64,000 nt of DNA from Thalassotalea hakodatensis. GTDB taxonomy: Bacteria > Pseudomonadota > Gammaproteobacteria > Enterobacterales > Alteromonadaceae. Where the stretch lies: contig NZ_AP027365.1 in the NCBI RefSeq assembly GCF_030295995.1, positions 1,736,001-1,800,000 on the forward strand, given 5' to 3'. Below are positions 1 to 64,000 of this stretch, in pieces (position 1 is the first letter of the stretch; each line of letters starts with the position of its first letter). Under the pieces are notes generated by a model, which searched no databases, was not told the origin of the DNA, and worked only from the letters and a program-made list of their open reading frames with translations. Position numbers and translations under genes: made by a program.

Positions 1-1
1 T

Positions 2-706
2 ATCTCTTCAGGTGAACAAAAATGGGGTAGGTTATGTGGTTTAACTATGTTGCTACCACATGGTTATGAAGGACAAGGCCCAGAGCATTCATCGGCACGT
101 TTAGAACGTTTTTTACAGTTGTGTGCTGATCATAATATGCAGGTGTGTGTACCTTCAACACCGGCTCAAGTATTTAATATGCTTCGTCGCCAAGTTGTGC
201 GACCAATGCGTCGTCCATTAATTGTTATGTCACCAAAATCACTATTACGTCATTCATTAGCTGTATCATCGTTAGATGATCTAGCAACGGGCGTATTCCA
301 GAATGTTATTGGTGAAATAGACGAAGATATTATTGCTAAAGATGTTGATCGTGTTGTGTTTTGTAGTGGTAAAGTGTACTACGAATTATTAGAGCAGCGT
401 CGTAAGAACGAACAAACGAATGTTGCTATTATTCGTATTGAACAATTATATCCGTTCCCAGAAAAAGAGTTAGCAGTTGAATTAGAACAGTATCAACATG
501 TTAAACAGTTTGTTTGGTGTCAGGAAGAACCTCAAAACCAAGGTGCTTGGTATTGTTCGCAGCACCACTTTAGACAAGCAATACCTGATGGAACATATTT
601 GACATATGCTGGCCGTAAGGCTTCTGCTGCACCGGCTGTTGGTTATATGTCTGTCCATGTTAAAGAACAACAAGCGCTCGTTAATGACGCGCTAAACGCT
701 AAGTAG
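2..706 (+). CDS. sucA: 2-oxoglutarate dehydrogenase E1, C-terminal part (truncated by window edge)
   Basis: C-terminal 234 residues of the thiamine-diphosphate-dependent E1 subunit, which decarboxylates 2-oxoglutarate and passes the succinyl group to the lipoyl domains of SucB. The frame is open from base 2, so the gene begins outside the window. The segments around GEQKWGR, HGYEGQGPEHSSAR and CVPSTPAQV match the end of gammaproteobacterial SucA as I know it, as does the closing stretch with WCQEEPQNQGAW. It stops at 704-706, 38 bases before sucB, which fits a sucAB operon. Identification is secure; only the upstream part is missing. Confidence 0.97.
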   Translation: MSSGEQKWGRLCGLTMLLPHGYEGQGPEHSSARLERFLQLCADHNMQVCVPSTPAQVFNMLRRQVVRPMRRPLIVMSPKSLLRHSLAVSSLDDLATGVFQNVIGEIDEDIIAKDVDRVVFCSGKVYYELLEQRRKNEQTNVAIIRIEQLYPFPEKELAVELEQYQHVKQFVWCQEEPQNQGAWYCSQHHFRQAIPDGTYLTYAGRKASAAPAVGYMSVHVKEQQALVNDALNAK

Positions 707-744
707 ACCATTGTTGTGGTTAAGAGATTGTAAGGAATAAATGA

Positions 745-2265
745 ATGACAACCGAAATTAAGGTTCCAGTATTACCAGAATCAGTTGCTGATGCGACAGT
801 AGCTACTTGGCACGTTCAGGAAGGCGATAGTGTTTCTCGTGACCAAGTATTAGTTGAAATAGAAACTGATAAAGTAGTGTTAGAAGTGCCTGCTACATCC
901 GACGGTGTAGTCAGTGAAATTCGTGAAGGCGAAGGTGCAACTGTTCTTGGCGAACAAGTGATTGCAATTATTGAGGCTGGCGATGCAAAAGCAGCTGATG
1001 ATAAGCCTGCTAAAGAAGAGTCTTCAGAAGATAAACAAAGTGAAGCACAAGATAGCACTGATGCAAAAGAAACCTCTTCTGATGGTGAAGCACAAGATAT
1101 TCTTGTACCGGTGTTACCAGAATCAGTTGCGGATGCAACGATTGCGACTTGGCATGTTTCAGAAGGTGATTCTGTATCACGTGACCAAGTATTAGTAGAT
1201 ATCGAAACAGACAAAGTGGTACTTGAAGTACCTGCAACATCTGATGGTGTGATGGGTAAAATAATTCACGCAGAAGGTGATACGGTATTAGGTCAACAAA
1301 AAATTGCTGAAGTGATTGCTGGCGGTTCTTCTGCTAAAGCTTCTGAAAGTGCTAAAGAAGAATCATCAGAATCAAGTGATGAAGTTGCAAGCCCATCTGT
1401 ACGTCGTTTATTGACTGAAAAAGGCTTATCTGCAAGTGATGTAAAAGGATCGGGTAAAGGCGGAAGAATTACCAAAGAAGATGTAGAAGCTGCAGTTAAC
1501 AAATCTGCGCCAGTTGCTAAATCATCTCCAGCTGCTGTTACACCTCAAACTAGTGCATTAGGTGAGCGTACTCAGAAACGTGTACCAATGACACGTTTAC
1601 GTAAAACAATTGCGAATCGTTTACTTGAAGCGAAAAACTCAACAGCAATGTTGACGACGTTTAACGAAGTGAACATGAAACCAATTATGGATCTTCGTAA
1701 GCAATACAAAGATGTGTTTGAAAAAACACATGATACACGTTTAGGTTTTATGTCTTTTTACGTGAAAGCAGTAACTGAAGCGCTAAAACGTTTTCCAGCA
1801 GTCAATGCATCACTTGATGGTGATGATATTGTTTATCATAACTTCTTTGATATTTCTATTGCTGTATCTACGCCTCGCGGTTTAGTTACACCCGTTTTAC
1901 GTGACGCTGATCAATTAAGCATGGCTGGTATTGAAAAGGGAATAAAAACTCTTGCAATTAAAGGCCGCGACGGTAAGTTAAGCATGGATGACATGCAAGG
2001 TGGTAACTTTACTATCACTAACGGTGGAGTGTTTGGTTCATTACTATCAACACCTATCATCAACTTACCGCAAACAGCTATTTTAGGCATGCATAAAATA
2101 CAAGATCGCCCAATGGCGGTAGATGGTAAAGTTGAAATTTTACCAATGATGTATTTAGCACTTTCTTATGACCATCGTTTAATCGATGGTAAAGAGTCTG
2201 TTGGCTTCTTAGTAACGATTAAAGAGTTGTTAGAAGACCCTACACGTTTACTATTAGACGTTTAA
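745..2265 (+). CDS. sucB: Dihydrolipoyllysine succinyltransferase (E2 of 2-oxoglutarate dehydrogenase), two lipoyl domains
   Basis: E2 core of the 2-oxoglutarate dehydrogenase complex, transferring succinyl from lipoate to CoA. The 506 residues contain two tandem lipoyl domains, each with the [15 protein letters not shown] motif (lipoyl lysines about K43 and K157). Acidic Ser/Ala/Glu-rich linkers follow, then an E3-binding domain near 213-250 ([11 protein letters not shown]) and the acyltransferase domain with SYDHRLIDG (H477, D481). E. coli SucB has one lipoyl domain and about 405 residues, so this is the longer form. An AAGGA site at 732-736 supports the ATG at 745 over an out-of-frame ATG at 741. 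It ends before a strong terminator. Confidence 0.96.
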
Positions 2266-2290
2266 AATAACCTATGGTTATGCCTATAGT

Positions 2291-2321
2291 AAAAACCGCT
2301 CTGTAGTGAGCGGTTTTTTTG
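2291..2321 (+). terminator. Rho-independent terminator after sucAB
   Basis: A hairpin AAAACCGCT / AGCGGTTTT with an 8-base loop is followed by a T run. It lies 26 bases past the sucB stop and separates sucAB from sucCD. Confidence 0.9.
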
Positions 2322-2467
2322 TATTGATTGCATTGTTTTGTTATAAATGTACGAAAAATGCAGGCTCACGAAAAGCATTAACAATTCTGAAACGTATTTT
2401 TGGCAAAATGATTGAGCAATAAACAAAAAAACTCATAATCTAGACTATAGTATAGCTTCTAAGGGGT

Positions 2468-2495
2468 TTGCTCTTTAGAGCTTTTGTACTATAAT
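2468..2495 (+). promoter_or_regulatory. Candidate sigma-70 promoter for sucCD
   Basis: TTGCTC, a 16-base gap, then a perfect TATAAT at 2490-2495, 72 bases before sucC. The 302-base gap between sucB and sucC otherwise holds only the sucB terminator and AT-rich sequence. Because a terminator precedes it, sucCD probably needs its own start site. The -35 match is weak, so this is tentative. Confidence 0.4.
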
Positions 2496-2567
2496 CGGTC
2501 GACTTTTCGATGGTAATGATAGATAGAAATCGTTACCTCTTCATTTACAGATAAGTGGAAAAACACC

Positions 2568-3734
2568 ATGAATTTGCATGAGTATCAAGCGAAACAATTA
2601 TTCGCTGAATATGGTTTACCAGTTTCTGAAGGTTTCGCGTGCGATACCCCTCAAGAAGCTGCTGAAGCTGCTGACAAAATTGGCGGCAATATGTGGGTAG
2701 TTAAGGCACAAGTTCACGCTGGTGGCCGCGGTAAAGCTGGCGGTGTTAAGCTAGTTAAAACTAAAGACGAAATCAAAGAATTCGCACAACATTGGTTAGG
2801 TAAGAACCTCGTTACTTATCAAACAGATGCAAACGGTCAGCCAGTTGCTAAAATTTTAGTAGAAAGCTGTACTGATATTGCTAATGAACTATATTTAGGT
2901 GCGGTGGTTGACCGTGGTACTCGTCGTGTTGTGTTCATGGCATCAACTGAAGGCGGTGTAGACATCGAAACAGTTGCTGAAGAAACGCCACACTTAATTC
3001 ACAAGGCGGCGATTGATCCATTAGTAGGTCCTCAAGGTTACCAAGCGCGTGAATTAGGTTTCAAATTAGGTTTAAACCCTACTCAAATGAAGCAATTCGT
3101 TAAGATCTTCATGGGTCTTGGCAACATGTTCATTGATCATGATTTCGCTTTACTTGAAATTAACCCATTAGTTATTACAGATGAAGGTAATCTTCATTGT
3201 CTTGACGGTAAAATTGGTGTTGATTCAAACGCATTATATCGCCAACCAAAAATTCGTGGTTACCATGATCCATCTCAAGAAGATGAGCGTGAAGCACATG
3301 CCGCACAATGGGAATTAAACTACGTAGCATTAGACGGTAACGTAGGTTGTATGGTTAACGGTGCAGGCCTAGCAATGGGTACAATGGATATCGTTAATTT
3401 ACACGGCGGTAAGCCGGCTAACTTCTTAGATGTTGGTGGCGGTGCTACTAAAGAGCGTGTATCAGAAGCATTCAAAATTATCCTTTCTGATGACAACGTA
3501 AAAGCAGTATTAGTAAACATTTTTGGTGGTATCGTTCGTTGTGACATGATCGCTGAAGGTATTATCGGTGCTGTTAAAGAAGTAGGTGTTGAAGTACCAG
3601 TAGTTGTTCGTTTAGAAGGTACTAACGCTGAAGCAGGTCGTGAAGTATTAGCTAACTCAGGTTTAGCGATCATCGCTGCTGAATCTTTAACTGACGCTGC
3701 AACGAAAGTTGTTGCTGCTGCGGAGGGCAAATAA
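2568..3734 (+). CDS. sucC: Succinyl-CoA synthetase beta subunit (ADP/GDP-forming)
   Basis: Beta subunit of succinyl-CoA ligase, which makes ATP or GTP while converting succinyl-CoA to succinate. The 388 residues equal the usual length. It starts [19 protein letters not shown] and has the N-terminal ATP-grasp fold ([17 protein letters not shown] near 47-63), LLEINPLV near 200, and a C-terminal CoA-ligase domain with FLDVGGGA and [10 protein letters not shown]. The stop TAA shares its last base with the sucD start (TAATG), so the two subunits are translationally coupled. A separate terminator and candidate promoter upstream suggest expression independent of sucAB. Confidence 0.98.
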
Positions 3735-4606
3735 TGTCTGTATTAATTAACAAAGATACTAAAGTTATCTGTCAAGGTTTCACTGGTGGTCAAGGTACTT
3801 TCCACTCAGAGCAAGCGATCGAGTACGGAACGCAAATGGTTGGTGGTGTATCACCAGGTAAAGGCGGTCAAACTCACTTAGGTCTTCCTGTGTTCAACAC
3901 AGTACGTGAAGCAGTAGAAGCAACTGGCGCAACAGCAACAGTAATTTACGTTCCTGCGCCATTTTGTAAAGACGCTATCTTAGAAGCGATCGATGCTGGT
4001 ATCGAATTAATCGTTACAATCACTGAAGGTATTCCTACGTTAGACATGCTTGACGTTAAAGTGAAGCTTGAAGAAACTGGCGTTCGTATGATTGGTCCTA
4101 ACTGTCCAGGTGTTATCACACCGGGCGAAACTAAGATCGGTATCATGCCAGGTCACATCCACAAGCCAGGTAAAGTAGGTATTGTATCTCGTTCAGGTAC
4201 ATTAACGTACGAAGCAGTTAAACAAACAACTGATGCTGGTTTTGGTCAATCAACATGTGTTGGTATTGGTGGTGACCCAATCCCAGGTACTAACTTTATT
4301 GACGTATTGGAAATGTTCCAAAACGACGACCAAACTGAAGCAATCGTAATGATTGGTGAAATTGGTGGTACGGCAGAAGAAGAAGCAGCAGAGTACATTA
4401 AAGAAAATGTAACTAAGCCTGTTGTTTCTTACATCGCAGGTGTTACTGCTCCTCCAGGTAAGCGTATGGGCCATGCTGGCGCAATTATCGCTGGTGGTAA
4501 AGGTACAGCTGATGAGAAATTCGCTGCATTAGAAGCGGCTGGTGTTAAAACGGTTCGTTCTTTAGCGGAAATCGGTTCAGCACTTAAAGAGAAAGCGGGT
4601 TGGTAA
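3734..4606 (+). CDS. sucD: Succinyl-CoA synthetase alpha subunit
   Basis: Alpha subunit of succinyl-CoA ligase, 290 residues (E. coli 289). The N-terminal CoA-binding Rossmann domain carries [15 protein letters not shown]. The phosphohistidine loop is [11 protein letters not shown] with the histidine at about residue 247, and [10 protein letters not shown] sits near 124. Its ATG overlaps the sucC stop by one base. The gene is followed within 35 bases by a GAAA-loop terminator. Nothing unusual. Confidence 0.98.
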
Positions 4607-4638
4607 GCTAAGACTTAACAATCTGTTATTCTTTATAG

Positions 4639-4663
4639 AAGGTCGCGAAAGCGGCCTTTTTAA
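4639..4663 (+). terminator. Terminator after sucCD
   Basis: AAGGTCGC and GCGGCCTT pair (one G-T) around a GAAA tetraloop, followed by a T run at 4657-4661. It lies between sucD and the convergent gene ending at 4664. Confidence 0.88.
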
Positions 4664-5536
4664 TTATCTTAAAGAACTTCGCAGTTTCAGTTTAATTGGG
4701 TTATTAACTGACAGATCTTTTTTCTCTTGCTCATATTGCATCTGAGCTAACATAATCAATTCATCTAATAATTCATATTCTTGATCAAATGAGAGTATGA
4801 CTTCCAAAATCTGACAAGTATTAGTTATATCTTGATATATATCACTAAAGTAGACTTCATTAATCTTTAGCTTTCTTTTCAAACTATGAAGTGGATAATT
4901 TATGTCCTTAAAGCCTAGATATTTTCTTATATCAACAATAGGATAATGTGATGTTAGTAACAATTTTATTAAGTTGCTGTTATCTGAAACGTCATCTATT
5001 TTTATTGAATCAATGTATTTCTCCAGTTTTTTTAGATTTTGATGAGTTAATAGTAATCTATTGTTTAAATATTTAGTTGTGTCCTCATCAATTTCAAAAA
5101 TTCCGTCTCTTGAGCCTGGGAATAGCTGCTTGTGTAATTTACTTACGCTTAAAAAAGTTTCATTACACTTATTATTAGTTAGTAAGTTATTAAATTCTTC
5201 TAGATGCTTATAATAATTTGCAAATTTGTTCTGACTTTCGATACTTTTTATTTGTGCTATTGATATCTCAGATCTGTGTTGAGCAGCATAAATTGCACCA
5301 ATGGGAATTAGAAGAGATAGTATTCCAATAGGGAGCTTATAACTATCAATAAAAGTTTCGTAGCATTTTGCAGATATACATCCAACATAGTTTTCATTAA
5401 TAGTCACACCATAAGTAAGCACTATTGCAATAATTAAAATTATAGAAAATGTAAACCAAACTACTCCTAACTGAAAAAAGCTTTTGTTGGCTGAAAAGAA
5501 ACGATAATTTTTAAAACCTACCCAAAGTTTGTTCAC
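4664..5536 (-). CDS. Uncharacterised two-helix membrane protein with cytoplasmic helical domain
   Basis: 290 residues, family not recognised with confidence. Two hydrophobic segments are visible: about 22-44 (VVWFTFSIILIIAIVL) and about 67-86 (LPIGILSLLIPIGAIYAA). A cluster AAQHRSEISIAQ and then QNKFANYYKHLEEF follow, with a Lys/Leu-rich, probably helical domain of about 200 residues. The short loop between the helices holds two cysteines (GCISAKC). The topology suggests a membrane anchor with a cytosolic domain. The gene is visibly more AT-rich than sucCD and borders a repeat-rich island, so it may be accessory or acquired. A role as a membrane effector in phage defence is possible, but nothing here proves it. 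Confidence 0.75.
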   Translation of the reverse strand: MNKLWVGFKNYRFFSANKSFFQLGVVWFTFSIILIIAIVLTYGVTINENYVGCISAKCYETFIDSYKLPIGILSLLIPIGAIYAAQHRSEISIAQIKSIESQNKFANYYKHLEEFNNLLTNNKCNETFLSVSKLHKQLFPGSRDGIFEIDEDTTKYLNNRLLLTHQNLKKLEKYIDSIKIDDVSDNSNLIKLLLTSHYPIVDIRKYLGFKDINYPLHSLKRKLKINEVYFSDIYQDITNTCQILEVILSFDQEYELLDELIMLAQMQYEQEKKDLSVNNPIKLKLRSSLR

Positions 5537-5673
5537 TTAGCTTTTCCTTTTATTAATAGTAACCATAAGAAATATAACAGGAAAATTTTACGAAAGCATT
5601 TATAAAAGTAACAAACACCTTAAAGACAGATTATCTTCATAAATACTTTAGAATTTGGTTTTCTTTTCTAGTC

Positions 5674-6184
5674 ATATTGTCGCGGTGGCGACTGCACCCA
5701 AAGGGAGACTACCTCCGACCTCCCTTTGGAAACCCTCGGAGCTGCTGAAAAATGTATTCTTCATTCTCATCAATAGTCGAGCTAACGTTCAGATAGCACA
5801 TCCATGTGCTACTTCACTTTGCTGGCGTCCTGCCAGCAATAGCTGATATTGATTTTTTCATTCAGCATTTTTCAAAGCAGAATAATGCTTCGCTCTAGTT
5901 TGATGATTAATTTCGCTGTATCCCCAAATGGGATACGAATAAGAAACGAGCGTTGAATTCAACACCATTTCCCATCGAAGCGATTCAAATAGTATTTAGA
6001 TGAACGATTTAATCATTATCAGCATGGATGCTGATAACTGACGTGATACATGGATGTATCATCGTCAGGAATGGTCAATCGGCTAAATGCTATTTGATGT
6101 TTTCGCTGAGTTGGGCACCGAGGGAGTTGTTAGAGGGAAACGGTGTTATTTCCCTCTAACGTGCTGGGGCCACCGCCGCAATAT
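5674..6184. repeat. E element copy 1: about 511 bp multi-hairpin element with complementary ends
   Basis: The ends are near-complementary: ATATTGTCGCGGTGGC at 5674-5689 and GCCACCGCCGCAATAT at 6169-6184 (14 of 16 pair). Inside are a 10 bp stem at 5698-5707/5720-5729, a long-range stem CCCTCGG 5733-5739 / CCGAGGG 6118-6124, and a stem 5742-5754/5866-5880. That stem encloses hairpins at 5794-5811 (TAGCACAT arm) and 5821-5837. There is a hairpin at 5918-5936 and a 14 bp stem 5986-5999/6083-6096 enclosing hairpins at 6016-6037 and 6038-6068. A 12 bp hairpin lies at 6129-6160. No convincing ORF is present. It could be a structured RNA or a MITE-like element; transcription is unknown. Homology to the other copies starts upstream, at about 5640. 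Confidence 0.8.
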
Positions 6185-6278
6185 AGCTTGAATAGAGCAC
6201 CAATTATTGAAAGTATTTTTCTGTAAAGCTTCCTCTTTCTGTAAAAATACTTGTTAGTTTGGCTATTTAATTCTGATT

Positions 6279-6806
6279 ATATTGTGCGGCGGCGACTACG
6301 TCCAAAGGGAGGCTGCCTCCAGCCTCCCTTTGGAAACCCTAGGGCTGTGAACAAACGTGATTCTGAAATGAAGAAAAGTGTGTTTCGACGTAACAGCGCT
6401 GATGGCACATCCATGTGCCGACAGCGCATTGACTGGCATCCATGCCAGTAATACGTGAATATTTTTATTTATTTCAGCGTTTGTTCAAGCAGAGTTTTAT
6501 GCTCCGTTCTAGTCTGGTGATGATTTTGTTGTTTTAGGTTTTGTGATTATGAAAGCTAGCTATAGAAGTGAGTAGGGCGGATTTAACCAATTCCCATGTC
6601 AGCGGTTTGCTAAATGACTAGCAATGGTAGACCTCGACCCGAGACATGGATTTCGAGGGCTGCCGCGCGGAGGGACGAGCATTCGGCAGGTATCGAGATT
6701 TACGCTAGTTGTTTAACAAAGTATTCCGCTGTTTGGGCTCCGAGGGGGTTGCAAGGGGGAAACTGGTGTTATTTTCCCTTGCGTGCTGTCGGCACACCGA
6801 CAAATT
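6279..6806. repeat. E element copy 2
   Basis: Same architecture as copy 1, with diverged sequence. It starts ATATTGTGCGGCGGCGAC, then a perfect 15 bp stem (6301-6315 / 6320-6334) with a CCTC loop. GAACAAACG 6349-6357 pairs with CGTTTGTTC 6478-6486, and CTGAAAT 6363-6369 with ATTTCAG 6471-6477. Inside are an extended hairpin 6396-6427 (GCGCTG, GGCACAT arms) and ACTGGCAT 6432-6439 / ATGCCAGT 6442-6449. GCAAGGG 6751-6757 pairs with CCCTTGC 6776-6782, and TGTCGG with CCGACA at 6787-6802. Many stems differ in sequence from copy 1 yet still pair. The right end is less well matched than in copy 1. Confidence 0.75.
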
Positions 6807-6910
6807 AATGTTAATTAAAACACTTTTATTAAAAGAATTTCACCAGTTAACTTTAAAAGGGCATATAGTTTCAGGTTAAATACTTTATGGATTGGTTTTC
6901 TTTTCTGGTC

Positions 6911-7110
6911 ATATTGTCGCAGTGGCGACGGCACTCAAAGTGGGTTCACGCAAACCCTTTTTGAAAAATCTTGCGCTGCTTGCAATGCTTTTCTAAAATC
7001 ATAATCCTATGCTACTTAGCTTTGCTGGTGTTCTGCTAGCAATAGCTGATATTGATTATTCATTCAGCATTTTTCAAAGCAGATAAGTGCTTCGTTCTCA
7101 TTTCGTGTTT
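6911..7110. repeat. E element copy 3, left part
   Basis: Starts ATATTGTCGCAGTGGC and follows copy 1 through the first hairpin (degenerate: CAAAGTGGGTT/AAACCC), the GCTGCTT...AAAGCAG stem and the tail TTCAAAGCAGATAAGTGCTT. Homology also covers about 35 bases upstream (TTGGTTTTCTTTTCT). Similarity to copy 1 is lost near 7110. The matching right end appears at 8478-8542, so the peptide locus lies inside this copy. Between 7111 and 7472 I see only AT-rich sequence with no gene. Confidence 0.7.
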
Positions 7111-7472
7111 ACTTTTGTGTAATTGCTTTTATTTGTTATAGAAACGAGCAGTTAAGCTAAGCTATGGATGACAATTATTTCAACTTATTTTGTAAACCTC
7201 CTTCATATGAATAACCAAATGCTCTAAGTTTTATACCCACTTTTTGCTTTTAATAGTAGTAAGCTCAAAGGAGCTACCACACAATATATTTACTACATTT
7301 ATACAATCTTTTAAAGTTGATAAAAATCAAATAGTTATAGAGGCTTTTCTAAAACTCCTCTTTTATTAAAAGTTCATATATTAAATGTCTGCTAAATTTT
7401 CGATGAAGTATAACCCTGTTAAATGGATAACTATATTTCAATATATGAAAATTAATCGAAAAAGGATAAGTT

Positions 7473-7682
7473 ATGAAAGAGTTAACAAATAAGGAAGTTA
7501 AGCACGTAAACGGTGGTGTGAGTAAAATTGAAGTTATTAACTACCTAGGTGATGCATTAACTATTGGTGGTGGTATATTGGCGGGTGCTGCTTATACTGC
7601 TTCAGGTTTAGGTGTTGTAACCGTAGCTGTCGTGGGTTCTTATTACGCGGGGCAAGCTATTGGAGACTGGTTGTTTAATTGA
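7473..7682 (+). CDS. Double-glycine leader peptide, class II bacteriocin/microcin-like precursor
   Basis: A 69-residue precursor. The N-terminal MKELTNKEVKHVNGG fits the double-glycine leader rule: L at -12, E at -8, V at -7, V at -4 and GG at -2/-1. C39-peptidase ABC exporters normally cleave after GG. The predicted mature part of 54 residues is rich in Gly/Ala with small-residue spacing (IGGGILAGAAY, SYYAGQAIGDW), typical of membrane-inserting class II peptides. A Shine-Dalgarno-like AAAAGGATAAG precedes the ATG. A small two-helix protein follows at 7700, a usual immunity position. No C39 exporter is present in the window. Function is inferred from the leader and context. Confidence 0.7.
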   Translation: MKELTNKEVKHVNGGVSKIEVINYLGDALTIGGGILAGAAYTASGLGVVTVAVVGSYYAGQAIGDWLFN

Positions 7683-7699
7683 TACTTTAGGAGAAGGAT

Positions 7700-7888
7700 A
7701 TGAAAAAAGTATTAGCACTAAGTGTTATTCTGACTTTTTATAGTTTAATCATTCTTTATAGTATTTATGCTATTCCAACTGTTTTTGATAAGAGTAACTT
7801 GAAAGGCTTACTTTTAGTACTATTAGCAGGTGTTGCCTTGATAATTTGGACTAAAATTTCTTATCATATTTTAACGTCTAAAAGTTAA
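7700..7888 (+). CDS. Small two-helix membrane protein, probable immunity protein for the upstream peptide
   Basis: 62 residues, start supported by AGGAGAAGG just upstream and only 17 bases after the peptide gene stop, so the pair is probably one operon. Two hydrophobic helices are visible, about 5-25 (LALSVILTFYSLIILYSIYA) and about 37-55 (LLLVLLAGVALIIWTKIS), with positively charged ends. Small membrane proteins of this kind directly after class II bacteriocin genes are commonly immunity proteins. No family was recognised, so the role rests on position and size. A decayed copy of this gene and of the end of the peptide gene lies at 10514-10746. Confidence 0.6.
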   Translation: MKKVLALSVILTFYSLIILYSIYAIPTVFDKSNLKGLLLVLLAGVALIIWTKISYHILTSKS

Positions 7889-7972
7889 GGCTCCTAAAAA
7901 GAGTTTTAGCTTATTCTCATTATAAAGTTGGTGTTTAATCGTCAGTAGTAATGTTTTCACTTGTTCAAATCG

Positions 7973-8020
7973 TTAATGGGGTCAGGTACAACTTAAACCT
8001 AAATTGAACCTGACCCCATT
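7973..8020. repeat. REP-type inverted repeat (GGGGTCAGGTAC family), compact copy
   Basis: AATGGGGTCAGGT and ACCTGACCCCATT form a 13 bp stem around 20 bases. The same end sequences bound 10483-10789. GGGGTCAGGTA-type palindromes are common near REP-associated transposases in gammaproteobacteria (recalled, not checked). It may also act as a transcription stop for the peptide pair. Confidence 0.7.
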
Positions 8021-8086
8021 TATTCTTTGACATCAATGGTTTGTTTGATCAAAATTGCTAGGCTAAACAGGTACCTAAAATAATGG

Positions 8087-8425
8087 ATGTACAAGAAGAT
8101 GAACAAAGCAATTGATCAACGTGAAGCAATGGAAGTGATGTGCAAACCAAGGTTATCCTTACCTCATGCGCTTTTGTTAACTGCAGTCGTGTTTTTGAGC
8201 GTACAAGCTCTTTGTTGGATATTTGTTGGTGAGTATAGTTTTCCTAATGCTCCATCCATGCTAGATACTACTACAGCATATAGCCGATGGTTAATGATCG
8301 ATTTGGCAATTCCTTATAAAGCTGCAAATGCTTTAGATTTTACTAATCCCGCTCCGCGAGGGATTATTGCATTTATATTAGCATTTTGTACCTTTAAGCT
8401 TGCTCGGGCGAAAGTGATAAAATAG
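8087..8425 (+). CDS. Small hypothetical membrane protein
   Basis: 112 residues from the ATG at 8087. The ATG at 8099 (MNKAIDQ) is an alternative, and neither has a strong ribosome site. Two hydrophobic stretches are visible, about 28-48 (LPHALLLTAVVFLSVQALCW) and about 90-105 (GIIAFILAFCTFKLA), with a polar segment of about 40 residues between. No family was recognised. It lies between a REP hairpin and the right end of E copy 3, so it appears to be cargo of the same split element as the peptide pair. Coding status is likely but not certain. Confidence 0.5.
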   Translation: MYKKMNKAIDQREAMEVMCKPRLSLPHALLLTAVVFLSVQALCWIFVGEYSFPNAPSMLDTTTAYSRWLMIDLAIPYKAANALDFTNPAPRGIIAFILAFCTFKLARAKVIK

Positions 8426-8477
8426 CTTATCTTTGAAATGAATAGTTCAAATATCAAGCGCTAATTAAGTTCAACAC

Positions 8478-8542
8478 TACCCGAGTTGTCAGTGGGAAAG
8501 GTTGTTATCCCTGCTGGCATGCTGCGGCCATCATCGCGATAT
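8478..8542. repeat. E element copy 3, right end
   Basis: CCCGAG, a stem from GTCAGTGGGA (8488-8497) to TCCCTGCTGGC (8508-8518), and the terminal GCGGCCATCATCGCGATAT reproduce the right end of copies 1 and 2. The loop GTTGTTAT corresponds to GGTGTTAT in the others. The rest of 8426-8742 is AT-rich with no gene seen. Confidence 0.65.
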
Positions 8543-8742
8543 TGATAGCTTCCAACATAAGTTTATTTCAAGTGAAGTAATCTTATTTTCTAGTAACGTC
8601 TTAACGCATTCACCTGTATTTTTAACGAAATAGACTTTATGTATTTAGTTTTTAATCGAAACTACGAAAAAATTAGTATATGTACTTGTTTGATTTATAA
8701 ACGAATGCTATAAAATAACAGCGAATAATAATAACGGATTAA

Positions 8743-9819
8743 ATGATGGATTACCGAGAATCGACTTTATGCTTAGGAACGACAGATAAATTGCACTGTT
8801 CTAACTGTGGTGGTCAAACACATAGTATTAACTCGATAATTACTTACGGCTACTATTTCCTTGAATATTTACCCATAGTGCCAATTAAGCGAAATACCCA
8901 GGTTCATTGTTTACAATGCCAAAGTATTGTTGATATCCCTCGTAACTCAACAGATTTATCGTTAATTTTTTCAAATTTTGCTTTAGCGTTGTTTAATAAG
9001 CTGCGGTTATTAAGTACCTTTAGCGGCAGTTTCTTAATCGTTTTATTTCTAAGCTTCTACTTTTCTGACGAACAGTTACATGTCCGCCAAAGTCAAACGC
9101 ATATAGATGTACCAAAAGTGAATGACTTTTATTATTTAGACTACCAAAATTCCGTCGGTGATTTTCGCCCTCATCAAAAGTATCGTGTCGCAAAAATTGT
9201 TGATATTACCGGAGGAACGGTTTCTCTTGTTTATGGAAACTATTATTACCCGCTAAAATCTACGCTAAGCAACGGTGTTAATTTAGGGCATACGGTAAGT
9301 GACGATTATTTCGAGAAAGAAAGGCATCACTTTTCTTACTCGCAATTAAATCAGTTATTCCAGCAAGGCTTTATTTATCGCGTCATTAGACCTGAGCTTA
9401 ATTACATTGGCCGAAATAGATCGGCGTATATGATTGATGGTAACGTTGTTACTGAGCCTGAAATAGTCGAAAAAGAGTGGCGTTACGTACCCGGAAAGCG
9501 GCAAAACACGCAAGCGATGGCTTTTTTGAAATCAACGCATTTAGAAGATAGGTTCGAAAAAGCTTTTGAGTTGTTAAAACAGTCTGCCGACTTAGGCTAC
9601 GCACCAGGACAAACACATTTGGCGGAGCTTTATTTAACAGGCATTGAAGGCCATAAGGATGTTGAAACAGCAGTGTATTGGTTATTTGAAGCTGCAAAGC
9701 AGGGTTATCAACCAGCGGTTGAAAAATATCGTGTGATCTGTCAATTAAAAGAGCAATGTCAGATTGAAGACTTTTACCAAGCGTTAAAAGAAACAGGTGC
9801 TAGTTTTACTATTTATTAA
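8743..9819 (+). CDS. Zinc-ribbon, single-helix membrane protein with C-terminal Sel1-like repeats
   Basis: 358 residues. An N-terminal zinc ribbon is formed by C19-x2-C22 (HCSNCGG) and C56-x2-C59 (HCLQCQ). A hydrophobic segment at about 90-108 (LLSTFSGSFLIVLFLSFYF) follows, then a beta-rich middle region. At about 260-330 there are two Sel1/TPR-like units (AFELLKQSADLGYAPGQTHLAELYLTG and the next, TAVYWLFEAAKQGYQPA). Sel1 repeats usually mediate protein contacts. The architecture suggests an inner-membrane protein with a cytosolic zinc ribbon and an outward repeat domain. It starts at 8743 or 8746 (ATGATG). No partner gene is evident and the specific function is unknown. Confidence 0.8.
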   Translation: MMDYRESTLCLGTTDKLHCSNCGGQTHSINSIITYGYYFLEYLPIVPIKRNTQVHCLQCQSIVDIPRNSTDLSLIFSNFALALFNKLRLLSTFSGSFLIVLFLSFYFSDEQLHVRQSQTHIDVPKVNDFYYLDYQNSVGDFRPHQKYRVAKIVDITGGTVSLVYGNYYYPLKSTLSNGVNLGHTVSDDYFEKERHHFSYSQLNQLFQQGFIYRVIRPELNYIGRNRSAYMIDGNVVTEPEIVEKEWRYVPGKRQNTQAMAFLKSTHLEDRFEKAFELLKQSADLGYAPGQTHLAELYLTGIEGHKDVETAVYWLFEAAKQGYQPAVEKYRVICQLKEQCQIEDFYQALKETGASFTIY

Positions 9820-9895
9820 ACTATTTTAATACTAAAAACTAGCTGTTTTATTTTGATGGTATTCGACTTCTGGGTAAATTTTAACGCTGAAAAAC

Positions 9896-10366
9896 TTATT
9901 CTTTAATCGTTAATGCTTGTGACATTTCTCCGGCATTTAGCCATGATTCGTGACTTTGTACAACAAGCCATTGATTATCAGTTTTCTTTAAAACAGCTGA
10001 CCAAAAAATTTGTCCGGTATATTCTTTAATACCTTTTAATTTCAATCGCAGTTTTACAAGTAATGTAAAAGAAACCAAATCAGCACTCAACACGTTAACG
10101 TTCCAGTCAAGTATATCATTGTGAAGATCTTCTACGGCAGCTCCTGCTATTTCGTAGGACGCTTTCAGTTCATCGAGTGATTTTATCGAACCACCACTTA
10201 TAAAAAACGCATCACTCGTATTTGAGTAATAGTCTAGTCCCTTTAAATATTGTCTATTGTTAGAGGCTTCAAAAATTTTAGTTACGACACTGGAAGTTGT
10301 ATTCATTATTTCTTGTTTTTCAGCGTCTGTCAGTAATGTTGAGGCTACTCTCTGTTTATTAGTCAT
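9896..10366 (-). CDS. SnoaL-like / NTF2-fold protein
   Basis: 156 residues with no signal peptide. The sequence looks like the small cone-shaped alpha+beta NTF2/SnoaL fold. An N-terminal helix pair (TTSSVVTKIFEASNN) is followed by LDYYSNTSDAFFISGG, a central helix and closing strands ending FWSAVLKKTDNQWLVVQSHESW. Members include polyketide cyclases, isomerases and many uncharacterised proteins, so no reaction can be assigned. It stands alone on the minus strand beside the REP-bounded island. A related fold occurs in the secreted protein at 14394-14873. Confidence 0.7.
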   Translation of the reverse strand: MTNKQRVASTLLTDAEKQEIMNTTSSVVTKIFEASNNRQYLKGLDYYSNTSDAFFISGGSIKSLDELKASYEIAGAAVEDLHNDILDWNVNVLSADLVSFTLLVKLRLKLKGIKEYTGQIFWSAVLKKTDNQWLVVQSHESWLNAGEMSQALTIKE

Positions 10367-10482
10367 AAAATCCTTAAAAAGTTATTTGATAATTCAAACG
10401 GTAAATTACGCTAGTTCTTAATGATTATTCAAGCATTTATTTGTATTAAAGTATTTAGGGATACGCTTAAGTGCGAAAAAAG

Positions 10483-10789
10483 GTTAATAGGGTCAGGTAC
10501 AATTTAATTCCAGCGCAGGTCAAGCTATTGGAGTCTGGTTAATTAATACTTAAGAAAGTATATTAAAAAAAATTGTTAGTGAGTCTTATCTTAACTTTTT
10601 AATGCCTGATCAATATTTATAGTGTTTTTAAATTCCAGATGTTTTTGATAAAAGCTATTTGAAGGGCTTACTTCTAGTACTATCAGTAAGAGTTACATTG
10701 TTAATTTGGACTTAAGTTTCTTATCATATTTTTAATATCTGAAAAAAGTAAAGTGGGATCACAAGTTAAATGTACCTGACCCCATTAAC
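10483..10789. repeat. REP-bounded element carrying decayed peptide/immunity genes
   Basis: The left end GTTAATAGGGTCAGGTACA (10483-10501) and the complement of the right end TGTACCTGACCCCATTAAC (10771-10789) match at 18 of 19 positions. The same palindrome occurs in compact form at 7973-8020. About 265 bases separate the arms here and include the relic at 10514-10746. No transposase is present. Confidence 0.7.
10514..10746 (+). pseudogene. Decayed copy of the bacteriocin-like peptide 3' end and its probable immunity gene
   Basis: This stretch aligns by eye with 7648-7887. It begins GCAGGTCAAGCTATTGGAG, which reads A-G-Q-A-I-G-V-W-L-I-N-T-stop, the end of the peptide gene. A degenerate version of the two-helix gene follows, with segments such as GTTTTTGATAA and TTCTTATCATATTTT still recognisable. 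The immunity start codon is lost (ATG to ATT) and stops and frameshifts interrupt it. The leader and first two thirds of the peptide gene are absent. It lies between REP arms, so it appears to be a duplicated then degraded fragment of the functional locus. Confidence 0.7.
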
Positions 10790-10830
10790 CCATAGCCACA
10801 TGCTACTTCACTTTGTATGCGCTTTAACTG
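10790..10830. repeat. Fragment resembling part of the E element
   Basis: TAGCCACATGCTACTTCACTT resembles the interior of E copy 1 near 5794-5820 (GTGCTACTTCACTTTG). It directly follows the REP arm. From here to 10970 I see only AT-rich sequence that probably carries the promoter of the next gene. Confidence 0.4.
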
Positions 10831-10970
10831 CAACAACTGAGGTTGGTTATCTATTTTCCTGTCTTAATCAGGCTAGACCTTTAAATATTTTTTAAATAAT
10901 AATAAAAAATGTCACACTTTTTATTATCACCGTGACTTTGTAAGTAACTTAATCAATAAAGAGAAAACCC

Positions 10971-11849
10971 ATGAAACCTATTTTATTATTTTTACTTACC
11001 TTGTTACTTAGCGTATCAGCATCGAATGCGAATGCAGACTCGTGTATTGTTTCTAAAGTATCAGGCTCTGGCCAACCGATCTTATTACTGCCTGGTTTTG
11101 TTAGTGATGAAACGGTTTGGCAAGCGGTTGCAAACGAACTTAAAAAACAATACCAAGTACATCAAATAGCGATTGCCGGCTTTGGTAAGAATAAAGCCTG
11201 TAGTAAAGCAGAATCAATTTACCCACAAGTTATCCAAGAAATAAAGGGGTACATCACTAACAATAAACTACAAAAACCTATTATGATTGGTCATAGTATG
11301 GGAGGTTTAATATCTATCGAGTTAGCGTTAGTTAAAGATATTAATCTCGGTGGTGCCATATCTGTCGATGGTTTGCCATTTATCGGCCCAGTGTTTACAA
11401 GAAGTAATGAAACAACAGTTGAAGATCTTTCGTATCAAGCGACTTCAGCAAAAGGCATGTACCAACGTGCAACGCCAGCACAAATTAAGAACATGACAAA
11501 ACAAGGCATTAGTATTCAAACGAAATTGAAAGAAAAATATCAGCACTTACTTGATATGGCCGGAGAATCAGATCCCATTACAGCTGGTAGCGCTATTTAT
11601 GCAGTGATGACAACTGATTTACGCAAAAACCTTGATAAACTTCAAGCTCCGTTATTACTGGTAGGAGCAGCAGGTGGTTTTACAAATAAGGCGCAACAAA
11701 CATTATTACAAGAATTATATGCAGATCAATTATCGCAGGCTTCTCAAGCAACTCTTATTATGAATAATAATGGCCGTCATTTTTTAATGTGGGATCAGCC
11801 GAAATGGTTAACCCAAACGATAGTAAAACAAGTTGAGATATGGAAATGA
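10971..11849 (+). CDS. Exported alpha/beta-hydrolase
   Basis: 292 residues. A signal peptide (MKPILLFLLTLLLSVSASNA, likely cut at ANA-DS) sends it to the periplasm or outside. The alpha/beta-hydrolase fold shows the oxyanion region ILLLPGFVSDETVW, the nucleophile elbow GHSMGG with S109, and the catalytic histidine in GRHFLMW (H270). An acid near 215-240 would complete the triad but is not certain. The substrate is unknown. Its stop overlaps the next gene by four bases (ATGA), so hydrolase and sigma factor are translationally coupled. Start supported by AAGAGAAAACCC. Confidence 0.87.
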   Translation: MKPILLFLLTLLLSVSASNANADSCIVSKVSGSGQPILLLPGFVSDETVWQAVANELKKQYQVHQIAIAGFGKNKACSKAESIYPQVIQEIKGYITNNKLQKPIMIGHSMGGLISIELALVKDINLGGAISVDGLPFIGPVFTRSNETTVEDLSYQATSAKGMYQRATPAQIKNMTKQGISIQTKLKEKYQHLLDMAGESDPITAGSAIYAVMTTDLRKNLDKLQAPLLLVGAAGGFTNKAQQTLLQELYADQLSQASQATLIMNNNGRHFLMWDQPKWLTQTIVKQVEIWK

Positions 11850-13006
11850 GCGCTAAAAGTTACCATTCAGATCTAACAAACGAGCTAAATCATTATGTTG
11901 AATTGGCCAAAAATGGAGATAAAGTCGCTTTTCAATCTTTAGTGAGTAAGGTTGCCAATACTGTTTCAGCTATCGCTTTGAGTATAACTAAAAATATACA
12001 AGACAGTCATGATGTTAGCCAATTGGTATTTGTTAAAGTGTGGCAGCAAATTAAACAGTTAAAAAATAATGACAGTGTACTGCCGTGGATCCGCCAAATT
12101 ACACGCTATACCGCGGTGAATTTTGTCAGAGATAACAAAATTAATCGTCAGGTACATCAAGATGAAGATGCTTTAGACACTTTGTTAGATAAAGTTTGCG
12201 ATGAGCAGCACGAGCTTGATACTAAACTGATTAAACAACAACAAAGTGAACTTATCTGTCATTTGCTGGATCAACTGCCAGATGAAAGCCGTGAAATTAT
12301 CTTACTTTATTATCGTGAAGAGCATAACAGCAAAGCAGTGGCTAAGCTTTTAGGGATCACTGAATCAACGGTTCGTAAACGTTTGCAACGCGTTCGGTTA
12401 CAATTAAAATCTGAAGTACTTGCTAAATATGGAGAAGTTATTTTTGCTACTGCACCTATAGGTTTAGTATCTTTATTTGCTTTTACCGCAACCGCTTCAG
12501 CACCTGTTGCTGCTAGCTCGTTTACTATTGGTGTAGCGGCAAAGCAAGGCCATTGGTTTAGTAAGTTTATACTTGGTCTAGGTGGAGCGGCTTTAGGTGG
12601 CATAATTGCTATTTTCACTAATACGTTAATGATGAATTACATGAAAAAGCATATTGAAAATGAAGAGGATGTACAAAAGCTTAATCAAATAAAGCATAAA
12701 AGTAATGCGGTAATCGCCATTACCTGTTTATTCTTTGCGCTAAGTTACAGTTTTACTCAAGGTTGGGTAATGCCAGTAGTAACCTATATTGTTTTCTTAT
12801 TTGGCCTATACATAAATATAACTGCCGCTAATAAAATAACACATGCTAATTTGTGTCAACAAGCTCTCAATAGCAAAAAAAGTGCAACCTTGCTGAAGTT
12901 GAGTCAATGGGGTAATAAGTTAGGTTGGGTGCTTGGCTTAGGCGGGGGAACATTAGGCTTATTATATGGCCTATATAACAGTGGTCGTTTTCAATATTTT
13001 TTTTAA
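11846..13006 (+). CDS. ECF-type RNA polymerase sigma factor with C-terminal membrane domain
   Basis: 386 residues from ATG 11846 (four-base overlap with the hydrolase); ATG 11840 is also possible. The first 195 residues are a sigma-70 family ECF protein. Region 2 reads DVSQLVFVKVWQQ...WIRQITRYTAVNF, and region 4 reads LPDESREIILLYYREEHNSKAVAKLLGITESTVRKRLQRV. The remaining 190 residues contain about four or five hydrophobic segments: near 205-225, 240-262, 285-305, 310-325 and 360-378. A membrane tail could hold the sigma factor at the membrane in place of a separate anti-sigma protein. No anti-sigma gene lies next to it. Targets are unknown but may include its own operon. Confidence 0.85.
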   Translation: MSAKSYHSDLTNELNHYVELAKNGDKVAFQSLVSKVANTVSAIALSITKNIQDSHDVSQLVFVKVWQQIKQLKNNDSVLPWIRQITRYTAVNFVRDNKINRQVHQDEDALDTLLDKVCDEQHELDTKLIKQQQSELICHLLDQLPDESREIILLYYREEHNSKAVAKLLGITESTVRKRLQRVRLQLKSEVLAKYGEVIFATAPIGLVSLFAFTATASAPVAASSFTIGVAAKQGHWFSKFILGLGGAALGGIIAIFTNTLMMNYMKKHIENEEDVQKLNQIKHKSNAVIAITCLFFALSYSFTQGWVMPVVTYIVFLFGLYINITAANKITHANLCQQALNSKKSATLLKLSQWGNKLGWVLGLGGGTLGLLYGLYNSGRFQYFF

Positions 13007-13137
13007 TTCTTAATCAGCCAGTATTTGACAATTTTTTACATTTTATTTCAAAAAAAGAACAAGAAATATCAGAAATTTTTCTTATATTTCATTATTATGT
13101 CTTTTGATATAGATGTAAATAAAAATAAGAGGACTAC

Positions 13138-14352
13138 ATGGAGTTTCAATCTCATCACCCTGTACAGACTAGCGATCGTTTGATTGCTATTGATCTTATT
13201 CGTGGTGTTGCTTTACTGGGTATTTTGATCATGAATATTCAAGCATTTTCGATGGCTTTTTCAGCGTATAGTAACCCTACAGCATATGGCGATCTTACAG
13301 GTGTTAACTATTATGTTTACTATGTTTCACATGTTTTTGCTAACCAAAAATTCATGACGATATTCTCGTTATTATTTGGCTGTAGTATAGTACTCATGGC
13401 TGATCATATAGTGAAAAAAGGTGGAAACGCGAGCAAGATTCACTATAAAAGAATGTTCATTTTAGCCGTGGTAGGTATTGCCCATGCCTATCTACTGTGG
13501 TTTGGCGATATTTTATTTCCCTATGCTATTGCAGGGGCGTTTGCTTATTTAGGGCGAAATCTAAAAGCGAGAACGCTGATCATTCTTGGGCTTGTGTTCA
13601 TCGGTTTAAGCTCATTACTGATGTGGTTGGCGGGTATCTCTCTGCCGCATTGGGAACAAGCAGAAGTTGAAGCAATGCAATCGTTGTGGATGCCTACGGC
13701 TGAATATATTCAGCAAGATTTATCAAACAATCGTGCTTCGTGGCTAGGTCAAATGGACTCACGTCATATGATGGCGTCAAAAATGCAAACAAACATCATT
13801 TTTTATATTCCTCGTATTTTGGGGCTCATGTTTGTTGGTATGGCGCTTTATAAAATGAATTTTTTTGGTCAACGTTTTTCCAATAAGTCATTATTAATTG
13901 CTGGTGGGATAAGTTTTATTATTTCAACAATAGCGATCATTGTAGAACTTGAACAAAATTTCGCATTAAATTGGAAATTTGAATTGATGTTCCTCGGTAT
14001 TCAATATAATTATTGGGGCAGCATTTTAATGGCATTTTCTTATATGTGCTTCTTACTTGTATTTTCTCGTTTGAATATACTACCTCTGCTGCAAAGTGCG
14101 ATTACTAATGTAGGCAGAATGGCATTAACTAACTATTTGTCACATACCATTATTTGTTGCATTATTTTCTATGGTTGGGGGTTTGGTCTGTATGGTTCAC
14201 TTGAACGAATTGAACAGTTCGCGGTTGTATTGGCTATTTGGCTATTTCAATTGGTTTTCTCAACATATTGGTTGAAACATTATCGCTTTGGACCATTTGA
14301 ATGGGTTATGCGTTCATTAACCTATAATTCGCTACAGCCATTGAAAAAATAG
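13138..14352 (+). CDS. YeiB-like (DUF418) multi-pass membrane protein
   Basis: 404 residues. It begins DRLIAIDLIRGVALLGILIMNIQAF, the hallmark of the YeiB/DUF418 family, with a second motif FANQKFMTIFSLLFG near 65-80. The C-terminal DUF418 part carries NVGRMALTNYLSHTIICC and closes YWLKHYRFGPFEWVMRSLTY. About ten membrane helices are expected. Family members sit in the inner membrane and their transport or transfer role is unsettled. An AAGAGGACTAC site precedes the ATG. It lies 131 bases after the sigma factor gene and 41 before the SnoaL-like gene, in the same direction. Confidence 0.9.
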   Translation: MEFQSHHPVQTSDRLIAIDLIRGVALLGILIMNIQAFSMAFSAYSNPTAYGDLTGVNYYVYYVSHVFANQKFMTIFSLLFGCSIVLMADHIVKKGGNASKIHYKRMFILAVVGIAHAYLLWFGDILFPYAIAGAFAYLGRNLKARTLIILGLVFIGLSSLLMWLAGISLPHWEQAEVEAMQSLWMPTAEYIQQDLSNNRASWLGQMDSRHMMASKMQTNIIFYIPRILGLMFVGMALYKMNFFGQRFSNKSLLIAGGISFIISTIAIIVELEQNFALNWKFELMFLGIQYNYWGSILMAFSYMCFLLVFSRLNILPLLQSAITNVGRMALTNYLSHTIICCIIFYGWGFGLYGSLERIEQFAVVLAIWLFQLVFSTYWLKHYRFGPFEWVMRSLTYNSLQPLKK

Positions 14353-14393
14353 CTATTTAATAGGTCACCAAGCACACTTTTAAAAGCAGGTAT

Positions 14394-14873
14394 ATGATGA
14401 AAAACCTACTAACAGGGTTGAGCATGTTACTTTTATCATTGATCAGCGTTATAACGTTGGCTGATGATAAGGCCTCTGATCGAGAGGCGATAACCGCTCA
14501 AGCAAAAGCATTCTCTCAAGCATATGTTGATGGCGATATTGAAACGATTATGGCTATTTATAGTACTGAAGCTAAGATTGTTGATGTTAATGACAACATT
14601 GAAAGTAACATTGATGCTATACGCCATTTTTGGACTGCAAACCCGAATAGTAAATGGCAAATAAAGTGGCATAAAACAACATCAACAGAATTAATCATTG
14701 AAGGCAATATGGCCAGTGATATTGGCTATTATTCTGGGATGTCAATGCACGAAGATGGCAGGGAAGTTGAGTTTGGTGGAGCTTATGTTATCGTTTGGCG
14801 TAAAGTTGATGGTATTTGGCGCATGCATCTTGATATGTGGAATAACATTGATAATGAGTCGTTAAAACAGTAA
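14394..14873 (+). CDS. Secreted SnoaL/DUF4440-like protein
   Basis: 159 residues with a signal peptide (MMKNLLTGLSMLLLSLISVITLA-DD). The mature part follows the NTF2-like pattern: REAITAQAKAFSQAYVDGDIETIMAIYSTEAKIVDVN, then DAIRHFWTANP, and closing strands YVIVWRKVDGIWRMHLDMWN. These proteins bind small hydrophobic ligands or act as isomerases or hydrolases; no specific activity can be read here. It is the last gene of the run starting at 10971, all on one strand, and is followed by hairpins at 14880-14968. Confidence 0.82.
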   Translation: MMKNLLTGLSMLLLSLISVITLADDKASDREAITAQAKAFSQAYVDGDIETIMAIYSTEAKIVDVNDNIESNIDAIRHFWTANPNSKWQIKWHKTTSTELIIEGNMASDIGYYSGMSMHEDGREVEFGGAYVIVWRKVDGIWRMHLDMWNNIDNESLKQ

Positions 14874-14879
14874 ATTAAT

Positions 14880-14927
14880 ACATTGACAATCCTTTGGCGA
14901 CTTATCAACCGAAAACAGTGTCAATGT
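14880..14927. repeat. Inverted repeat ACATTGACA / TGTCAATGT
   Basis: Two perfect 9-base arms (14880-14888 and 14919-14927) are separated by 30 bases just downstream of the SnoaL-like gene. It could form a hairpin in the 3' end of the transcript. No T run follows, so it is not a classical terminator. Confidence 0.45.
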
Positions 14928-14940
14928 TTCACCTTTCTTT

Positions 14941-14970
14941 AAGTAGTGGTTATTCTTCGCCACTACTTTT
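14941..14970 (+). terminator. Probable terminator after the 11-15 kb plus-strand run
   Basis: AAGTAGTGG (14941-14949) pairs with CCACTACTT (14960-14968), followed by TTTT. It overlaps the end of the convergent DUF6172 gene. Confidence 0.55.
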
Positions 14971-15249
14971 CGCTGTTCTATAACCCGGTTTCGCAAGAAT
15001 CTCAATATAAAAGCTTTTCAAATTATGATCAGCAGCATGATCAATTGATTTGTTCAATTGAGACACATGAATCATATCGGCAGTGGCTTCTGTTGTTCCA
15101 TATTTACAATCAAAATCCCAGTAATCAGCATCAGTAGGAAGCTGTTTATTTCTTTCTCGTTTTAAATATTTTTTTACTTCAAATTTTATTGCGTCTACAA
15201 GACGTGGTGTTTTGATTTTTTCATGTTCTAAAGAAAACGTTTTTTTCAT
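14950..15249 (-). CDS. DUF6172-like small cytosolic protein
   Basis: 99 residues from the ATG at 15249 (MKKTFSLEHEKIKTPRLVDAI), preceded by AAGG. The frame is open a further 16 codons upstream, but the family-like start is at this methionine. The protein is charged, with VKKYLKRERNKQLPTDADYWDFDC in the middle, and no membrane segment. It resembles a widespread small uncharacterised family I recall as DUF6172. It stands alone, convergent with the SnoaL-like gene. Confidence 0.75.
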   Translation of the reverse strand: MKKTFSLEHEKIKTPRLVDAIKFEVKKYLKRERNKQLPTDADYWDFDCKYGTTEATADMIHVSQLNKSIDHAADHNLKSFYIEILAKPGYRTAKSSGEE

Positions 15250-15436
15250 GTGTAACCTTAAAGCTATAATTAAAGGGGTGATGGAACCTCTTAACAAGGG
15301 GGTATTCTAACATACTAAGGAGCTTTCAGTTAGCTGCAAATATTTCTTTGAATCCGTTTATAAAAAAAGTAGTTACTTCTATCGCATAAAATAATGTGCT
15401 TCATTTGTTTTTGCCTTGAGGGCACTTAACGACCAT

Positions 15437-16060
15437 TTATAGCACGGCTGATATTGCCATTTTTTGTAGCAGCTCATCGGCAATGTTTGCTGCAGAGAAT
15501 CCTGGCGAAAACCTTCCTCTGAGCTCTCCCTTAGGCCCAATGATTGAAAGCAATATTGAGTGGGCTACGGTATAATTTTGCCCAGTTTTTGACACGTTGA
15601 ACTGTATACCCAGACTGTCAGTTAATGCCGTTAATTGGCGTTTACTGCCTGACACACCAACAAAGTTAGGATTAAAATATTTAACAAAATAGCCTAAGTT
15701 CTTAATACTAACTCGCTCATGATCTACTGAAACGAAAACAAAGTTTATTGGGTGAGCTACTTCTTGTTCGGAAAGCTGCTGCGCAAGTAACGACATTTGA
15801 AATAAACTTGTCGGGCATATATCTGCACATTTACTATAACCAAATAACACTATGGTCCAATGTTTATGCAATGAGTGGTTATTGAACGTCCCTAAGTCAG
15901 ACATTAAGGTAAAGGTATTTATTGGTCGTGGGTTATCTAGCCATTCAATTGTTGATTTTTTAACATAATGTCTATGTTTATTTAAAGAGAAATTTGAAGC
16001 AATTATTATGCTTACAGTTATGCCAAAGAAGCAACAAAGAAAGAATGCCCATTTACGCAT
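15437..16060 (-). CDS. SCO1/SenC-family copper-binding thioredoxin-fold protein
   Basis: 207 residues. An N-terminal anchor (about 5-22) is followed by a thioredoxin-like domain with the SCO copper site C78-x3-C82 (KCADICP) and the distal histidine in TVAHSILL. Further motifs are FVFVSVDHERV and SGSKRQLTALTDSLGI. SCO proteins deliver copper to cytochrome oxidase or act as thiol redox proteins outside the inner membrane. It is the last gene of a four-gene minus-strand operon with a membrane protein, an AhpD-like protein and an MFS transporter, and it overlaps the preceding gene by 8 bases. No oxidase genes are near, so a redox-stress role is as likely as oxidase assembly. Confidence 0.9.
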   Translation of the reverse strand: MRKWAFFLCCFFGITVSIIIASNFSLNKHRHYVKKSTIEWLDNPRPINTFTLMSDLGTFNNHSLHKHWTIVLFGYSKCADICPTSLFQMSLLAQQLSEQEVAHPINFVFVSVDHERVSIKNLGYFVKYFNPNFVGVSGSKRQLTALTDSLGIQFNVSKTGQNYTVAHSILLSIIGPKGELRGRFSPGFSAANIADELLQKMAISAVL

Positions 16061-16451
16061 TTTTAGACGTTCTATGCGTTAAGTAAATTAATCCAATGGC
16101 AATCATTGCGGGGAAAATAACACCAGCAAAGTCATCAATTAGCGCTTCTGGATTACAAATACCTGCATAGACTTCCCAGATATGAAATATTGCGTGACCA
16201 GTGAGCCAAAGCGTGGGAACAACCCATAGATCAACGCTATGTTTTTTTAAAAGTGCTCCGTAAATAAAGGCAATGCCAATTAATAGGTAGATGATGCCAA
16301 TATCTCTAATGAAGTGTTGGTTAAATGGTCCACGATCAGGTACACCAGGCACTAACCAATACCAAGTGTCTGGACTAAATGTCATTAAAACGCCATTAAC
16401 GAAGGCAAATAACCCAAGCAAAATAGCAGTAAACATTATTGATATTTTCAT
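16053..16451 (-). CDS. Four-helix membrane protein, function unknown
   Basis: 132 residues, nearly all hydrophobic. Helices fall at about 5-24, 50-67, 75-93 and 106-125. The conserved-looking loop YWLVPGVPDRGPFNQHFIRDIGI follows the first helix, and GHAIFHIWEVY lies in the third. I have seen this pattern in small uncharacterised inner-membrane proteins but cannot name a function. It sits between the AhpD-like gene (5 bases) and the SCO gene (overlap), so it is co-transcribed. The histidines in the helices could bind a metal or haem; that is speculation. Confidence 0.78.
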   Translation of the reverse strand: MKISIMFTAILLGLFAFVNGVLMTFSPDTWYWLVPGVPDRGPFNQHFIRDIGIIYLLIGIAFIYGALLKKHSVDLWVVPTLWLTGHAIFHIWEVYAGICNPEALIDDFAGVIFPAMIAIGLIYLTHRTSKNA

Positions 16452-16456
16452 CTAGT

Positions 16457-17014
16457 TTACTCCTCTATTGTCTGTAAAGTTGAATTAGGTATGAGAGGTT
16501 TACTGTTTATTTTTATTTGTTGGCATGCTTTTCCGTAACCTAGAGAGTATTTTAATGTGGGGTAAACACGAGTTGAACTAATAGCATAGGCAATCGCTAT
16601 AAGAGCTTTATTGCCCCATAGCATTATTATTTTTTCGCGTAATTCATCAGCTGTTGGGTCATGAGTTAATACCTTCTCAGTATACTGAACAATTAATGCA
16701 GTTTCTTCCGACAGACTTGTTAAGTCATTAATTATGATAGCTTCAATCGTACTTGTTGGAATTTCAGCTTCAAGAGCCATATTTACCATTAACTGAGTGC
16801 ATGAGCCGCAATCATCCCAAAGAATAGTGCGAATTCTTGCTGCATATAATAGCTCATTAGCAAGCGTGCCTTTATGTGATGACATAGTTTGAAAGCACAT
16901 AAACTTAATAAAAGCAGCGAAGTCAGTGTGCAATATGCTTTGCATATAGCTTACATCATAGTTGTATCGGTTTTTCATCGCCAACAACATCTTATTGCAT
17001 ATATATCGAAACAT
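16457..17014 (-). CDS. AhpD-like / carboxymuconolactone decarboxylase-fold protein
   Basis: 185 residues, all-alpha. The motif ARIRTILWDDCGSCTQLMVNMALEAEIP matches the AhpD-like CxxC helix (C-G-S-C), which in related proteins relays electrons to peroxidases. The motif is complete, so redox activity is plausible. Start supported by AAGGA upstream of the ATG at 17014. It is 10 bases from the MFS gene and 5 from the next, in a tight operon with the SCO protein. Together these suggest peroxide, metal or xenobiotic stress handling. Confidence 0.8.
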   Translation of the reverse strand: MFRYICNKMLLAMKNRYNYDVSYMQSILHTDFAAFIKFMCFQTMSSHKGTLANELLYAARIRTILWDDCGSCTQLMVNMALEAEIPTSTIEAIIINDLTSLSEETALIVQYTEKVLTHDPTADELREKIIMLWGNKALIAIAYAISSTRVYPTLKYSLGYGKACQQIKINSKPLIPNSTLQTIEE

Positions 17015-17024
17015 CTTACTATCC

Positions 17025-18233
17025 TTATTGTTCTAACGTTAATGGGCTTGTTTCTGGGCGCTTAATAGGAACCTTTTTACACGTCTTATCTGCTTTACTC
17101 GCTGTTTTGTATAGTAATATCCCGCTGATAACAAACAACAATACACAGGTATAGAGCATGGTATTGAAGTCATTTCGCTCAACTAACATAGAGGCAAGCA
17201 TAGGCCCGCTTGCGATACCCAATGAAGAGGCAACTGCAGACATTGCGGCAAGTCTGCCACTGTTATCAAACTGTGCTGTCATGGCAAGTAAATATGCTAA
17301 TAATGCTGGCCATGAAAAAAACAGTAAGGCTAATGCGATCACAAATGATAATGAAGTGTTCAGAGTTGCTAACAAGACGGCAGCTGTAATTGAAGCAATT
17401 ATTCCAATAATTAAGGGAGGTCTTCGACCAAAGCGGTTACCTGAAATTACCGGCATTAGTGCACCAAGTAACCCTAATAATCCTGTTGTTGCAATGTAAA
17501 TATTTGTACTGTTATGACTAATGTTAGCGTGTAAGCCGATAAGTCCGCTGTAGGCATATATAGCACTTGCTGCTGTTTGATAAAGAAATATTGATAACAA
17601 CAATAACGTTGAATACTTACTAAAGATAAGGCCGACTGAATTTTGCAGATTCGTTGCTTTTATCTTTGTTAATTTAGGGACTATTAGTACAAACAAAAGA
17701 CTGAGCATGGAAATGCTTGCCATAATATAGAAAACTGTAAACGTGCCTAGTATAGGCTCTAAAGTTGGTAATAGACCGATGACTAGCGCACCTATCAAGA
17801 ATTGGATAAATAGCAGAAAGCCAAATGCACGATCGGGGTTTTGTAAACGCGCTAATACAGAAAATACTATACCAGTACAAACCCCACCAATAACGCCTGC
17901 CATTAAGCGCCAGCTCAACATTAACGAGTATCCATTGATTCGAGAAGTGCCTAAATCAATCAGAACTAATAAAGCTAAACAGGCAAATGTTGCTTTGCGC
18001 CATGCGATATGACGTACTAGAAAAATAGCGATCATACTCCCAAATATACCGCCATAGCTGTTTGAAGCGACGATTTGCCCTGCGTCACTACTGCTATAAG
18101 AAACATTAACGGCTAATGCGTTTACTACACCGGGTAAAAAATTAATGTAGGCAAGGCCAGCCATAGCAATGAAGGCAAGCAAAAAGTAAGTGAAAAGGCT
18201 ATTTTTTTCTGTTCTATTTAAATGAGTATTCAC
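17025..18233 (-). CDS. MFS transporter
   Basis: 402 residues with about twelve predicted helices and the MFS layout: an N-terminal half beginning near residue 12, a loop after helix 2 containing LVRHIAWRKATF, and a second half starting near 215. It starts at GTG 18233, preceded by AAAGGAA. It resembles efflux-type major facilitators of the YbfB/AraJ kind, but the substrate cannot be read. It is the first gene of the minus-strand operon and is divergent from the LysR gene (159 bases apart), the usual layout for a LysR-controlled unit. Confidence 0.9.
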   Translation of the reverse strand: MNTHLNRTEKNSLFTYFLLAFIAMAGLAYINFLPGVVNALAVNVSYSSSDAGQIVASNSYGGIFGSMIAIFLVRHIAWRKATFACLALLVLIDLGTSRINGYSLMLSWRLMAGVIGGVCTGIVFSVLARLQNPDRAFGFLLFIQFLIGALVIGLLPTLEPILGTFTVFYIMASISMLSLLFVLIVPKLTKIKATNLQNSVGLIFSKYSTLLLLSIFLYQTAASAIYAYSGLIGLHANISHNSTNIYIATTGLLGLLGALMPVISGNRFGRRPPLIIGIIASITAAVLLATLNTSLSFVIALALLFFSWPALLAYLLAMTAQFDNSGRLAAMSAVASSLGIASGPMLASMLVERNDFNTMLYTCVLLFVISGILLYKTASKADKTCKKVPIKRPETSPLTLEQ

Positions 18234-18392
18234 CGATTTTATTCCTTTCTGGGTTGAACTCAGGATGAAAAATGAGATATTAATGCATTGGAATACAGAG
18301 AAAAATAGACGGAATAACCATACTATAGTGAATGTTTTTCATGAACGTTTCTTGTTACTATGAGAAGATTAAACACTGAGATAAGTATGTGA

Positions 18393-19364
18393 ATGGACAA
18401 ATTACGGTCTTTAGAGATATTTTTAGCAACTTATGATCATGGTAGCTTTGCAGCAGCGGCAAGAGCATGTAATACCGACCCATCAACCGTTAGTAAAGCT
18501 GTTCATCGCTTAGAACTGCAACTCGGGTTAACGTTATTTCAGCGTTCCACAAGAAAGTTAAGCATTACCGCAGCAGGAGAAAGGTACGCACACACTGTTA
18601 GGAAAATGACTAAAGAGCTAGCAATATGTGAAGATGAATTAAAATATTCAAACAATACGCCTAGCGGTAAACTATGTATTAGTGCAGCGGTTTGTTACGG
18701 ACATTTGTATATTCGGCCGCTTATAAGTGCCTTTTGTGAGCAATACCCTGAGATAGAATTAGTACTTGAAATTAATGATTTACATGTGGATATTATCGAA
18801 AATAATATTGACCTAGCGATTCGTACAGGCTTTGTTAAAGATAGCCGTTTGGTTGCAAGATGTGTGAGCCCGATGGACTTTCTTACCTGTGCATCCCCAC
18901 AATATTTAGCTAATCATGGTACACCAGGTTGTTCAGATGATTTTCATCAACACCAATGGATAGGCTTTCGTATAAAAGAAACACAACAGTTACAACCTAT
19001 TTTATTACCTAATAGCCAAGGAGAATACAGACCGTTTTCATTGAAACGAAGCCATATTACCGATGATGGTGAAACTATGGCTCATATGTGTGTTGATGGT
19101 TTAGGATTTGCCCAACTACCGCATTTTCTCGCAAAAGAAGGGTTGCAAAATGGCAGTCTTGTTTCTCTTTATCCGTGTTATAGAGCCCCTCAACCTGAGA
19201 GTGGCGTATTTGTTATTTATCCTAAACGCGATTTCCTACCCGCTAAGGTAAGAGTATTTATTGATTTTCTCACACATTATTTAGACGAAATAGGTGAAAG
19301 TGCTAACCACACTTGGGCAAAAAACTGGCCCCCGTTGATAGCGTTTTCTAATGAGGGTAAGTAA
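18393..19364 (+). CDS. LysR-family transcriptional regulator
   Basis: 323 residues. The N-terminal winged helix-turn-helix reads MDKLRSLEIFLATYDHGSFAAAARACNTDPSTVSKAVHRLELQLGLTLFQRSTRKLSIT, and a substrate-binding domain begins near 90 (GKLCISAAVCYG). The C-terminal part follows the AaeR/DmlR-like pattern (LVARCVSPMDFLTCASPQYL). It very likely controls the divergent MFS-AhpD-SCO operon, binding the 159-base gap, as LysR regulators usually act on a neighbouring divergent unit. The effector is unknown. Confidence 0.93.
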   Translation: MDKLRSLEIFLATYDHGSFAAAARACNTDPSTVSKAVHRLELQLGLTLFQRSTRKLSITAAGERYAHTVRKMTKELAICEDELKYSNNTPSGKLCISAAVCYGHLYIRPLISAFCEQYPEIELVLEINDLHVDIIENNIDLAIRTGFVKDSRLVARCVSPMDFLTCASPQYLANHGTPGCSDDFHQHQWIGFRIKETQQLQPILLPNSQGEYRPFSLKRSHITDDGETMAHMCVDGLGFAQLPHFLAKEGLQNGSLVSLYPCYRAPQPESGVFVIYPKRDFLPAKVRVFIDFLTHYLDEIGESANHTWAKNWPPLIAFSNEGK

Positions 19365-19373
19365 GGTTGATAT

Positions 19374-19399
19374 GCCAATGAAAGATAGCTTTCATTGGC
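19374..19399. terminator. Perfect hairpin between convergent genes
   Basis: GCCAATGAAAG and CTTTCATTGGC pair perfectly (11 bp) around ATAG. It lies between the LysR stop and the end of the convergent VF530-like gene. No T run follows on either side, so termination would be weak or Rho-assisted. Confidence 0.55.
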
Positions 19400-19402
19400 C
19401 CA

Positions 19403-19822
19403 TTAGCTGTTTCCCCATGGATTGAACTTACCGGTATTGCGCTTTTCTGCTCTTTGCCTGGTTTTTTCTGCGCGTTTTAATCTCAGGTTTTCTGCATCTT
19501 CAAAGCTTAATTCAGCCGGTTCTTTAGGGTTTTCATTGTTGGGAATTATGCGTTCGCGCGGCGGTTTCTCAAATTCTCGATCACTTGCTCGTGGTAAATT
19601 TTTATATTGATATAGGTAGAATGATTCAACTTTTTCTCTCGCCCATTGTGTTTTCTTTAAAAACTTTACACTGGCATTAATGCTAGGGTTTTTATTGAAA
19701 CAATTAATATTGAGGTAAGCATAAAGCAAAGGAAACCCATAATGATCAACAATTTCATTCAGCACAGTTGTTAAACTTGTACCATGAAGTGGGTTAGTTA
19801 AATAGGGATTTTCGTTGGTCAT
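19403..19822 (-). CDS. VF530-like (DUF2132) DNA-binding protein
   Basis: 139 residues. The first 80 match the VF530 family: NPLHGTSLTTVLNEIVDHYGFPLLYAYLNINCFNKNPSINASVKFLKKTQWAREKVESFYL. VF530 of Vibrio fischeri has a solved fold and was proposed to bind DNA; its role is unknown. The C-terminal 55 residues are a charged, low-complexity tail (FEDAENLRLKRAEKTRQRAEKR) longer than in the minimal family domain. It has no operon partner. Confidence 0.85.
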   Translation of the reverse strand: MTNENPYLTNPLHGTSLTTVLNEIVDHYGFPLLYAYLNINCFNKNPSINASVKFLKKTQWAREKVESFYLYQYKNLPRASDREFEKPPRERIIPNNENPKEPAELSFEDAENLRLKRAEKTRQRAEKRNTGKFNPWGNS

Positions 19823-19962
19823 AAAAATGATTTACTAGCATAATTTGCGCGAAGTATAGTTCAAGCGCGCGTGTATTTATATCTTTAAGGTTACTCTTTT
19901 TTATTTTTCTTAAAGAGCGGTTGTGAATACACGCGATATTAACGTTAACGACTTACACTCTG

Positions 19963-20718
19963 TTAAAAAGTGTTGTTACCATTCATGTTAACCTTCTCGG
20001 CAATATTTTTGATATTGACAGAGCCTGAACCGTCATCGACTAAAGTAAAGCTTTTGGCTTGATCGACGTTAATACTGCCTGAACCATCCGAAATAGAAAC
20101 TTCTTGTTTGACATTTTTCACATCAATACTGCCTGAACCATCATCTATGGTAACAAACCCTTGTATCGATTTAGCTGTGATAGAGCCAGAACCATCATTT
20201 ATCGTTAGTGAGCCTTGGATTGATTCTACGGTAATTTCTCCAGAGCCATCGCTTATGTTTACATCGCCGTCAATAAAAGAAATATCAATACTGCCAGAGC
20301 CATCGTTTATGTTGGCGGATTTTACATTTGTTAGGGTTATTGGGCCTGAACCATCTTGAATATTTACTGAGAATCGACTAGGTAATTGCAATGCTAAATC
20401 AATTCGTGTGCTTTCATTAAAACCTTTATTTTTGGAAGTTAACATCGCGTAAGCATTTTCATTTGTTAATGATAATTGATAATTATCGTGAGCCTCTTTT
20501 TGATAAATTTGGGCAACTACTTTGATGATATTAGTGTCACTTCCGGTTATTGATAAAGAGCCTGAACCCACATCTATTTTAATTTTTTGTATGCTATCGG
20601 CGTCAAGTTGTAAGGTTTTTGTGTCTTGTAAGGTTAAAGAAGAGTGCCAGTTAGCTAAGGTTGAGAAGGCAATTATAGCCGTGGCAATTAAGGCTGTTAT
20701 TGGTTGTAGAAGTTTCAT
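19963..20718 (-). CDS. Exported beta-solenoid-like protein with 18-residue DGSGSI repeats (DUF4097-like)
   Basis: 251 residues with an N-terminal signal peptide (ITALIATAIIAFSTLA). From about residue 130 the sequence repeats every 18 residues. Each unit follows the pattern I-x-D-G-S-G-S-I-x-V, then 4-5 variable residues, then G/E and V/L. Six successive units are clear: NINDGSGSID, NISDGSGEIT, TINDGSGSIT, TIDDGSGSID, SISDGSGSIN and LVDDGSGSVN. The N-terminal part has a related GSGSLSITG. Such regular short repeats fold as a parallel beta-solenoid; DUF4097-type envelope proteins show similar GSG repeats. The location is periplasmic or surface and the function is unknown. Confidence 0.8.
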   Translation of the reverse strand: MKLLQPITALIATAIIAFSTLANWHSSLTLQDTKTLQLDADSIQKIKIDVGSGSLSITGSDTNIIKVVAQIYQKEAHDNYQLSLTNENAYAMLTSKNKGFNESTRIDLALQLPSRFSVNIQDGSGPITLTNVKSANINDGSGSIDISFIDGDVNISDGSGEITVESIQGSLTINDGSGSITAKSIQGFVTIDDGSGSIDVKNVKQEVSISDGSGSINVDQAKSFTLVDDGSGSVNIKNIAEKVNMNGNNTF

Positions 20719-20803
20719 TTTAATCCTAATACTTATTATGTTTTATAATTAAGTAACGAGAAATGATAAAAAGGTTTAAACCGATTTACAAAAATTATAC
20801 TTT

Positions 20804-21262
20804 TTAGCCTGATAGTTTTTCAATCGCTTTCATTTTTTTGTCTATTAACTCAATTAATGTACCAGTTAATGTCATTAATTGAGTTTCAAGTAACTTGCGT
20901 GTTTCTTCTGCTTGTGTTGATTTTTCGTACTGTAATTCAGTGAGTTTACGCTGTGCTTCTTTTATTTGTTCTTTGACTTCTTTAATGAGTTTATTGAGTT
21001 GGGTAATTTCACTGTCTTGAGGTTCGGTTTCTGTTTTATCAGTTTGGTTTTCAATGATTTGTTCACCCAATTTTTTGCCGATTTCTTGCTGTTCTTTTTC
21101 AAACTTTTCAAGTGCCTCTGCTGAAATAGATACGCGTGTGCTTGGTATACTATTAGAATGACTATCCGCAATATTAATATTTGTCACACTGTTATCTTGT
21201 CTAACACTTCTAAGTGATGACAACTGAGTTGATAGCGAAGATGAAACGTTTAAGGTGTTCAT
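20804..21262 (-). CDS. Coiled-coil protein of unknown function
   Basis: 152 residues from ATG 21262 (MNTLNVSSSLSTQLSSLR). The frame is open 15 codons further to a TTG at 21307, and neither start has a clear ribosome site. The N-terminal third is Ser/Asn-rich and probably disordered. From about residue 60 on, SAEALEKFEKEQQEIGKKLGEQI and a long heptad-like helix (LNKLIKEVKEQIKEAQRKLTELQYEKST) indicate a coiled coil, ending in IDKKMKAIEKL. No signal peptide. The N-terminus resembles flagellar or surface-associated small proteins, but no family was recognised. Confidence 0.7.
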   Translation of the reverse strand: MNTLNVSSSLSTQLSSLRSVRQDNSVTNINIADSHSNSIPSTRVSISAEALEKFEKEQQEIGKKLGEQIIENQTDKTETEPQDSEITQLNKLIKEVKEQIKEAQRKLTELQYEKSTQAEETRKLLETQLMTLTGTLIELIDKKMKAIEKLSG

Positions 21263-21412
21263 ATCAATAGTAATGGATTTGAATATGCGTTTACTTGTTA
21301 TCGGCAAAGAATAAACTTTCTTTACATGTTATTTATTTCAGTAGTGGAACTTGGTTGAGCTGAGAAAATATCTAGGCGTTTAAAATGATTAAGCCATAAG
21401 GTTTGAGAAAGT

Positions 21413-21440
21413 AACCAGTAGCCAGTGAAGGCTACTGGTT
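21413..21440 (-). terminator. Hairpin downstream of the CsgG-like gene
   Basis: AACCAGTAGCC and GGCTACTGGTT pair perfectly (11 bp, 6-base loop), 17 bases past the stop of the minus-strand lipoprotein gene. The following bases on the minus strand are only moderately T-rich. Confidence 0.6.
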
Positions 21441-21456
21441 ATCGAGAGATTAAGAG

Positions 21457-22794
21457 TTAATGATTAAATAATGACTCTTCGGTGATTAACTCAATAGAGT
21501 TTAATACATTAGCAAAGCTATCAGTTAATGAATCACTGTTTAGTACGTTTTGACGGTGCATTTCGAAAAGCTTGTTATATTTTTTGATTTTCTTTCCGAG
21601 CACTCTCCAAGCTTGTTTCTTGGCGCCCATCGGCCAAGATTCAAGTTCTATTTTACTCGTCGCTAATCGACTTGAGAACATATTCATCGCTCCAAGTGCC
21701 ATCTGTCTATGCTGTGAATTAGAATCAGCACTTGAGATAGTTGCTAAGCCCGATGCCACTTCAGATGCTTGTTTTAATGCGTCATAATAATCTTTCATCG
21801 CATCTTCGTCGTATTCATCAACTTCAAAATCATATTGTCTATCGCGCACAACATTATGCGTTTGTACGGCGGTATGATGTGTCACAACGGTTGGCTCGGG
21901 TTGAACTTCAACAATGGTTGCGCTTGCTGTCGCTTGTGGTGTTGGGTCATCAGCACCGCCAACGGTAAGCATGCCTCCTTTACCTAGCCCCCCTTTAACT
22001 TGCTGTGCTTTATAATTTCGCAGCGCTTTAACCATTTGGTTATATGAATCTGCAAATGCTGCAGTGATTATTTTACCTTCGGGAGAGTTACTAAACCCAC
22101 TTGCTCCTGCAAAACCACCTGAAAACAGTCCACCAAAAAAACTAAAATCGTAATTACCCGCGTTTCCAACGGCGGCTGAAACTTGAACACCTGATCTATT
22201 GTCTATAAGTAATAATGTTGTGGCTGCTTCATTTTTGCTTAAACCGCCGCCAATAATGGAACCGAAAGACCCTAATAATGATGCGCCAACGGCTTTTAAT
22301 CCTTGCGTACCTTGTGCTGAAAATTGTATTTCAGGACTTATGGTGTAATCTGCTGCTACCATTTGACCACCACCTAGATTACTGCCTTGCCTAAGTTGTC
22401 CTGATTGCATGAGTTGGCGTTCTCGGTTCATGGCATTCATAGCCTTGCCACGCTCAACGACAACAAAACAATTAGACTGTTGTATCATTAATCTAACAAC
22501 AGGGAGCGTACTGCCGAGTTTTGGGTATCTGCGTCGATAATCATGCCACCATGCTAAAGAAGTATCTTCAAAGACCGATAAGGTACCTAAAGGTATGGTA
22601 CATTTTTCTAATCCTGCATTGTCATTTTCTGCGTTACTACCTGCAGCACCACCGCTCACAACATTACCACTTGAGCCTCCCATTTTAGGTGAAGTGGACA
22701 TACAGCCTATTAACGTGATAGAGATGCTACAAACTACAATTAGCTTTTTTAAATTGAAAGGGGTAGTAAGGATTTTGATATTTTTATTCGCCAT
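21457..22794 (-). CDS. CsgG/HfaB-like outer-membrane lipoprotein
   Basis: 445 residues from ATG 22794, eight bases after GGAG; ATG 22800 is also in frame. A lipobox LIGC (SISLTLIGC-like signal, cysteine near residue 31) indicates a lipoprotein. The central region matches the CsgG layout: a domain starting IPLGTLSVFED, then NCFVVVERGKAMNAMNRERQLMQSGQL, ADYTISPEIQFS, a Gly-rich segment and TLLLIDNRSGVQVSAAVG. CsgG forms the curli secretion pore; relatives act in holdfast or unknown export. The C-terminal 150 residues, with acidic DYDEDAMKDYY and helices, are beyond the usual domain. It is divergent from the HTH-TPR regulator. Confidence 0.75.
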   Translation of the reverse strand: MANKNIKILTTPFNLKKLIVVCSISITLIGCMSTSPKMGGSSGNVVSGGAAGSNAENDNAGLEKCTIPLGTLSVFEDTSLAWWHDYRRRYPKLGSTLPVVRLMIQQSNCFVVVERGKAMNAMNRERQLMQSGQLRQGSNLGGGQMVAADYTISPEIQFSAQGTQGLKAVGASLLGSFGSIIGGGLSKNEAATTLLLIDNRSGVQVSAAVGNAGNYDFSFFGGLFSGGFAGASGFSNSPEGKIITAAFADSYNQMVKALRNYKAQQVKGGLGKGGMLTVGGADDPTPQATASATIVEVQPEPTVVTHHTAVQTHNVVRDRQYDFEVDEYDEDAMKDYYDALKQASEVASGLATISSADSNSQHRQMALGAMNMFSSRLATSKIELESWPMGAKKQAWRVLGKKIKKYNKLFEMHRQNVLNSDSLTDSFANVLNSIELITEESLFNH

Positions 22795-23064
22795 GTTCAT
22801 TTCTCCATTGAAAAGCTTTAATCCTTGCGATTTATCTAAAGATAATAAATAAATCGAGTGTTAATTATATTGAGAACAAAACGTTAGCATTTCGTTAAAA
22901 AAGAGGCATCGATAGATAACGGAATTTATCGACAGTTAACGCTATTTAACGATAATTTATATATTTAAAACAGAATCTTTTTGGTTTAATATTAAACAGA
23001 TCTTGAGTGGTGATTAAATAGCTATAACGCTTTATTTAGTTTATACCAAAGGAATGTTCACGGA

Positions 23065-25119
23065 ATGAAAGAAAAAGTACAGCGTAAAAGAGGGATCAAA
23101 GCGTCTCGTGTAAAACTTGAACACGCACTGTTTGCAGCAGGCTTTAAAACTCAAGCGGCTTTAGCTGAACATATTGCTAATATTGAGCAACTCGAAAGTG
23201 CGCCTAAAGATATGGTTAATCGTGTTTTTAGGGAAAAAGCCGTGTCTGCGGCATCAATTGAACGAATTGCCGCTGCGTTAAATGTTGATGCTTACACTTT
23301 ATATTTAACACAAGAAGACTCTTTATCACCGAGTACGGTATTGGTAGATGGAGCAAACGATTCATCAGTTGAATTTATAAAAAATCGTAACAGTCTACAA
23401 TTTTGGATTGCAGTTGTGATTGGTGTTTTTTTAGTGATTATTGTTTTGTGGCAAGGGACAAAGCCTTCGGTAGAAAATTATATTTCGCAAACTAAAAACA
23501 AAGTTGTAGATAACACAGCTTTCACTAAACAATACCGCTCGATGACAGAAAAAGGATTAACACCTGCTATCGCATTTTATGCAAAACCTGAACTTGAATC
23601 AGTACTTGTCAGCTTACGTCATCAATTAGAAAATGACTTTAATATAGTTGCTGACACTATTATTAGCTCTCCTGAAACGATACTTCCTAGCGAACAAATT
23701 ACCCTAAAACAAGTTGATTTTACATTGAGTTTACAAAGCCGTCAGTTTGGTCGGCATATTTTAGTGGAAACGTTTTTAGCAAATGAACAGCAAAAAGTGT
23801 TAATAAATCAACACTTTTTTATTAGTAAGGCTTTGTTTTTAGAACCTACATTATTGACAAAAAAGCTCGTTGAACCGATCCAAACACGTGTTACAGGTCA
23901 AACTTCTACAATAGAACAAAATAATGTCGTTGATAGTACCGCAGCGATGTTTTATCTAGAGGGAATAGCTTGGCTAGATGAATCTTATGATCTAAATAAA
24001 ATTAAAATGGCACAAGGTCGTTTTCTCAATGCTATACAAATAAATCCACGCTTTGCTCGTGCTCATGCTGGTTTATGTCAAGCGTATATTTTTGAAAGCT
24101 GGAGCGGAGATGAAAAGCATTTATTGGCCCAAGCAACTAAACATTGCCAAATAGCAATAGACATTGATCCTAATTCTACGAACGCTATTGCTGCAGAAAC
24201 ATTCCTAATGCGCCGCACAGGCAGATTAGCAGAAGCTATTCAAAGATTACTCTCACTGCCAAATAAAAATGCCGAATTAAACTATGAATTAGCGTATGCA
24301 CAATTTGAACAGTTTAGACAATTGGGTCTAGATAAAGAGTCGTTAGATACTGCGAGACAATCAACTTTACAGGCTATTCGTCAAGATGAACATATGTGGA
24401 AGTATTATCTGCTATTAGGGTTAATTGAATGGACAGATGGTCATACAGAACGAGCGATTTTAGCTTATGAAAAAGCTGCTCAATATAATCAAAGCGATGT
24501 GGTTTTAGCAAATTTAGGTACGCTAAATTATTGCGTAGGAAATATTGAAAGTGCAAAAGGTTATTATCATCAAACGTTATCAAAAAAACCTGATTCATAC
24601 TTAGCATTAGAGCAACTTAGTATGTTGCATTACTTTGCCGGTGAATACCCCAAAGCTATCGAATTACGCTTACAAGCTATTGCATTAGCGGGCGAAGCCG
24701 GAATTCATCAAATATGGGGAGGGCTTGCTGATATGTATGTTGCTAATAATCAGCACAATGAAGCGATTAATGCTTATCAAAAAGCACTAGCGGTTATTGA
24801 TCGAGACTTTGCTAGGGGCAATGAAACGATTAACGATAAAGTGTATCAATTGTATTATTCAGTGCGTATAGCAAAAGAAAACGGGATGAAGCAACTATCT
24901 GAAAGTGACTTGTTAACACGCATAGAACCTTTATCGTCAAGAAGTGATAGTTTAGATTTATCAACTAAAGTTAGAGTGGGATTGTTATATGCGTACGTAT
25001 CTAAAGATGATAAGGCACAATTGTATTTATCTAAAGCAATAGAAAAATGTCCTATTTATCAGCAATTGCCTGAATTAAAAGCAGATGATAACCAGTTTGT
25101 TTTTAAAACCCAGTTGTAG
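23065..25119 (+). CDS. HTH-membrane-TPR regulator, CadC/ToxR-like topology
   Basis: 684 residues. The N-terminal 90 form a helix-turn-helix domain (LEHALFAAGFKTQAALAEHIAN... AASIERIAAALNVDAYTLYL). One transmembrane helix follows at about 112-132 (FWIAVVIGVFLVIIVLW), then a periplasmic part with TPR repeats from about 300 (AMFYLEGIAWLDESYDLNKIKMAQGRFLNAIQINPRFARAHAGL and on). This is the one-component membrane regulator layout of CadC, but the DNA-binding domain looks XRE-like rather than winged. It lies 270 bases from the divergent CsgG-like lipoprotein gene, which is its most likely target. Confidence 0.85.
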   Translation: MKEKVQRKRGIKASRVKLEHALFAAGFKTQAALAEHIANIEQLESAPKDMVNRVFREKAVSAASIERIAAALNVDAYTLYLTQEDSLSPSTVLVDGANDSSVEFIKNRNSLQFWIAVVIGVFLVIIVLWQGTKPSVENYISQTKNKVVDNTAFTKQYRSMTEKGLTPAIAFYAKPELESVLVSLRHQLENDFNIVADTIISSPETILPSEQITLKQVDFTLSLQSRQFGRHILVETFLANEQQKVLINQHFFISKALFLEPTLLTKKLVEPIQTRVTGQTSTIEQNNVVDSTAAMFYLEGIAWLDESYDLNKIKMAQGRFLNAIQINPRFARAHAGLCQAYIFESWSGDEKHLLAQATKHCQIAIDIDPNSTNAIAAETFLMRRTGRLAEAIQRLLSLPNKNAELNYELAYAQFEQFRQLGLDKESLDTARQSTLQAIRQDEHMWKYYLLLGLIEWTDGHTERAILAYEKAAQYNQSDVVLANLGTLNYCVGNIESAKGYYHQTLSKKPDSYLALEQLSMLHYFAGEYPKAIELRLQAIALAGEAGIHQIWGGLADMYVANNQHNEAINAYQKALAVIDRDFARGNETINDKVYQLYYSVRIAKENGMKQLSESDLLTRIEPLSSRSDSLDLSTKVRVGLLYAYVSKDDKAQLYLSKAIEKCPIYQQLPELKADDNQFVFKTQL

Positions 25120-25417
25120 GTACTTGCGAGTAAAACGTTAGGGTCATCGAGATTAAGTTTTGTTGAACTCACGTATCTTTGAAGAAATACGAGGTTATCA
25201 ACATGCTTGCTAATTTTGCATTTTGATGAGTAATACCAATTCGCATAAATATTCGATCATTCAACGAGAATTAAACGCTTTAGAGGCACGGCGTTGATTG
25301 CAAAGAATGGTTATTCAGGAGAACGTGCTCCTACGTTCTCTAATAAGCTACATCCTTGTAGCGTCCTTTTCAAAATCAACAACACAGGCTATGAAGCGTT
25401 TAAACTCGCCCTTTGGG

Positions 25418-26694
25418 CTGACGGATCCCCATTTTTATATAACTGAACATATTTGATAATAAGCTAAAAAGTTTTCTCGACTTTTCTGTAGATAGTGATT
25501 TTTAATTTTGTGGAGTCTATGCCGAATTACTTGCTTCGCCAATGTAAGAAACGATAGAACTCTGCGGTGTTTTATCGTATTAGCCTGAAACATTATTTGC
25601 CAATTGCGCTGCTCCGCTTCAAAGCCAACAAACCAAAGTAATAGACTGGCTAAACATGCAATTAAGCACAAGGCACTCATTCGCCTTACGCCTTGTGTTT
25701 TACTAAACCGCCACGAAAAGCCATATTGTTGGCTTTTGTCATCGCGAAAGTTTTGCTCAATTTGCATCCTTTTACTGTACAACTTAATTACTTGATCACT
25801 AGTGAGTGTATTATCTGATGTTGCGAGTAACCATGGCTCATGAGCATGCCGTCGATACATGCGAGTATCTTTAGTAAAACGGCTATTCCCTTTTCGTCCT
25901 TTGTATTTTCCTTTGTACAAATGGAGAAATGCATCACATGCTGTTGGACTGTGTTGAGTAACCCTCGCTTTGCCAAGTCGAGTTGGTTGACAGCTCGCTC
26001 CCTGATGAAAGGCAGGGAGTTTTTCCCAAGTATTTTTACCTTCTAACTTACATGTCATCGTGCCTCTGAGACGGCCAATAAAGTGCCATCCTAATGAACG
26101 GACTTTAGTATACCAAGGAGTAAGAAAACCACCATCTGACAAAATATAAACGGACCGGTGTTCACCAATAACTTGAAGGAGGTTGTCTAAAAATCTGGCA
26201 TTGGTTTCTGGCGTATCAAAATCTTTTAATTCAACAACCATGTTGTAAAGCACTAAAGAACGGCCGTCAACGAGTAAACTCGCTCTAAGCAGGTGGTAAT
26301 CTGAACGACAACAACCACTCCAGTCCACTGCAATGGCTAAATAAGGCAAGTTGCTAATGATTGGTTTGGCCAACGAAGCGTATATTTCAACTTGTTGGTT
26401 AAACAAATGCTCGTTATTAAGAAAACGATCAACCCTTTTTATTTTATGCTTAATGTTCGCACGTCCAGCTAAGTAACGCCCCAAACTTGTTAAGGTTAAT
26501 CTATCAGACGCTATAAGTGCTTCAGAGCATGCTTTAAGTGTCTTCATTCTCGCTTGATTGAAATTCGATAAGGACTTATCAAAGAAGTTATGGCAAAGTA
26601 AGGATTCAGGCATAGCATTTTACTCTTATTTTTGTTTTGGCGAACTAATAAGATCATAAAATGTTGTGCCTGTCATTTTTTGGGGATTCGTCAG
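25418..26694 (-). mobile_element. IS10-like insertion sequence (IS4 family), copy 1, 1,277 bp
   Basis: The left end is CTGACGGATCCCCA; the right end reads as the complement of CTGACGAATCCCCA. The element is flanked by identical 9-base duplicates CCCTTTGGG at 25409-25417 and 26695-26703. Ends, length and duplicate size fit IS10-type elements (IS10: 1.3 kb, 9 bp). It carries one transposase gene on the minus strand and is inserted in the M1 repeat. The encoded protein is identical to that of the copy at 62605-63881. Confidence 0.95.
25435..26613 (-). CDS. IS4-family (IS10-like) transposase, copy 1
   Basis: 392 residues (IS10 transposase has 402). DDE catalytic residues are visible at D97 (AVDWSG), D160 (ILSDGGF) and E286. 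E286 lies in the IS4 signature Y-2-R-3-E-6-K, read here as YSKRMQIEQNFRDDK. The C-terminal QANTIKHRRVLSFLTLAKQVIRH strongly resembles IS10. The gene is intact and 100% identical in protein to copy 2, so both are probably recent and active. It cuts and pastes the element using the 14-base ends. Confidence 0.96.
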   Translation of the reverse strand: MPESLLCHNFFDKSLSNFNQARMKTLKACSEALIASDRLTLTSLGRYLAGRANIKHKIKRVDRFLNNEHLFNQQVEIYASLAKPIISNLPYLAIAVDWSGCCRSDYHLLRASLLVDGRSLVLYNMVVELKDFDTPETNARFLDNLLQVIGEHRSVYILSDGGFLTPWYTKVRSLGWHFIGRLRGTMTCKLEGKNTWEKLPAFHQGASCQPTRLGKARVTQHSPTACDAFLHLYKGKYKGRKGNSRFTKDTRMYRRHAHEPWLLATSDNTLTSDQVIKLYSKRMQIEQNFRDDKSQQYGFSWRFSKTQGVRRMSALCLIACLASLLLWFVGFEAEQRNWQIMFQANTIKHRRVLSFLTLAKQVIRHRLHKIKNHYLQKSRENFLAYYQICSVI

Positions 26695-26896
26695 CCCTTT
26701 GGGAGCGTGTTAGAGGCGCGATAATTGCGCAAAACGTGTTTGATGTAGAACAACTATACCTGCACACGTTTCGTTTATTCTCCCACCGCTGACATCGCTC
26801 TGAACTGACTTAATCTTTATGCGAATTGGTATGAATGTTAACTCTCAAGTTCGAATATAAACACTCTTGATGATAACAGATTCATAGAGTGAGATA

Positions 26897-26934
26897 GACA
26901 AATGGAAAGTGAAAGGTGCTACTTTCCATTTGTC
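26897..26934. terminator. Strong hairpin between the M1/IS block and the flavin reductase gene
   Basis: GACAAATGGAAAGT (26897-26910) and ACTTTCCATTTGTC (26921-26934) pair perfectly (14 bp). It lies 37 bases past the stop of the minus-strand gene at 26971 and may end its transcript; no T run follows on that strand. The remaining bases of 26833-26970 show nothing else. Confidence 0.5.
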
Positions 26935-26970
26935 ATTTTAGTCAATAAATGCAGTATGATTGTTAAGCGA

Positions 26971-27603
26971 TTAATCAGGTCGATTTTTCTTGAACGGTTG
27001 GGTGATCCCTGAGTACTCATTAGCGCCTAATCTTGCTAAAGGCGCTATTTTTTCAGCATGGATTGTCATCCTTTCATTGCTTGAGGAGACCACGTTATCA
27101 TTGAGAAAAAGTGTTTTTACCTCGACAAATATTAAGCTTTGAGGTGTGTTCCCAATTTCTTTAATTTCATATAATTCACAACCATACGCGATATCACACT
27201 GTGCTAGTCTAGGAAGGTCAAATTGATCAAAGGTCGTTGTGTTGAGTAAATTCGTGTCAATTTCTGCTAACTCTGATTCACCATGCGCTAATGTAGCAGC
27301 GGTTTGTGTGACGAGTGATGCTTGGCTTTCACTAGCAATGTGTATGACAATTCTTTGATTTTCTAGAATATTCGTTAATGTATCTTTTACTTCACCATGA
27401 GGTTTTTTGCCAACAGATATCATTAAAAGCGCCGGTTCACTACTTATCGCAGTAAAATATGAAAAAGGAGCGAGATTTAATACTTGGCGAGTAGTGCCTA
27501 AATTTGAAGCGGTTAGTGCCCATGCTATTGGTCTTGGGATCACTGTCTGTGTCATGAAATGGTATCGTTGGTTAGCAGAGAAATCGGAAAAATTTATAAG
27601 CAT
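26971..27603 (-). CDS. Flavin reductase-like (FMN-binding split barrel) protein
   Basis: 210 residues. The sequence follows the flavin-reductase-like domain: YHFMTQTVIPRPIAWALTAS near 13-32, NLAPFSYFTAISSEPALLMISVG near 43-65, and HGEVKDTLTNILENQRIVIHI. Such proteins bind FMN or FAD and either reduce it for a partner oxygenase or act on small aromatics. No oxygenase gene adjoins. A single gene on the minus strand, with a weak ribosome site. Confidence 0.87.
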   Translation of the reverse strand: MLINFSDFSANQRYHFMTQTVIPRPIAWALTASNLGTTRQVLNLAPFSYFTAISSEPALLMISVGKKPHGEVKDTLTNILENQRIVIHIASESQASLVTQTAATLAHGESELAEIDTNLLNTTTFDQFDLPRLAQCDIAYGCELYEIKEIGNTPQSLIFVEVKTLFLNDNVVSSSNERMTIHAEKIAPLARLGANEYSGITQPFKKNRPD

Positions 27604-27718
27604 AATAATGAATAAATAACTGTAGATGAATGTATTGATTTATAACAAGTTAGTTTTTGTGTTACCACCATAAATTGTAAATTTGTTAACACGATGCAAG
27701 TTATTCAATATTTTTGTC

Positions 27719-28111
27719 TTATGAATGACAATTTTGTAGTTCTAATTTTAGCCAGTTTAGTGCGCACTCTCTTCCTAGCTGATAACCATCAAATGTTTTC
27801 ATGTTTAACTTATCGACTGATCTTGCATGGGCCAGTATGTTCGTTTGTTTGGCGTCGAAAGGGTGATAATGTACTATCGCAAAAGCGGCAATATTGCTTA
27901 ATGACCCTATGCATAACTGTGCTTCGGGCGTATAGGTATAGCGATTAATTTTGTTGACTAAGATGCCTAGTTTATTTGAATAATGTTGCTGTAAAAACGT
28001 TTCGTATTCTTCTACCATCTCTAAAGTAAACGTTACATTATTATTGACGATCACTTCCGCAGTATTTTCGGAAAGTTTTTTGATATAACCAAAGCTCAAG
28101 CGGTACAACAT
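27719..28111 (-). CDS. Small conserved hypothetical protein, STAS/SpoIIAA-like
   Basis: 130 residues from ATG 28111; a TTG five codons upstream is the only alternative. The alternating strand-helix pattern (AEVIVNNNVTFTLEMVEEYETFLQQHY, LGILVNKINRYTYTPEAQLCIGSL, IAAFAIVHYHPFDAKQTNILAHARSVD) resembles a STAS/SpoIIAA-like fold known in uncharacterised marine proteins. No catalytic residue is evident. It stands alone on the minus strand. Confidence 0.65.
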   Translation of the reverse strand: MLYRLSFGYIKKLSENTAEVIVNNNVTFTLEMVEEYETFLQQHYSNKLGILVNKINRYTYTPEAQLCIGSLSNIAAFAIVHYHPFDAKQTNILAHARSVDKLNMKTFDGYQLGRECALNWLKLELQNCHS

Positions 28112-28244
28112 GGGCTTATCTCGCAAGATGAATAGTTATTTAAATATAGTATAAATACGGTAATTAAAAAATTTTTGTGTTGAAATTATACTAAGGTTAA
28201 ACCATGGGTAAAAATAAAAATGCGTTTGATAGGTTCTGACTATA

Positions 28245-28430
28245 TTAGACTAACACCACCTCTATATCTTCATCAAATGACTGTTCTAAATAGATAATAG
28301 CTAACTCAATAGAGCCAAACTTGTCATTTAACTGCTGACGTGCGTGTTTTTTTGCATTGGCTAGTTTTGGCTCTGATGTGTGTGCTAAAAATAACCAAGT
28401 TTTAACGAGCGTTTCAGGATACGTTTTCAT
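28245..28430 (-). CDS. Short hypothetical protein beside an M1 repeat
   Basis: 61 residues from ATG 28430 (MKTYPETLVKTWLFLAHTSEP), preceded by AAGGAAAGC. The ribosome site lies in the last bases before the M1 repeat that starts at 28451, so the repeat sits where the promoter should be. The open frame continues into the repeat (to 28478), but that extension is not native. The product is helical and charged, with SIELAIIYLEQSFDEDIEVVLV at the end. Family not recognised. Confidence 0.5.
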   Translation of the reverse strand: MKTYPETLVKTWLFLAHTSEPKLANAKKHARQQLNDKFGSIELAIIYLEQSFDEDIEVVLV

Positions 28431-28450
28431 ACATTGCTTTCCTTGCAATA

Positions 28451-28756
28451 ATACCAATTCGCATAAATATTCGGTCATTCAGCGAGAATTAAACGCTTTA
28501 GAGGCACGGCGTTGATTGCAGAGAATGGTTATTCAGGAGAACGTGCTCCTGCGTTCTCTACATCCTTGTAGCGTCCTTTTCAAAATCAACAACACAGGCT
28601 ATGAAGCGTTTAAACTCGCCCTTTGGGAGCGTATTAGAGGCGCGATAATTGCGCAAAATGTGTTTGATGTAGAACAACTATACCTACACACGTTTCGCTT
28701 ATTCTCCCACCGCTGACATCGCTCTGAACTGACTTAATCTTTATGCGAATTGGTAT
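28451..28756. repeat. M1 MITE-like repeat, copy 2 (intact, 306 bp)
   Basis: Perfect 17-base terminal inverted repeats identical to copy 1. The CCCTTTGGG that is duplicated around the IS in copy 1 is present once here (28619-28627), showing the empty target. The inner sequence includes inverted arms such as GAACGTGCTCC...GTTCTC. No ORF of note. Confidence 0.88.
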
Positions 28757-28938
28757 AACTACTGTTGATAAAGGTATTATAGACGAATTTTTTAATGTTA
28801 TAAAAATTGCTAGGGTATTTTTAACGATAACATACGCAGATTTTGTTGTTTTCGTCAAAGGCAATGGTGAATTACATGCTTAAGCTTTGTAAGAATAATG
28901 AATCGCGGTATTTGACGTTTTTTTGGTATAAAAGAGGT

Positions 28939-29085
28939 GCGTTTAGCTCAGCCCAAAGGGCAGCGTTTTTAGTCATTTATACGTCGTTATTGCTGTTTCA
29001 TGTGGAATAACCACACATTAATCGCAATGCCTTGTCTAAATGCCTATAAACTGCTGCAAATAAACCTGAAAGATCAGCAGGCCTT
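28939..29085. repeat. M3 repeat, partial copy B (inverted)
   Basis: Reverse-complement match to the first half of M3 copy A (29889-30040). It starts GCGTTTAGCTCAGCCCAAAG, passes GGAATAACCACACATTAATCG, and ends at the terminal GATCAGCAGGCCTT. The outer end overlaps the stop codon of the next gene by two bases. Between 28757 and 28938 I see only AT-rich sequence. Confidence 0.8.
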
Positions 29086-29830
29086 AATTAATAAGTTGAT
29101 ATTTTTTCTTTAATTCATGATGTTGAGGTGAATTTAAGAATATCTCAAGTTGTTGATTAAAGTTATTTCGAAAGAAGTGGCTTTTAAATGCCGCACTGTA
29201 TAGGCTTTCTGGGAATACTTTATGTATGGTTAATTGGTTAATATCTTCGCCAGGGTAATATTTGCTGAGCATATAGGCAAAAATATTTTTATCCATAATG
29301 ATCACCTCAACTCTTTCCTTAAACAACATTTCTAATTGGTGTTGTTGTTTAATTATTTGAATGTAAACGGGGCTAAGTTCAGCACTTTTAGCAAATTCAC
29401 TGCCGAGTACTTTATGGGCTGATTGAAAAGTTGCTAATGAATAACTTGCTAAATCTGCAACCTTATCAATGCGTAATTCATTTTTCTTTAATGAAATGGC
29501 TACATTTTGGTAAGTGATATAAGGTTCGGATAAATAGGCTTTATCGCCAATTATTTGTTTGTTAGCGGTTAAAATAATATCAATGTCATGCTCATTCAAC
29601 ATGCGCTCTGAGCGGCCGAAGGGAACAAAAATATAATTTGGTTGTTTATTCAATTGGTTGAGAACATTGGTAATTAATTCTAACTCAAAGCCTGATTGTG
29701 TTTTTTCAATCACATAAGGAGGCTTCGTTAAACCGACAACGACATTCAGTGTTTCTTTACCAAAGGTGATAAAAGAAAGAGCACAGAAAAATGCAATGAA
29801 ACACAGTTTGAGTAAGATATTAGAGTGCAT
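29084..29830 (-). CDS. Periplasmic amino-acid-type solute-binding protein (SBP family 3)
   Basis: 248 residues with a signal peptide (LCFIAFFCALSFITFG). The mature domain follows the family-3 solute-binding layout: LNVVVGLTKPPYVIEKTQSGFELELITNVLNQL, then GRSERMLNEHDIDIILT, and a hinge near 130. The family feeds ABC importers or sits in sensor systems. No permease or ATPase gene adjoins, so it is an orphan of the kind common in Alteromonadales. Its stop codon (29084-29086) abuts an M3 copy, and a second M3 copy lies 59 bases upstream in inverted orientation. Confidence 0.82.
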   Translation of the reverse strand: MHSNILLKLCFIAFFCALSFITFGKETLNVVVGLTKPPYVIEKTQSGFELELITNVLNQLNKQPNYIFVPFGRSERMLNEHDIDIILTANKQIIGDKAYLSEPYITYQNVAISLKKNELRIDKVADLASYSLATFQSAHKVLGSEFAKSAELSPVYIQIIKQQHQLEMLFKERVEVIIMDKNIFAYMLSKYYPGEDINQLTIHKVFPESLYSAAFKSHFFRNNFNQQLEIFLNSPQHHELKKKYQLIN

Positions 29831-29888
29831 GGTACAACTAAAAAACGCTTAATACTGATTTATTGTAATAGGATATTCCTCAATACGC

Positions 29889-30152
29889 TAGGGCTTGTTG
29901 AACTTTCGCGTTTATTTTGGCAGCAGTTTATTGGTATTTAGACAAGGCATTGCGATTAATGTGTGGTTATTCCACATGAAACAGCAATAACGACGTATAA
30001 ATGACTAAAAACGCTGCCCTTTGGTTCAGCTAAACGCTATTTCTTCATCGTTGTTCGCCATTTACATGGAATAACCATGCGATATTGCTCACGCCTTGAA
30101 CAAAAGCGTTTAGTTCGAACAAAATTTAATCTCGAAAGATCAACAGGCCCTA
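29889..30152. repeat. M3 MITE-like repeat, copy A (264 bp)
   Basis: Terminal inverted repeats AGGGCTTGTTGAACTTTCG and the complement AGGGCCTGTTGATCTTTCG (17 of 19 match). The interior has inverted segments GTGTGGTTATTCCACAT and CATGGAATAACCATG and a CCCTTTGG motif at 30018-30025. No coding capacity. It occupies most of the gap between the solute-binding gene and the DUF2999 gene. Confidence 0.82.
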
Positions 30153-30253
30153 GTTAAAATGTCTAAAGAAAAACTGATATTGCAATCAAAGGTTTTTCTT
30201 TATATTTATTCGCTTTATAATTCGTGTAATTATGCGTACACAATGAGAATGTA

Positions 30254-30514
30254 ATGAATCCGATTATTCAACTTTTAAGAGATGAAAACATCCCCGATGA
30301 ACAAATTAAGGCTGTTTTTATCCAATTAACTGACAATCCTTTAATGGCGATGAATAGCATTGCTGAACTTGGCATTCCACAAGAAAAGCTTCAAGCGGTT
30401 ATGATGCAAGTGATGACACAACCACAACTGATACAGGAAGCTGTTATTGAGTTAGGATTAGACGTTGAAGCGCTTGAAAAAGCCAAGAAAACGCTTGAAC
30501 AGTCAAAACAATAA
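30254..30514 (+). CDS. DUF2999-like small protein
   Basis: 86 residues, starting MNPIIQLLRDENIPDEQIKAVFIQLTDNPLMAMNSIAELGIPQEKLQAVMMQV. This matches a small all-helical family of Alteromonadales and Vibrionales that I recall as DUF2999. It has no signal or membrane segment and no known function. GAGAATGT precedes the ATG. It is a single gene, convergent with the glycosylase gene. Confidence 0.82.
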   Translation: MNPIIQLLRDENIPDEQIKAVFIQLTDNPLMAMNSIAELGIPQEKLQAVMMQVMTQPQLIQEAVIELGLDVEALEKAKKTLEQSKQ

Positions 30515-30562
30515 AACAGGCTGTATAATATAGACACTCTGTATCTTATGACGATCATTTAT

Positions 30563-31150
30563 TTATTCGTTTATTATTGTTTTAAGGCGAGTGCGTAAAG
30601 CAGGTAACAAATCTTGTTCAAACCATGGGTTTTTTGTTATCCATGGGATATTTCGAGGGCTAGGATGGGGTAAAACAATCTTATTATCATCTAGTAATGA
30701 CGGCCATTGTTTACAGAGTTCGGTAAGGGATTTTGAGTTTGATAAGTGCCAATTGGCGGCATATTTGCCTAGTAAAATAGTAAATTGACATTTTGTAAGT
30801 GTAGCAAGCAACGGTGCTCGCCACGTGTTAGCACAGCGTTTTATGGGCGGTAAGTCACCTGATTTGCTTTTACCAGGGTAGCAAAAACCCATTGGCAAAA
30901 TGGAAAAAAGCTTATTGTTGTACAGTTGTTGATCTGTGACTTGTAGCCATTGTTTTAATCGCTTGCCACTTTGATCATCAAAAGGTGTGGAACTCATATG
31001 AGCAGATACGCCAGGTGCTTGACCTGCAAGTAGTATTTTACTTTTATGATGGTATTGTAAAACAGGATTTGCTGTAAATGGCAGCTCTTTTTGGCATAAG
31101 GTACATTGCTGTACGCTTTTAATCAGTGTGCTTACAGATGAATGTTTCAT
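30563..31150 (-). CDS. Uracil-DNA glycosylase-family protein
   Basis: 195 residues. Motif A reads ILLAGQAPGVSAH (near 39-51), followed by TPFDDQSGKRLKQWL, and the C-terminal motif reads LPHPSPRNIPW (near 158-168). These match the broad UDG superfamily, close to the short uracil-DNA glycosylase family proteins of gammaproteobacteria. It has a CTLCQ pair near the N-terminus but lacks the four-cysteine iron-sulfur set of family 4 enzymes. Base-excision activity is likely; substrate range is unknown. Confidence 0.85.
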   Translation of the reverse strand: MKHSSVSTLIKSVQQCTLCQKELPFTANPVLQYHHKSKILLAGQAPGVSAHMSSTPFDDQSGKRLKQWLQVTDQQLYNNKLFSILPMGFCYPGKSKSGDLPPIKRCANTWRAPLLATLTKCQFTILLGKYAANWHLSNSKSLTELCKQWPSLLDDNKIVLPHPSPRNIPWITKNPWFEQDLLPALRTRLKTIINE

Positions 31151-31221
31151 AACCGTTTCTTAATACCAACAAAGATTTACTTCCGTGTTTACTGATAAAT
31201 ATTAACCGGTAACTTCGTACT

Positions 31222-31581
31222 ATGAATAAAAATGAACTCTTACAATACTTTCCTTGTGGCGGTGTAATTGACCATGAAGTGGAAGTAATGGATGTTAAAC
31301 CATTAAAACAAAAAAATGCATGGAATGCTATTGCTACTCTACCACCTGCAAACACGGCTAAATCGATTATCATCTATCGTTTAGGAGAAGGTGAAGAGGC
31401 TGAGTATAGAGCGATTCCAGCCAAATGCCCGCATCAAGGCGCTGATTTATCAGGTGACGAGCTAAAGCTTGACGGAAATGTTTATTGTCATCTTCATAAG
31501 CGACCAATCTGTGTGTTTAGCGAATACAATTACGCTTTTAATGTGATTAAACGTGATAATAAGTTTGTCATAACGCCATAG
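31222..31581 (+). CDS. Rieske [2Fe-2S] protein
   Basis: 119 residues. The Rieske cluster ligands are C69-P-H71 (AKCPHQGADL) and C89-H-L-H92 (YCHLHKRPIC), spaced as in soluble ferredoxin-type Rieske proteins. No membrane anchor is present. It may pass electrons to an oxygenase or reductase, but no partner adjoins. The start lies 71 bases from the divergent glycosylase gene. Confidence 0.85.
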   Translation: MNKNELLQYFPCGGVIDHEVEVMDVKPLKQKNAWNAIATLPPANTAKSIIIYRLGEGEEAEYRAIPAKCPHQGADLSGDELKLDGNVYCHLHKRPICVFSEYNYAFNVIKRDNKFVITP

Positions 31582-31787
31582 CAAAGTACGACATAATGTA
31601 TCAGTGCACTCAATATTAATAGTTGTTATCTAAGTTGAGCAGCTAAACTGTCTTTTACATCAGCTTACCCAATATTCTTGAGCGTAATGCAAGGTAGAGG
31701 GCACTTAGCGTGATTGAAATACGAATGCTGTATATTTTTGAAAATGATAAAAGGGCAATAGCAGAAGTAGCTAGCAAATTGGTGATC

Positions 31788-32555
31788 ATGAAAACACATA
31801 TTTTAAATGGAGATGCTTTACTTCAACGCTTCCCGGAAGCAATAAAAGGGGAGAAAATTATAGCGCGTGAATGTTTGGTTGATGGTGACCTATTTGGTGA
31901 TACCTTTGAACAGTTTATGTTAAACCGTGCAACATTTATCGCTAGCTATCCACAGTGTACTGAAGCACAATATTTAGCAGAAGCAAAACCTGAATTTGAA
32001 AAGATACGTGCATTAACTCATGAAAACCTTGTTGAATTGTGGTTTGAAGAAGACTTATTTTGTCAAGTTAATCTGTGGTACATCTGTTCTTTATTAGTCG
32101 ATAATAAGGTATGTAAGGTACGTTGGGTAAAGCCTAATGAGGGGAATGAATACAGCTTTGCCGATATGAGTGATGCGGAATTAACCTTAGCTAAAGATAA
32201 CGCGTTATCCCTTTCGCAACATGACTTGGCTTTTTTTGCTAAGTGTTGGCAAGCTTTCTATCTGAATGACTATGCTCAATTTACTCTATTATTAAATCAG
32301 CTTCCGTCGCATCTATGCATGATAAAAAATGCAATTAATGCACAACTTTCTCGCCAGCCGGATGAGAACGGTTTAGGTTACCCTGAAAGAAAATTACTAG
32401 CGATTATGAAACATCATGCTTTGAATAATAACTTAGCGTTTGCTCCGGTGTTTAAAGAATATTATGCGAAAATGGCGGTTTATAGTTACGGCGACTTGCA
32501 AGTGTATCGAATGTATCAGCAACTAATGCAGCAATATTTTTCAACATACGAGTAA
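31788..32555 (+). CDS. DUF1835-like protein
   Basis: 255 residues from ATG 31788 (MKTHILNGDALLQRFP), where the family-like sequence starts. The frame extends upstream to a GTG at 31710 without similarity. An early NGDALLQRF, acidic LVDGDLFGD and VELWFEEDLFCQVNLWY support DUF1835, a cytosolic family of unknown function. The second half is helical. It stands alone between the Rieske and transglycosylase genes. Confidence 0.75.
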   Translation: MKTHILNGDALLQRFPEAIKGEKIIARECLVDGDLFGDTFEQFMLNRATFIASYPQCTEAQYLAEAKPEFEKIRALTHENLVELWFEEDLFCQVNLWYICSLLVDNKVCKVRWVKPNEGNEYSFADMSDAELTLAKDNALSLSQHDLAFFAKCWQAFYLNDYAQFTLLLNQLPSHLCMIKNAINAQLSRQPDENGLGYPERKLLAIMKHHALNNNLAFAPVFKEYYAKMAVYSYGDLQVYRMYQQLMQQYFSTYE

Positions 32556-32643
32556 ACGTAGATAATTTGCGATTAAGCAGCTTTACTAATTTTCTGCAAT
32601 TGTATAACGTGCAAGTGTCATTTTTTTATATTTGGATTTTTCA

Positions 32644-33861
32644 ATGCAGCACAAACTTTCTCCTAAGCTATCCAAATGGCTTATAGGTTTATCTACAACG
32701 TTTATACTCGCTCAAGCATCAGCAAGCACTATAGAAACCTTTGAACAATGCCAACAGCGGTTTTCTAATTTAGCGGATAATCAGGGGCTTTCTCCTAAAA
32801 TTCAACAAGTTATTAAGACGCTTGCTCCAGTGGAGCGTGTTATAAAGCTAGATAAAAACCAACCAGAGTTTGTTCAAAGCTTTGCGCAGTATGTTGATAA
32901 GCGTGTAAGTCAATATCATATTAAACATGGCCGTATCATGTTGAAAAAACATGAAGCATTATTATCAAGCTTGCAAAAGAAGTATGGTGTAGCGCCACAA
33001 TATCTCGTGTCTTTTTGGGGATTAGAAACTGTTTTTGGTCGTCATAAAGGCAAGATGTCAGTACTTAATTCAATCGCCACATTAGCGTGTGATAAACGTA
33101 GGAAACGTTATTTTACGAGTGAACTCTTCGATTTATTTCAGTTAATTGATCAAAATACCGTAAAGGTTGAACAATTAGCTGGCTCGTGGGCTGGGGCAAT
33201 GGGGCACATGCAGTTTATGCCTTCTGCATTGAAAAAGTATGCAATTGATGGCGATGATGACGGTAAAATAGATGTGTGGCAAAGCGAAGTTGATGCGTTA
33301 ACCAGTGCAGCAAATTACCTCAATAAAATTGGTTGGAAACCCTCTTTACGCTGGGGGAGAGAAGTTCGTTTACCAGAAAATTTTGACTTTAGCGCCTTTG
33401 AATTTGATACACGATATGCGTTAAATAAGTTTGCAAGTGCAGGTGTTAAGCAAATTAATGGTAAAGCTTTACCGGTGGCTAATATTCAAGCTGAATTAGT
33501 GTTACCTAACGGATATCAAGGTAATGCGTTTTTAGTGTACAGCAACTTTGATGTGATCATGAAATGGAATTTATCGAAAAATTACGCGCTTTCAGTGGGG
33601 ATATTGGCGGATAAGCTTGTAGGTTCGCAAGGCGTACAGCCAATCGAAGATCCTAAACCATTGCATTTTAGTCGTCACCAAATGGAGCAGTTACAAGCAA
33701 CCTTAAATGAGATGGGTTTTGAAAGTGGTAAACCTGATGGTATTTGGGGGCCGAACAGCCGAAAAGCAATCCGTGCTTTTCAATTAAAGTACTCGCTAGT
33801 AGCTGATGGCTTCCCTAATCCTGAGGTGTTTTCACAGCTGCAATTGAACCTAGATAGTTAA
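32644..33861 (+). CDS. Lytic murein transglycosylase, MltB type, with peptidoglycan-binding domain
   Basis: 405 residues from ATG 32644; a TTG four codons upstream is in frame but less likely. A signal peptide (WLIGLSTTFILAQASA) precedes the SLT/MltB domain, with the catalytic glutamate in FWGLETVFGRHKG and the family segment GSWAGAMGHMQFMPSALKKYAIDGDDDG. The C-terminal 65 residues are a PG_binding_1 domain (MEQLQATLNEMGFESGKPDGIWGPNSRKAIRAFQ). It cleaves the glycan strands of murein in the periplasm. A second MltB-like gene lacking the binding domain lies at 51262. Confidence 0.93.
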   Translation: MQHKLSPKLSKWLIGLSTTFILAQASASTIETFEQCQQRFSNLADNQGLSPKIQQVIKTLAPVERVIKLDKNQPEFVQSFAQYVDKRVSQYHIKHGRIMLKKHEALLSSLQKKYGVAPQYLVSFWGLETVFGRHKGKMSVLNSIATLACDKRRKRYFTSELFDLFQLIDQNTVKVEQLAGSWAGAMGHMQFMPSALKKYAIDGDDDGKIDVWQSEVDALTSAANYLNKIGWKPSLRWGREVRLPENFDFSAFEFDTRYALNKFASAGVKQINGKALPVANIQAELVLPNGYQGNAFLVYSNFDVIMKWNLSKNYALSVGILADKLVGSQGVQPIEDPKPLHFSRHQMEQLQATLNEMGFESGKPDGIWGPNSRKAIRAFQLKYSLVADGFPNPEVFSQLQLNLDS

Positions 33862-34026
33862 CCGTCATTGTATTGCTTTTAGGGTAACGCGTATAACAGG
33901 TGTATACTGTTTTATCGCGTTACTAAAGAATTTATCGTTAGCCGCATTTTACGCTGTAAGTTATCGTAGCTTTTTGACATAATGCGCGATTAATTTATTG
34001 CTTTGTTTTTTGAGGATTGACCCTTC

Positions 34027-35700
34027 ATGTCGGAAGTTGAAAACCGTCCATCTAACTTTATTCGTCAAATTATTGATGCTGATCTTGATAGTGGCAAGCA
34101 CAATAATATCCAGACGCGTTTTCCACCAGAGCCAAATGGTTATTTACATATTGGCCATGCGAAATCCATTTGCCTAAATTTTGGCCTTGCAGAAGATTAT
34201 AACGGTCAATGTAATTTACGCTTTGATGATACCAACCCAGAAAAAGAAGACATCGATTATGTTAATTCGATAAAAAACGATGTCCATTGGTTAGGCTTTG
34301 AATGGTCAGGCGATGTGCGTTACTCTTCGAACTATTTTGAGCAATTATATGGATTTGCAGTAGAGCTTATTGAAAAAGGCTTAGCTTATGTTTGCTTTTT
34401 AAATAATGAGCAAACGCGTGAGTATAGAGGTACGTTAAAGGCACCAGGGAAAAACAGCCCTTATCGTGACACGTCAATTGAAGAAAATCTTGCGCTTTTT
34501 GAAAAAATGAAACAAGGTGGATTTAAGGAAGGGGAATGTTCGTTACGCGCAAAAATTGACATGAGTTCAAGCTTTATGTGTATGCGTGACCCTGTAATTT
34601 ATCGCATTAAGTTTGCTCACCATCATCAAACGGGCGATAAATGGTGCATTTATCCAATGTATGATTTTACACACTGTATTTCTGATGCGATCGAAAATGT
34701 TACTCATTCATTATGTACATTGGAGTTTCAAGATAATCGACGTTTATACGATTGGGTGATTGAAAATATAACTATCGATTCCGCACCACATCAGTATGAG
34801 TTTTCTCGTTTAAACTTAGAATATACCATGATGAGTAAACGCAAGTTAAATGCGTTAGTAGAAGAGAAAGTAGTTTCTGGCTGGGATGATCCAAGAATGC
34901 CAACCGTTTCTGCTTTACGCCGTAGAGGTTTTACGCCCAATTCGATACGTGAATTTACCAAGCGTATCGGTGTAACCAAAATGGATAACACCGTCGAAAT
35001 GGGCGTGCTTGAAGCTTGTATTCGTGAAGATTTAAATGATAACGCGCCGCGTGCTATGGCAGTATTAGATCCTATTAAGTTAGTGATTGAAAATTACCCT
35101 GAAGACCTTGTAGAAACACTAACGGTTAAAAATCATCCAAGTGATGAGTCTTTAGGGAATCGCACGGTACCCTTCAGTAAAGAACTATTGATCGAATCAG
35201 AAGACTTTCGTGAAGAAGCTAACAAGAAGTATAAACGCTTAGTGTTAGGTAAAGCGGTACGTTTACGTGGTGCTTATGTTGTTACTGCTACGCGTTGCGA
35301 TAAAGATGCTGAAGGAAATATTACCACGGTTTATTGTACTTATGATGATAAAACCTTGGGTAAAAATCCAGAAGACGGTACAAAGCCTAAAGGCGTGATA
35401 CATTGGGTATCAGCAGCGCAAGCGTTAGACGCTACGGTACGTGTATATGATCGTTTATTTACCGTTCCTAACCCTGCAGCGGCAGAAGACTTTCATTCAG
35501 TTTTAAATCCTGAATCGTTAGTGGTTATTGATAATGCGAAAGTAGAGCCTGCACTTGCATCAGCAAAACCAGAAATGGCTTATCAATTTGAGCGTCAAGG
35601 ATATTTTTGTCTCGATAATAAAGATACTTCAGAGGGGAAATTGGTATTTAATAGAACTGTAGGTTTACGAGATACTTGGGCTAAAATATCAGCCTCTTAG
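34027..35700 (+). CDS. glnS: Glutaminyl-tRNA synthetase
   Basis: 557 residues (E. coli 554). Class I synthetase signatures are HIGH ([18 protein letters not shown]) and MMSKRK near residue 263. [13 protein letters not shown] and [10 protein letters not shown] are GlnRS-typical, and the C-terminal anticodon-binding barrel begins near 340. It charges tRNA-Gln directly, as in other gammaproteobacteria. An ATG with TTGAGGATTG upstream. Single gene followed by a terminator at 35716. Confidence 0.98.
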
Positions 35701-35715
35701 AAATAAGTTAAAATG

Positions 35716-35746
35716 AAAAGCGCGACCTGTGGAAGCGCTTTTTTTT
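35716..35746 (+). terminator. Terminator after glnS
   Basis: AAAAGCGC and GCGCTTTT pair around an 11-base loop and run into a long T stretch, 16 bases past the glnS stop. Confidence 0.85.
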
Positions 35747-35852
35747 CCGCTAAAATTTGTGTAAATGGTAATACCAAGCTGTTTGAACGGCCACTTATTT
35801 ATGCGTGGATAATGTAAACGCCTTTATTAATAGGTATTGTCATCAGTTGTTT

Positions 35853-36812
35853 ATGAGGGATGAAAGCTTGAGCATAGAAAGCGGAGAAAAACAAAGAATT
35901 GCGATGATAGGGCTAGGTGATATTGCGCAAAAAGCCTACTTACCCATTGTCGCTAATCAGGGAGATGTTTCGCCGATCTTAGTGACGAGAGATGCTGAAA
36001 CGTTATCGCAACTTGCGCAGCAATACCGTATTGATGAATGCTATCAAGATATTGAAAGCCTTATACAAGCCAAACCCGATGCTGCGATGATCCACAGTGC
36101 AACTGAAGCACATTATTCGATGGCATCAACTCTACTAAAAGCTAACATTGCTACGTTTGTTGATAAACCTTTAAGCCTAAATATTGAAGAATGTCGGCAT
36201 CTAGTTGATATTGCAAAGACCAATAACACATCATTATTTTTAGCGATGAATAGACGGTATGCACCACTCATTAGTGGGTTAAAGCAAAATAGCCCAATTC
36301 ATGTTAAATGGCAGAAAAATAGAAATAACATACTTTCTACTGCGCAAAATACGATCTTTAATGACTTTATACATGTTATTGACGGTTTGCGTTTTCTTTC
36401 TAACGCCAGCTTAAAAGAGATCACTCAAAGCCTTGACGTACATGCATATTTTTTAGGTGAGCATTTAGGTAATATCAGTATTCGCTTCACTTACAATAAC
36501 GCATTATTTGAAGGCAGTATGAATCGTGTTGCCGGCGTTACAGAAGAAACAATCGAATATTACTCAGCGCATCAGAAACACTATATCAATAATTTAACTT
36601 CAGGTTGGTATATGAACTCGGGTAACAAAATTTCACTTGAATTCTCAGATTGGCAGAGCTATTTATTTACTCGGGGCTTTGTTGATTTGTTCTCTGAATG
36701 GCAAGCTATCATTAAAGAAAATCAACTGTATTTGCCAGAACATCTTGAAGATATATTGGCAACTCATGAGCTTTGCCATACTATTTTATCGCGTATTGAT
36801 AACCAAAAATAA
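35853..36812 (+). CDS. Gfo/Idh/MocA-type NAD(P)-binding oxidoreductase
   Basis: 319 residues from ATG 35853. The frame is open from GTG 35805, and the true start is uncertain because the Rossmann fold begins only at IAMIGLGDIAQKAYLP. The nucleotide motif GLGDIA, then ALIHSATEAHYSMAS and DKPLSL, give the family pattern, and EKPL-type Lys-Pro is present as DKPL. The C-terminal dimerisation domain follows. Substrates in this family are sugars or related polyols; none can be inferred from the neighbours. It has no operon partner apart from a possible small ORF at 36840. Confidence 0.83.
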   Translation: MRDESLSIESGEKQRIAMIGLGDIAQKAYLPIVANQGDVSPILVTRDAETLSQLAQQYRIDECYQDIESLIQAKPDAAMIHSATEAHYSMASTLLKANIATFVDKPLSLNIEECRHLVDIAKTNNTSLFLAMNRRYAPLISGLKQNSPIHVKWQKNRNNILSTAQNTIFNDFIHVIDGLRFLSNASLKEITQSLDVHAYFLGEHLGNISIRFTYNNALFEGSMNRVAGVTEETIEYYSAHQKHYINNLTSGWYMNSGNKISLEFSDWQSYLFTRGFVDLFSEWQAIIKENQLYLPEHLEDILATHELCHTILSRIDNQK

Positions 36813-36839
36813 CAAAAATAAGGTGTAATAAATGTTTTA

Positions 36840-36980
36840 ATGCAAAGACTAAACTTATTATTCCAATGGCTTAAAGGCTGTTTATTTGTATCAGTAAAGC
36901 GTTGGAAAATATTAGTATTGTTATTAGGGTTATTGTCATTAGTGTTATTTTGTTTAGGATATTTTTATTTAAGTGGATAA
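36840..36980 (+). CDS. Possible 46-residue single-helix membrane protein
   Basis: Too short for most gene callers. ATG 36840 starts a 46-codon frame, MQRLNLLFQWLKGCLFVSVK, followed by a clear transmembrane helix (ILVLLLGLLSLVLFCLGYFYL) and the stop at 36978. The topology is basic N-terminus in, one helix. AAGGTG lies 16-21 bases upstream, too far to be convincing. It may be a real small protein or a chance frame. Confidence 0.35.
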   Translation: MQRLNLLFQWLKGCLFVSVKRWKILVLLLGLLSLVLFCLGYFYLSG

Positions 36981-37012
36981 TGTTTGTGACAAAGTTTTTT
37001 ATTTTAAGTGTT

Positions 37013-37285
37013 ATTAGAGCATGTTGAACGTTCATGTTTACTTTTGCTGCAATTTGTTTGGTATTTATGCAAGGCAACACTTGCGCCGTGTAGTTACTCT
37101 ACTCCAGTCAAGCGTTAACACAGTAGAAATGCCAAACAGATGCAGCCCAAAGGGTTCAACTATACGCCTCCTGCTCTTTGTTACTTGAACTAACCATAGA
37201 ATGACTATGCAATAATTCAAGTGCCGCGATCAAAAGGCGTTTATTTTGAACAAAACTCAAACAGCAAAGATCAACACGCTCTAAT
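37013..37285. repeat. M2 MITE-like repeat, copy A (273 bp)
   Basis: Terminal repeats ATTAGAGCATGTTGA and TCAACACGCTCTAAT. The interior includes CCCAAAGGG (37143-37151), GTTTGGTATTTATGCAAGGC, and the segment CAAACAGCAAAGATCAACACG at the right end. Its ends resemble those of M3 (TGTTGATCTTT), so M2 and M3 are probably related. It fills most of 36981-37336. An inverted copy lies at 62558. Confidence 0.8.
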
Positions 37286-37336
37286 ACATAATTGTCGAAA
37301 GCATTGTTAACAATAATAAGGTAGATAAGGGTTACT

Positions 37337-37606
37337 ATGGAAAGCGTCGCCTATTCATTTTTTGCCAAATTTCTTGGTGTAATATTATTAGTTTGTAGCA
37401 CTGTACTTGCAATTAATCTGTTGCAAGGTGAGCCCGCAAGTATAATTGTTTGGTTAACGCATCAGGCTTTGCATATTGAAGTAGACTTGCATGGTTTTTT
37501 CGACAAAATATTGACCAGTGTTTTGATCATCGTTATTACTTATTGCGCGATAAGAGCGTTGTTTTATCATCGAAAACCCAAAGCGAATTATCAAGTTAAT
37601 GATTAG
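37337..37606 (+). CDS. Small two-helix membrane protein
   Basis: 89 residues (MESVAYSFFAKFLGVILLVCSTVLAINLLQ). Helices at about 8-28 and 55-75 (ILTSVLIIVITYCAIRALFY), with basic residues at the C-terminus. Family not recognised. Its stop codon TAG (37604-37606) is formed by the first bases of an M3 repeat, so the present C-terminus may have been set by that insertion. AAGGTAGATAAGGG lies upstream of the ATG. Confidence 0.6.
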   Translation: MESVAYSFFAKFLGVILLVCSTVLAINLLQGEPASIIVWLTHQALHIEVDLHGFFDKILTSVLIIVITYCAIRALFYHRKPKANYQVND

Positions 37607-37668
37607 AGCCTGTTGATCTTTCGCGTTTAGTTCGAACAAAATTTAATCTCGAAAGATCAACAGACCTT
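37604..37668. repeat. M3 repeat, 65 bp miniature copy C
   Basis: TAGAGCCTGTTGATCTTTCG and its near complement CGAAAGATCAACAGACCT, with only about 27 bases between (GTTTAGTTCGAACAAAATTT). This is the two ends of M3 joined after an internal deletion. It supplies the stop codon of the gene before it. Confidence 0.75.
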
Positions 37669-37721
37669 AAGGTTCAAAGTTACTTTTCGCGGTTATGCAG
37701 TTAAAGACTGAGCATTTAATG

Positions 37722-37758
37722 CAAAAAAACCAACACATCATTGTGTTGGTTTTTTTTG
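37722..37758. terminator. Bidirectional terminator at the end of the trp operon
   Basis: AACCAACACA (37728-37737) pairs with TGTGTTGGTT (37742-37751) around TCAT, with an A run on the left and a T run on the right. It can end both the minus-strand trp operon and plus-strand transcripts. Confidence 0.9.
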
Positions 37759-37808
37759 TTTAACGATTTTAACTTAAAATTAAAACTTTTATAGTATGTA
37801 AGTGTTTT

Positions 37809-38639
37809 TTAGCGGGTTGCGGCTTTCATTTCACGAATAAAAGTGGCAAGTGTACTAAGCATCGCTTGTTCATCTTTTAGATGATTTTCAATGATTTTTA
37901 CCACGGCTGAGCCGCTAATTGCACCTTTTGCTCCAGCTTTTAATGCGTCTTTTACTTGCTCAGGTGAAGAAATTCCAAAACCAATAACGGCAGGAGCTGC
38001 ATTATTTGCTTTTAACGTTGAAATAATATGCTCTGCTGGCGTGCTTGCTTTGGTTTCGGTGCCTGTGACTCCGGCTCTGCTAAGTACATAAGTATAACCT
38101 TTAGTATGCTCGGCAACTGCTGAAAGCTTATCGGCATCAGCATTTGGTGAAGCGATAAAAATAGGAGCAACACCCGCTTGTTCTGCGGCTTTGATAAACG
38201 GTTCACTTTCACGAAGAGGTAAATCGGCAATTAATACCGAATCAACGCCAGCCTTTGCTGCATCTTGGTAAAAAGTGGTAATACCACGAGCAAAGACTAA
38301 ATTGCCGTATAATAAAAGCCCAATTGGAATATCGGGAGCATAAGCACGTACTTGCGCTAAAATATCAAAGCATATATCAGTATTGACGCCAGAAGATAAT
38401 GCGCGTTTACCCGCTTCTTGAATGATGATGCCATCGGCACTCGGATCAGAAAAAGGAATACCGAGTTCTAGTGCATCTGCGCCAGCATCAATAAGTGTTT
38501 TGATTATTTTTAATGAAAGTTCGGGGTTAGGGTCACCAATGGTTACAAAAGGAATAAATGCGCCTTCTTTGGCTGTAGATAAGGCGGTAAAGCAATCATG
38601 ATAACGTTTGCCTAATGTGTTTGTAGATAATTGTGTCAT
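37809..38639 (-). CDS. trpA: Tryptophan synthase alpha subunit
   Basis: 276 residues, a TIM barrel. It cleaves indole-3-glycerol phosphate to indole, which is channelled to TrpB. Recognised by [21 protein letters not shown] (catalytic loop), [14 protein letters not shown] and the phosphate loop [12 protein letters not shown] and [10 protein letters not shown]. Last gene of the operon, 2 bases after trpB. A bidirectional terminator lies 50 bases downstream. Confidence 0.97.
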
Positions 38640-38641
38640 TG

Positions 38642-39847
38642 TTATTGCTCCTCGCCATTAAGCACTGTGTGTACATGAGCTAAGTCTTTGTCACCGCGGC
38701 CTGATAAATTCACTAAAAAGATAGTTTCTTCAGTGACGTCTTTTGCCATTTTCAGTGCCTGAGCTAATGCATGTGACGACTCTAATGCGGGAATAATACC
38801 CTCGGAACGTGCCAGTGTTTGAAAGGCTTCTAGTGCTTCATCATCGTTGATCGGAACATACTGTGCTCGACCTGTTTCTTTTAGGAAGGCATGTTGCGGT
38901 CCAACAGCGGGATAATCTAACCCTGCTGAAACGGAATAAGATTCCTCTATTTGGCCAAATTTATCTTGCATAATATAGGTGTAATTACCGTGAAGCATAC
39001 CTTTTGTACCTGCAGAAAGTGTTGCGCCATGTTCGTGTGTATCAACACCTTTACCGCCAGCTTCAACACCCACAATTTTCACGCTTTCATCATCAAGAAA
39101 GTCGTTAAACATGCCGATGGCATTTGAACCTCCGCCAACGCAGGCAATTACGTAATCCGGTAATCGACCTTCTTGCGTTAATAACTGTTGTTTTGCTTCT
39201 TCACCGATCATTTTTTGAAAATCACGCACAATGGTTGGAAAAGGGTGAGGGCCCGCTGCTGTGCCTAATAAATAATGCGCATCATCATAATTAGCTGACC
39301 AATCACGTAGCGCTTCATTTACTGCATCCTTTAACGTGCCGCCGCCAGCGGTAACAGGAATAACTTCTGCACCCATCAGTTTCATGCGAAAGACGTTAGG
39401 CTGTTGTCGTTCACAGTCTACTGCGCCCATATAAACACGACACTTTAATCCTAATAAGGAACAGGCAATTGCCGATGCAACACCATGTTGACCAGCACCT
39501 GTTTCAGCAATAATTTCTTTCTTGCCCATACGCTTTGCAAGTAGTGCTTGTCCCAATACTTGGTTAGTTTTATGAGCGCCACCATGCAGAAGATCTTCGC
39601 GTTTTAAATAAATTTTTGCTAATGGGTTAGGAGATACATTTCGCGTTAAGGTTAGGGGGGTTGGCCGACCAGCATAATGTTCTAATAAGTCGTTAAACTC
39701 TTTAATAAACGCTTCATCTTGTTGCGATTCAATATAGGCTTGCTCTAGTTGCTCTAAAGCAGGCACAAGTAACTCACCAACGTACATGCCGCCAAATTCG
39801 CCGAAATAGGCTGGAAGTGTTGGTTTTTTATCTGAATGTGATGTCAT
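38642..39847 (-). CDS. trpB: Tryptophan synthase beta subunit
   Basis: 401 residues from ATG 39847 ([23 protein letters not shown]). The frame continues to a TTG at 39871, but that overlaps trpCF. The PLP lysine lies in the motif HGGAHKTNQ (near K93), and AGPHPFP and CVGGGSNA bind the cofactor phosphate and substrate. It condenses indole with serine. One base separates it from the trpCF stop, so the two are translationally coupled. Confidence 0.97.
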
Positions 39848-39848
39848 G

Positions 39849-41240
39849 TTAATAATTCCGTATTTGTTCAAACGTATGCGTTAGTTTTTCAGGGCACTTA
39901 ATGCCGGGTGCTGACTCAACGCCAGAGTTAATATCTAAGCCAAATAAAGCCTGCTCTGTTTGTAAAGCAAGTGCTTGTTTAATGGTTTTGGGTCCAAGGC
40001 CACCAGCAAGAAAACAGTGGGTAAATAATAAGTTACTATCAGTGATTAACTGCCAATTAAATGCCTTTCCGCTTCCTGGCTCTGAGCCATCTAATATCAC
40101 ATGATCTACTTCAGGGTTACTTGTAGTGACTAAAGTAGATTCTATTTTAGCCGCTTGCCAAATTTGACAGCTTTCCGGTAGTTTTTGTCGCAGTTCCTTA
40201 ATGTAAAGTGCTGACTCATCACCGTGAAGTTGAACAGCGTAAAGGTTAAGTGCTTTTGCACTTTCAACCACGATAGCTAAATCGCAATTAACAAAAACGC
40301 CTACGTAATTAAGAGAAGGTACATGTGTAACGATATCTTCTGCTTGTTTTTGCGTAATAAAACGTGCAGATTTTTCAGCAAAAATAAGCCCGCCATAAAG
40401 TGCGCCTGAATCAACTGCCAGCTTCGCATTTTTAGCTGAAGTTAAGCCGCAGACTTTGTTCTCGCCATAAATAAGTTTACGACAAGCAAGATCAATATCT
40501 TGCTGCGCCATGACAGAACTCCCCACTAAGAAGCCATCAACGGCTGGTGCTAGCTCTCTAACTTGTGCATTTGTATAAATGCCTGACTCTGAAATAATAA
40601 TACGATCATCAGGTATTTTTGGTGCAAATTCAAAAGTACGTGAGATATCAGTGGAAAGATCACGTAAATTACGATTATTTATTCCAATAAGTTTGGCATC
40701 TAGTGCTATAGCTCGAGTTAGCTCATCTTCGGTGGATACTTCGGTTAAAATATTGAGGCTTAATTGTTCGGCGATCGTTGCTAATTGCTGATACTCATGA
40801 TCGTCTAATACACTGAGCATTAATAAAATGGCATCAGCACCGTAGTAGCGTGCAAGATATACTTGGTATGGATCGATAAAAAAGTCTTTATTAAGTACTG
40901 GGCAACTAACATGCTCGGTGACAATGTTTAAGTATTCATAGTTACCTTGAAAATATTGTTCGTCGGTTAACACTGAGATGGCTGCGGCATAGTTATCATA
41001 GGTTTGACAAATTGACAGTACATCAAAATCTTCACGGATAAGCCCTTTTGAGGGTGAGGCTTTTTTACACTCTAAAATAAACCCAGCACCATTATGACCT
41101 TTTGCTCTATCAAGCGCATCATACATATTTTTTGTTGAAGGGGTTAATGTTTCAACAAAGGTAGCTAATGGTTTTTGTTTTTTTAGTGCTTCGATTTCTA
41201 TGCGTTTGTTAGCAACAATTTTTTCTAATACATTGGCCAT
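39849..41240 (-). CDS. trpCF: Bifunctional indole-3-glycerol-phosphate synthase / phosphoribosylanthranilate isomerase
   Basis: 463 residues, fusing two TIM-barrel enzymes as in E. coli TrpC. IGPS covers about 1-255 ([41 protein letters not shown]). PRAI covers about 256-463 ([46 protein letters not shown]). They carry out consecutive steps from phosphoribosylanthranilate to indole-glycerol phosphate. It shares one base with trpD. Confidence 0.96.
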
Positions 41241-42256
41241 TATTGTGCACCTGCTTGATTTGATATAGCGACTAACTGTTCTAGCTTGGTCAAAGCTTCA
41301 CCCGAGGAGAGCACTTGTTGTGCAACGGAAGCCGCTGCTTTTAAATCGTGAGCTTTACCATGCAAATATAGTAATGCGGCGCAGTTAATGATCACTGCAC
41401 TGTTGTGTGCATCTTCACCGTTACCAGATAAAATTTGTTTAATTATCTCTGCATTTTCCTGAGGCGTCCCACCTTTAATATCATCTAATGAGTAGCGTGA
41501 TAAGCCAAAGTCTTCCGGTGTGATGGTTTTATTGCTGAGTTGACCATTACTGATTTCACATACTTGAGTTTCACCGTGTAGGGCAATTTCATCTAAGCCA
41601 CTACCGTGAACAACCCAGCCTTTTTCTACCCCTGTTAATTGCAGGCTTTTTGCCAGAGTTTGGATTAATTCAGGTGTATATACCCCCATCAACATCACTG
41701 AGGGTGAAGCAGGGTTCACTAATGGCCCAAGAATGTTGAATAACGTTCTAATGCCCATCGCTTTGCGAACAGGGCCAGCATATTTAAACCCTGGGTGATA
41801 CGCTGGCGCGTATAAAAAACATAAATTAGCTTGTTGCAAACATTGACTCGCGGTTTCTGGTGTCATCGATAAGTTAACTCCAAACGCTTCTAATAAATCT
41901 GCAGAGCCTGACATACTTGAAACACTACGGTTACCGTGTTTCGCCATTGGAATACCACAAGCAGCTGCTAAAATAGCTGCAGTAGTTGAAATATTAATAG
42001 TATTTGCGCCATCACCACCCGTACCTACACAGTCGCTTACTGGCAATGTTTGTGTTGGAAATGAGGTGGCAAATTGTCGAACAGCTACCGCCGCTCCAGC
42101 AATTTCTTCAGGTGTTTCACCTTTAATTTTTAATGCCGTTAAGATAGACGCGAGTAATTCCGGCGCGATGTTGCCTTGCATTACGTCGCCAAAAAACGTT
42201 TCGGCTTGTGCTTGAGTGAGAGAGTTCCCCTCAACAAGTAATGATAAAACGTTCAT
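41240..42256 (-). CDS. trpD: Anthranilate phosphoribosyltransferase
   Basis: 338 residues. Motifs are CVGTGGDGANTINISTTAAILAAACG (PRPP site), KHGNRSVSSMSGSADLLEAFG and the anthranilate site YAPAYHPGFK. TrpG is a separate gene here, unlike E. coli where TrpG and TrpD are fused. It lies 2 bases after trpG and overlaps trpCF by one base. Confidence 0.97.
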   Translation of the reverse strand: MNVLSLLVEGNSLTQAQAETFFGDVMQGNIAPELLASILTALKIKGETPEEIAGAAVAVRQFATSFPTQTLPVSDCVGTGGDGANTINISTTAAILAAACGIPMAKHGNRSVSSMSGSADLLEAFGVNLSMTPETASQCLQQANLCFLYAPAYHPGFKYAGPVRKAMGIRTLFNILGPLVNPASPSVMLMGVYTPELIQTLAKSLQLTGVEKGWVVHGSGLDEIALHGETQVCEISNGQLSNKTITPEDFGLSRYSLDDIKGGTPQENAEIIKQILSGNGEDAHNSAVIINCAALLYLHGKAHDLKAAASVAQQVLSSGEALTKLEQLVAISNQAGAQ

Positions 42257-42258
42257 GA

Positions 42259-42879
42259 TTATTCCTTTAAAGTTTGTTCAGTTAGGCAACGAATACTTTG
42301 CTCTAGTAATGTGCTGCCATAAGTGGTTAATATAGATTCTGGATGAAACTGAAAGCCCATTACGCGGTCAGTTCGGTGAGTTATTGCCATAGGTAGTTGC
42401 TCGCCTGAGGCAGCTTCAACGGTTGCTGTTACCGATAATGTGCTTGGAATGTTCAATCCCACTAATGAATGATATCGGGCAACAGGTAAGGGTTGCTCTA
42501 TGTTTTTAAATGCACCAGTACCACAATGGTTAACGTTTGCGGACTTACCATGAACAATTTCTGGTGCTCGACCTACTTTACCACCGTAGTGCTCTATTAA
42601 CGCTTGATGACCTAAACAAATACCGAGTATGGGGTATTTTCCAGCTGTTTTTGCGATTAACGCCATTAAACAGCCAGCATGTTCTGGAGACCCTGGTCCA
42701 GGCGAAAGCACTAATAATACTTGGTCTGAGCAAGCTTCCATTTGTGCAAGAATAAAATCTGCTGATAACGTGTTGCGGTAAATAACAGGGCTGAAGCCTA
42801 GCACGTGAAATTCATCCACTAAGTTATAAGTAAATGAGTCAACGTTATCGAGCATAAAGACCTTTATTTTTTTGCTCAT
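42259..42879 (-). CDS. trpG: Anthranilate synthase glutamine amidotransferase subunit
   Basis: 206 residues. A class I amidotransferase with LDNVDSFTYNLVDEF at the N-terminus, the nucleophile in GICLGHQA, and the catalytic His-Glu in FQFHPESIL. It supplies ammonia to TrpE and overlaps trpE by 4 bases. The HGKSANV segment is typical of TrpG/PabA. Confidence 0.96.
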   Translation of the reverse strand: MSKKIKVFMLDNVDSFTYNLVDEFHVLGFSPVIYRNTLSADFILAQMEACSDQVLLVLSPGPGSPEHAGCLMALIAKTAGKYPILGICLGHQALIEHYGGKVGRAPEIVHGKSANVNHCGTGAFKNIEQPLPVARYHSLVGLNIPSTLSVTATVEAASGEQLPMAITHRTDRVMGFQFHPESILTTYGSTLLEQSIRCLTEQTLKE

Positions 42880-44495
42880 GAGTCACTCTCCTGTGATGAG
42901 GAAACGTTTATTAACGTTGCTGCTTTTTGAATTGCGCTGATCACCGCTTGTGCTTTTTGTCGCGTTTCATCAGCTTCAGCTTGTGGATTTGAGTCATATA
43001 CAACACCCGCACCCGCTTGAATATAGGCGATGTTATTTTTTACAAAAGCACTGCGAATAACAATACAGGTATCCATATCTCCTTCGCCAGTAAGATAGCC
43101 TACAGCACCGCCATAACTGCCTCGTCGTTTACCTTCGTGCTGCCTGATCAACGAGGTTGCGCTTATTTTTGGAGCGCCAGATAATGTCCCCATATTCATA
43201 CAAGCTTGATAGGCATGTAAGGCATCTAATTCATCGGAAAGCGTGCCGCATACACGAGAAACTAAGTGCATCACATGGGAGTATCTATCGGTTTTTAACA
43301 AATCTGCCACGTGTCTAGTACCAGGTTTACACACGCGTGCAACATCATTTCGGGCTAAATCTACTAGCATAATATGTTCTGCTAATTCTTTTTGATCTTG
43401 TCTTAAGGCTAATTCAATGCGGCAATCAAGATCGGGTGAAAAGCTACCATCAGCATTAAAACCACGCGGCCTCGTGCCGGCAATAGGATAAATTTCAACT
43501 TGTCTATTATGTTGTTGATACTTAATGGCAGACTCTGGTGAGGCGCCAAACATGCAAAAATCATCGTCTTGTAAGTAAAACATGTAAGGGCTTGGGTTAC
43601 TTTCTCGTAAACATAGGTAAGCATTGAAAGTGTCTGAGCAAGGCAAGCTAAAAGTACGAGATGGTACCACTTGAAATATATCACCAGCACAAATATGTTC
43701 TTTTAAGGTGCTTACGGTATGACAAAATTCTTCGTCACTAACATCAGTTAAAACAGTTAATGGTTCTACTGGTTTTACGTGTGTTTGAGGCGCTGCGATA
43801 TCTGATTCAACAAGTGCTTTGATATCAGACAAACGACGAGCAATTTCAAAGTGACACTTTTGCTGATCTGGACCAGAGAAAACATTACCAATAACTTCAC
43901 TAGCACGTCTTTCATGATCGATAACCACGAGAGTTTCTGCAAGATAAAACACAAAATCAGGGCAGGTGTTTTCACCGCCTTCAACAACCGGCAATGTTTC
44001 TGACATTGTGATCATATCAAAGGCAAATGCCCCTGCTAAAAATATGGCAAAAGGGTGATGGTTTTTATTGTCAAAGCGTTTAAATTGTCTTAATGCTTGA
44101 AAGGCGTTATCGGCTAACAAACGAGATTTTTCATCAAGTTGTTGATCAACCTCGGGAAAGGTTGCTTTAACTACACCATTTTCTTCTGTTAATGATGCTT
44201 GCTTAGCCAAGTTTTCTTTAGCAAAGGCAATTGCAGCTGCGCCATTAAGGGTCAACGGAGTAAAAGTCACGGTAGTGTTGTTGCAAACAATTTTTACTGC
44301 TGCATCGACTAATAGTAAACTTTTTAATTGGTGTTTTTTGTCTATTTCTGCGGATTCTAATAATAAGTTGTTCTTTTTGTCACCACATAGTTTCTTAAAA
44401 AGCGTTAATGGATCAGGTTGATACCTGGCTTTACCTGACAACGTTGTTACGTAGCCGTAGGTATCATCATTGTGTTGAGTGAATAAGGCATTCAT
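42876..44495 (-). CDS. trpE: Anthranilate synthase component I
   Basis: 539 residues. Converts chorismate plus ammonia to anthranilate. The N-terminal domain carries NLLLESAEID, the LLES motif associated with tryptophan feedback inhibition. The chorismate-binding domain shows GDIFQVVPSRTF, IAGTRPRG, LVDLARNDVARV, GAPKISA and GSYGGAVGYL. It overlaps the DAHP synthase gene upstream and trpG downstream by 4 bases each, indicating one transcript and coupled translation. Confidence 0.97.
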   Translation of the reverse strand: MNALFTQHNDDTYGYVTTLSGKARYQPDPLTLFKKLCGDKKNNLLLESAEIDKKHQLKSLLLVDAAVKIVCNNTTVTFTPLTLNGAAAIAFAKENLAKQASLTEENGVVKATFPEVDQQLDEKSRLLADNAFQALRQFKRFDNKNHHPFAIFLAGAFAFDMITMSETLPVVEGGENTCPDFVFYLAETLVVIDHERRASEVIGNVFSGPDQQKCHFEIARRLSDIKALVESDIAAPQTHVKPVEPLTVLTDVSDEEFCHTVSTLKEHICAGDIFQVVPSRTFSLPCSDTFNAYLCLRESNPSPYMFYLQDDDFCMFGASPESAIKYQQHNRQVEIYPIAGTRPRGFNADGSFSPDLDCRIELALRQDQKELAEHIMLVDLARNDVARVCKPGTRHVADLLKTDRYSHVMHLVSRVCGTLSDELDALHAYQACMNMGTLSGAPKISATSLIRQHEGKRRGSYGGAVGYLTGEGDMDTCIVIRSAFVKNNIAYIQAGAGVVYDSNPQAEADETRQKAQAVISAIQKAATLINVSSSQESDS

Positions 44496-45508
44496 ATCGA
44501 TTTACCTGCAGCTTTAATGAATGGTTTGATATCGGCCATTAAAGTGGCAAAATCGTCAGCGTTAAGTGCTTGGTGCCCGTCAGATAAGGCTTCTGTTGGC
44601 TTTAAATGCGTTTCAACAATAATACCGTCCGCACCCACTGCCACAGCTGCTCGAGAAAGTGGATTGATCAACGATTTAACACCCGTTCCATGAGAAGGAT
44701 CAACCAATACCGGTAAATGAGATTTTTCTTTTAAATAGGCGACTGCATTCAGATCCAATGTATTTCGTGTTGCTGTTTCGAAGGTACGTATGCCACGTTC
44801 ACATAAAATGACATTGGGGTTGCCGGCATTAATGATGTACTCAGCAGCTAATAAAAGTTCTTCTATGGTCGCGCTTATGCCACGCTTTAATAGCACGGCT
44901 TTATCAGAGTGTTTGCCTACGGCTTCCAGTAAACGAAAATTTTGCATATTTCGCGCGCCAATTTGATAACAATCAATGTAATCGTGCATTAATTCGGCAT
45001 CATTTGGGTCGATGATCTCAGAGACAATATTTAACTGATATTTTTCGCGGGCAGCTTTTAAAAGTTTCAGGCCTTCAAGACCTAGACCTTGAAAAGAGTA
45101 TGGGCTTGTGCGAGGTTTAAACGCGCCGCCGCGTAATAAAGTGATGCCTTGTTTTGATATCATCTCACTGACACCAAAAAGTTGCTCTTCGCTTTCAACT
45201 GAGCAAGGGCCTGCAATTACTGTGAATGCTCCTCCACCGACTTTAATACCACCAATGGATACGATTGAGTCATGAGATTGTAACTCTCGGCTAACGAGTT
45301 TATATGGGCTTAAAACGGGTTTTATTTCGTCTACCATTGGATACGCATCTAAATGAAGTTGCGCTAATACGCGTTCATCACCTAATGCTCCTAGGACCGT
45401 TCGCTCAATACCCGGCATATATAGTGGTTTGAGCCCAAGGCTTGATATTTTTGTTAATATTTCATTCGCATCTTTTTCTGATGCTTGGGGTTTTAATACA
45501 ATAATCAT
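44492..45508 (-). CDS. 3-deoxy-7-phosphoheptulonate synthase, type I-beta
   Basis: 338 residues. The first committed step of aromatic biosynthesis (PEP plus erythrose-4-phosphate). An N-terminal ferredoxin-like domain (IIVLKPQASEKDANEILTKI... PMVDEIKPVLSPYKLVSREL) precedes the barrel domain with AGPCSVESEEQ, GGAFKPRTSPYSFQGLG, IGARNMQNF, LKRGIS and DPSHGTG. This is the subtype seen in Thermotoga and Bacillus, not the AroFGH (I-alpha) of enteric bacteria. It is the first gene of the trp operon and overlaps trpE by 4 bases. An AGGAATAACC site precedes the ATG. The placement implies the enzyme is made together with tryptophan enzymes. Confidence 0.95.
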   Translation of the reverse strand: MIIVLKPQASEKDANEILTKISSLGLKPLYMPGIERTVLGALGDERVLAQLHLDAYPMVDEIKPVLSPYKLVSRELQSHDSIVSIGGIKVGGGAFTVIAGPCSVESEEQLFGVSEMISKQGITLLRGGAFKPRTSPYSFQGLGLEGLKLLKAAREKYQLNIVSEIIDPNDAELMHDYIDCYQIGARNMQNFRLLEAVGKHSDKAVLLKRGISATIEELLLAAEYIINAGNPNVILCERGIRTFETATRNTLDLNAVAYLKEKSHLPVLVDPSHGTGVKSLINPLSRAAVAVGADGIIVETHLKPTEALSDGHQALNADDFATLMADIKPFIKAAGKSI

Positions 45509-45536
45509 GGTTATTCCTAATTTATCTGTTTATGTG

Positions 45537-45599
45537 TCATCCGGCGTAAATTGGCTGAAGCCACCAGATAAACCAGCTTTTTACTTTTGTAGTTAACAT
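45537..45599 (-). CDS. Second Trp-rich mini-ORF before the DAHP synthase gene
   Basis: A 20-codon frame, ATG at 45599 to TGA at 45537, encoding MLTTKVKSWFIWWLQPIYAG with three tryptophans plus phenylalanine and tyrosine. A weak GAG-type ribosome site lies upstream. It sits after the attenuator hairpin and ends 28 bases before the aroF-like start. Trp is rare (about 1% of codons), so three in 20 is notable. It could be a second sensing leader peptide, or part of translational coupling. No T-run terminator follows it. A TGGC-TTCA-GCCA mini-hairpin lies within the frame. Confidence 0.5.
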   Translation of the reverse strand: MLTTKVKSWFIWWLQPIYAG

Positions 45600-45618
45600 G
45601 GTTTTCTCATTAAAAAGT

Positions 45619-45655
45619 TAAAATAAAAAACCCGCGTAGTAGCACTATGCGGGTT
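45619..45655 (-). terminator. trp operon attenuator
   Basis: On the minus strand AACCCGCATAG and CTACGCGGGTT pair (one mismatch) around TGCTA, followed by TTTTTTATTT. It lies 42 bases after the trpL stop, at the position of the classical trp attenuator. When Trp-tRNA is scarce, ribosome stalling on trpL would let alternative pairing form and transcription continue. Confidence 0.88.
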
Positions 45656-45696
45656 ATCTTGAATTTTTAGCAAATACAGCAAACGTTCACAACCCA

Positions 45697-45753
45697 CTAT
45701 GTTGAGTTATGCCACCACCAAAGGTTCGTTGTTAAAGGTTTTGTTGTTTTCAT
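45697..45753 (-). CDS. trpL: trp leader peptide
   Basis: An 18-residue leader, MKTTKPLTTNLWWWHNST, with three consecutive Trp codons (TGG TGG TGG), from ATG 45753 to TAG 45697. Preceded by a purine-rich AAAAAAAG. It lies just before the attenuator hairpin and controls the aromatic operon by coupling translation to transcription termination. Too short for standard gene callers. Confidence 0.88.
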   Translation of the reverse strand: MKTTKPLTTNLWWWHNST

Positions 45754-45761
45754 CTTTTTTT

Positions 45762-45778
45762 ATTGGCTAATAGCCAAT
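45762..45778. promoter_or_regulatory. Perfect palindrome in the trp / rnm divergent region
   Basis: ATTGGCTA-A-TAGCCAAT, a 17-base perfect inverted repeat, 9 bases upstream of the trpL start. It could be an operator for a repressor acting on trp, or a 5' hairpin of the leader RNA. It lacks the CTAG core of E. coli TrpR sites. A perfect TTGACA lies on the minus strand at 45841-45836, but no good -10 follows at standard spacing. Confidence 0.4.
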
Positions 45779-45834
45779 TCCCATTTACAATGCGTCTGCC
45801 TAAATCCCCTATAGAAAACCTTATTATGACCTTG

Positions 45835-46695
45835 ATGTCAACCGAAAATTTAGCGAGCTTTTCCACGAAACGCGTTGACTTACACAGTCATACTACATGT
45901 TCTGACGGCGGTCTTTCGCCTACAGAGCTGATAGACAGAGCCGTTAACTTTCAAATTGATGTGTTAGCTATCACCGATCATGATACCGTAGCAGCGCTTG
46001 ATATCGCTAAAGGTTATATTCAAGAAAAAAATTATCCATTAACAATCATTGATGGCATTGAAATATCAACTCGGTGGCATAATTTTGAAATTCATATTGT
46101 TGGGTTAAATATTCAAGCAAATCACCCTGCATTAGTGTCATTAATTCACTCACAGCAGCAAGCAAGAGAGTTACGTGCGACACTCATTGGTGAAAAACTC
46201 GCTAAATGCGGGTTTGATCATGTATATCAACAGGCAAAAGCACTCGCAGGTGAAGGGTCTATTACTCGTGCACACTTTGCAAAAGTGTTATTAAATCAAG
46301 GTCATATCAACCACATGCAAGCTGCATTTGATAAATATTTAGGCAAAGGTAAACGGGCATATGTTAAACCTCAGTGGTGTGATATTGAAACCGCAGTTGA
46401 GGCCATTCATCTAGCTGGTGGCAGTGCAGTAATCGCCCATCCTATTCGCTATGACATGACAACGAAATGGCTTCGGCGATTAGTGGTAGATTTTAAATCG
46501 TGTGGTGGTGATGGTTTAGAAATAGTTTTACCTCAAATGAATAACGAACAACGTAAATTAATGCTAAGCTTTTGTTTGGAGTATGATTTACTTGCATCGT
46601 TGGGATCAGACTTTCATTATCCAACTAAATGGGCTGATCTTGGTAAAAATTTAGTGCTTCCAGAACAAGCAATGCCGATTTGGCAAGCTTGGTAA
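45835..46695 (+). CDS. rnm: PHP-domain nuclease, YciV / RNase AM type
   Basis: 286 residues from ATG 45835 (MSTENLASFSTKRVDLHSHTTCSDG). ATG 45826 and a TTG at 45763 are in frame, and the latter is unlikely. Metal-binding motifs of the polymerase-histidinol-phosphatase fold are DLHSHTTCSDGGL, ITDHDT, GIEIS, IAHPIRY and SDFHYP. E. coli YciV acts on nucleoside 3',5'-bisphosphates and trims 5S and other rRNA 5' ends (RNase AM). It is divergent from the trp operon, an arrangement shared with E. coli (trpH next to trp). Confidence 0.9.
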   Translation: MSTENLASFSTKRVDLHSHTTCSDGGLSPTELIDRAVNFQIDVLAITDHDTVAALDIAKGYIQEKNYPLTIIDGIEISTRWHNFEIHIVGLNIQANHPALVSLIHSQQQARELRATLIGEKLAKCGFDHVYQQAKALAGEGSITRAHFAKVLLNQGHINHMQAAFDKYLGKGKRAYVKPQWCDIETAVEAIHLAGGSAVIAHPIRYDMTTKWLRRLVVDFKSCGGDGLEIVLPQMNNEQRKLMLSFCLEYDLLASLGSDFHYPTKWADLGKNLVLPEQAMPIWQAW

Positions 46696-46763
46696 GTATG
46701 TATAAATAACGTTTTATCGGTGTTGGTGGCTTTTGTAGTAGCGCAAATTTTAAGGAACACGAG

Positions 46764-47384
46764 ATGAGTCAATTTTTTTATGTACACCCTGATAATCCAC
46801 AGGGACGTTTAATGAAGCAAGCGGCTGAAATTATTCACCAAGGTGGCGTTATTGTATATCCCACTGATTCTGGCTATGCCTTGGGGTGCCATATTGGCGA
46901 TAAAAAAGCGCTTGATAGAATATGTCGTATTCGCGATATTAATAAAGACCATAACTTTACTTTAGTCTGTAAAGATTTATCTGAATTGTCTGAGTACGCA
47001 AGAGTTGATAATACGGCATTTAGACTATTGAAAAATAATACGCCTGGCGCGTACACCTTTATCTTTAAAGCCAGCAAAGAAGTGCCAAAACGGTTAATGA
47101 ATCCGAAGAAAAGAACGATAGGCATCAGAGTTCCGAACAGCGCAATTGTACAAGAATTATTAGCTGCACTAGAAGAGCCTATTATGTCCACTAGCTTAAT
47201 TATGCCGGGTAATTCAATGGCTGAGTTTGATCCTGAAGAAATTAGAGATAAGTTAGAACATCAAGTAGATTTAATTATTCATGGTGGACACCTAGGGGAA
47301 CATCCAACAACAGTCGTTGATTTTTCCGAGGGAGATGGGCAAATTATTCGCGTTGGCGAAGGTGACCCAACCCCCTTCGAGTAG
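46764..47384 (+). CDS. yciO: YciO-type Sua5/YrdC-family protein
   Basis: 206 residues. The YrdC fold shows GGVIVYPTDSGYALGCHIGDKKALDRICRIRDINKDHNFTLVC (nucleotide/threonylcarbamoyl site) and GIRVPNSAIVQELL, MSTSLIMPG. YciO is a paralogue of TsaC/Sua5, and its role in threonylcarbamoyl-AMP metabolism is weaker than TsaC. An AAGGAAC site lies before the ATG. It forms the start of a run with scpA-scpB-rluB. Confidence 0.93.
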   Translation: MSQFFYVHPDNPQGRLMKQAAEIIHQGGVIVYPTDSGYALGCHIGDKKALDRICRIRDINKDHNFTLVCKDLSELSEYARVDNTAFRLLKNNTPGAYTFIFKASKEVPKRLMNPKKRTIGIRVPNSAIVQELLAALEEPIMSTSLIMPGNSMAEFDPEEIRDKLEHQVDLIIHGGHLGEHPTTVVDFSEGDGQIIRVGEGDPTPFE

Positions 47385-47416
47385 TGTATTTTAAATGAGA
47401 AAGTTAAGGTAATAAT

Positions 47417-48250
47417 TTGGTTGATTCCACACATACAGCAGGTGAAATGCAGCAACAAGTATTGCCGTTTGCGCTTATTCGTGGTGAAGCGATCATTGAA
47501 AAACCCCAAGACTTATTTATTCCTCCAAATGCGTTAGAAGTTATTTTAGAGTCTTTTGAAGGTCCTCTTGATTTACTGTTGTATCTGATAAAAAAACAAA
47601 AACTAGATATACTTGATTTACCTATTGCTCCGATTACAACGCAATACATGCATTATGTTGCACTGATGGAAGAGCTTAATATGGAGCTGGCATCTGAATA
47701 CCTTGTCATGGCTTCAATTCTTGCTGAAATTAAATCCAAACTGTTATTACCTAAACAACCCATTGAAGACGAAGAGCACGATCCGCGTGCCGAGTTAATT
47801 AAGCGGTTAAAAGAGTACGAAGTGATTAAACAAGCAGCGGAATCTATTGACCAGCTTCCTCGTCTTGAACGGGATTATTTCTGTGCAAAAGCAAGTTTAT
47901 CTTCCAGTATTGACATAGAAACAGTATTACCTCAAATTGCTTGGCAAGAACTTGTACAAGCACTACAGGGAGTATTAGCGCGAAACCAAGCATTTGAACA
48001 TCATCAAATTACGAAAGAAGTGTTATCTACTCGAGAACGAATGACAATGATTCTATCGACACTGGAGAATAATAATGCATCTGCCTTTACGCCATTTGAA
48101 CAGCTTTTTCAATTTGATGAAGGACGTCAAGGTGTATTGGTTACTTTTCTTGCTATTTTAGAGCTATTAAAAATGCAACGAATTGAATGCCAGCAATCAC
48201 AACAGTTAGGTGTTATATACATAAGGTTGCAGGAGATAAAAGATGAATGA
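47417..48250 (+). CDS. scpA: Segregation and condensation protein A
   Basis: 277 residues from TTG 47417, with AAGGT six bases before it; ATG 47447 (after CAGGTG) is an alternative. The kleisin-type N-terminal domain reads FEGPLDLLLYLIKKQKLDILDLPIAPITTQYM, and the C-terminal winged helix ends VTFLAILELLKMQRIECQQ. With ScpB it binds SMC or MukB-like condensins for chromosome organisation. It overlaps scpB by 8 bases. Confidence 0.93.
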   Translation: MVDSTHTAGEMQQQVLPFALIRGEAIIEKPQDLFIPPNALEVILESFEGPLDLLLYLIKKQKLDILDLPIAPITTQYMHYVALMEELNMELASEYLVMASILAEIKSKLLLPKQPIEDEEHDPRAELIKRLKEYEVIKQAAESIDQLPRLERDYFCAKASLSSSIDIETVLPQIAWQELVQALQGVLARNQAFEHHQITKEVLSTRERMTMILSTLENNNASAFTPFEQLFQFDEGRQGVLVTFLAILELLKMQRIECQQSQQLGVIYIRLQEIKDE

Positions 48251-48860
48251 TGCAGCTAACCTGAGGTCAGATTCACAGCTCAAATGTTTAATTGAAGCAG
48301 CCTTATTTACTGCAGATAAACCATTATCGCTTCAATGGCTTCAAAGCCATACACTTGCTGAATTACACATAAAGAATAAAGTTGTGAAGCGTATTTTGAA
48401 TGAGTTACAACAAGATTATGAGCAAAGAGGGGTAAACTTAATAGAGGTTGCTTCTGGTTATCGTTTTCAAGTCCCCCTTGAACTCAGTGAAAAAATAGCT
48501 CAAGTTGCTCAAAACAAACCGAGTAAATATTCTCGGGCATTATTAGAAACCATAGCGTTAATCGCTTACCGACAACCTATTACACGTGCAGAAATTGAAC
48601 AAATTCGCGGTGTGGCGGTGAGTAGCCAAATTATTAGAACGTTAACTGAAAGAGAGTGGATAACTGTTATTGGTCAAAAAGAAGTGCCGGGTAAGCCTTC
48701 ACTTTATGCAACCACGAAACAATTTTTAGATTATTTTTCATTAAATTCGCTAGAACAGTTACCTGATTTACTACCGATCGCAGATTCTGCTATCAACCAA
48801 GCGGGGATACAAGATATAATGCATTCTCATGATACACTGACAAAAGAGACAGAGACTTAA
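48243..48860 (+). CDS. scpB: Segregation and condensation protein B
   Basis: 205 residues. Two winged-helix units are visible: LIEAALFTADKPLSLQWLQ at the start and YSRALLETIALIAYRQPITRAEIEQIRGV in the second, followed by VPGKPSLYATTKQFLDYF. It forms the ScpAB complex with the upstream protein, whose gene it overlaps by 8 bases. An AGGAG site lies within the end of scpA. Confidence 0.95.
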   Translation: MNDAANLRSDSQLKCLIEAALFTADKPLSLQWLQSHTLAELHIKNKVVKRILNELQQDYEQRGVNLIEVASGYRFQVPLELSEKIAQVAQNKPSKYSRALLETIALIAYRQPITRAEIEQIRGVAVSSQIIRTLTEREWITVIGQKEVPGKPSLYATTKQFLDYFSLNSLEQLPDLLPIADSAINQAGIQDIMHSHDTLTKETET

Positions 48861-48902
48861 CAATACATCAATATTGTGCTGTTACTGCCGGGAAATAAAA
48901 CG

Positions 48903-49766
48903 ATGTCAGAAAAACTACAAAAAGTACTTGCTAGGGCAGGTAAAGGCTCTCGCCGAGAATTGGAAACAATGATCAGTGCAGGCCGAGTAAGTGTTGACGG
49001 TAAAGTTGCAAAACTTGGTGACCGCGTTGAAGGTAATGAACAAATTCGCCTTGACGGTCATAACGTTAGCATTCAGCAATCAGAAGAAGAGATTTGCCGT
49101 GTTTTAATGTACAACAAACCTGAAGGTGAAATGTGTACACGTAAAGATCCTGAAGGCAGACCAACGGTGTTTGATCGGCTACCGCCTTTAGAGGATTCTC
49201 GTTGGATAGCCGTTGGCCGTTTAGATATCAATACCTCAGGTATGTTACTATTTACCACGGACGGTGACTTAGCCAATCGATTAATGCATCCATCACGGAA
49301 AGTTGAACGCGAATATGCTGTAAGAGTATTTGGTGAAGTAGATGATGCCATGTTACAGCGTTTGAAAAACGGCGTAAAATTAGAAGATGGCCCAGCAAAA
49401 TTCCAAGAAATTTATTATCGTGGTGGCGAAGGGCGAAATCATTGGTTTCATGTGGTGATTTCTGAAGGGCGAAACCGTGAAGTTAGACGTTTATGGGAAA
49501 GCCAAGACGTTCAAGTGAGCCGCCTTATTCGTGTCAGGTATGGCGATCTTGAATTACAACGTCAATTGCCTTCGGGTGGCTGGACTGAATTGGCATTAAA
49601 AGACGTTAATTATTACCGTCAACTGGTTGGCTTACCTATTGAGCGAAAATCGAAAGTAAAAGTTGATGAAAAAGCGATTGATAATGCAAAAGCACGACGT
49701 ATTCGTCGTAGTGTAAAAAAACATCAGCATCGCAGCATACAAAAAACAAGACGAAGAAGAAGTTAG
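48903..49766 (+). CDS. rluB: 23S rRNA pseudouridine(2605) synthase
   Basis: 287 residues from ATG 48903 ([21 protein letters not shown]), the family start. A GTG nine codons upstream is in frame but atypical. An S4 RNA-binding domain covers about 1-60, and the catalytic aspartate lies in [14 protein letters not shown]. The Arg/Lys-rich C-terminus ([20 protein letters not shown]) is typical of RluB. It makes pseudouridine at 23S position 2605. Forty-two bases separate it from scpB. Confidence 0.95.
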
Positions 49767-49773
49767 GTTTACT

Positions 49774-50916
49774 GTGGTAGAACATTTAATAACAGATCAA
49801 CAAGCACTCAATGAGTTGTGCCTTCGCTTTTCGACAAAAGATGTGGTTGCAATTGATACTGAATTTGTTCGTACGCGCACGTATTTTCCTAAATTAGGCT
49901 TACTACAATTATGTGATGGCGAAGTTGTTGCCTTAATTGATCCATTATCGATAGCAGATTTATCGCCAGTTTGGCAACTGATTGAAAATCCAAAGATCAC
50001 AAAAGTACTCCATGCCTGTTCTGAAGATGTGGAGATTTTTGTTAATCAGGGAAATTGTTCGCCACAAAATGTCATTGATAGCCAAATTGTCATGAGCTTT
50101 CTAGGGCATGGGTTATCAATGGGTTATGCCGCCATGATCAAGCATTATCTCGATATCGATCTTGATAAATCAGATTCACGCACCGACTGGATCAAGCGAC
50201 CTCTAACTGATAGACAGTTAGTTTATGCAAGTGCCGATGTTACACATTTAATTACGGTATACCCATTGTTACTTGATGATATTGAAAAAACCTCTTGGTT
50301 AAGTGCAGCAAAAATTGAATCTGCGCAGCTTATTGCGAAAAAACAACAAAAAATAGATGAAAATAACCTATATAAAAATGTTAAAACAAGCTGGCGTCTT
50401 AACGCAAAACAGCTTAATAATTTAAAATATTTAGCGCGTTGGCGATATCAACAAGCATTAAAACGCGATTTGCCGTTAAGCTTTGTTGCAAAAGATAATA
50501 CGCTCATGGGGTTAGCTCAATATGCACCAAAAAGCATGAGTGCTATGCTAAATATTGAAGGCGTTGATACGCTAGACATTCGCCATAAAGGCAAACAAAT
50601 GCTTAGGGTGTTAGAAGAAGCTAGCAAGGTAAGTGCTGAGGATTACCCTGAGAAAATAAAGCGTTTAGATCAATGTACTGGTTATAAGCAGTTATACAAA
50701 AAAGTGAAAAACTATGTATCTTCTGTTGCTGTAGACAGTCAAATACCAGTAGAAAATTTGGCATCTAAAAAACAAATAAATCAACTGTTATCTTGGTATT
50801 ACGAGTTGTCACCATCAACGGCTGATATAGACATTTTGCAAACATGGCGTGGTGAGTTATTTGGTGAGGATTTACTACAACATGCGAAAAATCAATTTAG
50901 TTCATTACCGTTGTAA
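49774..50916 (+). CDS. rnd: Ribonuclease D
   Basis: 380 residues from GTG 49774 (MVEHLITDQQALNELC). The DEDD exonuclease motifs are D28-T-E30 (AIDTEFVRTRTYFP), LHACSEDVEIF, and YASADVTHL. The HRDC domain occupies the C-terminal half (about 210-290, with LPLSFVAKDNTLMGLAQYAP). It trims 3' ends of tRNA and other stable RNAs. It lies seven bases after rluB and so may be in the same transcript. Confidence 0.94.
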   Translation: MVEHLITDQQALNELCLRFSTKDVVAIDTEFVRTRTYFPKLGLLQLCDGEVVALIDPLSIADLSPVWQLIENPKITKVLHACSEDVEIFVNQGNCSPQNVIDSQIVMSFLGHGLSMGYAAMIKHYLDIDLDKSDSRTDWIKRPLTDRQLVYASADVTHLITVYPLLLDDIEKTSWLSAAKIESAQLIAKKQQKIDENNLYKNVKTSWRLNAKQLNNLKYLARWRYQQALKRDLPLSFVAKDNTLMGLAQYAPKSMSAMLNIEGVDTLDIRHKGKQMLRVLEEASKVSAEDYPEKIKRLDQCTGYKQLYKKVKNYVSSVAVDSQIPVENLASKKQINQLLSWYYELSPSTADIDILQTWRGELFGEDLLQHAKNQFSSLPL

Positions 50917-50970
50917 TATCAGTAATGATTTCATTATAGATATTATCAAATAATCATTTTAGGTTTTATT

Positions 50971-51261
50971 ATGCTAACGGCTGTATATAAAAGTGCGAAA
51001 AAAGCAGAAACATATTTATTTATTAAGCAACGTGATGATTTTTCACAAGTGCCTGAAACATTAATGGCGGTTTTTGGAAAACCAGAATTAGTCACGATTA
51101 TCAATTTAAATACAAAAACCAAATTAGGTTTTGCTGATATAGTGAAAGTACAAGAAAGTTTAACTACCCAGGGCTATTATTTACAGTTACCACCACCGAA
51201 AGAAGATTTACTTGCTGCACATAAAGCCAGTAAATTAGATACGTTTAACGAAGATCTATAA
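50971..51261 (+). CDS. ycgL: YcgL-domain protein
   Basis: 96 residues. MLTAVYKSAKKAETYLFIKQRDDFSQVPETLMAVFGKPELVTIINL matches the YcgL family, a small soluble alpha/beta protein of unknown function. It lies between rnd and an MltB-like gene, and with ycgN further on reproduces a gene order frequent in gammaproteobacteria. Its stop is directly followed by the start of the next gene. Confidence 0.93.
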   Translation: MLTAVYKSAKKAETYLFIKQRDDFSQVPETLMAVFGKPELVTIINLNTKTKLGFADIVKVQESLTTQGYYLQLPPPKEDLLAAHKASKLDTFNEDL

Positions 51262-52308
51262 GTGTTATTACCGATGAAAAATAAAACTTCTTGCTACTTT
51301 TTAACCATTACATTATCAATTTTTAGTACAGTGACAGCTGCTAAAGAATTAACCGAAAGTAACTTTGTAAAATATGTTGAACTATTAAAAGCAGAAGCAC
51401 AACAAAAAGGCTTTTCTACGCAACTTATTGAAGAAAGTTTTGCGAATGTTACTTTTCATAAACGAGCTGTAAAAGCAGATAGAAGCCAACCGGAAAAAGT
51501 TGAAACACTAGATACTTATTTACCGAAACGGGTGCCTGATTGGAAAGTAAATAAAGCGAGAGCATTATATAAAGAAAATGAAACTGTTCTAAGAAAAATA
51601 AATGAACAATACGGTGTTCAGCCAAGATTTATTGTTGCGCTGTGGGGGTTAGAAACGAACTTCGGGAAAATAATGGGCAATTATAATGTTATTTCGGCAT
51701 TAAGTACGCTTGCCTTTGAAGGACGAAGAGAAGCTTTCTTTAAAAAAGAGTTATGGGCTGCTATGACAATATTGCAACAAGGGCATATTGAAGCTGCAAA
51801 TATGAAAGGTTCTTGGGCAGGCGCTATGGGGCAAAACCAATTTATGCCAAGCTCATTTTTAGCCTATGCTGTTGACGGTGATGGTGATGGTAAAAAAGAT
51901 ATTTGGGGTAATAAAGCAGATGTGTTTGCTTCCATGGCCAATTATCTTGTGCAAGAGGGCTGGAACGGGAATTACACATGGGGAAGACAGGTTTTATTAC
52001 CTGAAGGGTTTGATTATAGCTTGGCGATCCCTAAAAACACTGGCGGTCGCTCAAACTGGTTAAAGGCGTGGGCGAAGCAAGAGAAGCCAATGGCAGAATG
52101 GCAAGCATTAGGTATTAGACGCACTGATGGTACAGATCTACCTAAAGTAGATATAAAGGCGGCATTGGTGTTTCCCGATGATAAAAACGGTCGTGTTTAT
52201 TTAGCTTATAACAATTATAAAAGTTTAATGCATTGGAATTTATCGTATTATTTCGTGAGTTCGGTAGGTCACTTATCTGATCGTATCAAATTTCCACCTA
52301 TTCAATAG
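51262..52308 (+). CDS. Lytic murein transglycosylase, MltB type, without binding domain
   Basis: 348 residues from GTG 51262, which has GAAG eight bases upstream; ATG 51274 (MKNKTSCYF) is possible. A signal peptide ends near TAA-KEL. The MltB-type catalytic domain shows ALWGLETNFGKIMG with the catalytic glutamate, GSWAGAMGQNQFMPSSFLAYAVDGDGDG, and the closing MHWNLSYYFVSSVGHLSDRI. It cleaves murein glycan strands. Compared with the paralogue at 32644 it lacks the PG_binding_1 tail. It touches ycgL and lies 19 bases before ycgN. Confidence 0.92.
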   Translation: MLLPMKNKTSCYFLTITLSIFSTVTAAKELTESNFVKYVELLKAEAQQKGFSTQLIEESFANVTFHKRAVKADRSQPEKVETLDTYLPKRVPDWKVNKARALYKENETVLRKINEQYGVQPRFIVALWGLETNFGKIMGNYNVISALSTLAFEGRREAFFKKELWAAMTILQQGHIEAANMKGSWAGAMGQNQFMPSSFLAYAVDGDGDGKKDIWGNKADVFASMANYLVQEGWNGNYTWGRQVLLPEGFDYSLAIPKNTGGRSNWLKAWAKQEKPMAEWQALGIRRTDGTDLPKVDIKAALVFPDDKNGRVYLAYNNYKSLMHWNLSYYFVSSVGHLSDRIKFPPIQ

Positions 52309-52327
52309 TGTCTAGAGGTTTACTATT

Positions 52328-52831
52328 TTGACATTACCTTTTTGGCAAACGAAGTCACTTAATGAAATGACACGTCAAGAGTGGGAGTCGCTGTGTGACG
52401 GTTGTGCAAAATGCTGTTTGCATAAATTTATCGATGATGAAAACACCACAGAAACAACTGAGTTACAACCCACAGACTATATCGCCGATGGTGAGAATAT
52501 GGTGTATGCCAATATAGCTTGTTATTTGTTAAATGATAAAACATGCCAATGCACGCAATACGCTAAAAGAACGACATTAGTGCCAGATTGTGTGCAATTA
52601 ACGCAAGATAACCTTGATGATGTGTTTTTCATGCCCCCAAGTTGTACTTATCGCAGGCTTAAAGAAGGACGAGGCATGCCGTCATGGCATCCGTTGTTGC
52701 ATAAAGGTAAAAAGTCAGCAATGCATAAAGCAGGTATGTCGGTACGTGGTAAAATTATTAAAGACAATGAAGTTGATGTCGAATATTTTGATGATTATAT
52801 CGTCACGTGGCCGTTAGCAGATATTGACTAG
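52328..52831 (+). CDS. ycgN: YcgN-type cysteine-cluster protein (UPF0260)
   Basis: 167 residues from TTG 52328, preceded by AGAGG. It opens FWQTKSLNEMTRQEWESLCDGCAKCCLHKFIDDE and carries further cysteines (ACYLLNDKTCQCTQY, PDCVQL, PPSCTYRRL), the set of the YkgJ/YcgN iron-sulfur-like cluster. The function is unknown. It is the last gene of the yciO-ycgN run. The 236 bases that follow show no gene. Confidence 0.92.
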   Translation: MTLPFWQTKSLNEMTRQEWESLCDGCAKCCLHKFIDDENTTETTELQPTDYIADGENMVYANIACYLLNDKTCQCTQYAKRTTLVPDCVQLTQDNLDDVFFMPPSCTYRRLKEGRGMPSWHPLLHKGKKSAMHKAGMSVRGKIIKDNEVDVEYFDDYIVTWPLADID

Positions 52832-53067
52832 AAGCACACGATAAAACGATGCCCCTGATGGATTAAAAATTGAAGAAGTAACTTCGAAAAGCAAACTAGG
52901 TTAAGTTTTTAGGTGTATCCCCAAGAAATCTATACAGAGTTCTCAAAATCACTTTATCAGTAACGATAATTTAGCGAAACAATTACCTTTTAAAAATAAT
53001 AGGTTGCATTATTATTCATCTTAATTAAGATGAAGTTAACGTTTTGTTTACATTTTGCAGTGATAAC

Positions 53068-54306
53068 ATGCTTTATTTGTTTAATATTCAGTACGTAAGA
53101 CTTTTAGTTTGTCTTATTATGCTTGTACTAACAGGCTCGGCTCATGCTGAAAAGAATATTATTAATTTCGCTGTTTTAACTCATTCAGAACAACAAGAAG
53201 CAGTGTTACGCCAACAAATTTTACTATTCGAACGTTTGAATCCACATATCAGAGTACGTTTACGTATGCTTGATGGTAAAAACTATCCTGAACTCTTATC
53301 TAATTATAAAAAAGTAGCGAACAGTGTTGATGTATTAAATTGGTATTCAGGTAATCGATTAAAACAGTTAATCAATGAACACTATATTACTTCTATTGAT
53401 GAGTTTTGGTATCAGAATAACCTTCAAGCACTTTTTAGTGATGCAACTATTGAGCAGGTGAGCTACCAAGAGCGTATTTTTGCTGTTCCGTTTAGTATGT
53501 ATGTTTGGGATATCTACTATAAGAAAAGTGTTTTCGAAAAGTTTGGTTTAACTGCGCCGACTACGTGGCAAGAGTTTTTACATATAGCTAATACGCTAAA
53601 ACATCATGGAATTTCACCAATAGGTTTAGGATCTGAGCCACCTTGGCAGGTAGCAGCATGGTTTGACTATTTAATGTTGCGAATTAATGGTGCTCATCTA
53701 TATAAAAAACTTATTTCAGGGGAGCTGTCATTTACTTCTCAAGAGGTTGTGGCTGTTTTTACACATTGGAAAAACTTAATAGAGCAAGACTTTTTTATCA
53801 ACAATCATCGTCAGTTTGATGGCGAAGAAATCATGCCGTTACTTTATCGTGAAGAGATAGGTATGAATCTTAGTGGCAGCTTTTCGTTAAGTGGTATGCC
53901 AAATTATGTGCAAAAGAGCGTTGGATTATTTCCTTTTCCTCAAGTTGGGAAAAATAAAGATCACAGCATTTTAGCGCCAATGTCTGCGCTAATGCTTACT
54001 GCACAGGGTAGAGCTAAACCTGAAAGCAAAACCTTGCTTGCTTTTTTTAGTCAATACAAAACCCAGCGTATGATTAATGATGCTATGGCGACTATGTCTC
54101 CGATCCTCTACCAAGATGATGTGCATTCAAAGCTTATCAATGAGATCCACAGTGCTGAGCATATTTTCCAATTTTTAGATCGCGAAATGCCTTTTGAAAT
54201 GGCTGAGTTTAGTAAGCGTACTATGGCGGACTTTCTTAAACATCAAAACATTAAAAAAGTGACAGAGTCATTAGAAGCATTTCGCCTTCAACAACAAAAA
54301 CATTAA
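53068..54306 (+). CDS. Orphan family-1 solute-binding protein
   Basis: 412 residues from ATG 53068; a TTG at 53044 is in frame. A signal peptide (VRLLVCLIMLVLTGSAHA-EK) is followed by a family-1 sugar-binding domain: NFAVLTHSEQQEAVLRQQILLFERLNPHIRVRL, then VDVLNWYSGNRLKQL, FAVPFSMYVWDIYYKKSVFEKFGLTAPTTWQEF. No permease or ATPase gene is nearby. Such orphans sometimes act as sensors for membrane regulators. It lies 92 bases before pntA, probably in a separate unit. Confidence 0.88.
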   Translation: MLYLFNIQYVRLLVCLIMLVLTGSAHAEKNIINFAVLTHSEQQEAVLRQQILLFERLNPHIRVRLRMLDGKNYPELLSNYKKVANSVDVLNWYSGNRLKQLINEHYITSIDEFWYQNNLQALFSDATIEQVSYQERIFAVPFSMYVWDIYYKKSVFEKFGLTAPTTWQEFLHIANTLKHHGISPIGLGSEPPWQVAAWFDYLMLRINGAHLYKKLISGELSFTSQEVVAVFTHWKNLIEQDFFINNHRQFDGEEIMPLLYREEIGMNLSGSFSLSGMPNYVQKSVGLFPFPQVGKNKDHSILAPMSALMLTAQGRAKPESKTLLAFFSQYKTQRMINDAMATMSPILYQDDVHSKLINEIHSAEHIFQFLDREMPFEMAEFSKRTMADFLKHQNIKKVTESLEAFRLQQQKH

Positions 54307-54398
54307 CTATTACGGACTAAACCGCTTAAATAGCTTGAATTATCACCAATAAACGGTTAATTATTTAACAAAAGAACAATAATTAACTAAGGCCTACT

Positions 54399-55946
54399 AT
54401 GATCATTGGTGTTGTTAAAGAGTCACTACGAGGTGAAAATCGTGTGGCAGCCTCTCCCACAAGTGTCTCCGCATTAATTAAACTAGGATTCATCGTTTAC
54501 GTTCAAAAAGGAGCAGGTTCAAAGGCCAGCTTTGAAGAACAGGCTTATATTGATGCTGGCGCTGAAATTGTGCCTAAAAAGAAGTGTTGGCAATGTGATT
54601 TGCTGTTAAAAGTAAACGCACCTACCGTTGATGAAATTGAACAAATTAAAGAGGGTGCAACACTTATTAGCTTCATTTCTCCGGCACAATCACCTGATCT
54701 ATTAAAGCACTTAAAAGAGAAGTCAATTACAACGTTAGCTATGGATATGGTGCCAAGAATGACACGATCTCAATCGCTTGATGCCTTAAGTTCAATGGCG
54801 AACATTGCTGGATATAGAGCAGTAATTGAAGCAACTAACGCATTTGGTCGCTTTTTAACAGGCCAAATAACCGCAGCTGGAAATTTACCACCAGCGAAAA
54901 TATTAATTATTGGTGCTGGAGTGGCTGGTCTTGCAGCAATAGGCACCGCAGGTAGTTTAGGCGCTATCGTTCGTGCCTTCGATACTCGCCCAGAAGTTCA
55001 AGAGCAAATTGAAAGTATGGGAGCCGAATTTTTAGTACTTGATTATCAAGAAGAAGAGTCTTTAGCATCAACAGATGGTTATGCGAAAGAAATGAGCAAG
55101 GCATTTATAGACGCCGAAATGGCGTTGTTTGCTGAACAAGCTCAAGATGTTGATATTATTATTACTACTGCAATGATCCCCGGCAAAAAATCACCAACGC
55201 TTATCACAGAAACAATGATTAAATCAATGAAGCCAGGTTCAGTGATTGTTGATTTAGCGGCAGCAGGTGGTGGTAACTGCGAGTTGACGACAGCAGGAAA
55301 GGTGATCAATAAGCATGGTGTTACTATTATTGGTTATACCGATTTGGTGTCACGGTTACCCAATCAATCTTCTCAACTTTATGCAAATAACTTGGTTAAC
55401 TTACTTAAATTATTGTGCAAAGAGGGCAATGGTGAAATTTCACTAGATGTTGAAGATCAAGTTATTCGAAACATGCTTGTTATTCAAGGCGATGAAATTA
55501 TGTTTCCACCGCCGGAAATCAAAATTAGTGCAACGTCGACTAAACCGGATAATAAAATTCCACATCAAGATGAAAAACGACAGAAAAATACTGATGTAGC
55601 TAAAACATCCACAAATAAACTCGGTTTTGCTATTGGCGGCTCTTTACTTTTTGCTTGGATCGCAAGTGTCGCCCCAAGCGACTTTCTCGCGCATTTTACT
55701 GTATTCGTATTGGCTTGCATTATCGGTTATTACGTTGTTTGGAACGTAACGCATGCATTGCATACTCCTTTGATGAGCGTAACGAATGCGATATCGGGCA
55801 TCATTATTGTTGGCGCGTTATTGCAGGTTGGTTCTGAAAATATAATCGTTCAGGTGCTTGCAGGTATCGCAATTCTTATTGCGACCATTAATATTGTGGG
55901 TGGCTTTTTTGTCACTAAACGCATGTTAAAAATGTTTAAAAAATAA
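54399..55946 (+). CDS. pntA: NAD(P) transhydrogenase alpha subunit
   Basis: 515 residues. The N-terminal NAD(H)-binding domain I (about 1-375) includes [20 protein letters not shown] and the Rossmann stretch [21 protein letters not shown], with [20 protein letters not shown]. The C-terminal part adds about four membrane helices from 405 on. With PntB it uses the proton gradient to make NADPH from NADH. Ten bases separate it from pntB. Confidence 0.97.
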
Positions 55947-55956
55947 GGAACAGCTC

Positions 55957-57363
55957 ATGGAATTATCTTACGGGTTAATCGGAGCTGCTTATTTAATTGC
56001 GGCAGTATTATTTATTTTGAGTCTATCAGGGTTGAGCAAACAAGAAACTGCGCAATCAGGTAATTATTTTGGTATGGTAGGAATGGCCGTTGCTCTACTT
56101 GCTACATTAGCAGATCCACGCGTTGATAATGTGCTAGTGATCATTGTTGCCATGTTAATAGGTAGTGTCATTGGTTTAAAGTTAGCTAAACAAGTTGAAA
56201 TGACACAAATGCCTGAACTTGTTGCTATCTTACATAGCTTTGTAGGCTTAGCTGCGGTATTGGTGGGCTTTAATAGCTACTTCGCAATGGATCATCATCT
56301 ACTACAAGTATTAACTGACACACAAATTATCAGTGTCAATATTCATTTAACTGAAATATTTCTTGGGGTCTTTATTGGTGCAGTTACCTTCACTGGCTCG
56401 ATCGTTGCCTTTGGTAAACTAAGAGGCATTATTAATTCATCCGCGCTAATGTTACCACATCGTCATAAAATGAATTTAGCCGCAGGTATTGTTTGTACCT
56501 TTTTAATGATCTCTTTCGTGAAACAAGGAGGAGGAGATTTTATTCTATTTGTGATGACGGCAATAGCATTACTGTTTGGTTGGCATTTGGTAGCGTCTAT
56601 TGGTGGTGCAGATATGCCAGTGGTTGTTTCCATGTTAAATTCATATTCTGGTTGGGCGGCAGCGGCTGCTGGTTTTATGTTAAGTAACGATTTACTTATC
56701 ATCACCGGTGCTTTGGTAGGCTCTTCAGGAGCGATTTTATCTTACATAATGTGCAAAGCGATGAACCGCTCGTTTATTAGTGTGATTGCTGGCGGTTTTG
56801 GTACAGAAGTGTTGGTTGATCATGATAAAGATTATGGTAGTTATTGTGAAACAGAGTCAAGTGAAGTAGCAAATCTACTATCAGATGCAAAAACAGTGGT
56901 TATTACCCCAGGCTATGGCATGGCTGTTGCGCAAGCGCAATATCCTGTTTATGAGCTTACTCAACAATTACAAGCTAAAGGTGTCGAGGTTAAGTTTGCT
57001 ATTCATCCCGTTGCGGGACGTTTACCTGGTCATATGAATGTATTACTTGCTGAAGCAAAAGTGCCTTATGATATTGTATTAGGCATGGATGAAATTAATC
57101 AGGATTTTCAGCACACCGATGTAGTATTGGTTATTGGTGCTAATGACACGGTAAATCCTGCTGCGGCAGAAGATCCTAATAGCCCTATTGCTGGCATGCC
57201 AGTGTTAGAGGTATGGCATGCTAAAAATGTCATTGTTTTTAAACGTTCAATGAATACCGGTTATGCGGGTGTACAAAACCCACTGTTTTTTAAAGATAAT
57301 ACTAAAATGTTATTTGGTGATGCAAAAGAGTCAGTGAATAACATTATTGCTGCGGTAGAATAA
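55957..57363 (+). CDS. pntB: NAD(P) transhydrogenase beta subunit
   Basis: 468 residues. The first 260 residues hold about nine membrane helices ([34 protein letters not shown] at the start). The C-terminal NADP(H)-binding domain III shows [43 protein letters not shown] and the ANDTVNPAA motif. AAGGAACAGCTC precedes the ATG. Two small membrane-protein genes follow. Confidence 0.97.
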
Positions 57364-57411
57364 ACATAGATTTCTCTTGATAAGTGTCAACAAAACCAGA
57401 GAGCATAGAAC

Positions 57412-57651
57412 ATGAGCGTTAAATTTTGGCTAAAACGAGCTTGCTTAGTTTATGCCGCAGTATTTATATTATTATTCATTTCTGAATGTATTAAAGGTCA
57501 CAAAATTATCGATGGGTTAATTTTCGCTTTAGAGTGGTCTTTACTTTCTACCATGGTGTTTATTAGCACGCGTTTGTATTACGTGCGTAAAGGAAAGTCG
57601 TGTGCGTTGTGTAATGACATGCCAATGAAAAGTGATAAAGGGGACATTTAA
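57412..57651 (+). CDS. Small two-helix membrane protein downstream of pntB
   Basis: 79 residues. Helices at about 8-25 (LVYAAVFILLFISECI) and about 35-55 (LIFALEWSLLSTMVFISTRLY), then a short cytosolic tail with RKGKSCALCNDMP, a C-x2-C pair. Family not recognised. Forty-eight bases after pntB and overlapping the next gene by 20 bases, so probably co-transcribed with the transhydrogenase. Confidence 0.68.
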   Translation: MSVKFWLKRACLVYAAVFILLFISECIKGHKIIDGLIFALEWSLLSTMVFISTRLYYVRKGKSCALCNDMPMKSDKGDI

Positions 57652-57934
57652 GATTACTGAATTGACCCGTTTATCTCATTACCAACTCGCAACAATTATT
57701 GGTATTTTTGGCATTATTATTGCGCTTTTATTTCATCTGATCCATTTTTATTTTGTTGATCTTTCTCTTTTCGGTTATCGCGTGCTTTTAGCGCCAGGTA
57801 TGTTTGTGTTAAGTCTTTTTACAGAAGAGCTCAGCTATAAAATAAAAATGCTGCTGATGCTTTCAGGTCAATTTATGGGTTATGCTGCTGGCTATATTGT
57901 ATTCGTATGGATCCAAAACAACATTGCCGATTAA
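57632..57934 (+). CDS. Small membrane protein, function unknown
   Basis: 100 residues if the GTG at 57632 is used; TTG 57662 (LTRLSHYQ) would avoid most of the overlap with the previous gene. Helices at about 19-43 (LATIIGIFGIIIALLFHLIHFYFV), 48-62 and 72-93 (MLLMLSGQFMGYAAGYIVFVW). Family not recognised. No terminator separates it from pntB and the gene before it. Confidence 0.6.
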   Translation: MIKGTFKITELTRLSHYQLATIIGIFGIIIALLFHLIHFYFVDLSLFGYRVLLAPGMFVLSLFTEELSYKIKMLLMLSGQFMGYAAGYIVFVWIQNNIAD

Positions 57935-58013
57935 ACCATTAATTTACTATTGCAACTAATAAACCAACAGATTCTTTGTTATCCTAACGAAAACAAACAA
58001 ATAGAGTGAACGT

Positions 58014-59411
58014 GTGATTTTTGATGCTGTGGGCCAAATCAATGGCTATTTATGGGGTAGTATTTTAATTTACCTTTTAACGGGGTGTGGTGTTTGGTTC
58101 TCAATTCGGTTGAAGTTTATTCAGCTACGTCATTTCTTTCATATGTTTACTTTATTACGTTTTAGCCGACAAAAAAGTCAACATGGTATTTCATCCTTTC
58201 AAGCATTATGTACCTCGTTAGCCGCGCGAGTTGGTACGGGAAACCTAATGGGCGTGGCTGTGGCCATATCTTTAGGTGGTGCTGGTGCTGTTTTTTGGAT
58301 GTGGGTCATCGCCTTTGTTGGTATGGCAACAGCTTTTGCAGAAAGCCTGCTTGGCCAGTTATATAAAGAGAAAGATGCAAATGGTAACTTTCGCGGTGGC
58401 CCAGCTTACTATATGCGCAAAGGGCTAAACAGTAAGTTCTTAGCAATCACCTTTTCATTGTGTTTATTTTTTGGGTATGGTTTTGTTTTTAGTTCAGTAC
58501 AAGCGAACTCTATTACTGATGCCTTTTCTGGTTCCTTTGGTGTTGAACCCATTTATACAGGGATCTTTATAGCCATACTAACCGCTTGGGTTGTAATGGG
58601 CGGCTTAAAAAATATTGCTCGTTTTTCTGAAATCATTGTCCCTTTTATGGGCGTAGCGTATTTACTTATTTGTTTAGTTGTAATGGGGATGAATGTTGAG
58701 CATTTACCTGGCATATTTGCACTTATTGTTAAGTCTGCGCTGGGCTTAGAGCAAGCAGGAGGCGGCCTTGTTGGTGCGGCAATTGTGCAAGGGGTGAAAA
58801 GAGGTTTGTATTCAAATGAAGCGGGTATGGGTAGCGCTCCTAATGTGGCTGCCGCCGCAACAACATACCCTGCACATCCTGCCTCACAAGGTTACATTCA
58901 GATGTTAGCGGTGTTTTTTGATACCATTATTATTTGTACTTGTACGGCTTGCTTAATTTTATTATTTGACAATACTGAGCAGGGAATTCAAGGCATACAA
59001 CTGACTCAGCAAGCATTAGCTTCTCAAGTAGGAGCATGGGGGAGTGACTTTATTACCATCGCGATTTTATTTTTTGGTTTTACGTCAATCATTGCCAGCT
59101 TTGCCTACGCAGAAACAAATTTAAAATACTTAAGATTGGATACACTTTTAGGTCACTGGTTTTTACGTATTGGCTTTTTATTCATGTTAATTTTTGGCTC
59201 CGTTGCTAGCTTACCTCAAGTGATCGCATTGGCAGATTTATCAACAGGTGTCATGACGATAATCAATGTGATAGCGCTGTTTTTACTTTCCAAAGTTATT
59301 ATTCATGTGACGAAAGATTATCACCAACAAATGAAAAATAATGTATTGCCAAGTTATCAACCTAATGAAGCAGAGAAAGAAAAATTTAAATTAACGCCAA
59401 AAGTTTGGTAA
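58014..59411 (+). CDS. Alanine/glycine:cation symporter (AGCS family)
   Basis: 465 residues from GTG 58014. About eleven membrane helices. AGCS signature regions are SSFQALCTSLAARVGTGNLMGVAVAISLGGAGAVFWMWV, GGPAYYMRKGLNSK, and VKRGLYSNEAGMGSAPNVAAAA. It imports alanine or glycine with sodium. No glycine riboswitch fits the 79-base leader. Single gene. Confidence 0.95.
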   Translation: MIFDAVGQINGYLWGSILIYLLTGCGVWFSIRLKFIQLRHFFHMFTLLRFSRQKSQHGISSFQALCTSLAARVGTGNLMGVAVAISLGGAGAVFWMWVIAFVGMATAFAESLLGQLYKEKDANGNFRGGPAYYMRKGLNSKFLAITFSLCLFFGYGFVFSSVQANSITDAFSGSFGVEPIYTGIFIAILTAWVVMGGLKNIARFSEIIVPFMGVAYLLICLVVMGMNVEHLPGIFALIVKSALGLEQAGGGLVGAAIVQGVKRGLYSNEAGMGSAPNVAAAATTYPAHPASQGYIQMLAVFFDTIIICTCTACLILLFDNTEQGIQGIQLTQQALASQVGAWGSDFITIAILFFGFTSIIASFAYAETNLKYLRLDTLLGHWFLRIGFLFMLIFGSVASLPQVIALADLSTGVMTIINVIALFLLSKVIIHVTKDYHQQMKNNVLPSYQPNEAEKEKFKLTPKVW

Positions 59412-59508
59412 TGCTTCAGCTTAAATAACAAATCGCGTGATAAAAGTACTACAACAACATTGAAACTTGTTATACTTCGCGCGATTTTTTAGGTTTAAGG
59501 TGAATATC

Positions 59509-60792
59509 GTGAGTGTAGATGCAATTGGCTTATCAGCAGACTTATTGAAAGCGGTTAAAGCGTGTGGTTATAAAACGCTAACGCCGATACAGCAAAACGC
59601 TATACCTGCTATTCGAGCTGGGCATGATGTATTAGCAAGTGCACAAACAGGTACAGGGAAAACTGCAGCATTTACCTTACCCATTCTTGATCTACTTGCG
59701 CAACAAAGGACGAATGAACAAGCGTCTTTACGTGCAGTTATATTAACGCCTACCCGAGAACTTGCTATGCAAGTTGCCACGAATATTGAACAATACAGTC
59801 AATTTTTACCACTTAAATCTGGCGTTATCTTTGGTGGTGGGAAAATGGCAAGTCAAGCAAATATGTTAAAAGCAGGGCTTGATATTTTAGTAGCAACCCC
59901 AGGCCGCTTGTTAGAGCACATGGCATTGCGTAATGTCTCATTATCTCAAGTGAAACATTTAGTACTTGATGAAGCCGATCGTATGTTAGATATGGGCTTC
60001 TTAACAGATATTGAACGTATTCGTGAAGGTATCAAGGTATCACCACAAACCATGTTATTTTCAGCAACATTTTCTGAAAAGGTGAAAACATTAGCAAAAC
60101 AAATGTTAACTCACCCAAAAATGATTGAAGTAGCGAAACAAAATACCACCTCAGGAAAAGTAAAACAGTTTGTTTACCGAGTCAGTGAAGCACGAAAGCG
60201 AGAATTACTGTCTGAATTAATTGGTGTGAATAATTGGCAACAAGTGTTAGTTTTTGCTGGCACTAGAGAAAGTGCCAATCAACTGGCGAAAGAATTGAAA
60301 CTAGATGGCATTAAAGCTAGTTTGTGCCACGGTGAAAAATCGCAAGGAGCGCGCAACAAAGCGTTAGCGCAATTTACCTCAGGCGAAGTTAGAGTGTTAG
60401 TTGCAACTGATGTGGCAGCTCGAGGCCTCGATATTCCTGATCTTCCATATGTTGTCAATTTCCATTTACCGTTTTTAGCAGAAGATTACGTGCATCGCAT
60501 TGGCCGTACCGGGCGCGCAGGTAAAACCGGCACTGCAGTTTCTTTAGTGAGCCCTAAAGATGAAAAATTTTTAGCTAATATAGAAGTATTAATTAATAGA
60601 AAGTTTGAACATGTTGTACTCGCAGGTTATGAATTTGATCCGATGACTGAGCGAAAACAACCGAGAAGTGATAAAACAAAGCCAGCAAGTAAAAACCGCT
60701 ACCAATCAACGCGTGATAAAAATCAGTTGATTAAGAAAAAACAAAGCGTAACCAGTAAAGCCAATGCTAAGGTTAAAAAGAAACGTAAATAA
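59509..60792 (+). CDS. DEAD-box RNA helicase, RhlE-like
   Basis: 427 residues from GTG 59509, eight bases after AAGG; the frame continues to a TTG at 59467 with no ribosome site. Helicase motifs are Q (TPIQQNAIPAI), I (AQTGTGKTAAF), Ia (PTRELAMQV), II (VLDEADRML), III (FSATF), V (TDVAARGLDIP) and VI (YVHRIGRTGRAG). A basic tail (SKANAKVKKKRK) binds RNA. It remodels RNA in ribosome assembly or decay. It is followed six bases later by the zinc-motif gene. Confidence 0.94.
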   Translation: MSVDAIGLSADLLKAVKACGYKTLTPIQQNAIPAIRAGHDVLASAQTGTGKTAAFTLPILDLLAQQRTNEQASLRAVILTPTRELAMQVATNIEQYSQFLPLKSGVIFGGGKMASQANMLKAGLDILVATPGRLLEHMALRNVSLSQVKHLVLDEADRMLDMGFLTDIERIREGIKVSPQTMLFSATFSEKVKTLAKQMLTHPKMIEVAKQNTTSGKVKQFVYRVSEARKRELLSELIGVNNWQQVLVFAGTRESANQLAKELKLDGIKASLCHGEKSQGARNKALAQFTSGEVRVLVATDVAARGLDIPDLPYVVNFHLPFLAEDYVHRIGRTGRAGKTGTAVSLVSPKDEKFLANIEVLINRKFEHVVLAGYEFDPMTERKQPRSDKTKPASKNRYQSTRDKNQLIKKKQSVTSKANAKVKKKRK

Positions 60793-60797
60793 GCGTT

Positions 60798-61457
60798 ATG
60801 GTAAAGCACTTAATTACTGAAACCCCTTTTGCTTATCGTTTTACTTGTTGGTTCTGCGGAGAGCCAACAAATAAAACATTTTCTTTTCCACAACACAGCC
60901 ATTATGTACCTGATTGTGTTCATCCCCCGATTACCCTTTATACTTGTGCCGAATGTTTGCGTTGGGCAAATACTGCGCATGTAGATAATGTTTGGCAGGT
61001 CAGGTTTGTCGTAAAAAAAGCGTTAATAAAACATTATAAAAAACATCTCGCTATTGGTATTAATTGGACAAAGAAATCGCTTGAAGAAAGCGGTTTTGAA
61101 CAGGGTAACTTTGCTTCTTTTCAAAGAAGTGCTTGGATGATGTATGAAATAGCACGCGATAGAGTAAACTTTTCAGGTTGGCCATTAGAAGTTAATGGAA
61201 AGACACTGGACGCTTCATCTGCCTTTTTAACACAACCTTTCTGGTTTGACGGTGTTGAATATCCTTCAATTGAGCAAGCGATTAATCAATATGCAGAAAA
61301 TTTTTCATTAAATAAACATTATTTAAAGCAAGTGTTGTCTGTTGTCGGAAAAGAAAAATTTTCATTGGCAATTAGGTTCTGTCGTGTGCAGGTTGGGGCC
61401 ACACCACAAGAAAGAGCATACGCATTACGAATGCTCAGTGTAGATTATACAAAGTAG
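60798..61457 (+). CDS. Uncharacterised protein with zinc-finger-like N-terminus
   Basis: 219 residues. Paired cysteines CWFCGEPTNKTF (C-x2-C near 17-20) and CAECLRW (C-x2-C near 51-54), separated by about 30 residues, look like a zinc-binding treble-clef or HNH-type finger. A region of about 80 residues with KHYKKHLAIGINWTKKSLEESGFE follows, and an acidic/aromatic C-terminal domain with FWFDGVEYPSIEQAINQYAENF. No family name can be given. Only five bases after the helicase gene, so probably one transcript. Confidence 0.75.
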   Translation: MVKHLITETPFAYRFTCWFCGEPTNKTFSFPQHSHYVPDCVHPPITLYTCAECLRWANTAHVDNVWQVRFVVKKALIKHYKKHLAIGINWTKKSLEESGFEQGNFASFQRSAWMMYEIARDRVNFSGWPLEVNGKTLDASSAFLTQPFWFDGVEYPSIEQAINQYAENFSLNKHYLKQVLSVVGKEKFSLAIRFCRVQVGATPQERAYALRMLSVDYTK

Positions 61458-61473
61458 TAGCTTACAAAATCGA

Positions 61474-62364
61474 TTAAATAATACTTAAGCGACACGGCTT
61501 TGCTAGTTTTTGTTGATAAAGGCAATTATCGGCACGTTCGAATAACGAATATTCATTATCTGCTCTTGTCATTAATGCACAGCCTATTGAGCTACTGACC
61601 TCATATCTTGCAAGTAAGCTATTAGTATTTACTGAATGTTGTAATCTACTTTCAATTATCGTTAGTGCTTGTTCATCTGCGTTTTCGACAATGATTGCAA
61701 ATTCATCACCGCCGAATCTAAATAAACTTTCAGAGTCTCTTACACTTTCAATTAATGCTTGAGCAAAATGGGTTAACACTTGATCGCCAACATGATGTCC
61801 ATGGTTATCGTTCACGGCTTTAAATTTATTTAAATCACACACAATTAAGCCGACTTTAGTGCCTTGTCTATTGGCATGATGCATTGCGCGTTTAATTTGT
61901 TGATCAAAATGACGTCTATTGCCTAACCCCGTTAAACCGTCTTGCATTGCTAAGCTAAGTGCTTGCTGATATAGCATTGCATTATTTAGCGGGTGTACTA
62001 ATAACGTGTGCAAGTTCTTTAACATATTATAAGAGGCCAATGGCATTGGCTTGTTTAAGGCGTATGTTAATGTACCGATATAACGCTTATTGACTTTAAG
62101 CTCAAAATGTCGCTCTTTTCTTGCAAGTTTACTTCCACGCATTTCACCACTAGTAACATCATTTTTAAAGTAAAGCCCAGTAAAATCGACAAATTTCGTT
62201 ACTTCCATGGCAAAAATATTGAGAATAGTATCAATATCTAAGCTTGTTTGAAGTTGTTCTGCTAAGGCTAGTTTTCGAGAATTATTTTGACGGTCTTGCG
62301 TATCAAATAACCTAAACGCGTTAAATTCAACGTGATCGCTATTGACCAAATTAAGCGTTTGCAT
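61474..62364 (-). CDS. Diguanylate cyclase (GGDEF) with N-terminal GAF-like region
   Basis: 296 residues, ATG 62364 preceded by GAGGTG. The GGDEF domain (about 135-290) opens DGLTGLGNRRHFDQQIKRAM and carries the active site FGGDEF, with substrate-site residues VCDLNKFKAVNDNHGHHVGD. The autoinhibitory I-site RxxD is replaced by RDSE, so product feedback is probably absent. The first 130 residues, with LQTSLDIDTILNIFAMEVTKFVDFTGLYF, resemble a GAF-type sensor. It makes cyclic di-GMP in the cytosol. It is convergent with the zinc-motif gene. Confidence 0.92.
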   Translation of the reverse strand: MQTLNLVNSDHVEFNAFRLFDTQDRQNNSRKLALAEQLQTSLDIDTILNIFAMEVTKFVDFTGLYFKNDVTSGEMRGSKLARKERHFELKVNKRYIGTLTYALNKPMPLASYNMLKNLHTLLVHPLNNAMLYQQALSLAMQDGLTGLGNRRHFDQQIKRAMHHANRQGTKVGLIVCDLNKFKAVNDNHGHHVGDQVLTHFAQALIESVRDSESLFRFGGDEFAIIVENADEQALTIIESRLQHSVNTNSLLARYEVSSSIGCALMTRADNEYSLFERADNCLYQQKLAKPCRLSII

Positions 62365-62604
62365 AATAGCACCTCTATAAAGTAATTAAACTTCTTTTGC
62401 AAATAAAGTGCCAAATATATAAGTCTATGATCATTATATGATAGTTTGTTCCTTAGGTACCGGTTTAGTGGCAATTCATTAAAGATTTAAGCTTTTGTCG
62501 GCATCTTGACGGCAATTATTGCCGCTAAGCAGAAGCATTGAAACTGATAAAAATGACTAGAGCGTGTTGATCTTTGCTGTTTAAGTTTTGTTGAACCCTT
62601 CGGG

Positions 62605-63881
62605 CTGACGAATCCCCAAAAAATGACAGGCACAACATTTTATGATCTTATTAGTTCGTCAAAACAAAAATAAGAGTAAAATGCTATGCCTGAATCCTTA
62701 CTTTGCCATAACTTCTTTGATAAGTCCTTATCGAATTTCAATCAAGCGAGAATGAAGACACTTAAAGCATGCTCTGAAGCACTTATAGCGTCTGATAGAT
62801 TAACCTTAACAAGTTTGGGGCGTTACTTAGCTGGGCGTGCGAACATTAAGCATAAAATAAAAAGGGTTGATCGTTTTCTTAATAACGAGCATTTGTTTAA
62901 CCAACAAGTTGAAATATACGCTTCGTTGGCCAAACCAATCATTAGCAACTTGCCTTATTTAGCCATTGCAGTGGACTGGAGTGGTTGTTGTCGTTCAGAT
63001 TACCACCTGCTTAGAGCGAGTTTACTCGTTGACGGCCGTTCTTTAGTGCTTTACAACATGGTTGTTGAATTAAAAGATTTTGATACGCCAGAAACCAATG
63101 CCAGATTTTTAGACAACCTCCTTCAAGTTATTGGTGAACACCGGTCCGTTTATATTTTGTCAGATGGTGGTTTTCTTACTCCTTGGTATACTAAAGTCCG
63201 TTCATTAGGATGGCACTTTATTGGCCGTCTCAGAGGCACGATGACATGTAAGTTAGAAGGTAAAAATACTTGGGAAAAACTCCCTGCCTTTCATCAGGGA
63301 GCGAGCTGTCAACCAACTCGACTTGGCAAAGCGAGGGTTACTCAACACAGTCCAACAGCATGTGATGCATTTCTCCATTTGTACAAAGGAAAATACAAAG
63401 GACGAAAAGGGAATAGCCGTTTTACTAAAGATACTCGCATGTATCGACGGCATGCTCATGAGCCATGGTTACTCGCAACATCAGATAATACACTCACTAG
63501 TGATCAAGTAATTAAGTTGTACAGTAAAAGGATGCAAATTGAGCAAAACTTTCGCGATGACAAAAGCCAACAATATGGCTTTTCGTGGCGGTTTAGTAAA
63601 ACACAAGGCGTAAGGCGAATGAGTGCCTTGTGCTTAATTGCATGTTTAGCCAGTCTATTACTTTGGTTTGTTGGCTTTGAAGCGGAGCAGCGCAATTGGC
63701 AAATAATGTTTCAGGCTAATACGATAAAACACCGCAGAGTTCTATCGTTTCTTACATTGGCGAAGCAAGTAATTCGGCATAGACTCCACAAAATTAAAAA
63801 TCACTATCTACAGAAAAGTCGAGAAAACTTTTTAGCTTATTATCAAATATGTTCAGTTATATAAAAATGGGGATCCGTCAG
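62605..63881 (+). mobile_element. IS10-like insertion sequence (IS4 family), copy 2, 1,277 bp
   Basis: Ends CTGACGAATCCCCA (left) and, reading inward from the right, CTGACGGATCCCCA. Flanked by 9-base duplicates CCCTTCGGG at 62596-62604 and 63882-63890. Same length and inverted relative to copy 1. Inserted in an M2 repeat. Since each copy has its own duplicate, the two insertions were independent. Confidence 0.96.
62686..63864 (+). CDS. IS4-family (IS10-like) transposase, copy 2
   Basis: 392 residues, identical in protein to copy 1, with catalytic D97, D160 and E286 and the YREK signature intact. The gene occupies nearly the whole element; 81 bases precede its start and 17 follow its stop. 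Identity to copy 1 over the full protein suggests recent spread within this genome. Confidence 0.96.
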   Translation: MPESLLCHNFFDKSLSNFNQARMKTLKACSEALIASDRLTLTSLGRYLAGRANIKHKIKRVDRFLNNEHLFNQQVEIYASLAKPIISNLPYLAIAVDWSGCCRSDYHLLRASLLVDGRSLVLYNMVVELKDFDTPETNARFLDNLLQVIGEHRSVYILSDGGFLTPWYTKVRSLGWHFIGRLRGTMTCKLEGKNTWEKLPAFHQGASCQPTRLGKARVTQHSPTACDAFLHLYKGKYKGRKGNSRFTKDTRMYRRHAHEPWLLATSDNTLTSDQVIKLYSKRMQIEQNFRDDKSQQYGFSWRFSKTQGVRRMSALCLIACLASLLLWFVGFEAEQRNWQIMFQANTIKHRRVLSFLTLAKQVIRHRLHKIKNHYLQKSRENFLAYYQICSVI

Positions 63882-64000
63882 CCCTTCGGGCTGTATCTGT
63901 TTGGTATTTCTACTGTGTTAACGCTTGACTGGAGTAGAATAACTACACGGCGCAAGTGTTGCCTTGTATAAATACCAAACAAATTGCGGCAAAAGTAAAC

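Follow-up and report, generated by a model that had tools for sequence, protein, structure and literature searches.

The repeated hairpins which follow the sucD gene of Thalassotalea hakodatensis are, as judged by sequence and score, the known RNA motif TwoAYGGAY and not an unknown RNA. They form an array in which the two arms of a full unit are inverted and stand back to back, and gene turnover beside this array is well supported by comparison of the site in related genomes. As far as our searches show, the back-to-back arrangement appears to be undescribed, as do its distribution and its position beside exchangeable slots. We propose, with the chances about evenly balanced, that TwoAYGGAY pairs are CsrA-binding modules which would bring the adjoining exchangeable slot under Csr/Gac control. 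The window is the whole stretch of 64,000 nucleotides that was analyzed, and positions refer to it.

The array in the window

Three tandem units are found at 5634-7140 (5634-6218, 6219-6871 and 6872 to about 7140). The borders were set by comparison with another genome of the same species (G001), in which unit 1 (92% identical) is fused directly to unit 3 and unit 2 is missing as a block. The first-pass annotation, made from the letters alone, had described two tandem copies of an element; the tandem array stands, but it has three units, the third being a left half only. After reversal the five arms (two in unit 1, two in unit 2 and a single one in unit 3) align, and they have their outer-end sequence in common. 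A full unit is therefore an inverted arm pair and not a single long structured RNA. The "~0.5 kb structured RNA" of the annotation has to be given up, since the described RNA (RF01731) is about 75-170 nt and there are two of them, facing away, in each full unit. The features are:

5634..6218, no strand: unit 1, back-to-back TwoAYGGAY arm pair (borders from G001 and the arm alignment)
5674..5692, no strand: left outer end of unit 1, ATATTGTCGCGGTGGCGAC, with an inverted counterpart at the right end; common to the arms
5698..5730, no strand: hairpin outside the left module of unit 1, CCAAAGGGAG...CTCCCTTTGG
5739..5867, minus strand: left arm of unit 1, TwoAYGGAY module, RF01731 49.1 bits (cut-off 43); loops CATCCATG at 5799-5806 and CGTCCTG at 5826-5832 (CAGGACG on the minus strand)
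5973..6111, plus strand: right arm of unit 1, TwoAYGGAY module, RF01731 41.6 bits (under the cut-off of 43), E 8.3e-5; loops CATGGATG at 6023-6030 and 6049-6056
6129..6160, no strand: hairpin outside the right module of unit 1, GTTAGAGGGAAA/TTTCCCTCTAAC, 12 bp perfect
6167..6186, no strand: right outer end of unit 1, GGGCCACCGCCGCAATATAG
6219..6871, no strand: unit 2, the block missing in G001
6342..6493, minus strand: left arm of unit 2, TwoAYGGAY module, RF01731 52.0 bits; loops CATCCATG at 6408-6415 and 6437-6444
6560..6806, plus strand: right arm of unit 2, aligning with the other arms, loop context decayed
6872..7140, minus strand: unit 3, consisting of a left arm with decayed loops; parts of unit 1 are 79-88% identical to it

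The predicted fold of unit 1 has an energy of -225.7 kcal/mol (z -11.7; none of 100 shuffles was equally good) and that of unit 2 an energy of -224.7 kcal/mol (z -7.7; none of 20 shuffles). Three stem changes between the copies, quoted in the annotation, are all present in the sequence with both partners changing together: GAAAAATG/CATTTTTC becomes GAACAAACG/CGTTTGTTC, TAGCACAT/ATGTGCTA becomes GGCACAT/ATGTGCC, and GTTAGAG/CTCTAAC becomes GCAAGGG/CCCTTGC. The CATCCATG or CATGGATG which it had seen at the apices is also there. ORFs of 63-66 aa within the units were not taken as genes; they sit on palindromes.

Adjoining unit 3, at 7473-7888, are two small ORFs (69 and 62 aa) for which a Pfam match was not found; the 69-aa ORF presumably carries a bacteriocin-like leader (KELTNKEVKHVNGG). 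At 7965-8030 a 31-nt inverted repeat surrounds GGGGTCAGG. This is a separate REP-like repeat, and a part of it (7975 onward) recurs at many sites in sibling genomes.

Measured by RF01731 score, 2 of the 5 arms, both of them left arms on the minus strand, lie above the cut-off, the third is just under it, and two are unmatched; for the right arm of unit 2 a match was not found up to E 5. Two AYGGAY-type loop hairpins are present in three of the five arms, and in the remaining two (the right arm of unit 2 and unit 3) the loops are decayed. Other low-threshold Rfam matches in the region were taken as chance. The element which the annotation had left without a name thus matches an already described one in its motif, but not as a composite. 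The discovery table of 2010 lists TwoAYGGAY as probably RNA and probably not cis-regulatory (PMC2864571), whereas Rfam types RF01731 as cis-regulatory; the spacing at the sucD site, given below, speaks for a leader position there. Binding of CsrA to TwoAYGGAY was proposed in 2014 from motif matches (PMC4333381). In the literature searched by name and topic we found no test of TwoAYGGAY function and no link to defence genes.

Fold, loops and the proposed CsrA reading

In a cross-clade alignment of 32 cores, with rows chosen for their stems, 13 of 16 pairs change on both sides, and the covariation score is 0.542, whereas shuffles give 0.155 and slid controls no more than 0.146. It should be noted that the percentage paired in this alignment (A2) is inflated because the rows were picked for stems of at least 5 bp; among the unselected pattern matches listed, at least three further pairs are found in 71 of 86.

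The 65 Psychromonas modules, which were found by a sequence profile and include tandem copies, tell the two strands apart. Over 52 core pairs there are 177 G-U cells vs 59 A-C cells on the AYGGAY strand, and the G-U-rich core columns outnumber the A-C-rich ones by 35 to 10 (sign test 2.5e-4, with relatedness ignored). This count excludes pair 119-124 at the loop edge and all pairs beyond the core, and it includes two AC-rich columns. The outer hairpin of the modules has no G-U excess (G-U 53 vs A-C 66). Read from these counts, selection favours the fold of the AYGGAY strand, and the fold is not merely a DNA cruciform, which would give equal numbers. The covariation and the excess of G-U over A-C both support what the annotation had held about a non-coding, structure-conserved element.

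A folded single DNA strand would give a G-U excess too. The excess would therefore also fit a DNA element, in which the arms, as long and imperfect inverted ends, would delimit the members of a non-autonomous, cargo-bearing mobile family moved in trans by an unlinked recombinase, perhaps on folded single strands, and in which the RNA fold is incidental. Arms inverted at both ends of cargo, outer ends which are inverted repeats (in Glaciecola L171 near-perfect over about 40 bp) and the occurrence of cargo-free, MITE-like pairs are in line with such an element. A transposase, however, would not need loops of the CsrA consensus.

These loops speak for reading the modules as CsrA-binding RNA. The sequence C-A(N)GGAY-G, which we take to be the CsrA SELEX consensus, fits 83 of the 85 GGA hairpin loops counted in the 65 Psychromonas modules. 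By a strict rule both hairpins are found in 29 modules, one in 27 and none in 9, and where both were counted (29/65) the GGA-to-GGA spacing is 29-31 nt. On the antisense strand the hairpin pair is found in none of the 65 modules. The csrA gene is present in all 12 genomes checked. Control by Rsm/Csr has been described for phage defence in Pseudomonas (PMC11888443), for CRISPR-Cas in Serratia, where RsmA binds cas mRNAs (PMC8450108), and for CRISPR in Marinomonas (PMC8523701). The strand-biased fold, the loop consensus, the presence of csrA and this literature together favour a CsrA-binding module in transcripts, and a CsrA-binding RNA is likely the best reading of the motif.

We saw no sign of a gene for a CsrB-like sRNA. 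Promoter-like sites around the element number 2, compared to 5.2 in shuffles, other promoter types lying outside the scan. Allowing for up to 3 mismatches, the GacA/UvrY box (TGTAAG-N6-CTTACA) is matched 29 times in the window where 41.6 would be expected, and none of the matches stands out; the match nearest to the element, at 5607-5624, has 3 mismatches.

Exchangeable slots and pair layout

The order sucD stop, gene slot, array is found in ten related genomes. The slots at this site contain:

Window, 4664..5536, minus strand: 290-aa membrane-type protein, PADLOC 2TM_IV 4.3e-6
G001, same species: FRG domain, PDC-S15 1.1e-53
G004: PDC-S42 5.8e-28
G003: HEPN 1.5e-4, below Pfam's cut-off
Colwellia L110: DUF3644, PDC-S19 1.5e-65
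L146: DUF2971, PDC-S31 1.5e-41
L153: DUF4062
L120: PEP-CTERM protein and a 225-aa protein
G010 and G151: proteins of 272 and 318 aa, PDB relative not found

The slot protein of the window has no Pfam match up to E 0.01, and a PDB relative was not found. Leaving out a 140-aa ORF of G004, the ten genomes have 11 mutually unrelated slot genes (BLASTP best cross match E 0.25), of which four are long matches to PADLOC candidate families, the "PDC" families being predicted candidates. Immediately behind the sucD stop, where a terminator-like hairpin lies, the window and G001 differ in sequence even though they are of one species. The Colwellia loci L125, L143, L168, L172, L175 and L180 lie elsewhere than sucD. 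In the fifth member of the genus (G002) the array was not seen, and repeated sucD 3' ends are found instead. The stretch after sucD in this genome (L101) has further partial copies of the sucD 3' end and terminator-like sequence, as if elements had repeatedly integrated there.

In nine of the ten genomes an arm facing the slot gene lies upstream of it on the same strand, with 200-301 nt from the module 3' end to the start of the gene (203 nt for the left arm of unit 1 in the window); G004 is the exception. Most slot genes point towards sucD, and the nine of ten is not independent of this preference.

Gene replacement beside the array at a fixed site would also be expected from passive homology anchors, that is old repeats at permissive sites which aid RecA exchange of their neighbours with no regulation involved. 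Tandem copies within a locus are up to 99% identical, and the presence or absence of unit 2 as a block between genomes of the same species agrees with this as well. Such anchors leave unexplained both the loop consensus with covarying stems over distant clades and the G-U excess confined to the core, and we regard them as a somewhat unlikely explanation.

In Psychromonas pairs of modules enclose hypervariable islets. Upstream of rluE-icd two Psychromonas genomes (Icd 95% identical) have the same flanks and modules and different cargo, the best cross match between the two sets having E 0.029. The contents of slots between outward-facing modules vary and include genes for PtuA and a PtuB-like protein (Septu), Shedu in full length, AbiH, KAP ATPases (PDC-S20, PDC-S49), an AriA-like AAA protein, and a GmrSD/NsnA protein whose partner weakly resembles SIR2; in Pseudoalteromonas Lamassu proteins and a type IV restriction enzyme lie near modules. 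Other slots have no defence gene: L036 holds an alkaline phosphatase, L120 the PEP-CTERM protein listed above and L060 an IS91-like element with a tyrosine recombinase. At 4169-9365 of L060, inside a Psychromonas islet, there are two copies of an element which has both a phage-integrase-family protein and an IS91-type Y2 transposase.

The excess of defence genes in slots is suggestive and was counted by PADLOC in two genomes (G142 and G114) as long matches, i.e., proteins whose best family is matched with a best stretch of at least 60% of the profile. There are six among 27 cargo proteins (Septu PtuA and PtuB-like, Shedu, AbiH, NsnA and PDC-S49) and none among 20 flanking proteins, giving a one-sided Fisher p of 0.028 under a rule set after the hits were seen. 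Of the cargo, 25 were scanned (six at E 0.01 and nineteen at 1e-5, two repeat copies of L060 proteins being left out), and the flank sample is 20 of 63 proteins. When every PADLOC hit at 1e-5 is counted regardless of its length, cargo shows no enrichment (7/25 cargo vs 6/20 flank). Inspected by eye, the six flank proteins with hits are ABC ATPases, an HtpG, a kinase and a methyltransferase; in two flanking ABC ATPases a lesser hit, to mad8, extends over 72% of the profile.

The back-to-back layout was counted with a model, R1, whose scores on the window arms hold by construction. An exact two-hairpin pattern scan of a species-genome collection gave at least 120 stretches, 80 of them given by name. 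In the 120 pattern loci listed, each picked by a single module, neighbours within 1 kb have the strand order -+ (back-to-back) 26, +- (facing each other) 5, ++ 22 and -- 18 times (-+ vs +- one-sided 9.6e-5); with only R1 hits of at least 40 nt the numbers are 25, 5, 18 and 17, and a hand-made subset of the first 80 of these listed loci has -+ 21, ++ 13, -- 5 and +- 5. The five +- neighbours among the listed loci come from four loci which are tandem arrays of -+ units like the window. Neighbours more than 1 kb apart, again among the 120 listed, have no bias (-+ 4, +- 3, ++ 5, -- 5).

In the loci that were fetched an ORF of at least 100 aa lies between -+ neighbours 18 times, ++ 10, -- 4 and +- 0, and no ORF lies between them 7, 16, 13 and 2 times, respectively. 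These ORFs are mechanical, and in L071 and L073 part of the ++ cargo is probably not genuine. The first 20 loci (19 scanned) were partly picked for showing pairs; less biased are the 120 listed pattern loci and G142 with G114, where all RF01731 matches were fetched and 11 -+ intervals hold ORFs of at least 120 aa. The pairs are met again and again among Gammaproteobacteria. Pairs 177-602 bp apart, start to start, are found in Pseudoxanthomonas, Rhodanobacter, Granulosicoccaceae, Gynuella and Glaciecola, and from this we infer that the pair is an old arrangement. In Glaciecola sp. KUL10 (L171, 4430-4980) a pair with near-perfect 40-bp terminal inverted repeats lies between flagellin-like genes, and the Pseudoxanthomonas pairs in L151 and L152 are near flagellar genes with a flgD-like ORF, all named by eye. 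Control of flagella by Csr is known.

Genes on the 5' side of fetched modules point into the module 32 times and away from it 34 times, and the gene on the 3' side is convergent with the module 50 of 74 times; neither leader nor tail is therefore general, and a general 3'-UTR or leader role is unsupported by gene orientation outside the sucD site. The convergent 3' neighbours might suggest that the pairs are bidirectional terminators or insulators at gene ends. The stretch 5400-7400 has four terminator-like sites, compared to 1.6 in shuffles (sd 1.3). Two of the four lie at the outer ends of units 2 and 3 (6787-6802 and 6942-6957), and the left modules of units 1 and 2 end without one. Against a terminator role, a strong T-run was not found after the outer hairpins of unit 1, termination does not need AYGGAY loops, and the facing arm at the sucD site is directed into the slot gene. 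Such a role is quite improbable.

At E 0.001 RF01731 is matched in at least 91 of 394 genomes of the order and at least 24 of 369 in a draw from the class, counts which are low because few candidates were scored per genome; nine genomes chosen for having RF01731, with all or nearly all candidates scored, have 1 to 29 matches each. Four siblings in the genus have no match at E 0.001 (0/4), and five stretches from three of them have none up to E 0.5. By blastn and model R1 arms are present in three of the four, and on this sequence comparison the sibling arms are diverged and not absent. Among the named pattern matches are Psychromonas, Colwellia, Pseudoalteromonas, Shewanella, Alteromonas and Glaciecola, further Pseudoxanthomonas, Rhodanobacter, Saccharospirillum and Granulosicoccaceae, and a few from outside the Gammaproteobacteria, e.g., an Oscillospiraceae MAG. 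This MAG, Pal332_bin15, has at least four loci with the TwoAYGGAY pattern (L123, L148, L159, L163).

The distribution bears on the DNA element described above, for which several observations are unfavourable. In the T. hakodatensis genome a second locus was not found, either with RF01731 at E 0.001 or by blastn of unit 1. The two-hairpin pattern has 0 matches in viral contigs. With unit 1 or a Psychromonas module as query, blastn found none in plasmid and phage records; with an Aeromonas module it hit a single record of the plasmid set, 4.9 Mb long and from Aeromonas caviae. Comparison of 50 proteins with Pfam gave only two recombinase-like finds, the IS91-like element of L060 and, in the L054 flank, a Y1 match below the cut-off. 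Recent transposition was sought in the identity of copies between loci and was not seen: such copies in one genome are at most about 94% identical, the overlap of L060 and L061 being excluded, which speaks against a recent burst. Of the properties of MITEs, terminal inverted repeats are present, and dispersed near-identical copies are not seen, with one locus here and at most about 94% identity between Psychromonas loci. Unit 2 is present or absent as a block between genomes of the same species, but within a tandem array. All in all we find a DNA element, such as the self-folding mobile DNA suggested in the annotation, unlikely.

Proposed role and known systems

The reading we prefer, CsrA-binding modules beside an exchangeable slot, would work as follows. 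Each outward arm presents two C-A(N)GGAY-G hairpins, a form which one CsrA (RsmA) dimer would presumably clamp. Since the two arms read outward on opposite strands, a transcript running out of the pair would carry a predicted CsrA-binding module whichever way it goes. The two settings differ. At the sucD site the slot gene is outside the pair and the module would be the leader of its transcript, while in Psychromonas the cargo is inside the pair and the module would be the tail of the cargo transcripts. In either setting the slot would be placed under Csr/Gac control. Transcription, CsrA binding and any regulatory effect are what we infer from the sequences, and the regulatory consequence is put forward as a hypothesis.

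A wider version, which we hold tentatively and consider unlikely as it stands, would make the pairs boundary elements of widespread exchangeable, immune-rich slots, whose border CsrA-binding RNA puts a captured gene at once under Csr/Gac danger control. If true, they would be a plug-in regulatory socket for horizontally acquired immunity. The Discussion of PMC11888443 raises the question whether immunity is under Csr/Rsm control in bacteria other than Pseudomonas and how recently acquired defence genes are brought under common control, and the position of TwoAYGGAY beside such slots bears on it. The hypervariable, often immune, slots give TwoAYGGAY a concrete setting, and the pairs could serve as a DNA handle for finding new defence candidates.

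TwoAYGGAY as published (RF01731, PMC2864571) has the same two AYGGAY-loop hairpins within a closing stem, and arms of the window exceed its curated cut-off; it is described as a single motif, whereas here it occurs as a back-to-back inverted pair, in tandem units and beside hypervariable slots.

The CsrA-sequestering sRNAs of the CsrB/RsmZ type are alike in having tandem ANGGA hairpin loops suited to CsrA dimers. They differ from the modules, which have two sites each, lie on opposite strands and reach 29 matches per genome, and for which a GacA box and a convincing promoter were not found.

MITEs and mobile insertion cassettes have inverted ends and optional cargo, and as here an own transposase is not seen; recent copies, however, are not seen here. 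In integron cassettes with attC a folded repeat likewise lies beside exchanged single genes, some of them for defence. The modules differ from attC in lying in both orientations at many chromosomal sites, and an integrase is found among their annotated neighbours only in L060.
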